Positions 1 to 64,000 of a stretch of 64,000 nucleotides of DNA are shown in pieces; position 1 is the first letter of the stretch; each line of letters begins with the position of its first letter. The position numbers and the translations under genes were made by a program. The notes beneath the pieces are model-generated. The model made no database searches, was not told where the DNA came from, and saw only the letters and a program-made list of their open reading frames with translations. The DNA comes from Thamnidium elegans (taxonomy: Eukaryota; Mucoromycota; Mucoromycetes; Mucorales; Mucoraceae): NCBI GenBank assembly GCA_025201345.1, contig JAIXMG010000037.1, positions 310,001 through 374,000 of the forward strand, read 5' to 3'.

Positions 1-178
1 TAAGTCTAGACAAAACTAGATAGTTACTGTAAGAGTAAAAACACAAGACTGGTTTTTTTTATGGGCTGTGTAAAGAAAAGAAGATGACGGACATGTAAAT
101 TATTTAGCTTCCGTAATTTATTTGCGAGTTTTGCTTTTTTAATTTTCTTTGTTTTTCTTCTTTATTTTTTAAGTAAAA

Positions 179-976
179 ATGAGCAAAGCAGTATGTAGAA
201 AAATAAAATAAAAATAAAAAATAAATAGACAAGTTATTAACCCTTATAAAATCTTTTTTTCTATTTGTTTATTAGCCTACACAAGAACAACTCGATGGTA
301 TGTTTTTTTTTTTCTTTTTTTTTCATCTTATTTTCTCATCATCTAATAATAAATAGAATGGAAGGAGGCCTTTTCTTTATATGACAAGAAGGGTAACAGT
401 ACTGTTTCTTCAGTTAACCTTGGAGACCTTTTAAGAGGACTTGGTCAAAACCCTACTCAAGCTGAAGTTCAAGAGCTTGTCAAGGATACTGCCAAGTCTA
501 AGAACGTACCCGAGACTCAAGGTAAATAATAATAATAATAATAAAGGGATATACATATATAAAGTTTTGTTTATCTTTTGTAGAATTCGATATTGATTTT
601 GGTACATTTTTGTCTATTCTCACGCGACCTGACGGTTTCAAGCCTGCAGGTTCTTCTCAGGAGTTCATTCAAGGTTTCCAAGTCTTTGATAAGGAAGGTG
701 ATGGTTACATTTCTGCTGGTGAATTACGTTATGGTAAAATAAGCCCCCCAAAAAAGAAAAAAAAAGTACTAATTTTAAAATATAGTATTGACCAACCTTG
801 GTGAAAAATTAAACGAAGATGAAGTTAACGAACTTTTGAAAGAAGTTGAAGTTGGTAAAGACGGTCGTATCAACTATGTCGGTAAGTTAAAATATAAAAA
901 AGGTCTATCAAAAAGTAATATATACTAATAATAATTATATCGTTTAGACTTTGTTACTATTGTTTTATCAAACTAA
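179..976 (+). CDS. cdc4: Myosin essential light chain, Mlc1/Cdc4-like EF-hand protein
   Basis: Six exons read by eye: 179-190, 276-297, 357-521, 584-733, 786-881, 948-976. All introns are GT...AG and the joined frame is 474 nt (157 aa). The product has the calmodulin-fold layout of fungal myosin light chains. An N-terminal EF-like lobe (EAFSLYDKKGN, then LGDLLRGLGQNPT) is followed by a second lobe (GFQVFDKEGDGYISAGELRY) and the end GRINYVDFVTIVLSN. The family binds the IQ motifs of myosin heavy chains and acts in actomyosin ring assembly and cytokinesis; that role comes from family knowledge. Only the third EF loop (DKEGDGYISAGE) keeps a near-canonical calcium ligand set, and the others look degenerate, as is usual here. 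The start gives a 4-codon first exon (MSKA), so it is the least certain part. Calmodulin is the alternative, but the missing ligands argue against it. Confidence 0.88.
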
Positions 977-1499
977 TTTTCATTCACCTTTTCTCGCTAA
1001 ATACATTATACCGTCTTACTTCAACCCCTACCCAGTTACGAAATATACAAGTAGTTTTTTTTCTAAAAAAAACAACCTCTTTATTTTCGCAAATAAAAAA
1101 ATAAATAAAAATACCTTTTTTTTCTTTAGAGTGTTTGAGGGAATTAAGGACTTTTTTTTTTTTTTTTTTGTTATAAAAAGTTAGGGTATATTAAAAAGTG
1201 CTTTTTAAGTGTCTCTTGTTTGTGTGGGTTCAAAGTATTATTTTAAAACCATGCACATATAAAACGAAAAGGTTAATTCCGGGGTATAGCTAATGTATCA
1301 GATAAGTCTCTTTCACCCTCGAAATAATTATAATTCTGGTTTGTGCACCTATAAAAAATGTAACAGGCCTAATATAAGAGAAAGAAAAAAAAACGTTACA
1401 AACCGAACAGCTCTCGCAGGAATATATCGTATGTGTAGCTTGAATTATTCTAGCTTCAAGTGCTTTCGTATCTTGTAACTTTTGACGTTCTAAACTCCC
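977..1499. other. Intergenic, low-complexity, with one duplicated fragment
   Basis: T-rich 3' flank of the light-chain gene with several poly-T runs. No credible gene is seen. The stretch 1425-1492 is an inverted imperfect copy of 4087-4152. Confidence 0.6.
1425..1492 (-). repeat. Inverted fragment shared with 4087-4152
   Basis: Read on the minus strand it matches 4087-4152 at about 60 of 68 positions. In one frame both encode a similar charged peptide (RQKLQDT, then LEAR, then TIY). The differences keep the frame, suggesting two decayed copies of one coding exon; the parent gene is not recognised. Confidence 0.5.
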
Positions 1500-2872
1500 A
1501 CCAGAAAAGCCATGGTCTTTTTTTAAAAGCTGGATATAACTTTTAAATATCATTCTTACGTACGTTGTTTTATAAACTGCTTTTTTCTCTTTTTTATTAT
1601 TCAATAAAAAACCTAAAACAAATATATATAATGCCTCTCTCTGATATAACAAATCTCAAAAGAAACTAACTCTCTGAATACCAGTTAGGAGAAATTTCTA
1701 ACCTCATTAAAGGCAGTTGTCATAAATTAATTAAAATCTTCGGTATTTTGAATATACCTTGTTCTACTATCAAATACGCTAACAGTCGATTCAAGGAAAC
1801 CGGTAGTACTAGGCCGCAAGTTATACGTACCGGACATCCTCTTCAGTTGAGTGAACGTGATTTGAGGTGTTTGAAGAAAAGTGTTAAGACAGGTCAATTC
1901 AAACCGTACAGCTACCACCTGTCTAACATTCATGCTTCTGGTATTAACATATGCCGTGAAATCATGATCGAATATCCTCATAGTATGGGGTATAGCTCGC
2001 GCGTACCAGCCAGAAAACCTACTTGGACTGAAAGACAGGTAAAAAAAACGCTTGGAATGGGCCCAAAGTAAGAAGGATTGGACATTCGATCAATGGAAAA
2101 AAATCATCTGGTCCGACGAGTCAAGATATCGAGTTGTAGAAATGATCGTGGCATCCGTGTCATTAGACTGGCTGGAAAAAGATACAATCCTGAGAATATA
2201 ATAGGCGTAGAAAAGTTTGGAAAGGGTTCTGTGATGATTTGGAGTTGTTTCGTCGCAGGAGAGTTAGGCCTCTCGTATTTATGGAAGGAAACGTCGATCA
2301 GGACAAATATGTCGATTGTTTGTCGAAAGATTTTCTTCCTTAGCTCAACACATTGAAAGAAAACAATCCCGGAGCTCAATATTTATTGCAAGAGGACAAT
2401 GCGAGTCCTCATAAAGGCTCGTATGCCACTTGGTATAAAGAAAGAGCGATGATTGACTTGATTGATTTCTGGCCTCCATAAAGTCCGGATTTAAATCCAA
2501 TCGAACGCCTGTGGGTAGTATCGGAAAAGCAGATAGAAGAAAAAAGATACTTGATTAAGAACGTCAGTGACCTCAAGGTTTACCTAAAAAAAGAGTGGGA
2601 CCGCCTTGGCCTTGAGGTCACTAACAAATTAGTCAAGACCATGCCAGATAGATGCGCTGCAGTTATTCAGGCAAAAGGTGGAAACACCCATTATTAATCC
2701 CTTTTTTTCTCTTTTTTTTTTTAAACGTTTTAATTGGCAACAATAAACACTATACAAATATATATTTTTATGACATACATATCAGCAAAATACTACAATA
2801 AAACAGACTTTTCGTAACATGATATTTAAAATTTATATCTGGCTTTTAAAAAAAGACCATGGCTTTTCTGGT
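1500..2872 (+). mobile_element. Decayed Tc1/mariner element with terminal inverted repeats
   Basis: The left end begins ACCAGAAAAGCCATGGTC (1500 on) and the right end is its reverse complement, finishing at 2872. Homology extends about 45 bp inward, through a T-run and the CTGGATATAA-like part. A TA overlaps the right end (2872-2873) and the left equivalent is CA, so the target duplication has probably mutated. The element carries the broken transposase at 1676-2697. The right end lies about 160 bp upstream of the p24 start codon. Confidence 0.75.
1676..2697 (+). pseudogene. Tc1-like transposase remnant
   Basis: Reading across frames gives a DDE transposase in order. First a helix-turn-helix region (SNLIKGSCHKLIKIFGI...STIKYANSRF), then a KDWTFDQWKKIIWSDES segment with the first catalytic Asp. 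The second Asp lies in LLQEDNASPHKG and the Glu in SPDLNPIERLW, and the end is the family-typical AKGGNTHY followed by stop. At least two frameshifts (near 2065 and 2170) and two in-frame stops (near 2342 and 2480, the latter just before SPDLNP) break the frame, so no functional protein is expected. It has the usual Tc1 length of about 340 codons and fills the space between the inverted repeats. Confidence 0.85.
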
Positions 2873-3031
2873 AAGTGTATTAAGGCTCCTTTTTTTTTTA
2901 AAAAAAAAAGTTAGTCACGTCAAGATTACAGGCACGAGAGGAGAAGGAAACCCAATAAGATGTTGCCAACTTTTTTTACATCAATTTATTGCTTTTTTCT
3001 TTTTTCGTAAAACAAACAAAAAAAGAAGGGA

Positions 3032-3736
3032 ATGTTGTTTTCTTTATTATTTGGTTTATTTTTGGCTGTTTTACTTCCTCAAAGTTCAGATGCTACAGCA
3101 TTAACATATAGTCTTCCCGCAAATGAAGACGCTTGCTTTTATATTTGGGCAGATAAACCAGGAAAAAAACTGGGTTTTTATTTTGCAGTAAAGTTTATTA
3201 TTTACACGTAAAAAAAAATATACATGTAGATTAACTTACGATTATCTTCATAGGTCCAACAAGGTGGATCGTTTGATATTGATTTTGAAATCAAGGGACC
3301 TAATGAAGCGTCTATTTTAAAAGGAGAACACGAACGCCAAGGAGATTATGTCTTTACGGCCAACCACTATGGCGAATATTCCTTCTGTTTCTCCAACGAT
3401 ATGTCTACGTTTGCCGAAAAATTAATTGATTTTGAAATTAGTGTGGAGAATGAAGTACGACCCAACTTTCAAAAGGATTCTTCTGGTAAAGAACAACCAG
3501 CTACGTTAACAGAGATGGAAGAATCATTGTTTCGATTATCTGGATCATTAACTAATATTGCTCGTTCACAAAAGTACTTTAGAACACGAGAAAATCGTAA
3601 TTATGCTACAGTAACTTCTACGCAAGATCGTATCTTTTGGTTTGCATTTATGGAAAGTATTGCTATTGTAGCAATGGCTGGTTTACAAGTATTTGTTGTA
3701 AAAAACTTTTTTAATGTAAGAAAGGGTGGAGTTTAA
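3032..3736 (+). CDS. p24/emp24/GP25L family cargo receptor
   Basis: Two exons, 3032-3187 and 3254-3736, with a GT...AG intron and a 212-aa product. Visible features: an N-terminal signal peptide (MLFSLLFGLFLAVLLP), a GOLD domain with the paired cysteines (ACFYIW and YSFCFSND), a luminal coiled segment (about residues 130-170), one C-terminal membrane span (FAFMESIAIVAMAGLQVFVV) and a short cytosolic tail, KNFFNVRKGGV. The FF is the COPII-type sorting signal typical of p24 proteins. Members cycle between ER and Golgi in COPI and COPII vesicles as hetero-oligomers and help load cargo such as GPI-anchored proteins (family knowledge). I cannot assign the subfamily. The start fits because it gives the signal peptide directly. 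A Tc1 end lies just upstream, within what should be its promoter. Confidence 0.92.
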
Positions 3737-4352
3737 TTATATATATTTATGCGGATATAAAGAAATCCAATAAATAAACGTTAAACCTCTTACTGGGTAT
3801 AAGAAGCTCTTCCAGCTGTTGTAATTATAAACAAGTAAAGGGAGTATAATATGATGTTTTGTTACATATATAAGTCTTGGTACATGGGAACACGCAATTA
3901 TTTTAAGTAGTTGAAATCGATCATATAAAATAAATCGTAGATTAAAAGATTATTTAAAAGTTTATTAATGACCCATTGTATATTGTTAAATGAGTACGAG
4001 AACTTCAAAGGGTTTATTTTATTATGGATAATCCACTTAATCAAATAAATACGTTAATGGAATGCAGATATAAGGGACAATCAGTCGTCAAAAGTTACAA
4101 GATACAGAAACACTTGAAGCTAGAGTAATTCAAGCTGAATATACGATATATCCCCGCTAACTATCTTCAAAATATTGTTTTGCGTATTTTATTTCAAATA
4201 CAATATAACTGACAACAATAATTTATCACTACAGTTCTCCCAGTGAGTCAGGTGACTTATTTTTTTCATCGACTCAGTTTAGGATGAAAAAATTAACCAG
4301 AAATCCTTTTTTTTAATCTCTTTCCTTTTTTTTTTTTTTTTTTTTTATAAAA
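3737..4352. other. Intergenic, with duplicated fragment and T-run before L2HGDH
   Basis: No gene is seen. 4087-4152 is the second copy of the fragment described at 1425-1492, in the opposite orientation. A run of about 20 T ends a few bases before the L2HGDH start codon. Confidence 0.6.
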
Positions 4353-6037
4353 ATGTATCGCCTAATTTTAACACGTTGCCTTCATACTACAAATGTTTTA
4401 AAAGTACCACAAAAAGTAAAATTATTTGATCATTTACCAGGAGAAGGAGGTCAAATAAAAAAGGGTTTACAAGACATATTGGGTCCAGTAAGAGCTGCCA
4501 ACTTTCAGAACCCAAACCCTTTTAAAACTGTTGGATATGATCATTTTGACGTTGCTGTTGGTAAATTAATTTACCTATATATATATATATTATTATTATT
4601 ATTAACATGCAAAAAAAAAGTTGGTGGTGGTATTGTTGGATTAGCTACTGCTAGAGAGATCTTAAAGAGATACCCAGATATTAAACTAACCGTACTTGAA
4701 AAGGAATCTGATGTTGCAGGTCAGCAAACGGGACATAATTCTGGCGTGGTAACTAACCCCCCCCCCCATAATAATATTATTATTTTTTAATCGTCATCGT
4801 TTTTAGATTCATGCTGGTTTGTATTACGAACCTGGGTCCGAAATGGCTCATACATGTGTTAGAGGAGCGGATCTGATGTATGAGTACTGTGAACAAAATG
4901 ATTTACCAGTAGAAAGATGCGGCAAGTTAGTAGTTGCATGTAATGAAAAAGAGCATGAGCAAATTGAAAAACTATATAGACAAGGTACTGCTAACGGTGT
5001 CAAAGGGTTAAAGATTATCAATAGTGATGAGGTAACTCCGTAATATAATATACATATATAACGTAAACATATAAAACTAAACAAAATTATAAATAGATAA
5101 CTGAACTTGAGCCTAATGTTACGGCTTATAGCGCACTTTATTCACCTAATACAGGTATTGTCAACTATTGGCTAGTAAGTCAATGTATTGCAAATGAACT
5201 AAGAAAATCAGGGTAATACTATAGCCATGACATTTTATTATTATAATAAATATTTATTTATTTATTTATAGACGTGCCGATATAAAAACATCATTTGAAG
5301 CTAAAAAGTTTGAAAAGACGCAAGATGGTCAAGTTCGAATTCTGGGAGGAGAAAAGATCATGGATGGTCCTATTCTTTCCGTGACAGCCAAACATGTTAT
5401 TACCTGTGCAGGACTTTATTCAGATCGACTTGCAACCTTAACAGGCGGAAATGGCCGTAAGCACAAGATTGTTAGTTTTCGTGGTACATACTATCAATTG
5501 AAACCAGAGTACCGTACATTAGTAAAACGTAATATTTACCCTGTACCAAGTGGTGGTGGCATTCCGGTAGGTGTTCATTTTACGCCTACAGTAGATGTAC
5601 GTCGTGGACATCAAACCATTGTAGGCCCCGGTGCCTGTATCACCTTTTCAAGAGAAGGGTACCGCTTCTTTGATATCAAGATAAAAGATGTTTGGGATAA
5701 CGTCATGAATGGCGCGTTTTGGTCATTTGCTATAAAAAATTTTACTTTATCTGTAGGTGAAGTCTATCGTGATCTCAATAAAAGTGCCTTTTTAAAGAGT
5801 GGTCAAAAATATGTACCTGCTTTAACTGGAGATATGGTGGAACCTAGTTTTGCTGGTGTCATGGCCCAAGTATTCGAAAAGGGCGGTGTGGCTGCTAGTG
5901 ATTTTATTGTAGAACGTAACGTAATGGGTGGTTCGATATTAAATGTTAGAAATGCACCTAGTCCGGCTTGTACTGCTGCTTTTGCTATTGGAGAAATGGT
6001 AACTGATTGCGCGGAAAAGGATTTTAATTGGAAATAA
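4353..6037 (+). CDS. L2HGDH: L-2-hydroxyglutarate dehydrogenase, mitochondrial
   Basis: Five exons: 4353-4560, 4621-4748, 4807-5031, 5097-5212, 5272-6037, with GT...AG introns and a product of 480 aa, normal for the family. The enzyme is an FAD-dependent oxidoreductase that converts L-2-hydroxyglutarate to 2-oxoglutarate, a metabolite-repair reaction at the mitochondrial inner membrane (family knowledge). Sequence signs: a basic, Arg-containing N terminus ([17 protein letters not shown]) typical of mitochondrial import, then the dinucleotide-binding [13 protein letters not shown] near residue 70. These are followed by the family motifs [33 protein letters not shown] and SFRGTYYQL, and a C-terminal [27 protein letters not shown] segment. 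Intron 2 contains a C-run. The gene converges on the APSES gene with only about 125 bp between stop codons. Confidence 0.95.
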
Positions 6038-6164
6038 TTATAATTATTTATTAAAAATAAAAATAAGGCGGTTAATTATACTACAAAGATGAGATGAGAT
6101 AGGGGAAAAAAGAAAAGAAAAAGGATAGGTTATGTACACAAGAATAAAAGAAAATAAGAATGGG

Positions 6165-8086
6165 TTATACGGGAGTAGTTGTATCATGAGGAGTATTTGG
6201 TCTTCGTAACCTTTCCATAAATCCAATTACTCTTGCCATATCTAAATCTGGTGGATCGCTCTCAATAGCTAAAGTTAACGGGCCAATTAAACCATCCACT
6301 TTTTCGATTGGTAAATTACAACTAGCAGCAATCAATCGTCTATATTCCATTTCTTTTTGTTTTGACTTTGCTTGAGATACTTCTAATTCCATTTTGAGTT
6401 TTTCTATTATTTTCGCATTTGATTCTACTTGATTTTGTAACATTTTAACTCTCTTTTCTAATTTACGTTCCTTTGTAGACTTTTCCTCTACATCATAATT
6501 TGGCTCTTGTTCTTGCTTTAATTCATTACCAATTAATAAATCATCACATATAACCTTTTGATGTTCTAATTCATGAATTCTCTTTTGTGCTTCTGCTAAT
6601 TGCATTGATACTGGTAACTCTAATCTTCTCTGTGCTTCATTTAATTGATATCTCAACATATTCATTTCTTTTTTTGTTTGAAATGATTCTATATCCCTTT
6701 GTCTCAATTGTTCCAAATAATGCTCTTCCATTTCTACAATCTGATTATGAAAAGCTATACTAAAACGTTTTAATATTAAGTATATACGCATATAATCCCA
6801 CTTCTACTTACATGTAATAATATCAGGTCCCTTTGAGTTTTGTTTATAATCTATTGGAATAAATTCAACATTACGATCAGGTTCTAAATTAGATAATAAT
6901 GGATCCGAAGCACCTTGTTTTGTTAAATAATCACTAATTTCAGGACAACCAGCTCTTAATGCAATTGCTAATGCAGTTTCACCATAAAAACGATCTTGAA
7001 TGTTCAACATATTTTTTAACACAATCTTTTTAGGTGCAGTTTTAAATAATCGTTTTATATAATAAACTGCAGCATCAGCATATCCATCAACATCGGCAGT
7101 GAGCGCAATATGATGTAATATGGTTCTACCCTTTCTATCAAATACGGTAATTGCATCAGACATCATTTCAACCATATGAGAAAAACACTTGTTTTCATAA
7201 CAACACGTAATCATAGCAGCACGCATCAATGGTGTTTCTCCTTCCAAGTTAATACTGCAGACATTGGCACCGTTTGAAATCAAGAGATCGACAATTTTGG
7301 TTCTCCCAAGCGCAGCAGCCCAATGTAAAGCTGTGTGACCTTGTTCGTCAATCACCAGGTCAATATTAATATCATTCGTTAATAAAGTAGAAGCAAGAGC
7401 AGTTGGTGTGTCATCTGGGTTGTCGGATAAAAAAATATTCATTAACAAGTTACGATGATGTTCATCAAAAGATTCTTCTTGAGAGTTGGATGATTGAGGC
7501 GAAGCAGCAATTAATTTTATTTTTTTACGAGAAGGCTGTGTCTTCTTTTGTGAAGATAATAAAGATTGTCTTCTGTATTCTACTGTATCCTTTGGTGAAT
7601 GAGGTGGTGAATGAGAAGCCAAAGTGTCCAATTGTAATTTAGCTTCTTGTTGTACTTGTTCTTTAGTAGGTATTTTTTCTTTACCGGAAATGGAAGCAGG
7701 ATCAAACGTTAACAACGGCATCATTTTATCGAGTACTTCGTACTTTTCGGCTAATTCTTTTCCTTTTTCAAACGGAATCCTATTAAAAAAGTTACATTTT
7801 TTGTTTAAAGAAAAAACAATAATAAAAAAAGACATATTTTATTACATGCTTACCAAGTGCCTTGATATTTGCCGTAACCACCTTGTACTTTTTCATGTTC
7901 TCCAGCTAGCACCTCTCTTTCTAATATCTTTGACCTCCTTGTCTTTTCAAAACCTGCTACTTTTAAAATTTGGGTAGCGTTTAAATAGGAATCGGAACCT
8001 CTGACCATGGTTGCAATACCGTGAATCATCATTTCATACACTTGTACTCCAGAATAAACCGCCGAGTATATTTTTCCTGCAGACAT
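6165..8086 (-). CDS. APSES/KilA-N plus ankyrin transcription factor, Mbp1/Res-like
   Basis: Three exons on the minus strand: 8086-7854, 7779-6812, 6754-6165; 596 aa. Residues about 5-95 form an APSES/KilA-N DNA-binding domain ([19 protein letters not shown], then [13 protein letters not shown], then [20 protein letters not shown], the last interrupted by intron 1). A Ser/Pro/Lys linker follows, then ankyrin repeats from about residue 240 ([42 protein letters not shown]). The C-terminal third is coiled coil ([16 protein letters not shown]...). This order is that of Mbp1/Swi4 and fission-yeast Res1/Res2, the DNA-binding subunits of the G1/S factors MBF and SBF, which pair with a Swi6/Cdc10 partner through the C terminus (family knowledge). 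For exon 3 I chose the acceptor giving [11 protein letters not shown], because the nearer AG leads to an in-frame stop. Confidence 0.9.
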
Positions 8087-8693
8087 TGTTATTAAATACT
8101 GAAAGAAAAAAAAGGGGGAGAAAAGAGTTAAAAAAGGATCCTATTTTTTTTTTTTTAAAAAAAAGCAAGTCGCGTATATTTTTTTTCTTAAACTTGATAT
8201 AGACGCGTTTTTTTTTCTTTTCTTTTCTTTTTTATAAAACTCTTTTTCTTTGCTTTTAATGATAACAATAAAAACGAAGTCAATTTTTTTTTTTATTTCG
8301 TTATATTCAGTTCTGACCTGATTTTTTTTTATTGTACTTTTTTCCAGTATTTGTAACTCGATGGCATCCATTTCAAAGACAATCTCTTGTTGTTCAAGGT
8401 GAAAATGGTATAATATGACCGTTAATAAACTCGCGTAGAAAGTTAGATTCAGACTTTGGATTTATCCAAAAAAAAAAAAAAAAAAAAGTATTACAGCCTG
8501 ATTTGGCTACTTGATAACCACTTTAGTACACTATATTACACTTCTACAAAAAAAAAAAAAAAAAAAAAAAATCACCGTACTTTTTAATGGTCCCGAAAAA
8601 AAAACCATAATTAAATCTCAAAGAGAAACCATGTTTAATACGGTGATATGATATAATGCATTAGCCTCTCATGTAATGTTGGGCTGAGATCGA
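8087..8693. other. Intergenic, homopolymer-rich
   Basis: Presumed promoter side of the APSES gene. Long T and A runs (8146-8160, 8468-8487, 8548-8570) and no supportable gene. From here on the window is transposon-derived. Confidence 0.5.
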
Positions 8694-9005
8694 TGTTGGG
8701 GTTTTTGAGATAGTTGACAAAATCCGGAACTAAGACATTTATCTACTATAACGTTTAAAAAGGGGAGTGTTGATATCGTTCTATAAAGCTGGATTTAAGC
8801 TATAAATTGAGAAGGTGATGATTCCGTCTCTGTAAAAGCTCTACTTCAAATATCTAGTATAACTTAAAACTAAAGTTACACTTAATAATGACAATAAAAA
8901 TTATAGAAAAGGAAAAGAGATCCGTTTTATTACTGTACTATTAAAATTAGCTATTTAAAAGGCGAGTCTTTGTAGCTCCGTCAGAAAATCCTAAGCTTCA
9001 CCACA
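8694..9005 (-). repeat. Probable 3' LTR of a Ty3 remnant
   Basis: The segment begins TGTTGGGG and ends CACCACA, the TG...CA form of an LTR, and lies directly downstream of the integrase stop at 9012. No second copy is in the window, so the bounds are tentative. Confidence 0.4.
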
Positions 9006-9011
9006 AGGGTC

Positions 9012-9836
9012 CTAATTAGAAGGGGGGAAGACTTCTTGACGTCTTCTTTTTCTAATTACAGGTGAAGGTACATTGTCCAAATAGTTGGGGCTATCCTTCG
9101 TAATTGCAAGGGGATCTGAGTCAACGGCCCATTTTCGGTAAAGGGGATTATCGCGAGGTCTGGACCTATACTTCTTAATATTATTAGCGTGCACAGGAAT
9201 TGGTAATCTTAACCTTCCATCTGCTAGAATATAAACATCTCGAGGTAATATTTTGTCAATCCTAAAGGGTCCTAACCAAGTTACACCTAAGCTGTCTGCT
9301 GATAATTCATCGGTAGCGTTATTTCTCATCATAACCGTGTCTTCTATTCGGTACTTCCGGAAGCTAGTTCGATGTTTCAAGTTAAACTGAGCAGCTTGTT
9401 TTAGTTTGATGGTTGATTGACTGGATATAGCATCCGGAATAATTGACTCATTTAATTGAATAATCTCCTCTAATCTTTGAACTAAAATATCAATTTCATC
9501 TGAAGTTTCTTCTACAAAAGCCTCTTCATTAGTATCCTGGGAAATTGTCGCTTCCATCATTGGTAGATCTTGTAAATATTCTTCTCCTAACTCACGATTA
9601 TTACTTCTATGTTGTCGTCCATGTAACAGAAAGAAGGGAGTGAAACCATGGCCGAAATAAACATTAGTACGTACAACGTAACATGCAGCAGGAAGCCAAT
9701 CTACCCATGAGCCTTGATACTGATCACATATTTTTTTGAGTAAACCTTTAATCGTTTTAACCATTCTTTCAACCTTTCCTTGGCGTTGTGAATGATGAGT
9801 GTGGTAAATGGGTAAAAATAAATAATATGAAGTCAA
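9012..9836 (-). pseudogene. Ty3/gypsy integrase C-terminal fragment
   Basis: An open frame of 274 codons, but only the end of a pol gene. It starts at the integrase HSQRQGKVERMVKTIKGLLKK segment, which carries the catalytic Glu, and continues through the TPFFLLHGRQ motif. A GPY/F-like module (VTWLGPFRIDKILPRDVYIL) and a tail follow. Protease, RT, RNase H and the first part of integrase are missing. The break lies at the LTR-like sequence starting near 9847. Compared with the intact R1 product it lacks about 1,400 residues and has no chromodomain. A different family from R1/R2, by sequence. Confidence 0.75.
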
Positions 9837-9846
9837 GTAAAAATAC

Positions 9847-10063
9847 TGTGAGACTGGATAAGAATGTTTTTATTATCAAAAGAGATATAAGGATTATAAG
9901 AATCCTTTCTAAAGTTGTATTTATACCCTTCTACCAATTAGACTAGTAATTTAGAATAAATGTGATATTGACAGAGTAAATATCAAAAAAAGAAAAAATA
10001 AAAGAAAAGTTTATCAGACTGAAAGAGATTATTGTTTTATTAAATTAAAAATAAGAGCCTTTT
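9847..10063. repeat. Two LTR-head fragments in tandem
   Basis: 9847 on (TGTGAGACTGG) and 9961 on (TGTGATATTGACAGAG) each resemble the start of the LTR at 10064, with the same order of landmarks (TCAGACT, GTTTTATTA). They look like truncated, divergent LTRs of related families. Confidence 0.5.
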
Positions 10064-10616
10064 TGTGATATTGACGATTATGCTAATAAGAGTAAATATC
10101 AAAAAAAGAAAATAAAGAAAATAAAGAAAATAAACGTAGAATTTATCAGACTTTAAAAAGGAATTTTTGTTTTTATTAATGAAATAATGTGTGCCTTATA
10201 TACAAAATAAGTTAAATAAGCGCTTATCCACTTAATATGAAACATGGACAATGTTAACCATCTAATAGTGGATGAGCAATTTGGAAATATAAATAGTTTC
10301 TTTTAGAAGGTCAATTGTAACAGCGGCAATGCTTATTATCTTTCTAATTGGCTTTTCTAAATAAAAGATCCAGGATAGAGGCTTGTTCATTCAAAATAAT
10401 TGGGACATTATTTATGAACCAGTTATCTGTCCTTGATAAGAATTAAAACAGTCTAATGCTTATATAATCGATAAAAGAGAACAATAGAAGGTGTCTGAGT
10501 AGATATATGTAATATACAACATTTGTGTATAATTTATGTAAGCAATATGTGAGAACATATACTTGTATAAATTATGTATAAATTTGTATCATTGAATATA
10601 CTACGTAAGTACAACA
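10064..10616 (-). repeat. R-family LTR, recombinant, no target duplication
   Basis: Same LTR as in R1/R2 with a few differences, for example a TTTT instead of TTT in the AGTTTCTTT segment. It runs from TGTGATATTGACG to AGTACAACA. Flanks are GCCTTT on the left and ATAAGG on the right, so the normal 5-bp duplication is absent. The right side is half of a Tc1 transposase whose other half is not on the left. Confidence 0.85.
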
Positions 10617-11023
10617 ATAAGGACTTATACAAAAGCATCTTGGAAGGCGAGCAGAATGCCACAATTGACTTTTTATGTCAAAAATTAAACCTTAATCGCA
10701 GTCAAGTTGTATTTCAGCACGACAACGACCCAAAGCACACATCAAATCTAGTAAAAAACTATTTACATTCACAAGAATACCAAGTTATGGAATGGCCACC
10801 CCAGTCACCTGATTTAAACCCAATCGAAAACATGTGGCGTTTATTAAAAATCCGACTTAACGAATATGAAACCCCGCCAAAAGGAATGCAAGAATTATTT
10901 GAGCGTGTAACCGAAGTATGGTATAATGTCATTACAAAAGAAGAATGCCAAAAAGTAATTGAAAGTATGCCTAATCGTATTGAACAATGTATTAATGCCA
11001 AAGGCTATTGGACGAAGTACTAA
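10617..11023 (+). pseudogene. Tc1 transposase, C-terminal half
   Basis: The frame runs from KDLYKSILEGEQNATIDFL to AKGYWTKY and stop. It holds the second catalytic Asp (VVFQHDNDPKHTS) and the Glu of the DD34E triad (SPDLNPIENMW). The helix-turn-helix part and first Asp are absent because the R-family LTR abuts residue 1 of this fragment. No stops interrupt it, so the truncation is fairly recent. Confidence 0.85.
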
Positions 11024-11272
11024 AGCTAAAATAATAAATAAAAGCCTCCTTTTTTTAACCGCGCAAAACTGTTACAATATACTACATAACTTTGATGACT
11101 GATAGAGTTACCATTTAAAGTAACTTACAAAAAATTATAATATAGTTTTTGTAGCCAATGAGCTAGGCTTTCAAATGGTATATATATTGTAGGATATTAT
11201 ATTGCTCGTTTTGATTTAGGGTCGTATTTAGTGCGAAATTATAAAACATTGTAACAGTTTTGCTTGACACTG
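10617..11272 (+). mobile_element. 3' half of a Tc1-like element
   Basis: Contains the C-terminal half of a transposase and the 3' terminal repeat. The right end reads GCTTGACACTG followed by TA (11273-11274), the family's usual CAGTG...TA boundary. An internal inverted pair, CAAAACTGTTACAAT, lies at 11065 and about 11253-11267. The element had inserted in the pol gene of U, next to codons for EPDAKPT. Its 5' half is missing beyond the LTR at 10064-10616. Confidence 0.75.
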
Positions 11273-11274
11273 TA

Positions 11275-12181
11275 GGCTTTGCGTCCGGTTCCAATTCGAT
11301 CATATCACCATCAGTTTTTCTAATAGGAGGCAATGTATCCAGAGTACCTTTGAACACCGAAGGATAAGCTTTGGCAAATTCATCACACCATTCTTGATTT
11401 TCCCTGTCTTGGACAGTTAGTGCTATTTTAGTATCAGTATCTGATATATTTATATTATTTATATCCAGAATATTATTAATCTCTTTTACAGATACCAAAA
11501 AACATTCTTCCACCTGGTTTTTTCTTAATAAACGATCAAATTGTCGAGCCGAAATAATGAAATCGCAATCATCCACCTCCTCTGTATTAATATTGCAATT
11601 ATCCATGCCTAAATTCCTTTCATCCACAATTTCAATATCAGCATTTTCCACCTCGACTAGTTTTTGTTGCCTGATTTGTTGATCAACTTTCCTTGGATGA
11701 ATAACCGTTGTTGTACCATCAAACAATTTTATTTTCCACGAGCTATTAAACCAATCTGGGATAGGTTGTACCTGACGCAACCAAGCATTACCCAATATCA
11801 AATCAAATTTTGTATCAAATACATAAGCTTGCATATCATCCACATAATTCCCCAGCTGTAACGAAAACGTAGCAATAGCAGATATATTAGATTGATGCCC
11901 ATTTGACCCTGTACATTATCCATTTTTGATACCACTGATAATAAGTTGGGACTAATATAATTAGCTGAAGCTCCCAAATCAATAAGTACAGCACAAGTTG
12001 TTCCATTAATAAATGCATCATACAGAGGTAGTTTCGTTTGAATTTTATTAGCCGATAATAAAAACACCATATCTTTTTTAATAATATTAGAGTCAATTAT
12101 TAATGGTTCCACATAGGATTGCGAGGAAGGTAGTACACAATATAAATAGGGTGAGAAATCATCAGAAGTTTTATTACTTAT
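11275..12181 (-). pseudogene. Ty3 element U: protease region of pol
   Basis: Read right to left: SPYLYCVLPSSQ, then the retropepsin core LIDLGASANYIS, a frameshift near 11850, then AYVFDTKFDLILGNAWLRQVQPIPDW and EWCDEFAKAYPSVFKGTLDTLPP. This matches the protease-to-RT linker of X, Y and Z. The protease triad is DLG where DSG or DTG is expected, so it is probably dead. The frame ends where a Tc1 element entered (EPDAKPT, TA at 11273). RT, RNase H and integrase of U are not found. Confidence 0.75.
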
Positions 12182-12604
12182 TGTGGAATCCGAGCTATGA
12201 AATAGTGAAGATTCAAAAAATTAAAATAAAAACAAAAAGATACTAAAAAGTAATCAGTCGCAAAATAGGAATTGTCGTTTTATTAAATAAAAAAGGTGTC
12301 TGTTTATATAGCTTTTTTATATCTGAGTTTAAGTACAATTCTGATAGTGTGCTGTATCACAATAAGTGCTACAGTTTCCTTATATAATTACGAGCCGTGC
12401 TTATCTAACCTAGTCTTCGGTCAAGATATATAATTATGGTCAATCCTCTAATCATTACTCAGACAACAGTTATTACTGGACGATGTCGGTAAGGCTTAGT
12501 TAAAATAAATATGAATTAGTCATAAAGGGATAAAGACGTGTGAGATAATCATGTATGTGTAAATATATATGAGAATATATATTTGTATATGCTTGATCAC
12601 ATCA
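12182..12604. repeat. Solo LTR (family S1) inside U
   Basis: 423 bp, starting TGTGGAATCC and ending CACATCA, flanked by CTTAT on both sides (12177-12181 and 12605-12609). Removing it rejoins the U frame from NNISDVI to SNKTSDDFSPYLYC. No other copy is in the window. Confidence 0.75.
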
Positions 12605-12861
12605 CTTATATTATTATTTTCATACGAGTTCTCATAAGAGTTTTCCATATAGTGAATATCATTTATACGAGGACTAGAACAATCTTTAGCAATATGGCCA
12701 AATCCTTTGCAGTTGTAACATTTGATAGAGTTACTACGACTCGAATGAAATGATTGATTACGTGTGTCACCATTACCATAAGAGTTCCCATGAGATTGAA
12801 CAAAACCTCCTCTAGAATTATTGCGATAATAAGAGCCTCTAAAATGTCCCCGATACCCACC
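12605..12861 (-). pseudogene. Ty3 element U: Gag nucleocapsid segment
   Basis: Encodes an RG-rich stretch and a CCHC zinc knuckle (CYNCKGFGHIAKDC), the nucleic-acid-binding end of Gag. It continues the Gag of 19492-20602 once R1 is removed: RGSTRGG on one side joins GGYRGHFRGS on the other. Cut by R1 on one side and by solo LTR S1 on the other. Confidence 0.8.
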
Positions 12862-13404
12862 TGTGATATTGACGATTATGCTAATAAGAGTAAATATCAA
12901 AAAAAGAAAATAAAGAAAATAAACGTAGAATTTATCAGACTTTAAAAAGGAATTGTTGTTTTTATTAATGAAATAATGTGTGCCTTATATACAAAATAAG
13001 TTAAATAAGCGCTTATCCACTTAATATGAAACATGGACAATGTTAACCATCTAATAGTGGATGAGCAATTTGGAAATATAAATAGTTTCTTTAGAAGGTC
13101 AATTGTAACAGCGGTAATGCTTATTATCTTTCTAATTGGCTTTTCTAAATAAAAGATCCAGGATAGAGGCTTGTTCATTCAAAGTAATTGGGGCATTATT
13201 TATGAACCAGTTATCTGTCCTTGATAAGAATTAAAACAGTCTAATGCTTATATAATCGATAAAAGAGAACAATAGAAGGTGTCTGAGTAGATATATGTAA
13301 TATACAACATTTGTGTATAATTTATGTAAGAAATATGTGAGAACATATACTTGTATAAATTATGTATAAATTTGTACCATTGAATATACTACGTAAGTAC
13401 AACA
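12862..13404 (-). repeat. R1 3' LTR
   Basis: 543 bp, matching 18949-19491 at every place I compared. On the coding strand it begins TGTTGTACTTACG and ends AATATCACA. Confidence 0.95.
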
Positions 13405-13416
13405 TTACCCCCTGCC
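13405..13416 (-). other. R1 polypurine tract
   Basis: On the minus strand GGCAGGGGGTAA lies immediately before the 3' LTR, the expected place for plus-strand priming of the cDNA. Confidence 0.7.
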
Positions 13417-13677
13417 AGATTATATAAACATTTAAACCGGTAGATTGAAAATAAAGAAATATAGAGAAAGGAGAAAAAAAAATATATAGATAGACTTCAT
13501 GCATTTTGGAACAAAAATGAAGAGTAAGGAGGAGAGAAAAAAAAAAATGTAAAGGTATAAACTAAACTAAAAAATTAATTGATCGTAATAAAGCATATAT
13601 GAGACCGGTAAAAACCCTTAAAAACCTTCATGAGGAAAAAAATATAAATAGGGAAAAGGTTCATGCTTTACTTAAAG

Positions 13678-16600
13678 TTACTTTTGCTTATTCACAGCAA
13701 GAAGTCTTTGACATCGTTTAATAATGGTATCATTCTTGTTAGAATGCTTATCACGATTAGCTTTCTTACGAATAGTATTATTGACCGTGTTGGCTAAAGG
13801 GGCAGCCTTTGTATTACTGCCGTTTCTACGTTGCCAATAAAGTTCTATGTGTAACGTAGAATCAAAATCGGATGCTGTTTGCCATGTATGATCAGCCTCA
13901 TCATTGTATCCTAACCAATGGACAAGGTATTCATAATTAATGGGTCCACCTCTGTGTGCGATAACAGCTTGTACCTCATAATGTTGGTCTGTAACCGTAT
14001 TTTGAGAAGCAGCACTAGACTGAATTAATTTAATCTGTTGCGTAGGAACATCACGACTTAATAAATTATCCAATCTGTCCACAAGAATGTATGACTTATT
14101 CTTTGTATAACCTTTAATGGTAAAGGGACCAGAATATTTCTCTTCTAGTTTAGATTTACGATGTACGTTAATGATCATAACCTTACTCCCAATAGGATAC
14201 ATGTCTTTAATAACTTTGTGAGTTTTTTCAAAACGAGCATGATCATTATCTTGAGTATTTTTAATTAAAGCAGCAATTTGAGGTATGACAACTTCCTGTG
14301 CAAAGGCAAGTCTGTCATGTATCTTTTTGGTATCAGCTTTCATTAAAGATAAAGTAGGTGTTACATTAGAGTAATCTTTAAAATCATTAGGTTGACGATT
14401 AAATACAATACTATAAGGTCTCGACTTATGTAACTTAGAATATTTAATGTTCATGGCTAATTGTGTAGGATTAAGATATAAATCCCAATCAGCATGTTTA
14501 CCCTTCAATGATTTGATAATAACTGACTTTGCAATGCCAACAAATCGTTCTGTAACGCTATTACCAGTAGGAGTGTAAGGTAAAGATAATCTTCTATCTA
14601 TACCACTCATTAAAATAAGCTGAGACACGATTTCATTAACAAACTCCGAGCCGTTGTCTGAAGTTAACACTTTTGGAAACGAAAATAAACAAAAAATGTT
14701 CAGTAATTCCTTAGCAATAGTAAGACTCGTTTTGTCTGTTATTGCGCGAAGTATAGTAAAACGACTGAAGTGATCAACTAAAATAAGCATATAGTTATTT
14801 CCACTAGTTGATGTAACATTGAAAGTAGCTAAATCCATAGACCAATGATCAAACACTTGTGTTGGCGTAGTAGAACGGAATGGATGGAATCCGACAACAC
14901 TGATGTTAAAGTGACTACATTGTTCACAATTAGAGATAATTCTTTGAATATCCTTATGCATGTTTGTCCAATGTAGGTTGTAATCATCATGGATTGTTTT
15001 TTGTACAGATGACTGTCCGAAATGCCCGAGTAAGTGGGCGCGATTAATAATATCGTCTCTTTCAGCAGGTGGTGGCGTAATGTAGTCTCGGTATTGCATT
15101 GCGCGAATGACTAATTGAGAACTTGCTTTACTGGTTGAAGTCTTAAGCGAAGACATGTCAGTATTATTAGCACCAGAACTAAATCTAACTTGTTTATGAA
15201 AGTTATTTATGTTGAGCTGAGGAACCAACTTTTTTTGTTTCTTTCTGTACTTTAATTGCTTAATGGGTACACGTGTTTGTGACTCGTCCAAAGCAGTCTC
15301 AAGAGTACGTTTATCGCGACGAATAATAAAACCACTATTTTCCTCGTTTATTATTTCACCACCTTGTAATTTATAACCTTCCGTAAACATACGACTTCCA
15401 GCATCCGCGATTACATTCAAAATGCCAGGAATGTGAATGACCGTATATGAAAGACTAAATAAGGTTTCATAATAAGTTAACAAGAGATGGTTTGGAATCT
15501 CTTGCGACTGTATATAAAGTAACGAACGATGGTCTGTATGTAATGTGAAGTGCTTCATTACTAACCATTTATTAAACCTTTGAAAACAGTAAACTATAGC
15601 TAATAATTCACGTCTTGTAGTAGAATAACATCGTTCAACACTGGTTAAACCACGACTTGCCATTGCTACGTATTTCTTTTCATCACCAATTTGCATATAT
15701 AGCACACCGCTAATAGCAGTCTTACTAGCATCAGTAGCAACATGAATAGGGTGAGTATAATCAATAGGATGAATAAGAGGTGCAGAAGCTAATGCAATCT
15801 TTAATTGGTTAAATGAGTTCGTATGTTCCTGAGTCCATACTTCTTGTAAATTAGCGACATTCCTTAATTGATCCAAAGGAGAACTTATGTGCGCGTAAAG
15901 AGGTATGCTACTTCGAAAATAGTTAAAATATCCTAATATACTTTGGAGCTGTTTAGTACTATGTGGTATTTGGAACTCATGTGCAGTGTTAACTTTGCGA
16001 TGATCTGGAACAAGAGCACCATTTTGAATAGACCAACCTAAAATAAAGATACTACTTTGCGCAAAAATCATCTTTTCAGTAGCTATCATTAAATTGTGTG
16101 TGGTTAATCTATGTATAACTTCAATCACACAATCAGTATGATGTTGAAGTGTACCATTAGTGCTGATCGTTAAATCATCAACATAAACTTGGATGTAGTC
16201 TAAATCCTTAAAGAGGTTCTGTAAAACTCTTTGTACAAGATTACCAATAAAGGAAATTCCAAATGGAGCTTTTACATACTGCCATTGGAGATTTGTAAAG
16301 ACGTCCGTGAAAGCTAATTTATGTCTGTGACCAGGGTGTATAAGGAAACTATTGAAACAGGCTTTAATATCAAGAATTGTATGAATTTTTGATTGACCTA
16401 ATCGTTGATGGATCTCCGATATTAAAGGAAAACGTTGAGTGTCAGTTTCAGTCAATATAGAGTTTAAATTTCTAACATCTGTAACTAGTCTAATTTTCTC
16501 TTTAGATATCTTGCCAGAAGAATCCTTTTTTCCTACTACCAATAATGGTGAATTGAAACCGTTGTACGTTGGAACTGGTTCTATAACATTATCATTTTGC

Positions 16601-18843
16601 CATATTTGTAATTGTTCTGCTACTTTTTCCTTGTATGCTAAAGGAAGACTATAACTTTTACGATAGGCGACACAGCCAGGTTTCGTCTCAAGATATACAA
16701 TAGCTCCAGGCAATGTACAATATGTATTTTTAACATCAATGTTTTTATTCGCTAATAAAACAGGAGCTAACAACTTTTCCATTTCATTTCTTTCAGCTAT
16801 AGTACCATAAGGACTGTTATTAGGTTCAGAATTGGAAGGATCAACTGGTGAATCAGTAAAAGGATTATTAGCTTCAAGATCATTATGGCTTAGTGCTAAA
16901 CCAGTAATTTCAATATTAAGTTTACTTATAAGGTCGAGCCCAATTAAAGCAGGTATATTGCTATTATTTTTACTTGTGAAAAAAGAAAAAATCTCGAAAT
17001 TATGTTTTAAAACTTTTTTATTATAGAATGTTTTTAACATAGTGGAACTAGTCCTATTAACAGTGGAAGTCGAGTGGCCTAGTTGTATAGTACCTTCAGA
17101 TGGGACAATCTTGATATTGCTGCCGAGGAAAGAAGCAAACGAAGGAGATATCATACTAAACGTTGCACCCGTGTCAATGATAGCATATGTTTTAATGGAT
17201 TCTATAATAATAGGAATGATGATCATGTTAGATTTATTAACAGGTAATAGACTGAAAATAGGATGATACTTACATTGTTGGGCTTGGATGTCCGTCATGG
17301 TTTCATCCTCATCCTCAATAACCAAATCCCTGATGTTGGCAGTAGCATCAGCAACACCAGTGTTATATGCATTCACCAATTCAGCACGTGTTGTAGAAAC
17401 AGCAGAAAAGGGAGCAGCAACAGAAGAAGAAGACGAAGAAGCATCCGCAGCAGGAAGATCTTGTACCATAGTCATAGCACCGAAAGTAAAACCAGCAGAA
17501 TTGCCAGGTACAGCGGATGTACGCATAGCCGTATTACATTGGTGGCCAGGAACCCAACCCAAGATACCACACTTATAACACTTACGAGTGTTGTTGCGAG
17601 GTCTTCTACCCTCACCAGCAGCAGCAGCACGACAGTCACTAGTATTATGTGTATGACTCTTATGAACAGAGCAATACTTGTCATTGGTAGGAGCAGGAAT
17701 AGGTGCAGGGAGGACAGCAGACAAAGATTCACCAGTAGAGGTACCGGGAGAAACAGCAGAACGAGCACGAACCAAGTTAGACGCATGTCTAGACTTATTG
17801 GACGAACGATGAACGGCATCATTATGATCTATTTCAACCATAGCACGCTTGGGAGCACGAGGAGCCGTCAAAGAAGATCCATTAGCCTTGGAATTTGTAT
17901 CAATTAACTTGCTGTTATACAGACGGCGAGCTAAATCAGACAAGACATCGATATCTTCACGTTGATACGCAGGGAGGTTAACCATCATGAACGCAATATA
18001 TTCCCTAATTTTTTGTGGCACAGCAATCAAAAAACGTTCTACTAACAGAGAATTGGGAAGTACTTGGTCAACAGCACGGCGCCTGAGATTATTGAATCTA
18101 TCAATAAAGCTCTCAAGACTCTCACCTTCATCCATTATAATGGCGTTAAGTTCACGAGCACAACGATTTCTTTCCTCTTGCACATTCAAACCATATCGTT
18201 CTTGCATAGTTGTGGAAAACTGCAACCAAGAAGGATCCTTCTGATATAGTTCACGGAATTGCGTAAGGAAGTCTTGAAACCAAAGACGAATCGTTCCAGC
18301 AAGAAGAGGCGGCAACACACGAAGATAGTTGGCATCCAAATCCAAGTTATGGCTGCGCATAACATCAGTGAAGTTCATAATACAAGTATTAATATCCACA
18401 AAAACAGGAGCACCAGGTACTGATACCTGGTTTTCCCATTGAAAAAGAGGAAGATTGCGAGGTACAACATTCGACAACTTGGCTGCAGCAAGTGTATTGT
18501 CGGCAGTAGCCTGAATCAATTTCAATGCTTTGGAAAGCATTTCCAAATCCCCAACCCGTCTACTTAACTTTGATCGAAGATTGCGCAAATCATCAACCGT
18601 ACCGTTGCTTGAAGACACCATAGAAGACAAAGAAACAATATCAGCCTGGGCCAAAGAAATGCTAACTTGAAGAGCATTAGCAGGGTCAGAGCCAGCACCA
18701 CGGGGAAGAAAAGTAGACACAGTAGGAACCTCAGGAGAAGCAAGACCAGAATCAGAACCAGACTCGGAGTACTCAACACCTTTCATACCATTGGTAACGT
18801 TTTGAGCAAGAGGACCAATAAAGTTTTGAGCGGGAGCGGACAT
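13678..18843 (-). CDS. R1 Gag-Pol polyprotein (chromovirus)
   Basis: A single 1721-codon frame with Gag and Pol fused and no frameshift. Order by approximate residue: Gag helical region 1-330; Cys/His segment near 390-435 (CSVHKSHTH...CYKCGILGWVPGHQC, not the classic CCHC spacing); protease near 554 (AIIDTGATFSMIS). RT follows with the YVDD box near 890, RNase H near 1038 (ATDASKTAISGVLY...RRELLAIVY...HTDHRSL), then the integrase HHCC zinc region near 1270. The integrase D-D-E lies near 1336 (MDLATF), 1396 (TSDNGSEF) and 1432 (VTERFVG). A C-terminal chromodomain spans about 1617-1668 (YEVQAVIAHRG...YLVHWLGYND...TWQTASDF). Chromodomains of this class guide integration to modified chromatin (family knowledge). 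All key residues are present, so activity is plausible. Confidence 0.95.
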   Translation of the reverse strand: MSAPAQNFIGPLAQNVTNGMKGVEYSESGSDSGLASPEVPTVSTFLPRGAGSDPANALQVSISLAQADIVSLSSMVSSSNGTVDDLRNLRSKLSRRVGDLEMLSKALKLIQATADNTLAAAKLSNVVPRNLPLFQWENQVSVPGAPVFVDINTCIMNFTDVMRSHNLDLDANYLRVLPPLLAGTIRLWFQDFLTQFRELYQKDPSWLQFSTTMQERYGLNVQEERNRCARELNAIIMDEGESLESFIDRFNNLRRRAVDQVLPNSLLVERFLIAVPQKIREYIAFMMVNLPAYQREDIDVLSDLARRLYNSKLIDTNSKANGSSLTAPRAPKRAMVEIDHNDAVHRSSNKSRHASNLVRARSAVSPGTSTGESLSAVLPAPIPAPTNDKYCSVHKSHTHNTSDCRAAAAGEGRRPRNNTRKCYKCGILGWVPGHQCNTAMRTSAVPGNSAGFTFGAMTMVQDLPAADASSSSSSVAAPFSAVSTTRAELVNAYNTGVADATANIRDLVIEDEDETMTDIQAQQCKYHPIFSLLPVNKSNMIIIPIIIESIKTYAIIDTGATFSMISPSFASFLGSNIKIVPSEGTIQLGHSTSTVNRTSSTMLKTFYNKKVLKHNFEIFSFFTSKNNSNIPALIGLDLISKLNIEITGLALSHNDLEANNPFTDSPVDPSNSEPNNSPYGTIAERNEMEKLLAPVLLANKNIDVKNTYCTLPGAIVYLETKPGCVAYRKSYSLPLAYKEKVAEQLQIWQNDNVIEPVPTYNGFNSPLLVVGKKDSSGKISKEKIRLVTDVRNLNSILTETDTQRFPLISEIHQRLGQSKIHTILDIKACFNSFLIHPGHRHKLAFTDVFTNLQWQYVKAPFGISFIGNLVQRVLQNLFKDLDYIQVYVDDLTISTNGTLQHHTDCVIEVIHRLTTHNLMIATEKMIFAQSSIFILGWSIQNGALVPDHRKVNTAHEFQIPHSTKQLQSILGYFNYFRSSIPLYAHISSPLDQLRNVANLQEVWTQEHTNSFNQLKIALASAPLIHPIDYTHPIHVATDASKTAISGVLYMQIGDEKKYVAMASRGLTSVERCYSTTRRELLAIVYCFQRFNKWLVMKHFTLHTDHRSLLYIQSQEIPNHLLLTYYETLFSLSYTVIHIPGILNVIADAGSRMFTEGYKLQGGEIINEENSGFIIRRDKRTLETALDESQTRVPIKQLKYRKKQKKLVPQLNINNFHKQVRFSSGANNTDMSSLKTSTSKASSQLVIRAMQYRDYITPPPAERDDIINRAHLLGHFGQSSVQKTIHDDYNLHWTNMHKDIQRIISNCEQCSHFNISVVGFHPFRSTTPTQVFDHWSMDLATFNVTSTSGNNYMLILVDHFSRFTILRAITDKTSLTIAKELLNIFCLFSFPKVLTSDNGSEFVNEIVSQLILMSGIDRRLSLPYTPTGNSVTERFVGIAKSVIIKSLKGKHADWDLYLNPTQLAMNIKYSKLHKSRPYSIVFNRQPNDFKDYSNVTPTLSLMKADTKKIHDRLAFAQEVVIPQIAALIKNTQDNDHARFEKTHKVIKDMYPIGSKVMIINVHRKSKLEEKYSGPFTIKGYTKNKSYILVDRLDNLLSRDVPTQQIKLIQSSAASQNTVTDQHYEVQAVIAHRGGPINYEYLVHWLGYNDEADHTWQTASDFDSTLHIELYWQRRNGSNTKAAPLANTVNNTIRKKANRDKHSNKNDTIIKRCQRLLAVNKQK

Positions 18844-18948
18844 ATTCAGGTACGTAAAAATTTTTTAAAAGAAAAAAAAAAAAAAAAAATTAAGGGGAAT
18901 TATTTAAAAATAAAAATCAAAAAAGAATTAAGAATTGATAAAAAAAAA
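18844..18948 (-). other. R1 leader between 5' LTR and Gag
   Basis: 105 bp, extremely A/T-rich. After the 5' LTR the coding strand reads TTTTTTTTATCAATTC. No TGG follows the LTR, so the usual tRNA primer-binding site is not visible. Confidence 0.6.
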
Positions 18949-19491
18949 TGTGATATTGACGATTATGCTAATAAGAGTAAATATCAAAAAAAGAAAATAA
19001 AGAAAATAAACGTAGAATTTATCAGACTTTAAAAAGGAATTGTTGTTTTTATTAATGAAATAATGTGTGCCTTATATACAAAATAAGTTAAATAAGCGCT
19101 TATCCACTTAATATGAAACATGGACAATGTTAACCATCTAATAGTGGATGAGCAATTTGGAAATATAAATAGTTTCTTTAGAAGGTCAATTGTAACAGCG
19201 GTAATGCTTATTATCTTTCTAATTGGCTTTTCTAAATAAAAGATCCAGGATAGAGGCTTGTTCATTCAAAGTAATTGGGGCATTATTTATGAACCAGTTA
19301 TCTGTCCTTGATAAGAATTAAAACAGTCTAATGCTTATATAATCGATAAAAGAGAACAATAGAAGGTGTCTGAGTAGATATATGTAATATACAACATTTG
19401 TGTATAATTTATGTAAGAAATATGTGAGAACATATACTTGTATAAATTATGTATAAATTTGTACCATTGAATATACTACGTAAGTACAACA
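18949..19491 (-). repeat. R1 5' LTR
   Basis: 543 bp; the coding-strand U3 begins TGTTGTACTTACG. A TATA box lies at 19070-19078. Confidence 0.95.
19070..19078 (-). promoter_or_regulatory. R1 5' LTR TATA box
   Basis: TATATAAGG on the coding strand, about 120 bp before the LTR end; a transcription start some 30 bp downstream is inferred. Confidence 0.5.
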
Positions 19492-20602
19492 CCACCCCTA
19501 GTAGATCCACGATAATTACCACGAAAAGAGCGAACAGCATTTAAGAATTCTCGTTTTTCAGCAACGGATAAATCCATAGGATCATCCATCATCTCTTGAT
19601 TTGATGATCGATTATGTTGCCTAATAGGAATACCTTCTTCCCGATTACCTTCATAAATATAAGCAGCCTTGAGTACATCCGATAAGACAGGAAATTCCAT
19701 GTTGATTACATCTTTGATATGAATACGAGCTTGATGATCCTTCAAGCCAGCCAAAAATTTATCAACTGCTTCATCATCACTATGGCGGAACTTATGGTAA
19801 CAATGCCCAATATGGTACCTATGTTACCATAATTTTTATATGCAGCGAATCAGATTACAGAATAACTAATATTATGGTAACTTTGTTACCATATTGGGCA
19901 CTGTTACCATAAGTTCCGCCATAGTGCATCAGTCATTGCTGGAATACTTAATTTAATTGACAAAAAGTCTTTTACATAATTACTGATTGTTGTCGTTTGT
20001 CGTAAGGCTCGAATTCTATCTCTTGACAATGAAACATAGTTCTCGGGTTTAAAGAAAGATAAAAGTTCACGACGAAATGATAACCAATCCGTAGGTACTC
20101 TCTCTTGTACTCTGAGGTTAGAATACCAGACACGAGCAGATCCTAAAAGTAAAGCTATAGCAAGCTGACATTTTTTTGTATCAGTGTAATCCTTTAGGTT
20201 GGAATAATCATCAATTGCTTGAATCCATGCGTCAATGATATGAGCATACCTGCTTGGTTTTTCAATAAAGTCAAAATCCTTTTTGTTTGCTGCAGATATA
20301 GCTGCAACTTCAGCCAAAAACTCAGCAATACGAATTAGATCACTGTTGTTTGATGATGTTTGTTGTTGTTGTTGAGTATTCATTAAATGAGGGAAGTGTT
20401 TCGATATAAACTGGTTGACTAATTGATTCCAGTATGCCTCTCTTTTGGTTGTTGATTTTAATCTTTCTTCAGGGCTGATAATATCCTTTGATCTTAAATT
20501 ATTAAATTTGTCAATATCTTCGCTGTCACTAAGAACTGCTAATATTCTTTCTTCTATTTCAAATCTGTTCTTTGCTTTTTCTAGTTCTGAGGACTGCTCC
20601 AT
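19492..20602 (-). pseudogene. Ty3 element U: Gag, interrupted by a MITE
   Basis: Starts at 20602 (MEQSSELEKAKNRFEIEERIL). It continues through a retrotransposon Gag domain (ARVWYSNLRVQERVPTDWLSFRRELLSFFKPENYVSLSRDRIRAL...VKDFLSIKLSIPAMTD), is cut by the 149-bp MITE, and resumes as AVDKFLAGLKDHQARIHI. Then comes DDPMDLSVAEKREFLN, a DPMDL motif also present in the Gags of X and Y. R1 lies at its 3' end and the zinc knuckle continues at 12861. Without the MITE and R1 the Gag frame reads through. Confidence 0.85.
19778..19926. mobile_element. P3: 149-bp CACTA-tipped MITE
   Basis: Near-perfect inverted repeats over most of its length: CACTATGGCGGAACTTATGG at the left, its reverse complement at the right, then a second arm around CCAATATGGTA. 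Target duplication CAT (19775-19777 and 19927-19929). Too short to code; it must be mobilised in trans. The tip CACTATGGCG equals the left tip of P1. Confidence 0.85.
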
Positions 20603-20640
20603 AAATTATTTGATTATCTTTATTAAACGATTACTTGAAT

Positions 20641-20652
20641 CTGGTGCTACCA
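20641..20652 (-). other. U primer-binding site
   Basis: Coding strand TGGTAGCACCAG, starting with the TGG complementary to a tRNA CCA end and two bases after the LTR end. The same 12-mer serves X at 59703-59714. Confidence 0.6.
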
Positions 20653-20654
20653 AA

Positions 20655-20791
20655 TGTCGTGCTCTCTCTATAGTTAATATGGGCTATGTAAGTAAGATAT
20701 AATAAACAGTAGTTTCTAGAATGAGAATAAAAGATAATCTTTATTATTTTGAATACAATTAATATTTATAATATAATCTAGGTTACACTTG
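20655..20791 (-). repeat. U 5' LTR, truncated
   Basis: Starts TGTCGTGCTC next to the primer-binding site and is interrupted after 137 bp by another LTR at 20792. Confidence 0.5.
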
Positions 20792-21238
20792 TGTTGTATC
20801 TACGTAATATATGTAACAATACCGAATTAGACATAGATTATACAAGTACTCATATTCTCATATAGTCACTTACATAATCTATATACAATTAGACTATTTC
20901 TACTTATATGACTCAGATACCTCTTAGCGTTCTATCGATTGAATATAAATTTATTAAAGACTGTTAATACTAATTAAATAATTAAGATAACTGGTTTACA
21001 TAAATAATTGTCACATTATTTATAATCCACAAGCCTCTATCTGTTATTATTTAGCCGTGAAGCCAATTAGAAAGATAATAGGCATCGCTGCTATTATAAT
21101 TAACCTTCTGAAGAAACTATTTCTATATTCAAATTGCTCATATTTGAATGGCTTGCTAATACTGTCTAAGTTTCACATCTTATGATAAGCGTCCATTTAA
21201 ATCCAATATGTATATAAGGCACACACATTTTCTTATAA
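20792..21238 (+). repeat. Divergent R-family LTR, inverted and truncated
   Basis: Begins TGTTGTATCTACG, the coding-strand start of R-type LTRs, and shares the landmarks GATAAGCG, TATATAAGGCACAC and AAGCCAATTAGAAAG in order. It stops shortly after the TATA region where a Tc1 element begins at 21241. Closest in the window to the LTR at 55430-55976. Confidence 0.7.
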
Positions 21239-21440
21239 TACAGTGGGTACATAAATTAACCCACAAAACTTGTTTTTAGCGTATCTTTTGATTGAATAAA
21301 GCTAGATAGCTCAAATTTAAAAATATGTTACGTCTTCAAGTTCTAAACTAATTCCAGTAAGATGTTTGTGTTTAAATCGGAGATTCAATTAGAAATAGAA
21401 GATATGCGAAATCTTATTAAAAAGAGAAAACATAAAAAAA

Positions 21441-22102
21441 TTAATAGGTTGTATATCCCCCTTTAGCATTGATAGTAGCTTCAATTCTTTTGTGATAACC
21501 ATTGTAGTACTTATCCATATCGTCCTTGGTAGATCTGTTCCATCCATAATCAAATCTTCGCCATAATTCATCACCATTTTTAGGCTTAAGCGAACAACCG
21601 TCTAGTCTTTTCTTTACATGATGCCAGAGGTGCTCAATCGGATTAAGATCTGGACTACATGGTGGCCAGTCTTTGATATACTTCATGCCCTGGCTATCCA
21701 TTCAACTTTTGCTACTTTTTGAAGTGTGGCGCTTAGCACCATCCTGTTGAAAAAGAACATCACTATGGGTTAGACCGCAGTATCCCAATGTATCAAAGTA
21801 TGATGTCTGTAAAACATGTTGGTAAAGGTCTGAATTCATAGTTTTTTCAAGTAAACAACATGCATAACCAGGTCCAAATGCTGTCATACAACCCCATATC
21901 ACTATAGATCCTCCACCACTCTGTTTTTTACCTCTAAAGTTGAACGGCCTAAGTTTCTCACCTTTCAGAACTTACGTATATTCCGCTCCCTCTGATCCCC
22001 AGAGGTTTAACTTGGTTTCGTCTGAGAATACGACCTTCTTCCAATCTTCCACTGACCAATCACGATGTTCTTTCGCCCACTTATAACGTTTCTTCATATG
22101 CG
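21441..22102 (-). pseudogene. Tc1 transposase, C-terminal half
   Basis: Read from 22102 down: MKKRYKWAKEHRDWSVEDWKKVVFSDETKLNLWG (first Asp), IWGCMTAFGPGY, VLFQQDGAKRHTSK (second Asp), SPDLNPIEHLW (Glu), ending AKGGYTTY. In-frame stops occur after EGAEYT and before MDSQGMKY, so it is degenerate apart from the P1 insertion. It continues the N-terminal half at 28838-29196. Confidence 0.9.
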
Positions 22103-22104
22103 TA

Positions 22105-22400
22105 CACTATGGCGAGAAAAAATGATAAATTTAATCATCAATGATTGCAGAATCAGTGGACTGATTACAGCGTCAGTAATGATTCAAATTAAGCTGTACA
22201 GAAATAAAATTATCAGTGAGATTGAAGCTCCTCTAAATTAAGCACAGATTTACTTTTTTTTTCTCACTTTTTTTTTTTTTTTTTTTTTTTTTTTGCTAAC
22301 AAAAAATCGTCGTTTGAAATAAAAGTGATCTCAATCGTTAGACAATCATTGATGATAAGTTTATCAGTGAATAATATTTTTCTTTTCATAACACTGACTT
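22105..22400. repeat. P1 left subterminal repeat region
   Basis: Several copies of AATCATCAATGATT-like and ATCAGTG/CACTGAT-like motifs in both orientations, with a poly-T run at 22258-22294. Such arrays bind the transposase or its partner in CACTA elements (family knowledge). Confidence 0.6.
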
Positions 22401-22744
22401 ACCGTTATATTTAATATTCCGCCCAGTGAAATACTATATATAAGAGCTTTTTTTTTGAAGCATCATTGTAACTTTATTTTATTTTTTCTTAATTCTAAAT
22501 TAATACTGCCGTCAACCAGAATCGTAAAATAACTTCCACGGATTATTCTATTAGGAACATCGAGACTTTCATTAACTTCAGCACTACAAATATTCACAAT
22601 AAACATCACTTAAGAAATCGCAAGTCACGATCAAAGTAAATAAATCTTTTTTTGGCAAAACTGTTTTTTTTTTTGAGACAAAATAATCTTTTTATTAACC
22701 TTTTATTATTATTATCATTAAACGACGAAAAAAAAATTGTACTA

Positions 22745-25700
22745 CTACAACAAGTCGTTAATCTTGCCTGCATTTGTCGACATGTCTTTATGGAATGCTG
22801 TGGAAGGAGAAATCACGTAGAACCAGTTAGATGGCTCAACCTGGTTATTTTTCAGGTCTGTTTTTTGTATTAAACCGACTGTAGAAATTATATCAGCAAC
22901 GTCTATCACCGCGTACTTTTTATTTTCTGTTTCACTAAATGGCTGAACCATTGGTATAGATTTTGAATGAAGAGCAGTTTTGTGCGATTTCATGACCTCA
23001 ACGACAGCATAGAAACTTCCATGGGGTCTACTTTCTTCAAGTTCCAAGTCAATTTCAAAAAAGAATAAGAGCTTACCGAGATACCAGTTTGGAATAGATT
23101 GTAAACGATTATTGACCCTAGTAGTCATTAGAAAAGTGGAAATGTCAGCAATGGTAAATAAACATATATAAATAAAACGTACCTTTTTTTTACATTCGAC
23201 TCAAACATTACAAACTCTCCGCCTCTTTTAGTACAGCTTGCTGGTAATTTGGATTTAAAAAGAACAGAAGTAAGTACATGGGAGTCACGCCATAGTTTTG
23301 CTGCTGGCGTTATTATTAAGTCCAAGTTCAACACTAGTGGGCGGCCTTTGTTGATACCCAAGAAGCGACGCTTGTAAGATGCTATTGCTAGAATCAACGA
23401 ATCCATTCTAACCAAACCTTCAATAGTAAGGTCACCAGAATAACCCTTAGGTATCAAAACGGGAGAAGAAAATGGTTCCCATAGTTGTGGATAGTCATTG
23501 CAATTGTCTATATACGTAGCTGGATGCTTGACGAAGCCTGTCTTGTTACTTTCCGGGTTTCTATTATACAAAACAGAGAAATCAATCATACCGGTAGCTT
23601 CTAAAAATTTGAACCGTGTGATCCTTTCAAGAACATTTATTGCATTCGCATCCACATTCACTCTTGCTCTCATCTTCTTTTTGTAATTTCCAATCTCGCG
23701 CTCCATACTTCTAACACTAATGTTTCTTAAAGAAGAGCATTGTTCGATAATATGGGGGATGTGAAAAAGGTGATGCATCGACGACTTGTAAATAGAATTT
23801 GAAATAGCTTTTGCGGTAATTTGTCTATCAATATAGCGATACCAAGTTTCAAGAGAACTATATAGTTTAATCAAATAAGTAAGTTAAATAACACCAAACT
23901 AAAATTTACTTCTCGCTGAATACTCACTCCTTAATTTCGCCAATGTCAGCTTTAGATACTTCCCACTGTAAGGACAATGCGCATGCCCTAGTCAAAGCTA
24001 AAATGGCTGTTTTGATGGATGGATCTTCAAATAGACTGACAACTAGAACAGGTACAATATATATAAGCCACTGTATCCAGTCGATACTTCTATAAAGACC
24101 TTTTACATTTAATGGGTTGACAGGATGAAAGCCACCTTGAAATACCCCGGCCGGGATCAACAATCGCGAGTTTTGAATACCAACATTTAAGCATTCAAAT
24201 TGTTTATTCGACAACTGAAACGGATAGGCAGATTCATTACCGTAATATTTGTAGCTGTCATTATAACGTTTCGATAATAAATCAAAAAACAACTTGCTGA
24301 TATTGGAGATACCGTGAAGTTCGTCAAAACCAAAGGTACAGGAACCAGAAAACGTAGAGAGTGTTCCAAATATAGTTGGCTTCTTGATCCCATACGTGTT
24401 TTCACGCTTAAAAATAGTGATATGTGAGTATTATTATTAATTTTTGTTTTTTTTTAAAAAAAAAAGAACATACGTAAAGTGAGCTTGAATCCTCTAATAA
24501 TAAGCTTTCTTTAGACCTCAAAGGGGCAGTGCGATCTGCAAAATACATTCCAGCTCTTCGTGTATTTGGTGGACCGTCTGATCGTTGAGAACCCAGTGTA
24601 AGACAAAACCTACAGCCATTTTTTCTTTATTAGCGAAGAAGAAAAAAGGTTAGCTAATGTATTGCATTTTTTTTTATATACCTATGTACTTACCCAGTAT
24701 GTCCAGAAAAATTCATAAGTCTGTTACATTCAATACCATCACCATTTACAAAAAGAGCATATACTTTACATCTTATAGGAAGTTCTGTACCTATTTGGTT
24801 AACAATGGTTTTTTCCGAAAGTGTCTTGAGTTCGTTTACAATTGGTTTTAAAAAGGAATTAAAATCAGATTTGGATTTACCAGGAAGAATGCCGATTTGG
24901 AAAGTTGCGTGTCTGGCATATCTATCAAAAAGGTAAACAATTTAACTCGTTAATACTTCGTCACAACTTATTAACCAGTCTTTCTTTAACTTTTGTACCT
25001 TTCAGAACTTTCTAGATTCAATACAACAGCGTGGATCATGATCATACTTGAATGGGAACTTGAGGACGTAAACCCGTCGACATCAATTTTCAAGTATATA
25101 TTTATTATATTTTGGTCAGTGTTGATAGCTTGGCTACTATAAAGGTTCTTGAAAATCTCTCCGTCGAAGATATCAGCGTACGTATCATTGTTTCTTGTTA
25201 TATTTTCAATTACGTCTTTTTGGCGATCTATCAAGTTCTGACGTATTTCTTCTGAAGATATCATCTCTGCTACTTTATCTGCGATTGAGACCATTTTAGT
25301 GATTTTTGATAATAGTCTCGATGAATTGCATACTGGACAATTGAGAAGGTGATCATCTTCTAGACTATACAAATAGCATCCATTGTTACAAACGTCGTAA
25401 GATCTTGTCATCTGTAACGGTATAACATTCTTGACAAGGCTGGCACAGGCTTCATTGCTCAAGAGTTTGCTAGTAGTAGAGTCTGAATCAATATACAAGG
25501 TAATTTTTTTTTTTAAAAAAAAACTATTAGTCTCTAATAGGATCAATATAATAGTCTCAATTAATATATTTACCCAAGCTTTCGTCAGCAAGCATCATGT
25601 TGATTAAATGTCTCATTGCTCTTGAACCTTCTCGGCTGATGTTGTATGTATCACATACTTCTTCAAACATCACACTATATTTTTCGATATTGGTGAATGC

Positions 25701-26109
25701 AAATTTGGGAATATTCAAGTTATATTCAATATCATCATCAGCTTGCTCAAGATCTTCGAGTAATTCATTGTCAACTTCAGAAGAAGAAAAGGAGTCAGCA
25801 AGTAAACACTCAGAGTCAAATGGTTCTGTTATATAGATGGTTTAGTAAGTAAGACTATGGATATTTTATAGAATTTACGTGTCATTATCATTAATATTTA
25901 CCTTCGTTTTCTAAGAAATCACCAGTAGTTTCTGGCTCATCATTGAAATCCATGTACTCGCTGTAGTCATACTCACTTTCAGAATTATTTGCAACTGGGG
26001 GATTAATAATTGAAAGGGATCTGGCCTGTTGGACAAGGAGCTGGCGAACATAATTGATACTGTTGCTGGATACACGTGTACGCTTGTTGGGATTATAAGT
26101 ATAAGACAT
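22745..26109 (-). CDS. P1 transposase, CACTA/Plavaka (Tnp2-like), eight exons
   Basis: Starts at 26109 (MSYTYNPNKRTRV). Approximate exons: 26109-25902, 25825-25574, 25482-25015, about 24930-24697, 24612-24478, 24410-23934, 23862-23190, 23111-22745; all introns GT...AG by eye, about 930 aa. Features match fungal Tnp2/Plavaka transposases: a Cys cluster (CNNGCYLY...DDHLLNCPVC), the first-Asp region IYLKIDVDGF and GILPGKSKSDFNSFLKPIVNEL. Next come VNGDGIECNRLMNFSGHTGFC with a second Asp, and FGFDELHGISN, like the D-x-x-H box. The long C-terminal part has no motif I can name. The product should cut at the CACTA tips. Exon bounds after exon 3 are good to a few bases. Confidence 0.8.
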
Positions 26110-26777
26110 TTTAATAAGCTGTTTAATGGAATATTTTTATTTGAAATTAATGTAAGTTATTTCTTTTTTTTTCTGGGTACTTTTATACAAAAAAATAACT
26201 TGGCATTTTTTTTTTTTAAAAAAAAAGTGTTTTACGGTAGATATTTTATCTTTGACAATTAATTTCAAAATACTTGTTTGAACCACTCCTTGCGCTTTGT
26301 TTTATTTTCCTGGAACTATCGGTGTAAATGAGGAGATATTTCTTACTTGGCATTAGCTTCAAAATAGTAGTAGGAACCAGTCATAGAGCTTCGTTTAATA
26401 TTCTTGTGTAACCGAAAAGATGTTGTAGACAATAATTGAACGCTAAATGGACACAAGAGCCAAAATGAAGAGATTATACCGATAACATAAAGTAAATGTA
26501 CGTATGTATAAAAAATATAAAGCATTAAAATGATACCAACATGCTCCTAGACTAATACGATTGAATAGATGACTTGCTTTGAAAAATCTAGCCATTGGTT
26601 CCGCCCCTTTTTTTTTACTGTGATTTATTTCTTGCTTCTACCTAAACGGGACGTTTGACAGAAAACTATTTTGGTTCCTCGTCAGGTAAATAATGGATTT
26701 AAAATTGTATTTAAAGGAACTTTTTTACTTTAGAAAAAAAAAACATTCTACTTTTATTTTAAAAACGCAAATATAAT
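26110..26777. promoter_or_regulatory. Divergent promoter region of P1
   Basis: The 668 bp between two start codons facing apart, AT-rich with T-runs. It must drive both genes. No specific box is certain. Confidence 0.4.
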
Positions 26778-27773
26778 ATGACTGACGGCAATGAATACCC
26801 TTTGGACTCTCTTCGGTTTTTACAAGAGTTTGACGTCAATCCCTCTCTTTCTGACTCTGTTAAACTTGACACTCTTATAGGGGAAGTACGAGAAATTAAG
26901 GTGATGTTATCTCAACTGTTGGCCTTGAATAGTAGAAACTCTTCTGGCTTCTCTTTTAATCCTGTTTCATTGGGTTCAGGTAATAATTTGGTTAAGGAAA
27001 TAAATATTATTTTGCTTGGTTCTAACTACTGTTTGTTTATTTAGGATCTCGCTCTGTAAGTACAAGCCAGTTGCAAATCAACCCGTCTTCTTTTGAGATC
27101 TTCAATAGCCAAGAAAAGGTCGATGATATTGTAAGCAAGGCAAAAAGCAACCGTGGTAAACGTTGCTATGGTAAGAGTAATGTCTCTTTGAAAACTGGTG
27201 TAGCACCCAACAATGTGAAGAATCTGATCACAGCAATGTGTACTCTTTGGCTGGAAAAGAAGAATGTTACGTACGGCATGGCTACGACCGAAGAAGATCA
27301 TGAGGCACGACTTCAAGATGCAGTTGATCGATACGAAAAGACAAATGTATTGGTCACTCTGTTTGTTCGTACGCACTTTGAGAACGCAAACCAAGGATTT
27401 CGATGGTCAGCCATGTCAAAGGGAGACAGGGAACGCATGGCGTTGGTTGTCGAGCACATTGTCTTGGAGACGCTCACCAACCAAGCCTGTCTTCCGTTGG
27501 ATTGTGCAGAAGACAGCTGGGTAGCATGTTACTTGCTGTCTGTAGCTATTCGTAACGAAGGTTCAAGAAAGGCCGGAAGGAAATCAAACGTAAGCTATTT
27601 TATTACTTTTTTTTATTCGCATTATTAACTTTTTTTTTTTTGGATTGACATAATAGGTCGCTATTGAAGTCGACGAGTATTCAATCGCTGGTATGGTAGA
27701 AGAAATTGAATTACCACAGGTAAGTATTGATGGAGTCCATCAGGTGTTAGGCGAGAAGAGAAAAAGAGGTTAA
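26778..27773 (+). CDS. P1 second gene, protein of unknown function
   Basis: Three exons, 26778-26979, 27045-27589, 27657-27773; GT...AG introns, phases consistent, 287 aa. I do not recognise the family. The N terminus (residues 1-60) is acidic and predicted helical (DSVKLDTLIGEVREIKVMLSQLLAL), possibly a short coiled coil for oligomerisation. The middle holds a basic segment (SKAKSNRGKRCYGKSN) that could contact DNA, then a helical domain with Trp and Cys residues (LITAMCTLWLEKKNVTYG, FRWSAMSKGDRERM, LDCAEDSWVACYLL). The end is LGEKRKRG. It lies divergently to the transposase inside the P1 ends, so it travels with the element. By analogy to TnpA/TnpD pairs it may be the accessory DNA-binding protein; that is inference. 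Confidence 0.8.
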
Positions 27774-27798
27774 ACCAATAGAATCTTTGCCTTTTTTT

Positions 27799-27829
<31 letters not shown>

Positions 27830-28129
27830 GTATAAATAGCTTGTTTTTTTCTTTATTTTACTTTTCTTTTCTTTTTTTATTTTACTTTTCCTTCCTTTTT
27901 TCTTTTTTTTTTACAAATAAATAAAAGTTCTTTTTTTTTGAACTTTGTGTACAATTGTTCCCAATCATGTTATAATTCATCCCATTCTTCGAGATCAGGT
28001 AATGTTCTGTCAAGTATATAATTTATTTAGTTCTAACACTATTGTTTTTATTTTATAAAGCTTGTATTTCTACTACTACTCACTCTAAGGCTTTTTTTTT
28101 GCCTTTTGTAAAGCTAAATGGTAATTATA
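27774..28129. other. P1 3' noncoding, T-rich
   Basis: Follows the second gene, with long T-runs (27790-27829). A segment near 27950-28010 matches P2 near 30868-30920, showing that P2 keeps this part. Confidence 0.5.
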
Positions 28130-28322
28130 TCACTTGATTCAAACTTAATAGCTTATTCTAACTCTTTTTTTATTCAAGGCATTGTCTTATTCCGCCTGTG
28201 TATTCTCCTCTTATCTTACTGTGTGTTATTTATGTAATTATCACTTGATTCAAACTTAATATTTTATTCTAACTCTTTCTTTTATTCAGGGTATTAGCTT
28301 CTTTCATGTGTGTATTATCCTC
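28130..28322. repeat. Tandem duplication inside P1
   Basis: Two copies of a roughly 80-bp unit starting TCACTTGATTCAAACTTAAT, at 28130 and 28241 (period about 111). P2 carries one related unit near 31057. Confidence 0.7.
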
Positions 28323-28604
28323 TTACTTTACTATACCCTAATTAATTCCTGTACATACTAGAAGATAATAGCAGACTATAATATAAACATATACCCTTAC
28401 CCTTAATATACATAAATCCCACAAAAAACCATTTGTAAATAATAAAAAATTTCGCTTTTTTTTATAATTCCTTATTTTCTATATATAAATGTATCTCAAA
28501 ATGTGCTATCGATACCCTATTATTGAATAAATATTTTATGTAATGACCTTTTAATGATCCAATAAGAGCTGTAATCTTTTTTTAAGGTTAAACTAGCGAT
28601 ATTG

Positions 28605-28835
28605 ATAGCTGAATCAGTAATGATAAATTATTATCACTGATGATAAATCAAGCACTGATGATAATTTATTATCAATAGTGATAAATCAAGCACTGATGAT
28701 AGTCCCAATCATCAATGATAATCCTAATCATCAGTGATAAATCTTAATCATTGCTGATAAATTTATCATCAATGATAATTCAATCATCACTGATTAGCAG
28801 TGATGATAAATTTATCATTTCTGCTCGCCTTAGTG
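28605..28835. repeat. P1 right subterminal repeat array
   Basis: Dense array of GATGATAAAT / ATTTATCATC and AATCATCAATGATAA-type motifs in both orientations, ending in the terminal repeat. The last 20 bp are shared with the left end in inverted form. Confidence 0.75.
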
Positions 28836-28837
28836 TA

Positions 28838-29196
28838 ATATCAATGGCGGCTGTTGAATACTTAAATCTACACCTAAAGCCTAACTCTCTAATGACCTTT
28901 CGGGTGGCATTATAGCTAATTGAGTAACTAACACTACACAAGTATTTATGGACATCACGAGCAGACTGTAAGGAACCGGATCGAAGTTTTAAACGTATCA
29001 ATGTTTTAGTAAACGGCTTCACAATGCTGGGTCTTCCGGTATGTTGTCGAATATAATTTGGAATAATGCCTGATCTCAATCTGTTTACATGAGACTTCGA
29101 AACTGCAGTACGTTTCACAATGTTTATAGTAGGTTCACCTTTCAAAATCAGAGACTTAACATCATCACGTTTACTTTGGCTGAGTTTATAAGGCAT
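28838..29196 (-). pseudogene. Tc1 transposase, N-terminal half
   Basis: Starts at 29196 (MPYKLSQSKRDDVKSLILKG). It holds the paired helix-turn-helix DNA-binding region (INIVKRTAVSKSHVNRLRSG, then GRPSIVKPFTKTLIRLKLRSGSLQSARDV) and reaches AAIDI, where P1 begins. The open frame here runs a few codons on into the P1 end. The catalytic half is at 21441-22102. Confidence 0.9.
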
Positions 29197-29938
29197 AGTT
29201 ATTTTTAAAAGTGGTAAAATTTGGAGCGAAATAGTGAGTAGAAAATATTCGAAAAGTTCGAAGGTATTTATAGCATAAAATAGAGGAAGGTTTAAATATT
29301 AATATACTATAAATATATTTTAGATACATCTACGTGCCGGCCGTAAATGATTTATTACTTAAATTATGCGGAAAATTAAAAAAATTCCGAATCACTTTAT
29401 TTTCCTTACATCATGATTACGTCATAGAGAATAATTAAAAATTTATTCATAATAAAATTTAGACTCTTCTGATTTCTTTGATACTTAGCTTGAATAGCTA
29501 GTACCATTATTTGATGAGATAATTAGAAAACAAGTTTTGTGGGTCAATTTATGTACCCACTGTATTTGTCGTATTTGAGGTTGATATTTATATAAAACAT
29601 ATAAATAATCATATTGTGAATAAAAACAAGCTTAATAATAAAAATCTTCTAATATTTCAATAATAATGCATCCCGATACATTATTATTAAACACCGAAAT
29701 CAATACGGACATTTCTAGTGAAAACGGTTCCTACTTCTGACTTAAAATATAAAAATTTTAATCCAATAACATTAATGCGAGATAAGAGATATTGTAATAA
29801 CATTGGTCTTGATCCAGAACTAGCTACTCTGGATAAAAGAAAGGAACACCCATTGTTATAAGCAATACATTAACTCACATCAATGATATGAATATAGTAT
29901 AAATAATATACTCTAGGACATATAGAAAATATCTCCTT

Positions 29939-31536
29939 CACCACGGCGAGAAATAGCGCTAAATATTAAGCACTGGTGCTTGTACAAGCACTGGAATGCT
30001 TGGGGAAGCACTAGCGCTAATTTTAAGCAGGTGAAAAAAAAAATCACTGGAAATTGGAACCCCATCTTTTCAAGCTCAGGGTTAGCTTTTTTTCACAAAA
30101 AAATAAAATAAAATAAAAAAGAAATACTAATAAAAATTATGTTTTTGAAAAAAAAACCATTTCAACGCTTGGTGAAGCGCTAGCGCTAAATTTAGCACTG
30201 AATTTTTTTTTTTATGTACCGTTTGACATATTGTTATTTTATCTTCCGCTTAATAAAAGACTTTATAAACTATGCGTTTTTTTTTTCAAGCTTCACTCTA
30301 TTCAACTACTTTATAACTATTTTACTTTTTTAAATGAATATTACGACCGTTAGTTACAACAATAAAAAAAGACCTTACTGCTAACTCCATAAAATATGGT
30401 AAATAATAAAGATGTAATTCTAATTTATTGTACATATACAGAATTTTTTATAATAAGTCTATCTCGTAATAATTTGCAAATCACTATCGAAGTAGAAGCT
30501 CCTTTTTTTTAAAAGGCAAAAATATATCTTTTTTTTTTTAAGACAAACGAAATAATTTACACTACTATTACAAGTCGTTTATCTTGCTGGCATTTTTGAA
30601 CATGTCTTGATCGAAAGCTGTCGAAGACAAAATGACATAGTACCAATTGGACGACCCAACTTGTTTATTTATCAAGTCAGTCTTTTGAATTAAACCAACA
30701 GTTGAAATAATGTCGGCGAATCCCGAGATTAATAACACTGGGGATTCGTTTTTTTTTTAGTATAAATATTTCGTTTTTTTTTAATTGCTTTTCCTTTCCT
30801 TTTATTTCTTTTCTTTTATCAATTTTTCTTAATAAAATAAAATAAAAGTTCTCTTGAACTTTACTTATATAGGTTTTCGCCATGTTGTAACTCATCTCAT
30901 TCTTTGAAATCAGGTAATGCTATTAAGTATAAATTATGAAGACAACTACATATATCTAATATTCTATTATTTCTATTCTATGTATTTTTTATTTCTATTA
31001 CTGCTTGCTTAAAGGGTATTTACTTTAATAAATTTTGCTAAAAGGTAATTATTTCATTTGATTCAAACTTAATAATAGCTTATTCTGACTCTTTTTTTTT
31101 ATATAGGTATTGTCTTATTCCACAAGTGTCCATTCCCTTTTTTTTTCTTTTTTTATTATTGTCCGTATCAAAATATAATAACAAACTATAATATACACAT
31201 ATACCCTTCCATTTCTTAATATATACATTCACATATAAATAAATAATAAAAATGCTCGCTTTTTTTCAGAATCTCTCTTTTTTTTTATATATACCTGAAT
31301 ATATAAATATTTATTACAAAATGTGCTATAATTATTATATTATTGAATAAATATTTTATACCATGACCTGATTAATTCCATACCGTCGTAATGCTGTTTT
31401 TTTTTTAAATGTGAGCCAACGCTTAATCTAACGATAGTGATCAGCCAAGCGTTAGTCGTAACTGAAGCGCTAGCGCTAAACCAAGCACCAGTGCTTAGCA
31501 ACAGCGCTAAATTTAGCGCTATTTCTCGCCTTGGTG
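29939..31536. mobile_element. P2: internally deleted CACTA-like element
   Basis: 1,598 bp. Left tip CACCACGGCGAGAAAT; reverse of the right tip CACCAAGGCGAGAAAT. Target duplication CTT (29936-29938 and 31537-31539). The intact sister LTR shows the empty site at 52398-52400. Subterminal motifs are AGCGCTAAAT and GCACTGGTGC-like, different from P1. Inside are the 3' end of a transposase gene and a part matching the P1 3' noncoding region, so it is a non-autonomous derivative of a P1 relative. Confidence 0.9.
30540..30719 (-). pseudogene. P2: remnant of the transposase C terminus
   Basis: Matches the last exon of the P1 transposase (22735-22905), including the SNWYYVILSSTAFDQDM-like end and IQKTDL segment, at roughly 75-80 percent by eye. 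It breaks off near 30719 where unrelated P2 sequence begins, marking the internal deletion. Confidence 0.75.
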
Positions 31537-32029
31537 CTTTATAATAATAAAACAAATATACAGTAATAATACTCTATATCTTGTAATTACAATCCTTTAA
31601 TTATATAAAATATAATTATACGGGAAAAAGTTCTAGTCAGAAATATATAAATAAAATATAAGGAACGTTTCATCAACCTACTCATAACATATCCAATAAG
31701 GACGATTCGACCACCCTGTCATTATTAAGAACAAGGTGGAGATTACCGGAAGGACATGTTATCCGATCAAGGGGATTGGATCAAAGAATATTTATAGTCA
31801 ATTCGAAAGAGTAGAATATATATATTTGAAAGTGAGAAGGTTGAGTCTAGATATTGACCCGAACCTATCATAACAATAAGATCAGGTACCGATTACGGTT
31901 GTTAAGAAGTATAAAAAGGGATTATTATTTAGTTTAGCAGAATTCTTTAGTTTGATTTTTAATTAATAAATTTCTCTAAGTTTTATCTCGATAATTTATC
32001 GTCTAATTTACTTCAATTCCAACAGTATT

Positions 32030-32116
32030 TATACTAGAAGGATTTCTTCAGATCTCTATAAACGATCCAAAAATTTATGACACAAAAAAAAAATTTATGA
32101 TAACAAAAAAAAAAAT
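32030..32116. other. Junction sequence between S2 LTR and element V
   Basis: Short A-rich stretch with a repeated AAAAATTTATGA-like unit. No gene. Confidence 0.4.
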
Positions 32117-34266
32117 TTAAACAATCTTCCTAATGTCATCTAAATTTCCAACTTCAAGATCAATCAACTTCCGCGACAAGGGATCAGCAGGATTAGTTTT
32201 ACCAGGACGAAAACGGACCTCAAAATCGTACTCCATTAGACAAGCAGACCAACGTGATAGTTTCGGAGTACCCTTAGGGTTCGCAAAGATATACACCAAC
32301 GAGCTATGGTCGGTAACCAACAAAAAATTTCTTCCTTTTAACCAGTGTTTGAAGTATTTAACACCACATACCAAACTGAGCGCTTCCAAATGATGAATCG
32401 AAAAATTTCTTTCACCACCGTGTAGACCACGCGAACCATAGGACAACACTTGTTCATTTTCCATACCTTCCCAAGAATCAAATTGAGACGCAATAAAAGA
32501 AATACCTCTGTTAGAAGCATCACAAGTGATACATTGTACAGCAGACCGTAAAGGAGAAGCCAAGATGGGAGCAGTAACAAGCGCATTTTTAAGATAATCA
32601 AAGGAGTCTTGCTGTTCTTGTGTCCAAACGAAATTACAATTTTTTCTTGTTAGACGATTCAATGGTTCAGCCACTTCTCCATAGCGATGCACGTATTTTC
32701 TATAGTACCCACTTAACCCGAGGAAAGACCTTACATCAGTAGCATTTTGGGGTTCTGGGAAGTTTTGTATTTTGACCACATTACGATCCCCAGGGCGATT
32801 TCCTTGAGCACCTAAGACATGACCTAAGTATTCTACATTTTCTTGACCAAAGAAACATTTTTTTCTCTTGGGCTTTAAATTGGACTTGACGCAGGCTTCA
32901 AATATTAATTCTAGATGTTCTGAGAGAAAACCAATATATCATCCAAAAATACAGAAACAAATTTCCCAATAAATTCTTGAAAAATTGAAGACATAACCCT
33001 TTGGAACTGAGCACAACCAATAGTAAGGCCTTGAGCTAGACGTTTATACCTAAACGCACCTCTACTCGTGATAAAACCAGTTACTTCAGCACCATCCTTG
33101 TCTAATTCCAGTTGATGATACCCAGAAGTACAATCAAAGGTAGAGAAAACCTTAGCACTACCAACAGTTTCAATTAATTCGGAGACGGTAGCGGTAGGAA
33201 AGTTTTCCTGAATGATCATTTTGTTCACGGATCTAAAATCAACTACTGGGCGTTTTACAGAAGTTTCTTTTTTGTTCACCAAGAAAAGACAACTAGACCA
33301 CTCACCATTTGAAGGTTCAATTATATCCAGATCAAGCATTTCTTGTACATGAGCATCTACCAGTTCTTGATCAGACCAGCCCAAACGAAAAGGACGACGA
33401 CGAACCGGAACAGCACCTTCCTTCAGCCTAATCTTAGCTGAGTAACCACGGATACAAGTGAGACCAGAGACTTCAGAAAAACAATTTTTATATTTTTCCA
33501 CTACAGACTTTAATTTATCGGTAACACCTTCAGAAATGTTTTCAGCATTAAATTCTAAATTCTCAGACTTGTCGAAACCAAGATCACCTTCTTCACCAGC
33601 AGGAATCAGATCATCTTCTAGACTTGAACAAAACTTCTGGCTTGCCGAAACCAAATAAACTTCTTGTTCAGTTTGAGACCTTCTAATTTGGGAAGTACGT
33701 CCTTGGATCTTGATCATACCATCACAAGTAGGGACCTTAATTTGTGACCTTTGGAGATCCAAAGAGATACCATACGCTTGAAACCAAGGAATATCAAGAA
33801 GACAAATATCACTACCACCATTCGTTTGCACAGCCATATGTTCAGGTCGTACTTTACCGCCGATATTAATAGGTACGTCCATTACAACACTCGAAGCAGT
33901 AGGTTTATCCTTATCTTGGTTAAACCCAACAAGATGTAAACGATCACCATTCGGAACCAGACCTAAATCAGAACAAATCTTGGAACCTAAAATAGAGACA
34001 GACGCTCCAGTATCGAAAACAGCTTCAATAGTTTTGCCATTAATACTAATAGCACCACGGAGAGGAGAGCCAGATTTCATTTTTTGTAGGTCATACGGGT
34101 ATCGGTAAACTGATTCAACATCACTAAACTCAAGATCAGATTCATTTTCTTCTTCAATCACGCCTATAGATTCACCAGAAAAAGATGATAATTCTCTAAC
34201 ATTTTCTGAATCTGAATCAACCTCACTGTCTGATTCAACAGAAGATTCTTCGCTATCAACCATCAC
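32117..34266 (-). pseudogene. Ty3 element V: protease, RT and RNase H
   Basis: From 34266 down: acidic linker, protease (AVFDTGASVSILG), RT (VVDFRSVNKMI, FDCTSGYHQLELD, RLAQGLTIGCAQFQRVM, and FLDDILVFS in place of YVDD). A frameshift near 32940 follows at FS/EHLELIF, then the RT thumb with SFLGLSGYYRKYVHRYGEVAEPLNRL. RNase H comes next (CDASNRGISFIASQ...HHLEALSLVCGVKYF...VTDHSSL), ending at RFRPGKTNPADPLSRK and a stop. No integrase follows, so V is truncated as well as frameshifted. Confidence 0.85.
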
Positions 34267-34809
34267 TGTGATATTGACGATTATGCTAATAAGAGTAAAT
34301 ATCAAAAAAAGAAAATAAAGAAAATAAACGTAGAATTTATCAGACTTTAAAAAGGAATTGTTGTTTTTATTAATGAAATAATGTGTGCCTTATATACAAA
34401 ATAAGTTAAATAAGCGCTTATCCACTTAATATGAAACATGGACAATGTTAACCATCTAATAGTGGATGAGCAATTTGGAAATATAAATAGTTTCTTTAGA
34501 AGGTCAATTGTAACAGCGGTAATGCTTATTATCTTTCTAATTGGCTTTTCTAAATAAAAGATCCAGGATAGAGGCTTGTTCATTCAAAGTAATTGGGGCA
34601 TTATTTATGAACCAGTTATCTGTCCTTGATAAGAATTAAAACAGTCTAATGCTTATATAATCGATAAAAGAGAACAATAGAAGGTGTCTGAGTAGATATA
34701 TGTAATATACAACATTTGTGTATAATTTATGTAAGAAATATGTGAGAACATATACTTGTATAAATTATGTATAAATTTGTATCATTGAATATACTACGTA
34801 AGTACAACA
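34267..34809 (-). repeat. Solo R-family LTR inside V
   Basis: 543 bp, nearly identical to the R1/R2 LTRs (GTATC instead of GTACC near the right end). Target duplication ATCAC (34262-34266 and 34810-34814). The V pol frame resumes on both sides. Confidence 0.9.
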
Positions 34810-35325
34810 ATCACCTTATTCACCATCATATTTCCAGCGTTCACGTTCGGATCAATACCATCACTACTAGAAGCACCAAAACCAGGAATAACAGGAACAC
34901 CAACACTAGTAGTTTTACCAGCAGTAGATTAGCACTCGCCTTCTTGATCCTTGATTCTTTTAAGAAACGAATACCATCAATAACTTCAGAAGCAGCTTCT
35001 TTATCAAGAGACAACCACTCAGCAACTGAAAGACCAGATTCAGTGCTTAATAGACGAGACCAAATTTTTGACCTTTTCAACCTTACAGGAAATCGTCTAG
35101 CCTTTTGACGTGGTTTCTTCTTCACTTCCACCTTCTTTTTAACAATGACAGGAACAGCACTACCAGAAACAGCTTCAATAGAAGGAGAGACAACAGCTCT
35201 TCTTTTCACACCATTAGCAAAAACTTCATTCGGACTGACTGAATTAGCTGCATTCACTACAACTTCAACCAATTTAATTTCTTGAGGATTTTTATTTAAA
35301 TTGAGAACACCAGTAACCTCAGAAT
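34810..35325 (-). pseudogene. Ty3 element V: N-terminal part of pol
   Basis: Encodes SEVTGVLNLNKNPQEIKLVEVVVNAANSV, then a basic Lys/Arg-rich segment (KKKVEVKKKPRQKARRFPVRLKRSKIW). It lies in the -1 frame relative to Gag and is open from the slippery site at 35344-35350. No function is recognised for this stretch. Confidence 0.65.
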
Positions 35326-36306
35326 TTACTGATGCTCGTCCCCTTTTCCCGAATCATTAGAAGAGGCGCCATTACCGATCGGTATATTGTTACTACCAGT
35401 AGCAGGAGAAGGAACTTGACCTTGATCACGTAAGAATTTGGGACAATCATATTTCTTATGTCCTTCATCACGACAATAGAAACAAGTGAACACACGAGGA
35501 CCAGAAGACACAGGATTATTATTATACTGAGGTCTTGTAACAGCTTGACGTTGTTGTTGAATAACACCTTCATTAAGTTTCACCAAATTAATACTCAATT
35601 GTTCCAGCTTAGCAACCAAGGAAGAAACTTCAGAACCAGCAATACTATTAACATCAGAAAAACCAGCACTGTTCTTCTTTTCAACAGGATCAGACTTGTA
35701 ATTGTTCATTTTCTCAGCATAGACAGCACCATCAACAAAATTACCAGCTTCATATTTCCTTAAGCTCTTTTCAATTTGTTTGGCCTTATTCTTTGCGTCT
35801 TGAAAATTAGCAGGAGTACCTTCCTTTTCAACTTCAAAACCGATACTTGGACGAATAGCAGACAAAAAGGTTCTAACCTGGAAGGCAGCATTTCTATTTT
35901 CAAGCAGTTCAAACAATTCTTCCATCTTCAACGCCACATCATCGATAGTATCATCTTCCTTTTGCTTCATATTTTGTAGCTGCCACCACCACTTATCTTC
36001 TTGGTCAACAAGGTATTGCTTTTTGAACGCAGCAACAAAGAGATCCCAAGAGGTAGCCTTAATTCCTACTACGTTAAACCAGGTTTCAGCCTTCTTAGTT
36101 AAATGGTCACCGACAAGGAACAAAATTTCTTCATCCGAGAGTTTAGCAGAGCCCTTCAATCGTTCCATTTTCTTTAACCAAGCAAAGGCTTCATTTCCCA
36201 AATCTTCACCAGCAACGGATACACCAGAGAATTCCTTAGGCACGCTAACACGCCAATTAAACTTTTTGGACAACATAGTAACTTCAGGTTCGTTTTTTGA
36301 CAACAT
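35326..36306 (-). CDS. Ty3 element V: Gag, intact frame
   Basis: 326 aa from MLSKNEPEVTMLSKKFNW to GKGDEHQ. Gag capsid region with the family landmarks AFAWLKKMERLKGSAKLSDEEILFLVGDHLTKKAETWF, WDLFVAAFKKQYL and the FLSAIRPSIGFEV helix. A CCHC zinc knuckle follows (CFYCRDEGHKKYDC, near residue 282). A second Met at residue 11 could also start. The last codons contain the heptamer GGGAAAA in the correct register for -1 slippage. The gene is flanked by its primer-binding site at 36362. Confidence 0.8.
   Translation of the reverse strand: MLSKNEPEVTMLSKKFNWRVSVPKEFSGVSVAGEDLGNEAFAWLKKMERLKGSAKLSDEEILFLVGDHLTKKAETWFNVVGIKATSWDLFVAAFKKQYLVDQEDKWWWQLQNMKQKEDDTIDDVALKMEELFELLENRNAAFQVRTFLSAIRPSIGFEVEKEGTPANFQDAKNKAKQIEKSLRKYEAGNFVDGAVYAEKMNNYKSDPVEKKNSAGFSDVNSIAGSEVSSLVAKLEQLSINLVKLNEGVIQQQRQAVTRPQYNNNPVSSGPRVFTCFYCRDEGHKKYDCPKFLRDQGQVPSPATGSNNIPIGNGASSNDSGKGDEHQ
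35344..35350 (-). promoter_or_regulatory. Candidate -1 ribosomal frameshift site of V
   Basis: Coding strand G GGA AAA (X XXY YYZ form), 15 nt before the gag stop. In the -1 frame reading continues through GRASVNSEVTGVL into pol with no stop. A downstream stimulatory structure was not assessed. Confidence 0.6.
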
Positions 36307-36361
36307 ATTTCAAATAACACTGAATAACAAAATAACTTGTATGTAGTTCAGTATACTATAT

Positions 36362-36377
36362 CTGGTTGATCGGACCA
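36362..36377 (-). other. V primer-binding site
   Basis: Coding strand TGGTCCGATCAACCAG, beginning with TGG and lying two bases from the LTR end (TG at 36380 on the + strand). Confidence 0.55.
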
Positions 36378-36379
36378 CT

Positions 36380-36619
36380 TGATAAGGTTGTCTGGAGCCT
36401 TATGTTTACCTTGTATGTAGAGGACGAGAATAAATAACAGAAGGAGACTGTAAGACTAAAGTTATAAATAATATAGACAACAGAGAGGGAATTTGCACTA
36501 GTAAGCTTTCGAAATCTGCGAAAGTAGTATCAAAATAAGTAAAGGAACAAAAAAATCGATTAACGATTAAAAGAAAGTTATATTAAAGAGAGTAAAGATA
36601 TTGTTTATTTCATAATTAT
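36380..36619 (-). repeat. V 5' LTR, partial
   Basis: Starts (on +) TGATAAGGTTGTC beside the primer-binding site; interrupted by solo LTR S3 at 36620. Its far end is not found. Confidence 0.45.
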
Positions 36620-37248
36620 TGTTTAGAACGGGGATAATAAGGTAAAAGAAGGGAAGACAATACAAGTATTGTGAAAACTTTGTATAGGGTTTTTTATTTC
36701 AAGAAAAAGACAAAGATGATTAAACTAAAGTTCAACCTATATTTATAGTATTTTGGTATCGATAATTATAACATGGGTATCATTCATATCATTGACATAT
36801 CTAGTAAAGACAAGGATATAAATCATAATGGAAAGTTCCTGATATCAATTACATTATATTATTCGTTACTGAATTATTCTATTGATTTCGATCAAGTTAT
36901 TCTTTTTTCTAGAAAGATTTCCTGATCATATTATTGGATCAGTGTGAGACAGGATAAAGGATTACTCTTGATAGCTGAGATAGATATGTAACCATTGGAT
37001 TAAGTTTCACTTGATATAGAATTATTATATTCATGCAAGGTAAGATATACTCTTGTCATGTTAAACTATTAATAAGATAATAATAAATGATAATGAAAAT
37101 AAACATATGCTGCTTACAACTGTAATATTAAATCTTGGTGAAGTAATGTGGGACAATCATGCTAGTCTTATTTACAAGTATTTACATAAAGATATATATT
37201 CGGTATTATATAATGATATAAGTGACTATGGTATAAGCATCCTCAACA
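36620..37248 (-). repeat. Solo LTR (family S3), inverted copy
   Basis: 629 bp; reverse complement of 58427-59077 apart from small indels. Target duplication ATTAT (36615-36619 and 37249-37253). Confidence 0.9.
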
Positions 37249-38121
37249 ATTATGCGTTTTCTTAAATAGTTTTCAATTCAAAAATAATATCTATATTATC
37301 TATTAAAGTTGTTCATAATTATTTAAAGTAAGACAGGAAAAATTTACAACGAATCAGTAAAATAAAGTAACAAGTAGCGACAGGAACCAAAGTAAACACG
37401 AAATGATCAATAATTAAGTAAAATACAAAGACCGAGAGAAAACGACAACAAAAAAAAGAGTAACAAAAAGAAGTAACAAAAGAAGTTATAAGAACCAAAG
37501 TAAACACGATTTGATCTATAATCGCGAATATACAAACGCCGAGAACATCAAAAAAAAGAAACACAGACAGGACCAGAAGTTCGGAACTTAAACAAGAAAA
37601 TATAAACCACGGCAAAACTATTATAACTATTCACTAAATACACCACATAGCACTCAAAGATTCAAAACACGTGAATGTCACGTGTGAAAGTGTTACTAAA
37701 GCAATTACGTCACCAAAATCTCCTCGTCACAAAGTGTCAGGTTATAATTTGTAGCTATCAGTCATTTTCGCGTTCCTTGTGTTTGTGGTCTGATTTCTAA
37801 GTTATTGTATTAGTAATTTTATTATAAGGTTTTATTATAATCTATCATATGATATTCTCAAGTTCTCTTGTAGTTTATTCATATGTTTCTATTATTTTGT
37901 ATTACTTCAATTGAATATAAAAAGGTCTCCTTTTTATATCTTTAATAAAGGAACTTTTACTATTTTTACTTATTTTATTACTTTCTCTTTATTTTATTGT
38001 ATTATAAAACAAGTCCATTTCAAGCTTGATTCCTATTGGATAAGTCACGTGAATGTCACGTGTGATACTCTGACTAAGCATCCAATACATCCACTAAAAG
38101 AAGAATGACAAAAGAAAGGTG
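37249..38121. other. Intergenic, with two direct-repeat pairs
   Basis: No gene is supported. A unit beginning GGAACCAAAGTAAACACGA near 37383 recurs near 37491. The 20-mer CACGTGAATGTCACGTGTGA occurs at 37668 and 38046. May include the remainder of the V LTR. Confidence 0.5.
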
Positions 38122-38194
38122 GCCCTGTTAGCTCAGTTGGTAGAGCGTGGGACTTTTAATCCCAATGTCGAGGGTTCGAGCCCCTCATGGGGCG
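38122..38194 (+). tRNA. tRNA-Lys (anticodon TTT)
   Basis: 73 nt that folds as a standard tRNA: acceptor GCCCTGT/ATGGGGC with G-U pairs, D arm AGCTCAGTTGGTAGAGC, and anticodon stem TGGGA/TCCCA around CTTTTAA. The T arm is GAGGGTTCGAGCCCCTC. A- and B-box promoter sequences are intact, there is no intron, and a short T-run follows about 12 bp downstream. Confidence 0.95.
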
Positions 38195-38761
38195 TGTCAC
38201 TACAATTTTACTCAAAATTGTATCAATTTTGTACTACTGTTACAATATGACAATTCTGACTTTTTAATAATGTGTCAGAGTTATTTTAATAGACAATACT
38301 TTTAGTTGTAAATATATAGTGGTAAAAAAAAGATGACCTTTTATTGAGTTTATATTTTAAAGTAATTTATATCTAAATTGAAGTAGTACACAGTGTTACA
38401 ATCTGACAAATTCTGACTTTTTAATAATTCTTTTACAACACTTCCGACTTTTTACTTTCAGATAAACTAAATTATCTTCTTCTAAAACTTTAGTATTTTT
38501 TTATTATACTTTACTCTTTTTATCAAAACAAGTTATAGAATTAAAATCTTAGTATCATCTATTTCTCTTTCCGAGAAATCATGGGTAAGAATAACCGATC
38601 CCATTACATATAATCAGATATAAAAACCCCAAAAAATTACTTTAAATAAAAATCAATCATATTATAACATAAATTCACTGACTATAACTTGAAGTATTTT
38701 ACCAAGTATACTATTATTTTTTCTTTATAATAACTTTTATAACTTTATTTTCCCTTTGATT
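38195..38761 (-). repeat. LTR remnants, probably the distal part of the Y 3' LTR
   Basis: TGTTACAAT-TGACAA-TTCTGAC is repeated at 38238 and 38394, consistent with two LTR ends (AACA on the minus strand). The part adjoining 38761 should be the continuation of the Y LTR cut by the Merlin element at 42627. Bounds uncertain. Confidence 0.4.
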
Positions 38762-39297
38762 GGCTAATGTATGAGATAGGTCCCAGGAGCCTAGAGGTCG
38801 TAATAATAAACCTAACGGAGTATAAATAATAGATTTATAGGTCAAAAAGTTTATGCGGATGCAATGATAGTATTTATATCCTGCTATCTTTAAAACTCCG
38901 TCCGTGACGGCGGAATTCTGTGTAGTTGGTATACATATAGCATCATAACTCATCTATTATAATTTCAATTTGGATGGGACTAGCACCATTCGAAAGAAAA
39001 AATGTTTTTATATTTATAACTAATTTTAAAAGTTTAAGCTTATTAAATCAATGTGTAGTAAAATAAATTTGAAAATTGTCACACTAGTAAAACCCAATGC
39101 GAAAGACGTATGCGAGGTTATAAGCTTTCGGTAACGAGTCATCAGCTGCAATTAATTTATTAGGTAAGAAGACTATAGCTAAATTGGTTTAAAGTGATTC
39201 TATTTAAAGTATAAAAGAAGTAGGAAAATTGGGAAATGATGTTTTTAGGTAGTTATTACAGTATATAAAAAAAAAAAGTAATTACATAGTTGTTTTA

Positions 39298-40900
39298 CTA
39301 TTGTAAGTTACGGTTATTTGGTCTACGACGATGAGGTATTTCAACATAAGTAACATCATTAGTTTCGTCGTCTTCATCTTCTTCATTAATATCAAAGTTA
39401 CGACGACGATCATTCCACACTTGAAAACTTCTCAATTCTCTTTGCTCACGTAATAGTTGTTCATCTGGTGTTTCACCTGTTTCTGCTTCTGTAAACATAT
39501 ACGGATCCAATTGGTCACTATTATTATCTGATGAGAATGATACCTCCTTCATCATACGAAACATTCCTCCTATCAAATCATTTCTGTTTTCTACTGTCCA
39601 TAAATGCTCCAATAATTTTCCAGGGGCATCTTTTTTATTACGATGACGAGGTGCAATGTTCGATTTCAAGTCTCTCCAAATACTTTCAATAACATTCGTA
39701 TGTAGTCTTCCTGATGCTGGAACTTGGGTAATTCTACTACTAGTTGTATTTTGATCCAAAGTAGCAAATCCTTCCGAATGATTAACAACTTGATGACCAC
39801 GAAAAAATAACTCATTACTGTCAATGCTTTCTTGTTCGAAATTAAATCCATTTAAAGACATTCTAGAAACAACCCTGTTTTGAATATCAAGACTATGAAG
39901 ACCATTGTAAGCTCTCCATCCATCTGATCTAATAATTGATCCAGGTTTACAATACTTATAAATAAGTGGCAAAAGGGTAACAGCAGTACGGTCGGGAACA
40001 GTAATAAATATTCTTCTACCAGCCTTGTAACGGTACCTTTGTTCATTAATACCAAGAGTGTTGTCAACATAGGTATATGTTTGAGGTTGACCTACGGGGT
40101 AGTTCAAACACTCTACCATACCAAAAATCCAGACACCTACGAATTAAAACACATGTTAATTTATTTTTATTTTTATTTTACATGTTAAAATGTTACCTTC
40201 TACGCGACTTCCAGTTTCATTTTTTCTTTTACCAAGTTTAGATTCATCTATCTGAATATGATGACAGCCAGGGGTACTACCAAGAAGATTATCACTGGTT
40301 AAAACATATTTGTTATAGTCTGAAAGCATGAGAACTTGAATATCCTTAAATATTTGACCTAGTGTAGTTGCAGCTAATGTTCTAGTATTGAATATTTTTT
40401 GCATATTTTCACCACGAATATAATCCATTGCTGCACCAAGAATTTTATGCGAGTCTGCCTTTCTTCTATACCAGAATGAATTTTTTGTAATAGTTGTTCT
40501 AATAGCATTAATGTGACCTCTACATTCATAGTAATACTGATTACGAGTTACGCGATAATATCTCTGCAATTGCAATACACAACCACCACTTCCACATGTC
40601 ATATCTTCTCTATCAAATACACCCTTAGTCTCGATAAGATATCTATGCGGTTGTAATATAAAAAAAATTCAGTATAATATTAAGCTATATTTTAAATAAT
40701 ACTAACTCCCAGGTGCTCTCTTCCGAAGATAAAAAATTGGCTTCAATATTTTTGTCACCAGAAATAGGTACACGTGATCCCCATTGACGTCTAGTTAAGG
40801 TTGTTGGTGCTTGAGGTATAGGTAAAATACCAGCAATGATTGCTGCGCGATTACGATTATTGCGAGTGCTACGACGAATGTTCGAATTAGAAGTTGACAT
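39298..40900 (-). CDS. Merlin transposase, DDE ISXO2-like
   Basis: Three exons: 40900-40707, 40642-40197, 40136-39298; GT...AG introns, phases agree, 492 aa. The N terminus is Arg/Asn-rich (NSNIRRSTRNNRNRAA). A zinc-binding-like region follows (MTCGSGGCVLQLQRYYRVTRNQYYYECRGH), then the catalytic core. First Asp HIQIDESKLGKRK, then GVWIFGMVE; second Asp in SIIRSDGWRAYNGL; VVNHSEGFATLDQ; and the Glu in LHTNVIESIWRDLKSNIAPRH. The C terminus is acidic and then basic. These are the hallmarks of IS1016/IS1595-type enzymes. The frame is open and the ends are preserved, so the element may be functional. Bacterial IS origin is ancient; the introns show it is a eukaryotic gene. Confidence 0.88.
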
Positions 40901-42065
40901 TACTGAATTAACAAGTTAAATGTCGGTCAAGATTAATTAAAGATGTGTAATTGTAAATGGAATGTCGAAATGAATTGTCGAGTAGATTTAAAAAAATAAA
41001 AATAACAGAGTTTTAGTTCAAAGTATAAATGAATGTGAAAAAGTATGAATAAAAGTTAGACTTACCAGAAAGAAAACAATTTATTTATAATTAAGATTGA
41101 AGAAAAACTTTTCTTCTTTATTTTATTAAAGTAAAACGAGTCACATCGAAGTTTAAGCCAGGTAAACTATTAATTGCAGTCAGTTTTGTCACTATTCTAG
41201 TCAAAAATTCCAGTTTTACAGGGTTTTTTTTTCGCTTAAAGTACTACAAAAGATATATTTATTGCTTTTATAGGACTTTAGCTAAAGCAGCTGTATAAAA
41301 TAACCATATTTGAGCCAATAGGAGTCAAAATTCATGCAAAAAGCAAGAGTTTACATCAAAAAAGCTTTTTTTTTATTTTGCGATATAGACGATAAGAAGC
41401 ATTTCTGTAATATTTTCTAAATTGATATGCTTCTTATGTACGTTTTGATTATACTTTTACTAAATTTGCGTAAATATTGATTGATTTATTAGCTGTTCCA
41501 TTTTCGCAAAATCTCACCCCTTTTTTTAAAAATATCAATTTCTTCGTCAATATTTCAGTTAGGATTAAACTTTAAGTATCTTTATGCTTCTTTTCTATAG
41601 TTCTTTTGGAAAAATTTTAATAGAACTTCAAAGACAGAAAACTGAGTAAGTTAACTAACCCAAAAAAACGGCCAAAATCACGTGATTTTGTTATTACTCG
41701 CCAATAATGCCGCTAAACAGACCCTAAGTAAGATTATTCAAAAGATATTAGATTCGAACATCCTGTTAGCTATTTTTATAATGCGTATATACATTTTTTA
41801 AAAAAAATTAATTATTTTGACATAGTTTTGTATAATATTTACTATATTGATAAAATACGATTTACTATTTTAGTATATTAGGTACTTTTTTTTGTACTAA
41901 GTAAGTTTTCTTAAGAGTACTATATAATATAGTAGAGATAATATTAAACGTTTTCATCAAAAAATAAAGAGGATAGATTAATTATTACAGGAGTAATTAA
42001 AGTTTTAGTTCAGAAAAAAAATTGAATTTAGAGAAAAAAAACGCAAATAAAAATATTTAGCAAAA
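40901..42065. other. Noncoding part of the Merlin element
   Basis: AT-rich, no gene seen. Contains the presumed promoter of the transposase. Confidence 0.45.
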
Positions 42066-42142
42066 TGCTTTTACGCGGATTCGAACGAGCAATATCGGGT
42101 TGATGAATCCAACGAATATACCACCGGACTATATGAGAGTTG
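42066..42142 (-). other. Degenerate tRNA-like sequence inside Merlin
   Basis: On the minus strand TAGTCCGGTGG resembles an A box and GTTCGAATCC is a perfect B box, at tRNA-like spacing. The acceptor and T stems do not pair well and U33 is unclear, so it is probably a tRNA relic. Confidence 0.3.
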
Positions 42143-42635
42143 TTGGAATTTAGCACTTTATGTATTTAATGGCACATTTATGTTTTCAGTTTTTGAACAA
42201 TATATGTACGAGGCGTAGCTAAGTTGGAATACTTGCAATTGAAAAGCAGAATAAAGCTTATTCTTTAGGGTATCGTATAATTTATTCTTATAGTTTTCAC
42301 TTAAAAGTCGGAGATACAGTAATTTTCATTTTAGTCGTTAATTAAAGCTCCGAGACAAACAAAAATTTGTTTACAGATTTATGAATTTAGCGTTCACTCG
42401 GTTGCAAAATTTGGAGTTCTTAGATGCATTTTTCACGGAGTTATGAGGATTATAACTTATTTTTAACCTATTCCACTTAATAAAAATCTCTGGGAATGAA
42501 TTTTAAAAATTTCTAAATAATACCACCAAATCCGTAATTTTTTTCTGCACATTTTCAGTATTTTAATTTATCTCTAACTTTTCCTGGTCGTCCACAATCC
42601 TTACGGGACCTATCTCATACAAGACCCCTTTGATT

Positions 42636-42909
42636 CCCTTGAAAACAAGTATATTAATATTATATTTCATTGTACTTTTATATTTTATTTTATCAATTAT
42701 ATTTTTTTCTTTACTATATTTTCTCTCTCTTTGGATTCGTCTCCTTATATTTATAATATATATTATATAAAAACGACGTGGTGCTCACTACTTAAAACTG
42801 GATATACTAGAAGACTCTCTGGCTATCTCCTCTTTTAAAAGAACTTATAAATTATCTATCACAACGGAACCACATTGTATCAACAGCTTATTCTATTTTA
42901 GCTGTGACA
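42636..42909 (-). repeat. Y 3' LTR, proximal part
   Basis: The coding strand begins TGTCACAGC at 42909, right after a purine-rich GGGAGGGGATAT (42910-42921). The LTR is cut by the Merlin insertion and continues below 38761. Confidence 0.6.
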
Positions 42910-42921
42910 ATATCCCCTCCC
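42910..42921 (-). other. Y polypurine tract
   Basis: GGGAGGGGATAT on the coding strand, abutting the LTR start. Confidence 0.6.
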
Positions 42922-43150
42922 TAAAGTTTTACTAGTCTAAAGTCAAGTGTTGGATAACAGAGGAAAAAAATACAAAAGATTAGGTTAGAGTGATAATATA
43001 ATGAAGAGTAAAGAATCTTTGAGTATTGTTTTGATAATAAATTGCTGTTTGATTGAATTAATTTGACTGAATTGAATTTTTGATTTTTTTTTTTTTTTTT
43101 TTTACTTTTTTTTATTTTTTTTTATTTTTTTTTTTATAGTTGTTTCATTG

Positions 43151-45191
43151 TTATTGTGCTCTTGCAATACGTGGAATATACCAACTAGTTGTTAAGTTGT
43201 TATTATTGATTGATATTGGTTTTAATCGGTCTGTATGTACCCATGAGTTATAAACTTTTCCTTCTAATTCTTTGATCTGGTAGACATTGAAATCCAGATT
43301 GCAGTTAATAATTTGATAAGGTCCCATCCAGTTGTATTCCAGACCTTTTTTAGATTCATGTCGTAATAGTACAAAACCGTTTTTACTAAATACTTGTGTT
43401 TCTTTACCCTTTATTATTTTATCCCATCTTTCCTTATCCTTTATACCTTGGTTCCGTAAATTTTCTTCTGCTAAAAATCTAGCTTCTCTAAGGTTACGAA
43501 TACGAGTTAAAGCATCTTCAGTTATCAGGTTGGCATCAAATTCGGTTATATCATTCATATAAGGTCTATGAAAGTCTCCAGGAATCTTTGGCTGAGTACC
43601 ATATACGAGGAAAAATGGACTATATCCTGTTGTAGTATGTTTTCGAATACGGCAAGCAAACGTAACTGTATCAATATATTCGTCCCAGCTATGAACATCA
43701 CCATTAACATACTTGGTTAAGTCTTTCACACTTTGAATTACTTCTTGGATGAAAAGCACTCGTAAAGGTATGCTTTGACCTGATTTTATTCATGTATTGC
43801 TTCAATACTTTAGACATAAAGTTGGCACATCTATCTGTAAAGATCTCTACGGGGTTACCAAATTTTAGTACAATTTCTTCATATATAAATCGTACGATTT
43901 CATCACCAGTTGCATTTTTTAATGCACGTATAATAGGCCAATTAGTCGAATAATCAACAGCCACAAGTATCCATCTATTTTCATTTTTTGTTGTTGGTAA
44001 TTCTCCTATAAAATCAAGATGCCAACGCGAAAAAGCAGGAAGAATATCAAGAGGTTTCATTGGTGAATGGTGAATATTCTTTTCCGAACGACTTGCAAGT
44101 TGACATTGAGCACAGGATTTCAAGTATTCAATTATATCTTGTTGTATACCCGGCCACCAAATTCTATTTTTTAATTGGTGGTATATTGACAGTTGACTAA
44201 GATGACCGTATGCTATGTGGAAATTGTTAATAAAATCAGCACGTTGATGAAAAGGTATAAACTTTAATTCCATGCTTTCATTTGTTTTTGAATTTTTGAC
44301 TAGTTTATATATATGTTGATTTTTGACTATAAATTTTTCTTTGTTTTGTTGGAGTTCTTTCTGTAGTAGTTGAGGCCATTGGTTTTCATTACGAAAATAT
44401 TGTAAGGGCCAGTCTTGAATAGGATCATCCCTGATTGACTGAACTGGTTTACTTAAAGAATGTTTAGTATTATTATTGTTATTATTAATTTCAGAGTTAT
44501 ATAAATATCTTGGTTGTACTGATGTGGATGCAGGATCGCAATCGGGTCCATCGCGACGAGATAATAAATCGGGTATAATATTCTCTTTACCAGGTTTATA
44601 TTGAATATTAGGGTTATATAATTCTATTTCTGACATCCATCGTACTAAACGAGGTACTGAATGTTTTTGATCTCTGTAATATTTAAGTGGGAGATGGTCA
44701 GTATATACAACATAATCTTTACCATCAATGAAACACCTCCATTTTCTTAATGCAATCAGAATGGCTAACATTTCACGTTCCTGAGCGGGGTATACTCTTT
44801 CTTCTTTACTATATCTTTTACTTTCAAAAGCCAATGGTTTCCAATTATTATCTTGATCTTGTTGAAGTAACACCGCACCTGCCGCAAAATCAGAGCTATC
44901 ACATTCAATTCGGAATGGTTTGTTCATATCTGGAGTAAGTAATATTGGAGCAAAGGACAATTTTTGTTTTAATAAATCGAAAGCATTTTGACATTGTGGT
45001 GTCCATTCTATAGCACGTGTTTTATAACCAGTACCCGCCGTTAAATCTGTAAGGGGAGACGCAATATGCGCAAACTTTGGAATGAATCTGCGATAATATT
45101 GGGTAAGCCCAAGGAATTGACGTACTTGTTGAACATTAGTGGGAATAGGCCATAAACTAATAGCTTCTGTTTTTTGTTGCGAAGGAGAGAT
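43151..45191 (-). pseudogene. Ty3 element Y: RNase H and integrase
   Basis: From 45191 down: SPSQQKTEAISLWPIPTNVQQVRQFLGLTQYYRRF (RT thumb), RNase H (ECDSSDFAAGAVLL...QEREMLAILIALRKW...TDHLPLKYY), integrase zinc region (AYGHLSQLSIYHQLKNRIWWPG...CAQCQ). The catalytic residues are DFIGELP, FTDRCANF and CERLNQV. A frameshift near 43745 follows, then the end of integrase with a GPY-like module (YNWMGPYQIINCNLDFNVYQI), stop at 43151. The second-Asp box TDRCANF differs from the usual TDNGxxF. The beginning of pol lies beyond R2, at 51822-55429. Confidence 0.88.
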
Positions 45192-45734
45192 TGTGATATT
45201 GACGATTATGCTAATAAGAGTAAATATCAAAAAAAGAAAATAAAGAAAATAAACGTAGAATTTATCAGACTTTAAAAAGGAATTGTTGTTTTTATTAATG
45301 AAATAATGTGTGCCTTATATACAAAATAAGTTAAATAAGCGCTTATCCACTTAATATGAAACATGGACAATGTTAACCATCTAATAGTGGATGAGCAATT
45401 TGGAAATATAAATAGTTTCTTTAGAAGGTCAATTGTAACAGCGGTAATGCTTATTATCTTTCTAATTGGCTTTTCTAAATAAAAGATCCAGGATAGAGGC
45501 TTGTTCATTCAAAGTAATTGGGGCATTATTTATGAACCAGTTATCTGTCCTTGATAAGAATTAAAACAGTCTAATGCTTATATAATCGATAAAAGAGAAC
45601 AATAGAAGGTGTCTGAGTAGATATATGTAATATACAACATTTGTGTATAATTTATGTAAGAAATATGTGAGAACATATACTTGTATAAATTATGTATAAA
45701 TTTGTACCATTGAATATACTACGTAAGTACAACA
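45192..45734 (-). repeat. R2 3' LTR
   Basis: 543 bp, same sequence as 51279-51821 by eye. Polypurine tract GGCAGGGGGTAA at 45735-45746 adjoins it. Confidence 0.95.
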
Positions 45735-46007
45735 TTACCCCCTGCCAGATTATATAAACATTTAAACCGGTAGATTGAAAATAAAGAAATATAGAGAAAG
45801 GAGAAAAAAAAATATATAGATAGACTTCATGCATTTTGGAACAAAAATGAAGAGTAAGGAGGAGAGAAAAAAAAAAATGTAAAGGTATAAACTAAACTAA
45901 AAAATTAATTGATCGTAATAAAGCATATATGAGACCGGTAAAAACCCTTAAAAACCTTCATGAGGAAAAAAATATAAATAGGGAAAAGGTTCATGCTTTA
46001 CTTAAAG

Positions 46008-49000
46008 TTACTTTTGCTTATTCACAGCAAGAAGTCTTTGACATCGTTTAATAATGGTATCATTCTTGTTAGAATGCTTATCACGATTAGCTTTCTTACG
46101 AATAGTATTATTGACCGTGTTGGCTAAAGGGGCAGCCTTTGTATTACTGCCGTTTCTACGTTGCCAATAAAGTTCTATGTGTAACGTAGAATCAAAATCG
46201 GATGCTGTTTGCCATGTATGATCAGCCTCATCATTGTATCCTAACCAATGGACAAGGTATTCATAATTAATGGGTCCACCTCTGTGTGCGATAACAGCTT
46301 GTACCTCATAATGTTGGTCTGTAACCGTATTTTGAGAAGCAGCACTAGACTGAATTAATTTAATCTGTTGCGTAGGAACATCACGACTTAATAAATTATC
46401 CAATCTGTCCACAAGAATGTATGACTTATTCTTTGTATAACCTTTAATGGTAAAGGGACCAGAATATTTCTCTTCTAGTTTAGATTTACGATGTACGTTA
46501 ATGATCATAACCTTACTCCCAATAGGATACATGTCTTTAATAACTTTGTGAGTTTTTTCAAAACGAGCATGATCATTATCTTGAGTATTTTTAATTAAAG
46601 CAGCAATTTGAGGTATGACAACTTCCTGTGCAAAGGCAAGTCTGTCATGTATCTTTTTGGTATCAGCTTTCATTAAAGATAAAGTAGGTGTTACATTAGA
46701 GTAATCTTTAAAATCATTAGGTTGACGATTAAATACAATACTATAAGGTCTCGACTTATGTAACTTAGAATATTTAATGTTCATGGCTAATTGTGTAGGA
46801 TTAAGATATAAATCCCAATCAGCATGTTTACCCTTCAATGATTTGATAATAACTGACTTTGCAATGCCAACAAATCGTTCTGTAACGCTATTACCAGTAG
46901 GAGTGTAAGGTAAAGATAATCTTCTATCTATACCACTCATTAAAATAAGCTGAGACACGATTTCATTAACAAACTCCGAGCCGTTGTCTGAAGTTAACAC
47001 TTTTGGAAACGAAAATAAACAAAAAATGTTCAGTAATTCCTTAGCAATAGTAAGACTCGTTTTGTCTGTTATTGCGCGAAGTATAGTAAAACGACTGAAG
47101 TGATCAACTAAAATAAGCATATAGTTATTTCCACTAGTTGATGTAACATTGAAAGTAGCTAAATCCATAGACCAATGATCAAACACTTGTGTTGGCGTAG
47201 TAGAACGGAATGGATGGAATCCGACAACACTGATGTTAAAGTGACTACATTGTTCACAATTAGAGATAATTCTTTGAATATCCTTATGCATGTTTGTCCA
47301 ATGTAGGTTGTAATCATCATGGATTGTTTTTTGTACAGATGACTGTCCGAAATGCCCGAGTAAGTGGGCGCGATTAATAATATCGTCTCTTTCAGCAGGT
47401 GGTGGCGTAATGTAGTCTCGGTATTGCATTGCGCGAATGACTAATTGAGAACTTGCTTTACTGGTTGAAGTCTTAAGCGAAGACATGTCAGTATTATTAG
47501 CACCAGAACTAAATCTAACTTGTTTATGAAAGTTATTTATGTTGAGCTGAGGAACCAACTTTTTTTGTTTCTTTCTGTACTTTAATTGCTTAATGGGTAC
47601 ACGTGTTTGTGACTCGTCCAAAGCAGTCTCAAGAGTACGTTTATCGCGACGAATAATAAAACCACTATTTTCCTCGTTTATTATTTCACCACCTTGTAAT
47701 TTATAACCTTCCGTAAACATACGACTTCCAGCATCCGCGATTACATTCAAAATGCCAGGAATGTGAATGACCGTATATGAAAGACTAAATAAGGTTTCAT
47801 AATAAGTTAACAAGAGATGGTTTGGAATCTCTTGCGACTGTATATAAAGTAACGAACGATGGTCTGTATGTAATGTGAAGTGCTTCATTACTAACCATTT
47901 ATTAAACCTTTGAAAACAGTAAACTATAGCTAATAATTCACGTCTTGTAGTAGAATAACATCGTTCAACACTGGTTAAACCACGACTTGCCATTGCTACG
48001 TATTTCTTTTCATCACCAATTTGCATATATAGCACACCGCTAATAGCAGTCTTACTAGCATCAGTAGCAACATGAATAGGGTGAGTATAATCAATAGGAT
48101 GAATAAGAGGTGCAGAAGCTAATGCAATCTTTAATTGGTTAAATGAGTTCGTATGTTCCTGAGTCCATACTTCTTGTAAATTAGCGACATTCCTTAATTG
48201 ATCCAAAGGAGAACTTATGTGCGCGTAAAGAGGTATGCTACTTCGAAAATAGTTAAAATATCCTAATATACTTTGGAGCTGTTTAGTACTATGTGGTATT
48301 TGGAACTCATGTGCAGTGTTAACTTTGCGATGATCTGGAACAAGAGCACCATTTTGAATAGACCAACCTAAAATAAAGATACTACTTTGCGCAAAAATCA
48401 TCTTTTCAGTAGCTATCATTAAATTGTGTGTGGTTAATCTATGTATAACTTCAATCACACAATCAGTATGATGTTGAAGTGTACCATTAGTGCTGATCGT
48501 TAAATCATCAACATAAACTTGGATGTAGTCTAAATCCTTAAAGAGGTTCTGTAAAACTCTTTGTACAAGATTACCAATAAAGGAAATTCCAAATGGAGCT
48601 TTTACATACTGCCATTGGAGATTTGTAAAGACGTCCGTGAAAGCTAATTTATGTCTGTGACCAGGGTGTATAAGGAAACTATTGAAACAGGCTTTAATAT
48701 CAAGAATTGTATGAATTTTTGATTGACCTAATCGTTGATGGATCTCCGATATTAAAGGAAAACGTTGAGTGTCAGTTTCAGTCAATATAGAGTTTAAATT
48801 TCTAACATCTGTAACTAGTCTAATTTTCTCTTTAGATATCTTGCCAGAAGAATCCTTTTTTCCTACTACCAATAATGGTGAATTGAAACCGTTGTACGTT
48901 GGAACTGGTTCTATAACATTATCATTTTGCCATATTTGTAATTGTTCTGCTACTTTTTCCTTGTATGCTAAAGGAAGACTATAACTTTTACGATAGGCGA

Positions 49001-51173
49001 CACAGCCAGGTTTCGTCTCAAGATATACAATAGCTCCAGGCAATGTACAATATGTATTTTTAACATCAATGTTTTTATTCGCTAATAAAACAGGAGCTAA
49101 CAACTTTTCCATTTCATTTCTTTCAGCTATAGTACCATAAGGACTGTTATTAGGTTCAGAATTGGAAGGATCAACTGGTGAATCAGTAAAAGGATTATTA
49201 GCTTCAAGATCATTATGGCTTAGTGCTAAACCAGTAATTTCAATATTAAGTTTACTTATAAGGTCGAGCCCAATTAAAGCAGGTATATTGCTATTATTTT
49301 TACTTGTGAAAAAAGAAAAAATCTCGAAATTATGTTTTAAAACTTTTTTATTATAGAATGTTTTTAACATAGTGGAACTAGTCCTATTAACAGTGGAAGT
49401 CGAGTGGCCTAGTTGTATAGTACCTTCAGATGGGACAATCTTGATATTGCTGCCGAGGAAAGAAGCAAACGAAGGAGATATCATACTAAACGTTGCACCC
49501 GTGTCAATGATAGCATATGTTTTAATGGATTCTATAATAATAGGAATGATGATCATGTTAGATTTATTAACAGGTAATAGACTGAAAATAGGATGATACT
49601 TACATTGTTGGGCTTGGATGTCCGTCATGGTTTCATCCTCATCCTCAATAACCAAATCCCTGATGTTGGCAGTAGCATCAGCAACACCAGTGTTATATGC
49701 ATTCACCAATTCAGCACGTGTTGTAGAAACAGCAGAAAAGGGAGCAGCAACAGAAGAAGAAGACGAAGAAGCATCCGCAGCAGGAAGATCTTGTACCATA
49801 GTCATAGCACCGAAAGTAAAACCAGCAGAATTGCCAGGTACAGCGGATGTACGCATAGCCGTATTACATTGGTGGCCAGGAACCCAACCCAAGATACCAC
49901 ACTTATAACACTTACGAGTGTTGTTGCGAGGTCTTCTACCCTCACCAGCAGCAGCAGCACGACAGTCACTAGTATTATGTGTATGACTCTTATGAACAGA
50001 GCAATACTTGTCATTGGTAGGAGCAGGAATAGGTGCAGGGAGGACAGCAGACAAAGATTCACCAGTAGAGGTACCGGGAGAAACAGCAGAACGAGCACGA
50101 ACCAAGTTAGACGCATGTCTAGACTTATTGGACGAACGATGAACGGCATCATTATGATCTATTTCAACCATAGCACGCTTGGGAGCACGAGGAGCCGTCA
50201 AAGAAGATCCATTAGCCTTGGAATTTGTATCAATTAACTTGCTGTTATACAGACGGCGAGCTAAATCAGACAAGACATCGATATCTTCACGTTGATACGC
50301 AGGGAGGTTAACCATCATGAACGCAATATATTCCCTAATTTTTTGTGGCACAGCAATCAAAAAACGTTCTACTAACAGAGAATTGGGAAGTACTTGGTCA
50401 ACAGCACGGCGCCTGAGATTATTGAATCTATCAATAAAGCTCTCAAGACTCTCACCTTCATCCATTATAATGGCGTTAAGTTCACGAGCACAACGATTTC
50501 TTTCCTCTTGCACATTCAAACCATATCGTTCTTGCATAGTTGTGGAAAACTGCAACCAAGAAGGATCCTTCTGATATAGTTCACGGAATTGCGTAAGGAA
50601 GTCTTGAAACCAAAGACGAATCGTTCCAGCAAGAAGAGGCGGCAACACACGAAGATAGTTGGCATCCAAATCCAAGTTATGGCTGCGCATAACATCAGTG
50701 AAGTTCATAATACAAGTATTAATATCCACAAAAACAGGAGCACCAGGTACTGATACCTGGTTTTCCCATTGAAAAAGAGGAAGATTGCGAGGTACAACAT
50801 TCGACAACTTGGCTGCAGCAAGTGTATTGTCGGCAGTAGCCTGAATCAATTTCAATGCTTTGGAAAGCATTTCCAAATCCCCAACCCGTCTACTTAACTT
50901 TGATCGAAGATTGCGCAAATCATCAACCGTACCGTTGCTTGAAGACACCATAGAAGACAAAGAAACAATATCAGCCTGGGCCAAAGAAATGCTAACTTGA
51001 AGAGCATTAGCAGGGTCAGAGCCAGCACCACGGGGAAGAAAAGTAGACACAGTAGGAACCTCAGGAGAAGCAAGACCAGAATCAGAACCAGACTCGGAGT
51101 ACTCAACACCTTTCATACCATTGGTAACGTTTTGAGCAAGAGGACCAATAAAGTTTTGAGCGGGAGCGGACAT
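46008..51173 (-). CDS. R2 Gag-Pol polyprotein (chromovirus)
   Basis: 1721 codons giving the same protein as 13678-18843: Gag, Cys/His segment, DTGA protease, YVDD RT, RNase H, integrase with HHCC and D-D-E, C-terminal chromodomain. No stop or frameshift. Two intact identical copies at different sites mean the family was active very recently. Only the flanks differ: here the host is element Y. Confidence 0.95.
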   Translation of the reverse strand: MSAPAQNFIGPLAQNVTNGMKGVEYSESGSDSGLASPEVPTVSTFLPRGAGSDPANALQVSISLAQADIVSLSSMVSSSNGTVDDLRNLRSKLSRRVGDLEMLSKALKLIQATADNTLAAAKLSNVVPRNLPLFQWENQVSVPGAPVFVDINTCIMNFTDVMRSHNLDLDANYLRVLPPLLAGTIRLWFQDFLTQFRELYQKDPSWLQFSTTMQERYGLNVQEERNRCARELNAIIMDEGESLESFIDRFNNLRRRAVDQVLPNSLLVERFLIAVPQKIREYIAFMMVNLPAYQREDIDVLSDLARRLYNSKLIDTNSKANGSSLTAPRAPKRAMVEIDHNDAVHRSSNKSRHASNLVRARSAVSPGTSTGESLSAVLPAPIPAPTNDKYCSVHKSHTHNTSDCRAAAAGEGRRPRNNTRKCYKCGILGWVPGHQCNTAMRTSAVPGNSAGFTFGAMTMVQDLPAADASSSSSSVAAPFSAVSTTRAELVNAYNTGVADATANIRDLVIEDEDETMTDIQAQQCKYHPIFSLLPVNKSNMIIIPIIIESIKTYAIIDTGATFSMISPSFASFLGSNIKIVPSEGTIQLGHSTSTVNRTSSTMLKTFYNKKVLKHNFEIFSFFTSKNNSNIPALIGLDLISKLNIEITGLALSHNDLEANNPFTDSPVDPSNSEPNNSPYGTIAERNEMEKLLAPVLLANKNIDVKNTYCTLPGAIVYLETKPGCVAYRKSYSLPLAYKEKVAEQLQIWQNDNVIEPVPTYNGFNSPLLVVGKKDSSGKISKEKIRLVTDVRNLNSILTETDTQRFPLISEIHQRLGQSKIHTILDIKACFNSFLIHPGHRHKLAFTDVFTNLQWQYVKAPFGISFIGNLVQRVLQNLFKDLDYIQVYVDDLTISTNGTLQHHTDCVIEVIHRLTTHNLMIATEKMIFAQSSIFILGWSIQNGALVPDHRKVNTAHEFQIPHSTKQLQSILGYFNYFRSSIPLYAHISSPLDQLRNVANLQEVWTQEHTNSFNQLKIALASAPLIHPIDYTHPIHVATDASKTAISGVLYMQIGDEKKYVAMASRGLTSVERCYSTTRRELLAIVYCFQRFNKWLVMKHFTLHTDHRSLLYIQSQEIPNHLLLTYYETLFSLSYTVIHIPGILNVIADAGSRMFTEGYKLQGGEIINEENSGFIIRRDKRTLETALDESQTRVPIKQLKYRKKQKKLVPQLNINNFHKQVRFSSGANNTDMSSLKTSTSKASSQLVIRAMQYRDYITPPPAERDDIINRAHLLGHFGQSSVQKTIHDDYNLHWTNMHKDIQRIISNCEQCSHFNISVVGFHPFRSTTPTQVFDHWSMDLATFNVTSTSGNNYMLILVDHFSRFTILRAITDKTSLTIAKELLNIFCLFSFPKVLTSDNGSEFVNEIVSQLILMSGIDRRLSLPYTPTGNSVTERFVGIAKSVIIKSLKGKHADWDLYLNPTQLAMNIKYSKLHKSRPYSIVFNRQPNDFKDYSNVTPTLSLMKADTKKIHDRLAFAQEVVIPQIAALIKNTQDNDHARFEKTHKVIKDMYPIGSKVMIINVHRKSKLEEKYSGPFTIKGYTKNKSYILVDRLDNLLSRDVPTQQIKLIQSSAASQNTVTDQHYEVQAVIAHRGGPINYEYLVHWLGYNDEADHTWQTASDFDSTLHIELYWQRRNGSNTKAAPLANTVNNTIRKKANRDKHSNKNDTIIKRCQRLLAVNKQK

Positions 51174-51278
51174 ATTCAGGTACGTAAAAATTTTTTAAAA
51201 GAAAAAAAAAAAAAAAAAATTAAGGGGAATTATTTAAAAATAAAAATCAAAAAAGAATTAAGAATTGATAAAAAAAAA

Positions 51279-51821
51279 TGTGATATTGACGATTATGCTA
51301 ATAAGAGTAAATATCAAAAAAAGAAAATAAAGAAAATAAACGTAGAATTTATCAGACTTTAAAAAGGAATTGTTGTTTTTATTAATGAAATAATGTGTGC
51401 CTTATATACAAAATAAGTTAAATAAGCGCTTATCCACTTAATATGAAACATGGACAATGTTAACCATCTAATAGTGGATGAGCAATTTGGAAATATAAAT
51501 AGTTTCTTTAGAAGGTCAATTGTAACAGCGGTAATGCTTATTATCTTTCTAATTGGCTTTTCTAAATAAAAGATCCAGGATAGAGGCTTGTTCATTCAAA
51601 GTAATTGGGGCATTATTTATGAACCAGTTATCTGTCCTTGATAAGAATTAAAACAGTCTAATGCTTATATAATCGATAAAAGAGAACAATAGAAGGTGTC
51701 TGAGTAGATATATGTAATATACAACATTTGTGTATAATTTATGTAAGAAATATGTGAGAACATATACTTGTATAAATTATGTATAAATTTGTACCATTGA
51801 ATATACTACGTAAGTACAACA
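51279..51821 (-). repeat. R2 5' LTR
   Basis: 543 bp, with TATA box TATATAAGG (coding strand) at 51400-51408. The leader at 51174-51278 is the same A/T-rich sequence as in R1, without a TGG after the LTR. Confidence 0.95.
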
Positions 51822-52028
51822 GAGATACCATTTTTTGATATATGATAACCTAAAAAATGTCAGTTCTTTCATATTGAAATGTGATTTCTTTATATTTATA
51901 ACAAATTTAGCTTCATCAAGTTTTTGTAAAACCTGTTTTACATGCTCTTTGTGTTCACTTTCATTTTTTGAATATACTAATAAATCATCAACATATATTA
52001 TTACAAATTTATCTACAAATGACTTCAG
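51822..52028 (-). pseudogene. Ty3 element Y: RT catalytic segment
   Basis: Encodes KSFVDKFVIIYVDDLLVYSKNESEHKEHVKQVLQKL, with the YVDD active site, then KKSHFNMKELTFLGYHISKNGIS. It is cut off from its neighbours by solo LTR S2 on one side and R2 on the other. Confidence 0.85.
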
Positions 52029-52886
52029 TGTCGTATTTGAGGTTGATATTTATATAAAACATATAAATAATCATATTGTGAATAAAAACAAGCTTAATAA
52101 TAAAAATCTTCTAATATTTCAATAATAATGCATCCCGATACATTATTATTAAACACCGAAATCAATACGGACATTTCTAGTGAAAACGGTTCCTACTTCT
52201 GACTTAAAATATAAAAATTTTAATCCAATAACATTAATGCGAGATAAGAGATATTGTAATAACATTGGTCTTGATCCAGAACTAGCTACTCTGGATAAAA
52301 GAAAGGAACACCCATTGTTATAAGCAATACATTAACTCACATCAATGATATGAATATAGTATAAATAATATACTCTAGGATATATAGAAAATATCTCCTT
52401 TATAATAATAAAACAAATATACAGTAATAATACTCTATATCTTGTAATTACAATCCTTTAATTATATAAAATATAATTATACGGGAAAAAGTTCTAGTCA
52501 GAAATATATAAATAAAATATAAGGAACGTTTCATCAACCTACTCATAACATATCCAATAAGGACGATTCGACCACCCTGTCATTATTAAGAACAAGGTGG
52601 AGATTACCGGAAGGACATGTTATCCGATCAAGGGGATTGGATCAAAGAATATTTATAGTCAATTCGAAAGAGTAGAATATATATATTTGAAAGTGAGAAG
52701 GTTGAGTCTAGATATTGACCCGAACCTATCATAACAATAAGATCAGGTACCGATTACGGTTGTTAAGAAGTATAAAAAGGGATTATTATTTAGTTTAGCA
52801 GAATTCTTTAGTTTTTATTTTTAATTAATAAATTTCTCTAAGTTTTATCTCGATAATTTATCGTCTAATTTACTTCAATTCCAACA
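52029..52886 (+). repeat. Solo LTR (family S2), intact
   Basis: 858 bp, TGTCGTATTT...TTCCAACA, target duplication TTCAG (52024-52028 and 52887-52891). It is the uninterrupted version of 29567-32024 and shows the P2 empty site at 52398. Confidence 0.93.
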
Positions 52887-55429
52887 TTCAGAACTTTGTT
52901 GATGACATCTTGAAAATATGGACCGGAATTCTTTAATCCAAAAGGGGCAACTAAAAATCTATGCTGACCGAAACGATGCGATATTATTGCTTTCATTGAA
53001 TCTGATTCAGATAAACGAACTTGATTAAAAGCTCCAATTAAATCAATTTGTGAGAAACAAGTACTGTTATGCAATTGATCCAGACACTCATCTATTCTTG
53101 GTATTGGTATTCTTTGAGCAATGGTAATTTTGTTAATACTGCGAAAATCACAACACATTCTTAATTTTGGTGTTCCATCAGCGTTATTTGATCCTGCTTT
53201 TCGAACAAATAAAATAGGGAACCCATAAGGTGATGCAGTTGGTACTATCAATCCTTTTTCTTCTAAATCCATTAATTGCTTTTTGAGTTCCGCTAATTCT
53301 AGAGGACTCATTCGATACGGTTGGTGAAAAATAGGAGGAGCGTCTTTAGGGTCAGTTACAATTATATCTCTGGTATGTCTATTCGGTGGTAATTCAGTTA
53401 TTTCGCCTTTGAATGCATAAGGAAATAATTTTGCAAATTCTTCTTTCCATTCTTTATCAAGTTGAATGTCTTTCATATCAATAGGTGATATTGGTGTGAT
53501 TGTTGCGTGGTTACCTGTACTTTCATCTATAAAATTTACTACAAAACTTTCAGTTATTTGGTCTTTTTTAAGCCATCTAGTTACTTGCGTAGCTGATGCT
53601 AGATAATCAATATTAGTTGTCTCCTTTGTTTTTAATTGTGGATTAATTGTATTGATATTATGTAATGCTTTTGGTGGTGATACAGGATATATTTTGGTGA
53701 CAATAGTTGTATTTTTATCAGTAACTTCCCATGTGTCATCAAACCAGTCAGGTTTAGGCTTAGTTTCTTTCAACCAGTTACGACCGAGGATAATATCAAA
53801 TTTTGATTCAAAAACATATGCAGTGATTACTTCTTGGTGTTCATGGTTATTTCCTAAAAATAATCTAAAAGTAATTTTTTTGTTTATGTTCGTCTTGTTA
53901 CCATCTGCAGTTTCTACTGCCTGATTGACAACTTCCCTTTCTGTCAAAGCGTGCGAAAGTAATTTAGGATGTACATAATTTGTACTGGCACCACTGTCAA
54001 TTAATATTTTGAAATTAGATCCACCCACCATAGTTTTGTATAAAGGTAACGCATTGGATGAATTATCAACATTGTTTAAAAATGACTTTTCAGCAGATGA
54101 CAAAGTATGTGTTTCCGGCGCAATGTTAGGTGACAATATAGGATAAGAGTAGTAGTCTTGATTATCACAAGATGATAGATCAATTAGGTTTTTATTATCG
54201 TTATCATTGTTAGTATTAGTTTGATAACTATTTGTGTTATTGCTTAATGGATCATAACTATCTAATAATGCGTTGATCTGCTGACGAAAATTGTTAGGTT
54301 TTCGGTAGTTATTATTATTATTATTAGTGCTGTAATTATTAGTAGTATTACTATTATAATTATTGCGAGGTTTTTGTGTACGATAGTCATTACGATTATT
54401 TCGTTTAGATTGAAAAATACCTCTATCCTCATCCCATTTTTTATTTCTACATTCAGCCTTTTTATGTCCAATCTTATCGCAATAAAAACAGTTATTATTA
54501 CTTCTTTGTCCAGAACTATTGTTGTTAGAACCTTGTTGTTGCTTTAATAAATTTAGAAGTAATTGATTTTGTTTTTTAATTTCAATAACCGATAAATCCA
54601 TGGGATCATCGATAGCTGATGTTGTTGGGTTAAAACTATTTGTTGATTTACCATATTGTGTGGCAGATTCAAACGTTCGTGCACAATGAAACATACTTTC
54701 TAAATCAATGGGGTCTTTTAGTAATATATGTGCCCTAGCACGATCTTTCAATCCTCTTGCAAACTTATCCATAGCTTCATCTTCTGTGATATCTAATTCG
54801 AGTAATACATCTTGAAATTCTTTAATGTAATGTTGTACAGATGAAGTTTGTTTTAACTCAAATAATCTATCTCTTGTTGATTGTAATGTATACTTTGGTT
54901 TGAATTCCATATCCATACTAATTTTAAATACTTCCCAGTCGGATAAATCGTGAGAAGATCGTTGTGCCATACGGTAGTACCATAATCGAGCATGATCTGT
55001 TAATAATGATATCGCATAGGATACCCAACGCGCTCTTTCAAAATTATAAAAACTTAAATAATGTTCCATCGAAGTGTACCAATTATTTATTTTTGTAATA
55101 TCTCTACTACCATCATATGTAGGGGGGGTAGGAATTCGTACTTGATTACTGAATTGTTGTTGATGTTGTTGTGGTTGTTGCTGCTGTTGTTGTATAGCTG
55201 CAGAAATTAACGTAAAACTTCTTCTTCAGAGAAAGTTTTATTACTTGTTGTTGTTGAATTATTTTCTGTATTCATTTCAATATCTTCTTCTATTACAGCG
55301 TTTTTATTTTTATTTTTATATACTTTGAATTGATCTATTAATGTTCTTGATCCTTGATATATTGTTACTTTTTCTGATTTTGTATAATTTATGTATGTTT
55401 TTGGTGTATCTATTAAAATTCCTCTGGAT
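52887..55429 (-). pseudogene. Ty3 element Y: Gag, protease and start of RT
   Basis: A Met at 55275 (MNTENNSTTTSNK) probably starts Gag; the frame is open upstream to the LTR at 55430. A one-base loss near 55218 shifts the frame before the Gln-rich stretch. Then ARLWYYRMAQRSS...FKPKYTLQSTRDRLFEL...LDITEDEAMDKFARGL, DDPMDLSVIEI, CCHC knuckle CFYCDKIGHKKAEC, an Asn-rich linker, protease LIDSGASTNYVHP, and RT up to SGPYFQDVINKVLN, where solo LTR S2 enters. Gag and Pol are in one frame, as in Z. Confidence 0.88.
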
Positions 55430-55976
55430 TGTGATATTAACGGTTATAAAATAAAAGTTATATCAAAAAATAAAATAAAAAAGTAAAGTAACTAGATAAT
55501 TATCAGACTAAGAATAGATTGTCATTTTTATTAATGAAAAAGTGTGTGCCTTATATACATATTATGGGTTGAATAAACGCTTATCATTAATGTGAAACTT
55601 GGACAGTTTCAACGAGACATTAATGAATGAGCAATTTGGAAAGATAAATAGATTCTTTTAGAAGGTCAATTACAATAGCAGCAATGCGTATTATGTTTCT
55701 AATTGGCTTCTTTAACAAAAGACGTAAGATAGAGGCTTGTTGATTATAAATAATGTGACAATTATTTATGTAAACCAGTTATCTTCTGTTTGTCAAGAGT
55801 TTAAGCAGTCTTCTAGTTTTATGATCAAAGCGATAGAACAATAGAATATATCTGAGATTAATTTGTAAATAAATACTGTGATTTGTGTATAGCTTATGTA
55901 AGTGACATATGAGGATATGACTTGTATAAGTATATATAAATTAGTATTTATTGAAATATAATACGTAGATATAACA
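55430..55976 (-). repeat. Divergent R-family LTR joining elements X and Y
   Basis: 547 bp, TGTGATATTAACGG...GATATAACA, aligned along its length with the R LTR but clearly diverged. Flanks TGGAT and GCATA do not match. One side is the Gag start of Y and the other is the RNase H of X, two different genes. Confidence 0.85.
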
Positions 55977-58098
55977 GCATACAGTTCTAATTCATTAATC
56001 CATCTTATCAGACGACTAGGTGGGTTCTCTTTTGATCTAAAATACTCCAAAGGAAGGTGGTCCGAATATACGGTATATCCTTTAGGACAGCCATCAACGT
56101 AACAACGCCAGGTACGTAAAGCATGTAAAATTCCGAGTAATTCCCTTTCTTGCGCAGGTAATTTAGTTTCCGAGTCAGCATATTTTTTTGATTCAAAACA
56201 AAGTGGATGCCAAGGTAAGGAAGGATCATCATCAGGTTGCAGGAGCACCGATCCGCAACCTCGATCAGAAGCATCAACTTCTATTCTAAAAGGCTTGTCC
56301 ATACGAACTACTTGAAGTACAGGACTTGATGATAACAATTGTTTTAACCTATCAAAACTATTTTGGCAGTCACTAGTCCAAACAATTGGTCTCGTTTTTA
56401 TGCCTGTCCCTCTTGTTAAATCTGTTAACGGCGCAGCAATCGACGCGAAGTCTTTTATAAACCTTTTATAAAATTGTGCAAACCCAATGAATTGGCGAAC
56501 TTTTTGTACATTCTTCATTCGTGGCCAATTTTGAACTACTTTCACCTTTTCAGGACTTGGAGAAATACCATGAGCAGTAATCTTGAAACCAATAAAAGTT
56601 AACTCTTGTTTTCCAAATTCACACTTTTTCAAATTAGCAATCAGTTTTTCTTTTTTTAGTACGTTTAAGATCTGTCGAACATGGACTTTGTGTTCTTCAA
56701 GTGTTTTACTAAAAATAAGAATATCATCAAGATATACAATAGTTGTTTTATCAATATAGTCACCAAGAATCTTATTCATTAAAGATTGGAACACAGGTGG
56801 GGCATTACAAAGACCAAATGGCATTACCAACCAAGAGTACTGACCGTACCTAGTATTAAAAGCTGTTTTTGGAACATCATCCGGATGTATTCTAGTTTGA
56901 TGGTAACCACTACGTAAATCCAAACTTGTAAAATAACGTGCACCACTCATTTTGTCTAAACATTCATCAATTCTAGGTATACTTGAGCTATTACGAATCG
57001 ACAGTTTATTCAAAGATCGATAATTAATACACATTCGAAGGCTTCCAGGTTTATTTGATCCAGGATCAGGCTTCTTACGAACAAAAAGAACACCAGCGCC
57101 CCATGGGGAAGAACTAGGTTTAATTAAGCCTAAACGAAGTAATTCAGTTAGTTGTTTTTTTAGTTCGTCTAATTCTAATGGACTCATTTTGTAGGGAGGA
57201 CGGGGAACAGGATTAGCATCGCCAGTATCAATTAAATGGTGCACACCGCGATCAGGAGGGAGGCCAGGTAGCTCTTCTTTAAACACACTGGAAAACTCTT
57301 GTACTAATTGATCCCAATATTCAGTAGTTTGTAGCTTTGGATTTTTATACTTGTCATCCTCATCATTGGATTTAATAAAAAAGAGGAAACTTTCGCCACC
57401 TTTTTTTATGATACGATCAGCTTGTTTATGGCTAATAAGGTAACTAAGTTTTGGAATAGAATGTGAATGTTTTTTTATATTTGTACATGGTTGTAGTTTG
57501 ACACGTCCATTATTTAAATACCAAGTATCATTTTCCCAATCAGGAGATGGTTGTGTTTGTTTTAACCAGGATCGGCCAAGAATAAGATCAAACTTGGTGG
57601 GAAAGACAAAAGCAGTGATCTTGTTACAAACACCATTCAACGTAATATCCATTTCAACCTTGTATTCAATTTGCGATATGTTCCCACTAGCGGTTTCAAC
57701 TTGTCGATTATTCACGGGAATAAGTCGTTTGTTATGTACGGATTGGATTACATGAGGAGACACATAATTTTCGCTTGCGCCTGAGTCAATGAGAATTTGG
57801 ATTTTTTGATCATGGTAGGAAGCAGGATAAAGTGGGAGAGTAGTGGCAATAGCATTTAATTCATCATTCAGTGATTTTGGATATAAAATAGGCAGTGTTT
57901 CAACAACTACATCTTGAGTCTGGAATTTACTTTCAATTATAGTTTGAGTAGGAAAAGGGTTTGGAGTCAGTGTAGGGTATTGGTTACTATCAAGTGAAAT
58001 AGCATTAGAATAGAGGTCAAAATCAATTAAATTTTTATTGTTATCAGGAAAATTGTCATCATTATCTGATTCAAGTAGTTGAACTTCCTGTTCTTCAA
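55977..58098 (-). pseudogene. Ty3 element X: protease, RT, RNase H
   Basis: Read from 58098 down: VVEEQEVQLLESDNDDN linker, protease ILIDSGASENYVSPHV, RSWLKQTQPSPDW, RT (MCINYRSLNKLS, SLDLRSGYHQTRIH, PFGLCNAPPVFQSLM, YLDDILIFSKT), RNase H (EVDASDRGCGSVLLQ...ERELLGILHALRTW...YSDHLPLEYF). It is cut at RWINELELYA by the LTR at 55430-55976, so integrase is missing. Pol is in the -1 frame to Gag, with no obvious slippery heptamer, so a single-base loss near 58100 is likelier than programmed shifting. Confidence 0.88.
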
Positions 58099-58426
58099 CT
58101 ACGTTGAGTGAAAATCCTTCTTGTAATGTTGATCATCTAATCTCTTGATGTCTAATAACCTAGTTCGACAATTTCTTTTCAAATGCCCAGTTTTATGACA
58201 ATAGTAACAAGAACCAGTAGAACCACCAGAATTATTACGAGAATAATTGTTAGGACGATAGCTTCTTTCGCGAGAGTAACCGGAAGAGTTTTGAGTACGG
58301 GAATAACCAGGAGAGGATTGATTACGAGAGTAATTGTTGTTAAACCTTGAGTTTGATCTTTGATAATTTCTATCATCAATTGCATCAAGATCCATTGGAT
58401 CATCAACCACTCGTTGTTTGGGACGT
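58099..58426 (-). pseudogene. Ty3 element X: Gag, C-terminal part
   Basis: RPKQRVVDDPMDLDAIDDRN, then SRNQSSPGYSR-type repeats and a CCHC knuckle CYYCHKTGHLKRNC, ending DFHST and stop. It continues the Gag of 59078-59693 across solo LTR S3. Confidence 0.85.
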
Positions 58427-59077
58427 TGTTGAGGATGCTTATACCATAGTCACTTATATCATTATATAATACCGAATATATATCTTTTTTATACATACGT
58501 ATATCTTTATGTAAATACTTGTAAATAAGACTAGCATGATTGTCCCACATTACTTCACCAAGATTTAATATTACAGTTGTAAGCAGTATATGTTTATTTT
58601 TCATTATCATTTATTATTATCTTATTAATAGTTTAACATGACAAGAGTATATCTTACCTTGCATGAATATAATAATTCTATATCAAGTGAAACTTAATCC
58701 AATGGTTACATATCTATCTCAGCTATCAAGAGTAATCCTTTATCCTGTCTCACACTGATCCAATAATATGATCAGGAAATCTTTCTAGAAAAAAGAATAA
58801 CTTGATCGAAATCAATAGAATAATTCAGTAACGAATAATATAATGTAATTGATATCAGGAACTTTCCATTATGATTTATATCCTTGTTTTTACTAGATAT
58901 GTCAATGATATGAATGATACCCATGTTATAATTATCGATACCAAAATACTATAAATATAGGTTGAACTTTAGTTTAATCATCTTTGTCTTTTTCTGAAAA
59001 TAAAACCCCTATACAAAGTTTTCACAATACTTGTATTTGCCTTCCCTTCTTTTACCTTATTATCCCCGTTCTAAACA
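58427..59077 (+). repeat. Solo LTR (family S3) in X
   Basis: 651 bp, TGTTGAGGATGC...GTTCTAAACA, target duplication GACGT (58422-58426 and 59078-59082). Inverted relative to 36620-37248. Contains a TATAAATATAGG promoter-like stretch. Confidence 0.92.
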
Positions 59078-59693
59078 GACGTAAGTTTGAAGTAGAATTA
59101 TTAAACGAGTCTTCTTCATGTTGAGCACTATCAAAAGCTAAGGCGGCATGAATAGCTTCTTTTAACGTATTTGCTTCATATTGTCTAATGTGAGAACGCA
59201 TTTGTTTACTTATTAAACCTCGGACAAACTTGTCACAACCTTCATCATCAGTCATTCCAGGGATAGCCAATTTAATATCCATAAAATTGTTAATATAAGT
59301 TACCAGATCACCTGTCTGTTTTAATACAGCTAAACGATCACGAGCAATTCTAACAGAATTGTCAGGCCTAAAAAATTCAGTAATTAATCTCTTCAATTCA
59401 AACCACGCAGTAGGGGCTTCGTCAGTTAATTCAATGGTTCTAAACCATGCGTCAGCTCTATCACGTAAAAGAGTAGTACCAAATAAGTAGCTTCTTTCAG
59501 TGTTCCACCCTTGAAAGTTTACATATCTTTCAACTGATCTAAACCACCCATCAATTAAAAGAGCATCTCTTGTACCATCATAAGTATTAGGTTCTTTTAC
59601 CCTAATTTGTTTGTTTTCAGTCATAGCCGTAGTGAACCTCTTGATAAGTTCAGCCATTTCATTATTGCTGTTATAGTCTTCTTTTCCTGTCAT
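59078..59693 (-). pseudogene. Ty3 element X: Gag, N-terminal part
   Basis: MTGKEDYNSNNEMAELIKRF...NTYDGTRDALLIDGWFRSVERYV...DRADAWFRTIEL...FFRPDNSVRIARDRLAVLKQTG...LAIPGMTDDEGCDKFVRGL. A typical Gag capsid domain, uninterrupted until solo LTR S3. Confidence 0.88.
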
Positions 59694-59700
59694 CTTGAGA

Positions 59701-59714
59701 ACCTGGTGCTACCA
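59701..59714 (-). other. X primer-binding site
   Basis: Coding strand TGGTAGCACCAGGT, two bases from the LTR; the same core as in U. Confidence 0.65.
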
Positions 59715-59716
59715 AA

Positions 59717-60000
59717 TGTAAGTTTTGTAATAGTATTTATAGTGATTTAAATGTAATTGATTCAACTCTCAGTGGTTAATCAATTAAGTAAGTAGTTATG
59801 TCAAATAGAAGATAATGTTTTATTAGTTATAGAGTGGGGGTATTTATAGTTAAGCGATATAATAGTATTAGTAATAAAGAATAAATATATATATAATGTG
59901 TAGTGTGATAATCATAAATATTTATAATAAGTGCATCCGTTTAATATTCGGTAAAGGTTTTAGTAATGATATGCGATATTGAAGAGGTGATCATTATTCA
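59717..60000 (-). repeat. X 5' LTR, tentative bounds
   Basis: Starts TGTAAGTTTTG next to the primer-binding site; the far end is guessed at a CA at 60000. No second copy in the window. Confidence 0.45.
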
Positions 60001-60312
60001 TTATTGCTTAGCCTTTTTCCTTCTTACGTAATTCCTAACGGATGGCACAAACTTCCTTTTCTGGATCTTAGTCTTCTTGAGTCTGAGCTCGATATCAACT
60101 GGGATGTCCATAGGGTCTTCGGCTGTAGTCGTACCAGCCGGATTGTTTCGGACCGAACTGTTGAGTTCCGGGGCATCCAAACCATCAGCGATTTTTAGGT
60201 TGACAAAAATGTCAGTACGAAAAATAGCATAAGCGTGGAAGAAGAAGAAGTGCCGGAGTTCATAAGTAAGTGGAATGCCAACAAGAAGCGGGTGTTCAAA
60301 CCTATTGGTCAC
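60001..60312 (-). other. Unclassified GC-richer segment with a 103-codon frame
   Basis: A frame on the minus strand contains TTAEDPMDIPVDIEL, recalling the DPMDL motif of the Gags nearby, and ends in a basic tail. The opposite strand has an equally protein-like stretch, VEEEEVPEFISKWNANKKRV then a Lys/Arg end. Base composition is less AT-rich than both flanks. I cannot say which strand, if either, codes. Confidence 0.3.
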
Positions 60313-60336
60313 AGGAACAAGAGGCGTAAGAAATCA

Positions 60337-60469
60337 TGTGAGGCCCCGTGAAATTGTAGAGTTTTAAATATTAGTTTATTCCCTAAATAATAAAATCAAT
60401 CTTTCTTCTCCTTAAAAATTAACAACTGTTTGCTTAGTGGCATTTCATTACGCCCCTAAGGAACCGACA
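60337..60469 (+). repeat. Z 5' LTR, short
   Basis: Begins TGTGAGGCCCCG and ends CCGACA, directly before a TGGTAGCAC primer-binding site. Only 133 bp; the 3' copy is outside the window, so the start is inferred. Confidence 0.5.
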
Positions 60470-60470
60470 T

Positions 60471-60483
60471 TGGTAGCACTTTC
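60471..60483 (+). other. Z primer-binding site
   Basis: TGGTAGCACTTTC, one base after the LTR end; shares TGGTAGCAC with X and U. Confidence 0.6.
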
Positions 60484-60801
60484 TGAAAGATCAAGTTATA
60501 TTATTGATTAGCCTAGTTGAGCTTTGTGTTATTTTTACTGCCAAGAAGAGCTTAGTTATATTATTTTCTCACAGCCTAGAGGAGCTTTTATATTTTTAGC
60601 AAGGACAACATTACTGATTCCGAAGACTAACGGTGAAGAATCAAGTTTTAACTACATAACACGTTTATCAAAATAGTTATTGAAAAAGCGTTTTAAAAAA
60701 AAAAAACAAGAGAACACTTTTTCCCTTTTCAAACAAAACAAAACCTATTTTTTTTTTTTTTTTTTTTCTCGCGTTCTCCCTTAAAAAAAAAAAAAAAAAA
60801 A
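60484..60801 (+). other. Z leader
   Basis: Untranslated leader with repeated GCCTAG-GAGCTTT-like units near 60508 and 60571, and long T and A runs just before the start codon. Confidence 0.5.
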
Positions 60802-63800
60802 ATGGACGCGTCTCAACTTGCAGAGATAGCAAGGCAGGTAGCTCTTATTTCTGGTCAAGGTCAACAAGCTGCCCCCCCTATTCGTCTTACTCAACCTGAT
60901 GTATATAAAGGTGTCCGTGATGCCATGGTTATTGATAGCTGGATTCGTTCTATCGAACGTTATCGTACCTTTTACAATATGAACGAAAATCAAACTTATT
61001 TGTACGCGACAACATTATTGAGGGAGCGTGCAGATGCTTGGTTTAGTGTATTGGAACAGAGGGAAAATCATCCTGAAGATTGGTCTACTTTTAAGAGACT
61101 TTTAAAAGAAAAATTCAGACCTGATAATGCTGACTTGGTTGCTCGTGATCATCTTGCGGTTATTGCTCAAAGTACTTCTGTTGATGCATACGTACAAGAA
61201 TTTATGGATGTCTGTATCTTACTCCCGGATCTAACAGAGGATGAACGGTGTGATCGTTTTATGCGTGGTCTTCGTTCAGATAATCTTCGTGCTGAATTGC
61301 GTAATATTAGTAAAGAAGCTCGTTCTATTGAATTGTTCTACAGAACAGCTTTATCTTATGAAGCTGCTCGTTATCCTCAAAGTTATCGTCCCCCATCTTA
61401 TTTGTCTCGTAATGCTAACTCTGCTGCTGTATCCTCAGATACGTCTTCTGCTGGACCTACTCCTATGGAGTTGGATGCAATTCAACAACGCGGTGGTTAT
61501 AGTCGTAATCGTGGTGGTTTCAATACTCGTGGCGGTTCCAATAATCGTGGTAACTTTAATAATAATCGTGGTGTTTATAACCGTAATCGTGGAGGCGGTT
61601 TTAATAATCGTCGAGGTTCAAGTACTGGTTCTTCAAATATTGAATGTCATTATTGTCATCGAATTGGTCACTACTATTACAATTGCTCTTCTCGTAGAGA
61701 GGATATTGCTAGAAATGATCAACTTCATTTCAACAAGACTGGTAGTAATAATGTCAATCGTGGGAATGCATTCCTATTAGATTCTCCTCCCTCACCATCT
61801 GATTCTAATATTAATAATATGGATCCTAGTAATAATAATACTATCAATAAAGATATGAATGATAATTACCACTACTCTCATGATCTTATTAAAACAGTAA
61901 AAGTTGAGGACGAATCATCCAGTGTCGACATACCTGTGATCCAAGAACTGATACCCGTGGTTCCACCTACAGCAGATATTGTTCATTTGGATGAATTGAA
62001 TAGCTCATCATCTGCTGGTTCTCTTCCTTTGTATAGTGGCACAATTATTTCCAAAACGGGCGAAGAAATTAATGTCAATATCTTGTTCGATAACGGTGCA
62101 AGTGAATCGTATATTTCTTCTACTGTGGCTAGTGCTGTTGATGGTATCCACGAGTCAGTATCCGATAGAGAAGTCGAAACAGCTGGTGGTCTGGTGAATA
62201 AGATCGATACGAAAGTAAAATTTGTATTAAACCTTCAAGGTCATGTTAGTGATATAGTTGGATTTGTCTTCGATACAAAGTTTGATATTATTTTAGGCCG
62301 CTCTTGGTTTAAAATCCATGAACCTCAAGCTGATTGGCGTCGTGATACTTGGACATTGAATTGCTGCTTACAGAGTTCTTGTGATAGAGTTGTTCTGTCT
62401 CCTAATACTAATGATTATGAGGTTATTGAATCATCAGCATGTGATACTACTAGTAAAAATGATTTGTTTTTTATCATGTCAAAGAAACAAGTAGACAAGT
62501 CAATCAGGAGAGGTGCAGAATGCTGTTGGATCTATGTAACTGAAGATGGTCAAATTCAACAAGACACTACTAGTTCTCAAGATGATAAAGACTATTGGGA
62601 AAAGCTAACAAGCCAGTATGAATCAGTGTTTCAAGATGAATTACCCGGATTGCCTCCAGATCGTAATTTTTCGCACATTATTGATACAGGTACAGCTAAA
62701 CCAGTTAATAGGCAGCCTTTTAGGATGAGCCCAGCGGAATTGGATGAATTGCACAAGCAATTAAAGTTGTTGTTATCTCTCAAGCTTATCCAACCGAGTT
62801 CATCTCCTTGGGGAGCTCCTACTTTATTGGTCAGAAAAAAAGATAAGTCTTTACGTCTTTGTATAGATTATCGTTGTATAAACAAGCTTACGGTTCGTAA
62901 CAATACTCCCTTACCACGTATTGACGAGTGCCTTGACAGGCTTCAAGGATCATCTTATTTTACAACATTGGATTTGAAGTCAGGGTATCATCAGATCCGA
63001 ATCCACAAAGATGATGTACCTAAAACAGCATTTAATACACGGTATGGGAAATTCGAATTTCTGGTACTTCCCTTCGGACTTTCAAATTCGTCACCTAGCT
63101 TCCAAACATGGATGAACTCCATATTAGGTAGTTGCATTGATCGTTTTGCTCTTGTATATTTAGACGATGTTTGTATCTATAGTAAAACGGCAGAAGATCA
63201 CAAGAAACATGTTAAAGAAGTATTAGATATTTTTAAGAAAGAAGGATTAGTTGTCAACAAGAAGAAATGTTGTTTTGGTAAACGTGAACTGGAATTTTTA
63301 GGTTATCGTATAACTGCTGCTGGTATACTTCCCTCGCCGTTGAAGATACAAGCTATTAAAGATTGGCCTCGTCCTGTTAACGTACAAGAAATTCGTCAGT
63401 TTGTTGGTCTTGCGCAACATTATCGTCGTTTTTGTCCAAATTTTAGTACTATTGCAGCACCTCTTACTAAGCATACTCAAGGTTCAGGTCATAAGAAACG
63501 TACAATAGAATGGGATCAAGAAAGTGAAATTAGTTTCAATAAGATCAAAGAGTTGCTTACTTCTGCTCCTGTATTAAGATTACCTGATATGTCAAAGCAC
63601 TTTAGAATTGAGACGGATGCAAGCGATTTCGGTATCGGAGCGGTTCTCCTTCAGAAGGACAGTAATACTTCTAATTGGTTACCTATTGCATATGAGTCAA
63701 AAAAACTCTCTAATGCGGAACAAAAGTATCCGGCACAAGAGCGCGAGTTGTTAGGCATTTTACATGCGTTACGTACGTGGCGATGTTTTATTGAAGGATC

Positions 63801-64000
63801 CCCTGGAGGTTATACCGTTTTTTCGGATCATAAACCCTTGGTATATTTCAAATCTCAGAATAAACCTACACCTCGTCTTGTTCGTTGGATTGCAGATTAC
63901 GAATTGTTTTCTCCTAATATCGAATACAAGCCCGGAAAAGAAAATGATCTCGCTGATGCTCTTTCAAGAAAATCTGATTTGAAGATTCAAAGTGAACAGT
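60802..64000 (+). CDS. Z Gag-Pol polyprotein (Ty3/gypsy), runs off the window
   Basis: Open from ATG at 60802 to the edge (1,066 codons), Gag and Pol in one frame. Order: Gag capsid (YKGVRDAMVIDSWIRSIERY...RADAWFSVLEQ...FRPDNADLVARDHLAVIAQ...DERCDRFMRGL), TPMELDAIQ, RG-rich stretch, CCHC knuckle near 283 (CHYCHRIGHYYYNC). Protease near 430 (ILFDNGASESYIS, with DNG instead of DSG/DTG), then RT (LCIDYRCINKL, TLDLKSGYHQIRIH, LPFGLSNSSPSFQ, YLDD near 788, followed by VCIYSKT). RNase H lies near 938 (ETDASDFGIGAVLL...ERELLGILHALRTW...SDHKPLVYF), ending in KPGKENDLADALSRK. Integrase should follow outside. It is the only open long frame of the X/Y/U group here. Confidence 0.92.
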   Translation, partial: MDASQLAEIARQVALISGQGQQAAPPIRLTQPDVYKGVRDAMVIDSWIRSIERYRTFYNMNENQTYLYATTLLRERADAWFSVLEQRENHPEDWSTFKRLLKEKFRPDNADLVARDHLAVIAQSTSVDAYVQEFMDVCILLPDLTEDERCDRFMRGLRSDNLRAELRNISKEARSIELFYRTALSYEAARYPQSYRPPSYLSRNANSAAVSSDTSSAGPTPMELDAIQQRGGYSRNRGGFNTRGGSNNRGNFNNNRGVYNRNRGGGFNNRRGSSTGSSNIECHYCHRIGHYYYNCSSRREDIARNDQLHFNKTGSNNVNRGNAFLLDSPPSPSDSNINNMDPSNNNTINKDMNDNYHYSHDLIKTVKVEDESSSVDIPVIQELIPVVPPTADIVHLDELNSSSSAGSLPLYSGTIISKTGEEINVNILFDNGASESYISSTVASAVDGIHESVSDREVETAGGLVNKIDTKVKFVLNLQGHVSDIVGFVFDTKFDIILGRSWFKIHEPQADWRRDTWTLNCCLQSSCDRVVLSPNTNDYEVIESSACDTTSKNDLFFIMSKKQVDKSIRRGAECCWIYVTEDGQIQQDTTSSQDDKDYWEKLTSQYESVFQDELPGLPPDRNFSHIIDTGTAKPVNRQPFRMSPAELDELHKQLKLLLSLKLIQPSSSPWGAPTLLVRKKDKSLRLCIDYRCINKLTVRNNTPLPRIDECLDRLQGSSYFTTLDLKSGYHQIRIHKDDVPKTAFNTRYGKFEFLVLPFGLSNSSPSFQTWMNSILGSCIDRFALVYLDDVCIYSKTAEDHKKHVKEVLDIFKKEGLVVNKKKCCFGKRELEFLGYRITAAGILPSPLKIQAIKDWPRPVNVQEIRQFVGLAQHYRRFCPNFSTIAAPLTKHTQGSGHKKRTIEWDQESEISFNKIKELLTSAPVLRLPDMSKHFRIETDASDFGIGAVLLQKDSNTSNWLPIAYESKKLSNAEQKYPAQERELLGILHALRTWRCFIEGSPGGYTVFSDHKPLVYFKSQNKPTPRLVRWIADYELFSPNIEYKPGKENDLADALSRKSDLKIQSEQ

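Follow-up and report, generated by a model that had tools for sequence, protein, structure and literature searches.

A complete and perhaps autonomous CACTA-type transposon with two genes, and its sister lineages, in the early-diverging fungus Thamnidium elegans

CACTA elements are well known in plants. The EnSpm/CACTA elements maize Spm/En and soybean Tgm have CACTA tips, a 3-bp duplication and asymmetric subterminal repeats, together with a tnp2/Transposase_21 transposase and a second, fast-evolving protein, and the family of P1, the element described here, resembles them in these respects. In maize Spm the subterminal repeats are recognised by TnpA, and proteins of this kind are very different from one family to another (PMC2613891, PMC1636069); divergent subterminal repeats are also reported within one species (PMC2613891). 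TnpA and TnpD of maize Spm are splice products of a single transcription unit (PMC1636069), whereas the second gene of P1, gene B, is separate, divergently oriented and without a recognised domain.

Among fungi, the rust EnSpm families (Kojima 2025, PMC12730594) share CAC..GTG ends and 3-bp duplications with the P1 family; the three described there encode a TET/JBP dioxygenase, for which neither P1 protein has a Pfam match. The word Mucor is absent from the main text of that paper. TRC elements of animals and fungi (DeMarco 2006, PMC1636069) have, as P1 does, Transposase_21 and a second protein that evolves fast and was proposed to resemble TnpA. The same paper reports TRC hits in Rhizopus oryzae, ends characterised in three animal species and in no fungus, and, in the animal elements, 2-bp duplications and CCC ends unlike those of the P1 family. 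In Plavaka elements, as in P1, C2C and H3-4H motifs lie between the catalytic residues (PMC12730594), but the ends and the Pfam profile differ. In its excerpted passages, the Mucorales genome paper PMC7928374 only counts EnSpm elements, and no title or abstract beginning listed in a search of papers concerned an intact two-gene CACTA element with defined ends in Mucorales.

P1 lies in a window of 64,000 nucleotides of Thamnidium elegans; it is bounded by 12-bp tips in inverted orientation and combines dense arrays in its subterminal regions with two genes (Table 1). Its ends read CAC...GTG, the CACTA-type inverted arrangement of EnSpm/CACTA elements. Across the genome the tip pattern gave 44 + 43 = 87 matches, against 0 + 2 for a reversed control. 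The two 300-bp ends contain 4 and 13 copies of the motif TGATAA, and the 6.1-kb interior contains 4; model shuffles of the ends gave means of 0.42 and 0.95 and maxima of 3 and 4. Subterminal repeat arrays of the EnSpm/CACTA kind, claimed by an earlier note for both ends, are thus borne out. The same note had predicted an eight-exon transposase gene and a divergent three-exon gene, and the sequence agrees with this prediction: both gene models have GT-AG introns and no internal stop, the transposase gene ends in two stop codons, and 8 + 3 exons were recovered in one lineage-B and one lineage-C element by spliced alignment with the P1 proteins as guides.

Table 1. Positions of P1, its parts and neighbouring features within the window
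Feature	Position	Strand	Basis
P1, lineage-A element placed in EnSpm/CACTA, 6731 bp	22105..28835		tips, duplication, 7 more full-length near-identical copies
Left tip CACTATGGCGAG	22105..22116	+	tip matches
Right tip CACTAAGGCGAG	28824..28835	-	tip matches
Left TA copy of target-site duplication	22103..22104		flanks and empty sites
Right TA copy of target-site duplication	28836..28837		flanks and empty sites
Host Tc1-like element containing P1	21239..29564	-	1593 bp once P1 and a single TA are taken out
Left subterminal region, TGATAA / ATCANTGAT motifs	22117..22404		motif counts
Right subterminal array (the denser), TGATAA / ATCANTGAT motifs	28536..28823		motif counts
Transposase gene, 8 exons, 949 aa	22742..26109	-	spliced reading frame, copies, spliced alignment
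Transposase exons	26109-25902, 25825-25574, 25482-24999, 24921-24694, 24624-24474, 24406-23928, 23857-23183, 23117-22742	-	gene model
Intergenic region separating the divergent genes	26110..26777		block comparison with lineage C
Gene B, 3 exons, 287 aa, C-terminal KRKRG	26778..27774	+	reading frame, copies, spliced alignment
Gene B exons	26778-26979, 27045-27589, 27657-27774	+	gene model
P2, non-autonomous lineage-C element, 1598 bp, tips CACCACGGCGAG / CACCAAGGCGAG	29939..31536		duplication CTT, AGCGCT array

The insertion site was read against empty copies of the host. A 400-base query of the joined flanks with a single TA gave 21 matches, two of them P1's own flanks; 11 of the 21 span the whole query, nine in exactly 400 bases and the other two in 399 and 398, these two and the partial matches lying outside the junction reading. 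The copies of the host Tc1 element that match in exactly 400 bases were the nine fetched, and all nine are uninterrupted and exact across the junction, so the P1 duplication is truly 2 bp (TA). With P1 and one TA removed, the Tc1 frame across the junction is open; this Tc1 copy has two in-frame stops at other places, and the host gene is therefore not intact. The earlier note's account of P1 as a complete two-gene element inserted precisely into a Tc1 transposase gene is confirmed by the tips, TA flanks, empty sites, arrays and genes.

The TA duplication is not a trait of the family. Among 21 tip pairs, with tips paired only to a partner within about 13 kb, a 3-bp duplication was found in 10, a 2-bp match only in 3 (P1, L037 and L040, the last probably by chance) and neither in 8; four further pairs (two on contig C23, of 11.8 and 13.1 kb, and one each on C19 and C33) lie outside the fetched set. 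Both lineage-C elements read also have 3-bp duplications. The family thus usually duplicates 3 bp, with P1 an exception, and the 2-3 bp range is that of EnSpm/CACTA elements.

P1 represents one (A) of three lineages, A, B and C, with near-identical tips and transposases 69-83% identical; their gene B proteins are only 43-56% identical. Subterminal motifs are disjoint among the lineages, a single motif class being present in 52 of 53 ends, many of them from near-identical copies and some from the elements on which the classes were chosen (P1, L039 and L054/L056). Since there are only three lineages, the association of motif with gene B amounts to three points. Between A and C, dS is similar for transposase and gene B (0.87 and 0.92), dN is 0.10 for the transposase versus 0.35 for gene B, and dN/dS is 0.11 and 0.38, all values including near-identical tracts. 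Such tracts are evident around the gene starts: 200-bp blocks from 26105, 26305 and 26705 are 97, 88 and 97% identical between A and C, and that from 26505 is 40% identical. Lineage-C pairs of full-length size lie on contigs C25, C28 and C34, of which C28 was the one read. Two candidate chimeras, L029 and L030, pair an A end with a B or undecided end and have no duplication; the better reading is that they are fragments lying next to each other. Within L027, a lineage-C tip pair is nested.

Because the lineages keep tips and transposase but differ in subterminal motifs and gene B, the most likely role for gene B is that of a TnpA-like protein reading the element ends, a reading towards which we lean with modest confidence. 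It has no recognisable Pfam domain, and the predicted model of its homologue P0014 is unusable (mean pLDDT 39.1), which would also suit a regulator or unrelated cargo, with gene B and the arrays evolving fast but independently and the arrays homogenised by slippage. We regard that as quite conceivable, though somewhat improbable: short repeats may turn over neutrally and the comparison covers three lineages only, but the three exons are kept in the one element read per lineage, dN/dS between lineages is 0.32-0.38, gene B is unbroken in 7 of 8 lineage-A copies, and both ends of an element share one word that is rare in the interior. Building on the TnpA-like reading, A, B and C may be separate transposition systems within one genome that hold transposase and 12-bp tip in common and have switched gene B together with the subterminal word, a switch to which recombination in the near-identical A/C tracts around the divergent starts would have contributed; we put this forward only tentatively, as on balance unlikely.

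Other genomic copies with both tips, whose lack the earlier note would have held against its claim, are present: P1 has seven more full-length copies, each 2-17 substitutions away from it, and the eight full-length A copies differ pairwise by 0-21. Of 31 variable sites, 8 fall in 3.7 kb of coding sequence, 23 in 2.5 kb outside genes and 0 in 0.5 kb of transposase introns. Both genes are unbroken in 4 of the 8, and the frame is broken in the other 4. We consider it very probable that the family was recently active. It is improbable that P1 and its copies are inactive relics that owe their likeness to gene conversion or to duplication in the assembly and not to recent transposition. Such a reading would fit the broken frames, the near-identical tracts between A and C, and four copies (L032, L034, L038 and L040) that have one 1-kb flank in common and lack 3-bp duplications, but P1, L025, L026 and L033 occupy different sites, each with its own duplication and both genes unbroken, and P1 sits inside a Tc1 element whose other copies are empty there. 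The common flank is itself taken as an assembly effect because exactly 3766 bp separate three of the four copies from a contig end and no run of TTAGGG was seen at the end of contig C59; a larger mobile unit was dropped in favour of this probable explanation. These four copies are still included in the 8-copy and 21-pair counts.

P1 almost certainly belongs to EnSpm/CACTA (Transposase_21). In the aligned transposase, D289, D376, C395/C398, H629/H633 and E653 follow in the order D, D, C(2)C, H(3-4)H, E, the H and E part being aligned with L053 and close homologues only. Against Pfam, neither the P1 transposase (best DUF2840, E 0.068) nor its ten homologues gave a family above the curated cut-off, and PF02992 gave no match to the P1 transposase itself at E up to 1. 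The tnp2/CACTA similarity that the earlier note expected is found through homologues: L046, a paralogue from this genome, scores above the Transposase_21 cut-off (46.4 vs 28.6 bits) and aligns with the P1 transposase (tblastn 2e-35; hhalign 99.4%), and a profile search matched the P1 transposase to P0022, a PF02992-annotated protein. P0022 is not among the matches listed in a single-sequence search of a large protein set. The genome has 16 Transposase_21 places, all of them outside P1 and outside every fetched A, B or C element. A PDB sequence search with P1 found no match, the transposase profile found one chance match (E 0.37), and the predicted model of the homologue P0002 is unusable (mean pLDDT 28.0).

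That P1 is instead a Plavaka or TA-duplicating ESTA element is very improbable: its own duplication is TA, and the C2C and H3-4H motifs are common to Plavaka, ESTA and EnSpm transposases (PMC12730594), but the Plavaka ends published there are TGT..ACA or CATCA..TGATG rather than CAC..GTG, the family's duplications are mostly 3 bp and of varied sequence, unlike those of ESTA, L046 matches PF02992, and the Plavaka profile PF18759 matched neither the spliced protein at E up to 1 nor the genome, the absence from the genome weighing little because 14 control genomes gave no match either. From the earlier description "CACTA/Plavaka-like", CACTA is retained and Plavaka falls away on ends, 3-bp duplications and the profile search.

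As a whole explanation, P1 is probably an EnSpm/CACTA cut-and-paste element with a DDE transposase and a TnpA-like gene B, whose lineages change gene B and word. The transposase would cut, by its presumed catalysis, at the 12-bp CACTAWGGCGAG tips, and the motifs, tips, duplications and empty site suggest insertion by a 2-3 bp staggered cut. Gene B, diverging from the same short intergenic region, would encode a TnpA-like protein able to pair the two ends by binding the word repeated near them. Tips and transposase have been retained across lineages A, B and C, whose gene B and word have changed.

P1 is one of three sister families of plant-type CACTA elements in a Mucor-like fungus, intact-looking and possibly autonomous, and its near-identical copies with unbroken genes make it a candidate live element. 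The A/B/C set is a good test system, making testable the idea from soybean CACTA elements that subterminal repeats diversify in step with the protein that binds them (PMC2613891). If the switching of gene B and word as a unit is true, the lineages would form a natural series in which an accessory transposition protein exchanged its specificity, and through such an exchange a new lineage could cease to share its machinery with non-autonomous parasites of its own.

P1, the two-gene transposon of lineage A, belongs to a near-identical multi-copy family in the Thamnidium elegans genome (34.1 Mb, 64 contigs), in which seven other full-length copies differ from it by 2–17 substitutions, and all pairs among the eight differ by 0–21. 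A 400-base empty-site query, built by joining both P1 flanks with a single TA, returned 21 genomic matches, of which two were the flanks of P1 itself. Eleven covered the full query, nine at exactly 400 bases; these nine were retrieved and read, and all were uninterrupted at the junction. Further copies and empty sites are both present; the earlier note had described a complete element inserted in a Tc1 transposase. Its claim that removing P1 plus one TA restores the Tc1 frame exactly holds over the junction, where the frame stays open, but the host copy is not an intact gene, carrying two in-frame stops elsewhere.

The proposed eight-exon transposase and divergent three-exon gene B were recovered with the same exon numbers in one lineage-B and one lineage-C element when the P1 proteins were used to guide a spliced alignment, so the introns have comparative support; the lineage-C transposase ends one residue earlier than that of P1. 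Both genes are unbroken in four of the eight A copies (P1, L025, L026 and L033), and the remaining four carry length changes within transposase exons, some of which could be assembly errors. In L034 this change falls very late (first stop at codon 946, not 950), but a stop at codon 184 interrupts gene B there, making L034 the only one of the eight A copies in which that gene is broken. The 31 variable sites comprise 23 outside genes, five in the transposase and three in gene B, with none in transposase introns. Four A copies (L032, L034, L038 and L040) share a 1-kb flank on one side, and three of these stop at precisely 3766 bp from a contig end (C17, C37 and C59); the shared flank is probably an assembly effect at repeats.

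The P1 transposase itself gave no match to Pfam above cut-off, and the genome's 16 Transposase_21 places all fall outside P1 and the retrieved elements of lineages A, B and C. By sequence comparison, however, it is clearly homologous over residues 150–748 to L046, a paralogue in the same genome (tblastn 2e-35; hhalign 99.4% probability), and L046 exceeds the Transposase_21 cut-off (46.4 vs 28.6 bits). The database protein P0022, annotated with PF02992, was absent among the matches listed by a single-sequence search but was picked up by a profile search at 9.4e-12 (pairwise 2e-15) with an alignment, A1, that included L046 and L053 pieces; alignment A4, made without those pieces, underlies the 99.4% for L046 and gave 96.7% for P0022. 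D289, D376, C395xxC398, H629xxxH633 and E653 of the P1 transposase align with these relatives. The family has CAC..GTG ends, and the 21 tip pairs examined show 3-bp duplications in 10, 2 bp only in three (including P1) and neither in eight. Kojima 2025 (PMC12730594) gives CAC..GTG ends and 3-bp duplications for EnSpm and different ends for Plavaka. On the basis of this homology, the aligned motifs, the ends and the mostly 3-bp duplications, P1 is an EnSpm/CACTA element. The CACTA-type similarity reported earlier is borne out through L046 and P0022; the label "Plavaka-like" is abandoned, as ends and duplications fit EnSpm and L046 passes the Transposase_21 cut-off. PF18759 (Plavaka) had no match in the genome, and its controls gave none either.

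The organisms behind the named relatives of the P1 proteins, Helicostylum pulchrum, Parasitella parasitica, Mucor bainieri and Thamnidium elegans, make a Mucorales host most likely. L053 (C23:446500-453500) is a more distant two-gene relative, with weak Transposase_21 matches in its transposase exons (one place above cut-off), a gene B homologue 32% identical and, upstream of that homologue, transposase-like sequence on the opposite strand.

Features of P1, its surroundings and its sister lineages (window positions)
Feature	Position	Strand	Description
P1	22105-28835		Inverted tips CACTATGGCGAG and CACTAAGGCGAG; TA at either side
Transposase gene (P1)		minus	Eight exons, 949 aa; splice-site enumeration
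Gene B (P1)		plus	Three exons, 287 aa; splice-site enumeration
Host Tc1-like element around P1	21239 and 29564		Inverted ends
P2	29939-31536		1.6 kb; tips CACCACGGCGAG / CACCAAGGCGAG; CTT duplication; non-autonomous lineage-C element
A–C tracts of 88-98% identity	24305-24704, 25705-26504, 26705-26904		Elements elsewhere far more diverged
Subterminal words, lineage A			TGATAA / ATCANTGAT
Subterminal words, lineage B			CGATAA / ATCGAT / AGCGAT
Subterminal words, lineage C			AGCGCT / GCGCTA

Two sister lineages occur in the same genome: seven full-length B copies were retrieved, one carrying an insertion, and one full-length C copy (L054 + L056; duplication TAA) was read. The tip pattern of lineage C, CACCANGGCGAG, matches the genome 88 times against eight for its control, and a hand count of tip pairs gave 20 spaced 1.4–1.8 kb, including P2, and three spaced 6.5–7.3 kb; stretches of P2 resemble the two sides of the full-length C element. 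Tips matching CACTAWGGCGAG cluster, six of seven on the 2.68-Mb contig C1 within 56 kb and all seven on C6 within 88 kb, with several others close to contig ends; from these counts, the clusters could mark pericentromeric or subtelomeric blocks.

Tips are near-identical across the three lineages. Transposase identity is 70% for A–B, 83% for A–C and 69% for B–C, and gene B protein identity is 47%, 56% and 43%, respectively. Both genes are under constraint (A–C dN/dS 0.11 for the transposase, 0.38 for gene B; synonymous sites are saturated between the A and B transposases). Lineage-C gene B matches a Thamnidium elegans protein, P0014, at 97% (281/289 aligned positions), which suggests a host of that species or close to it, or else a recent transfer. 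The subterminal words form disjoint sets, and 52 of 53 distinct ends fall clearly into one word class, with one undecided; these ends come from retrieved loci among 175 tips matched genome-wide, many are near-identical copies, and the words were picked on three elements that are themselves among those classed.

Lineages A and C are 94–98% identical in 200-bp blocks starting at 24305, 24505, 25705, 25905, 26105 and 26705, compared with 56–84% in other blocks over coding sequence and 40% in the intergenic block at 26505. The high-identity tracts include the 5' parts of both genes. Such blocks amid diverged coding sequence argue that these 5' parts and much of the intergenic region were probably copied between A and C by recombination or conversion; the body of gene B and the element ends probably stayed distinct.

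EnSpm elements have been counted in Mucorales (PMC7928374), and relatives of a Transposase_21 protein with undefined ends were reported from Rhizopus oryzae in 2006 (PMC1636069). A search of titles and abstract starts of open-licence papers found no description of a P1-type element.

Structure models for homologues of both proteins were too poor for use. P1 would transpose by DDE cut-and-paste, as in EnSpm, and the gene B protein is likely the reader of the subterminal word. In Spm, subterminal repeats are recognised by TnpA, and in soybean CACTA elements repeats and binding protein have been argued to diversify jointly while tips and transposase stay conserved (PMC2613891). As an association across n=3 lineages, the A/B/C set fits this soybean pattern, with conserved tips and transposase alongside diverging repeats and a gene B protein whose binding is putative.
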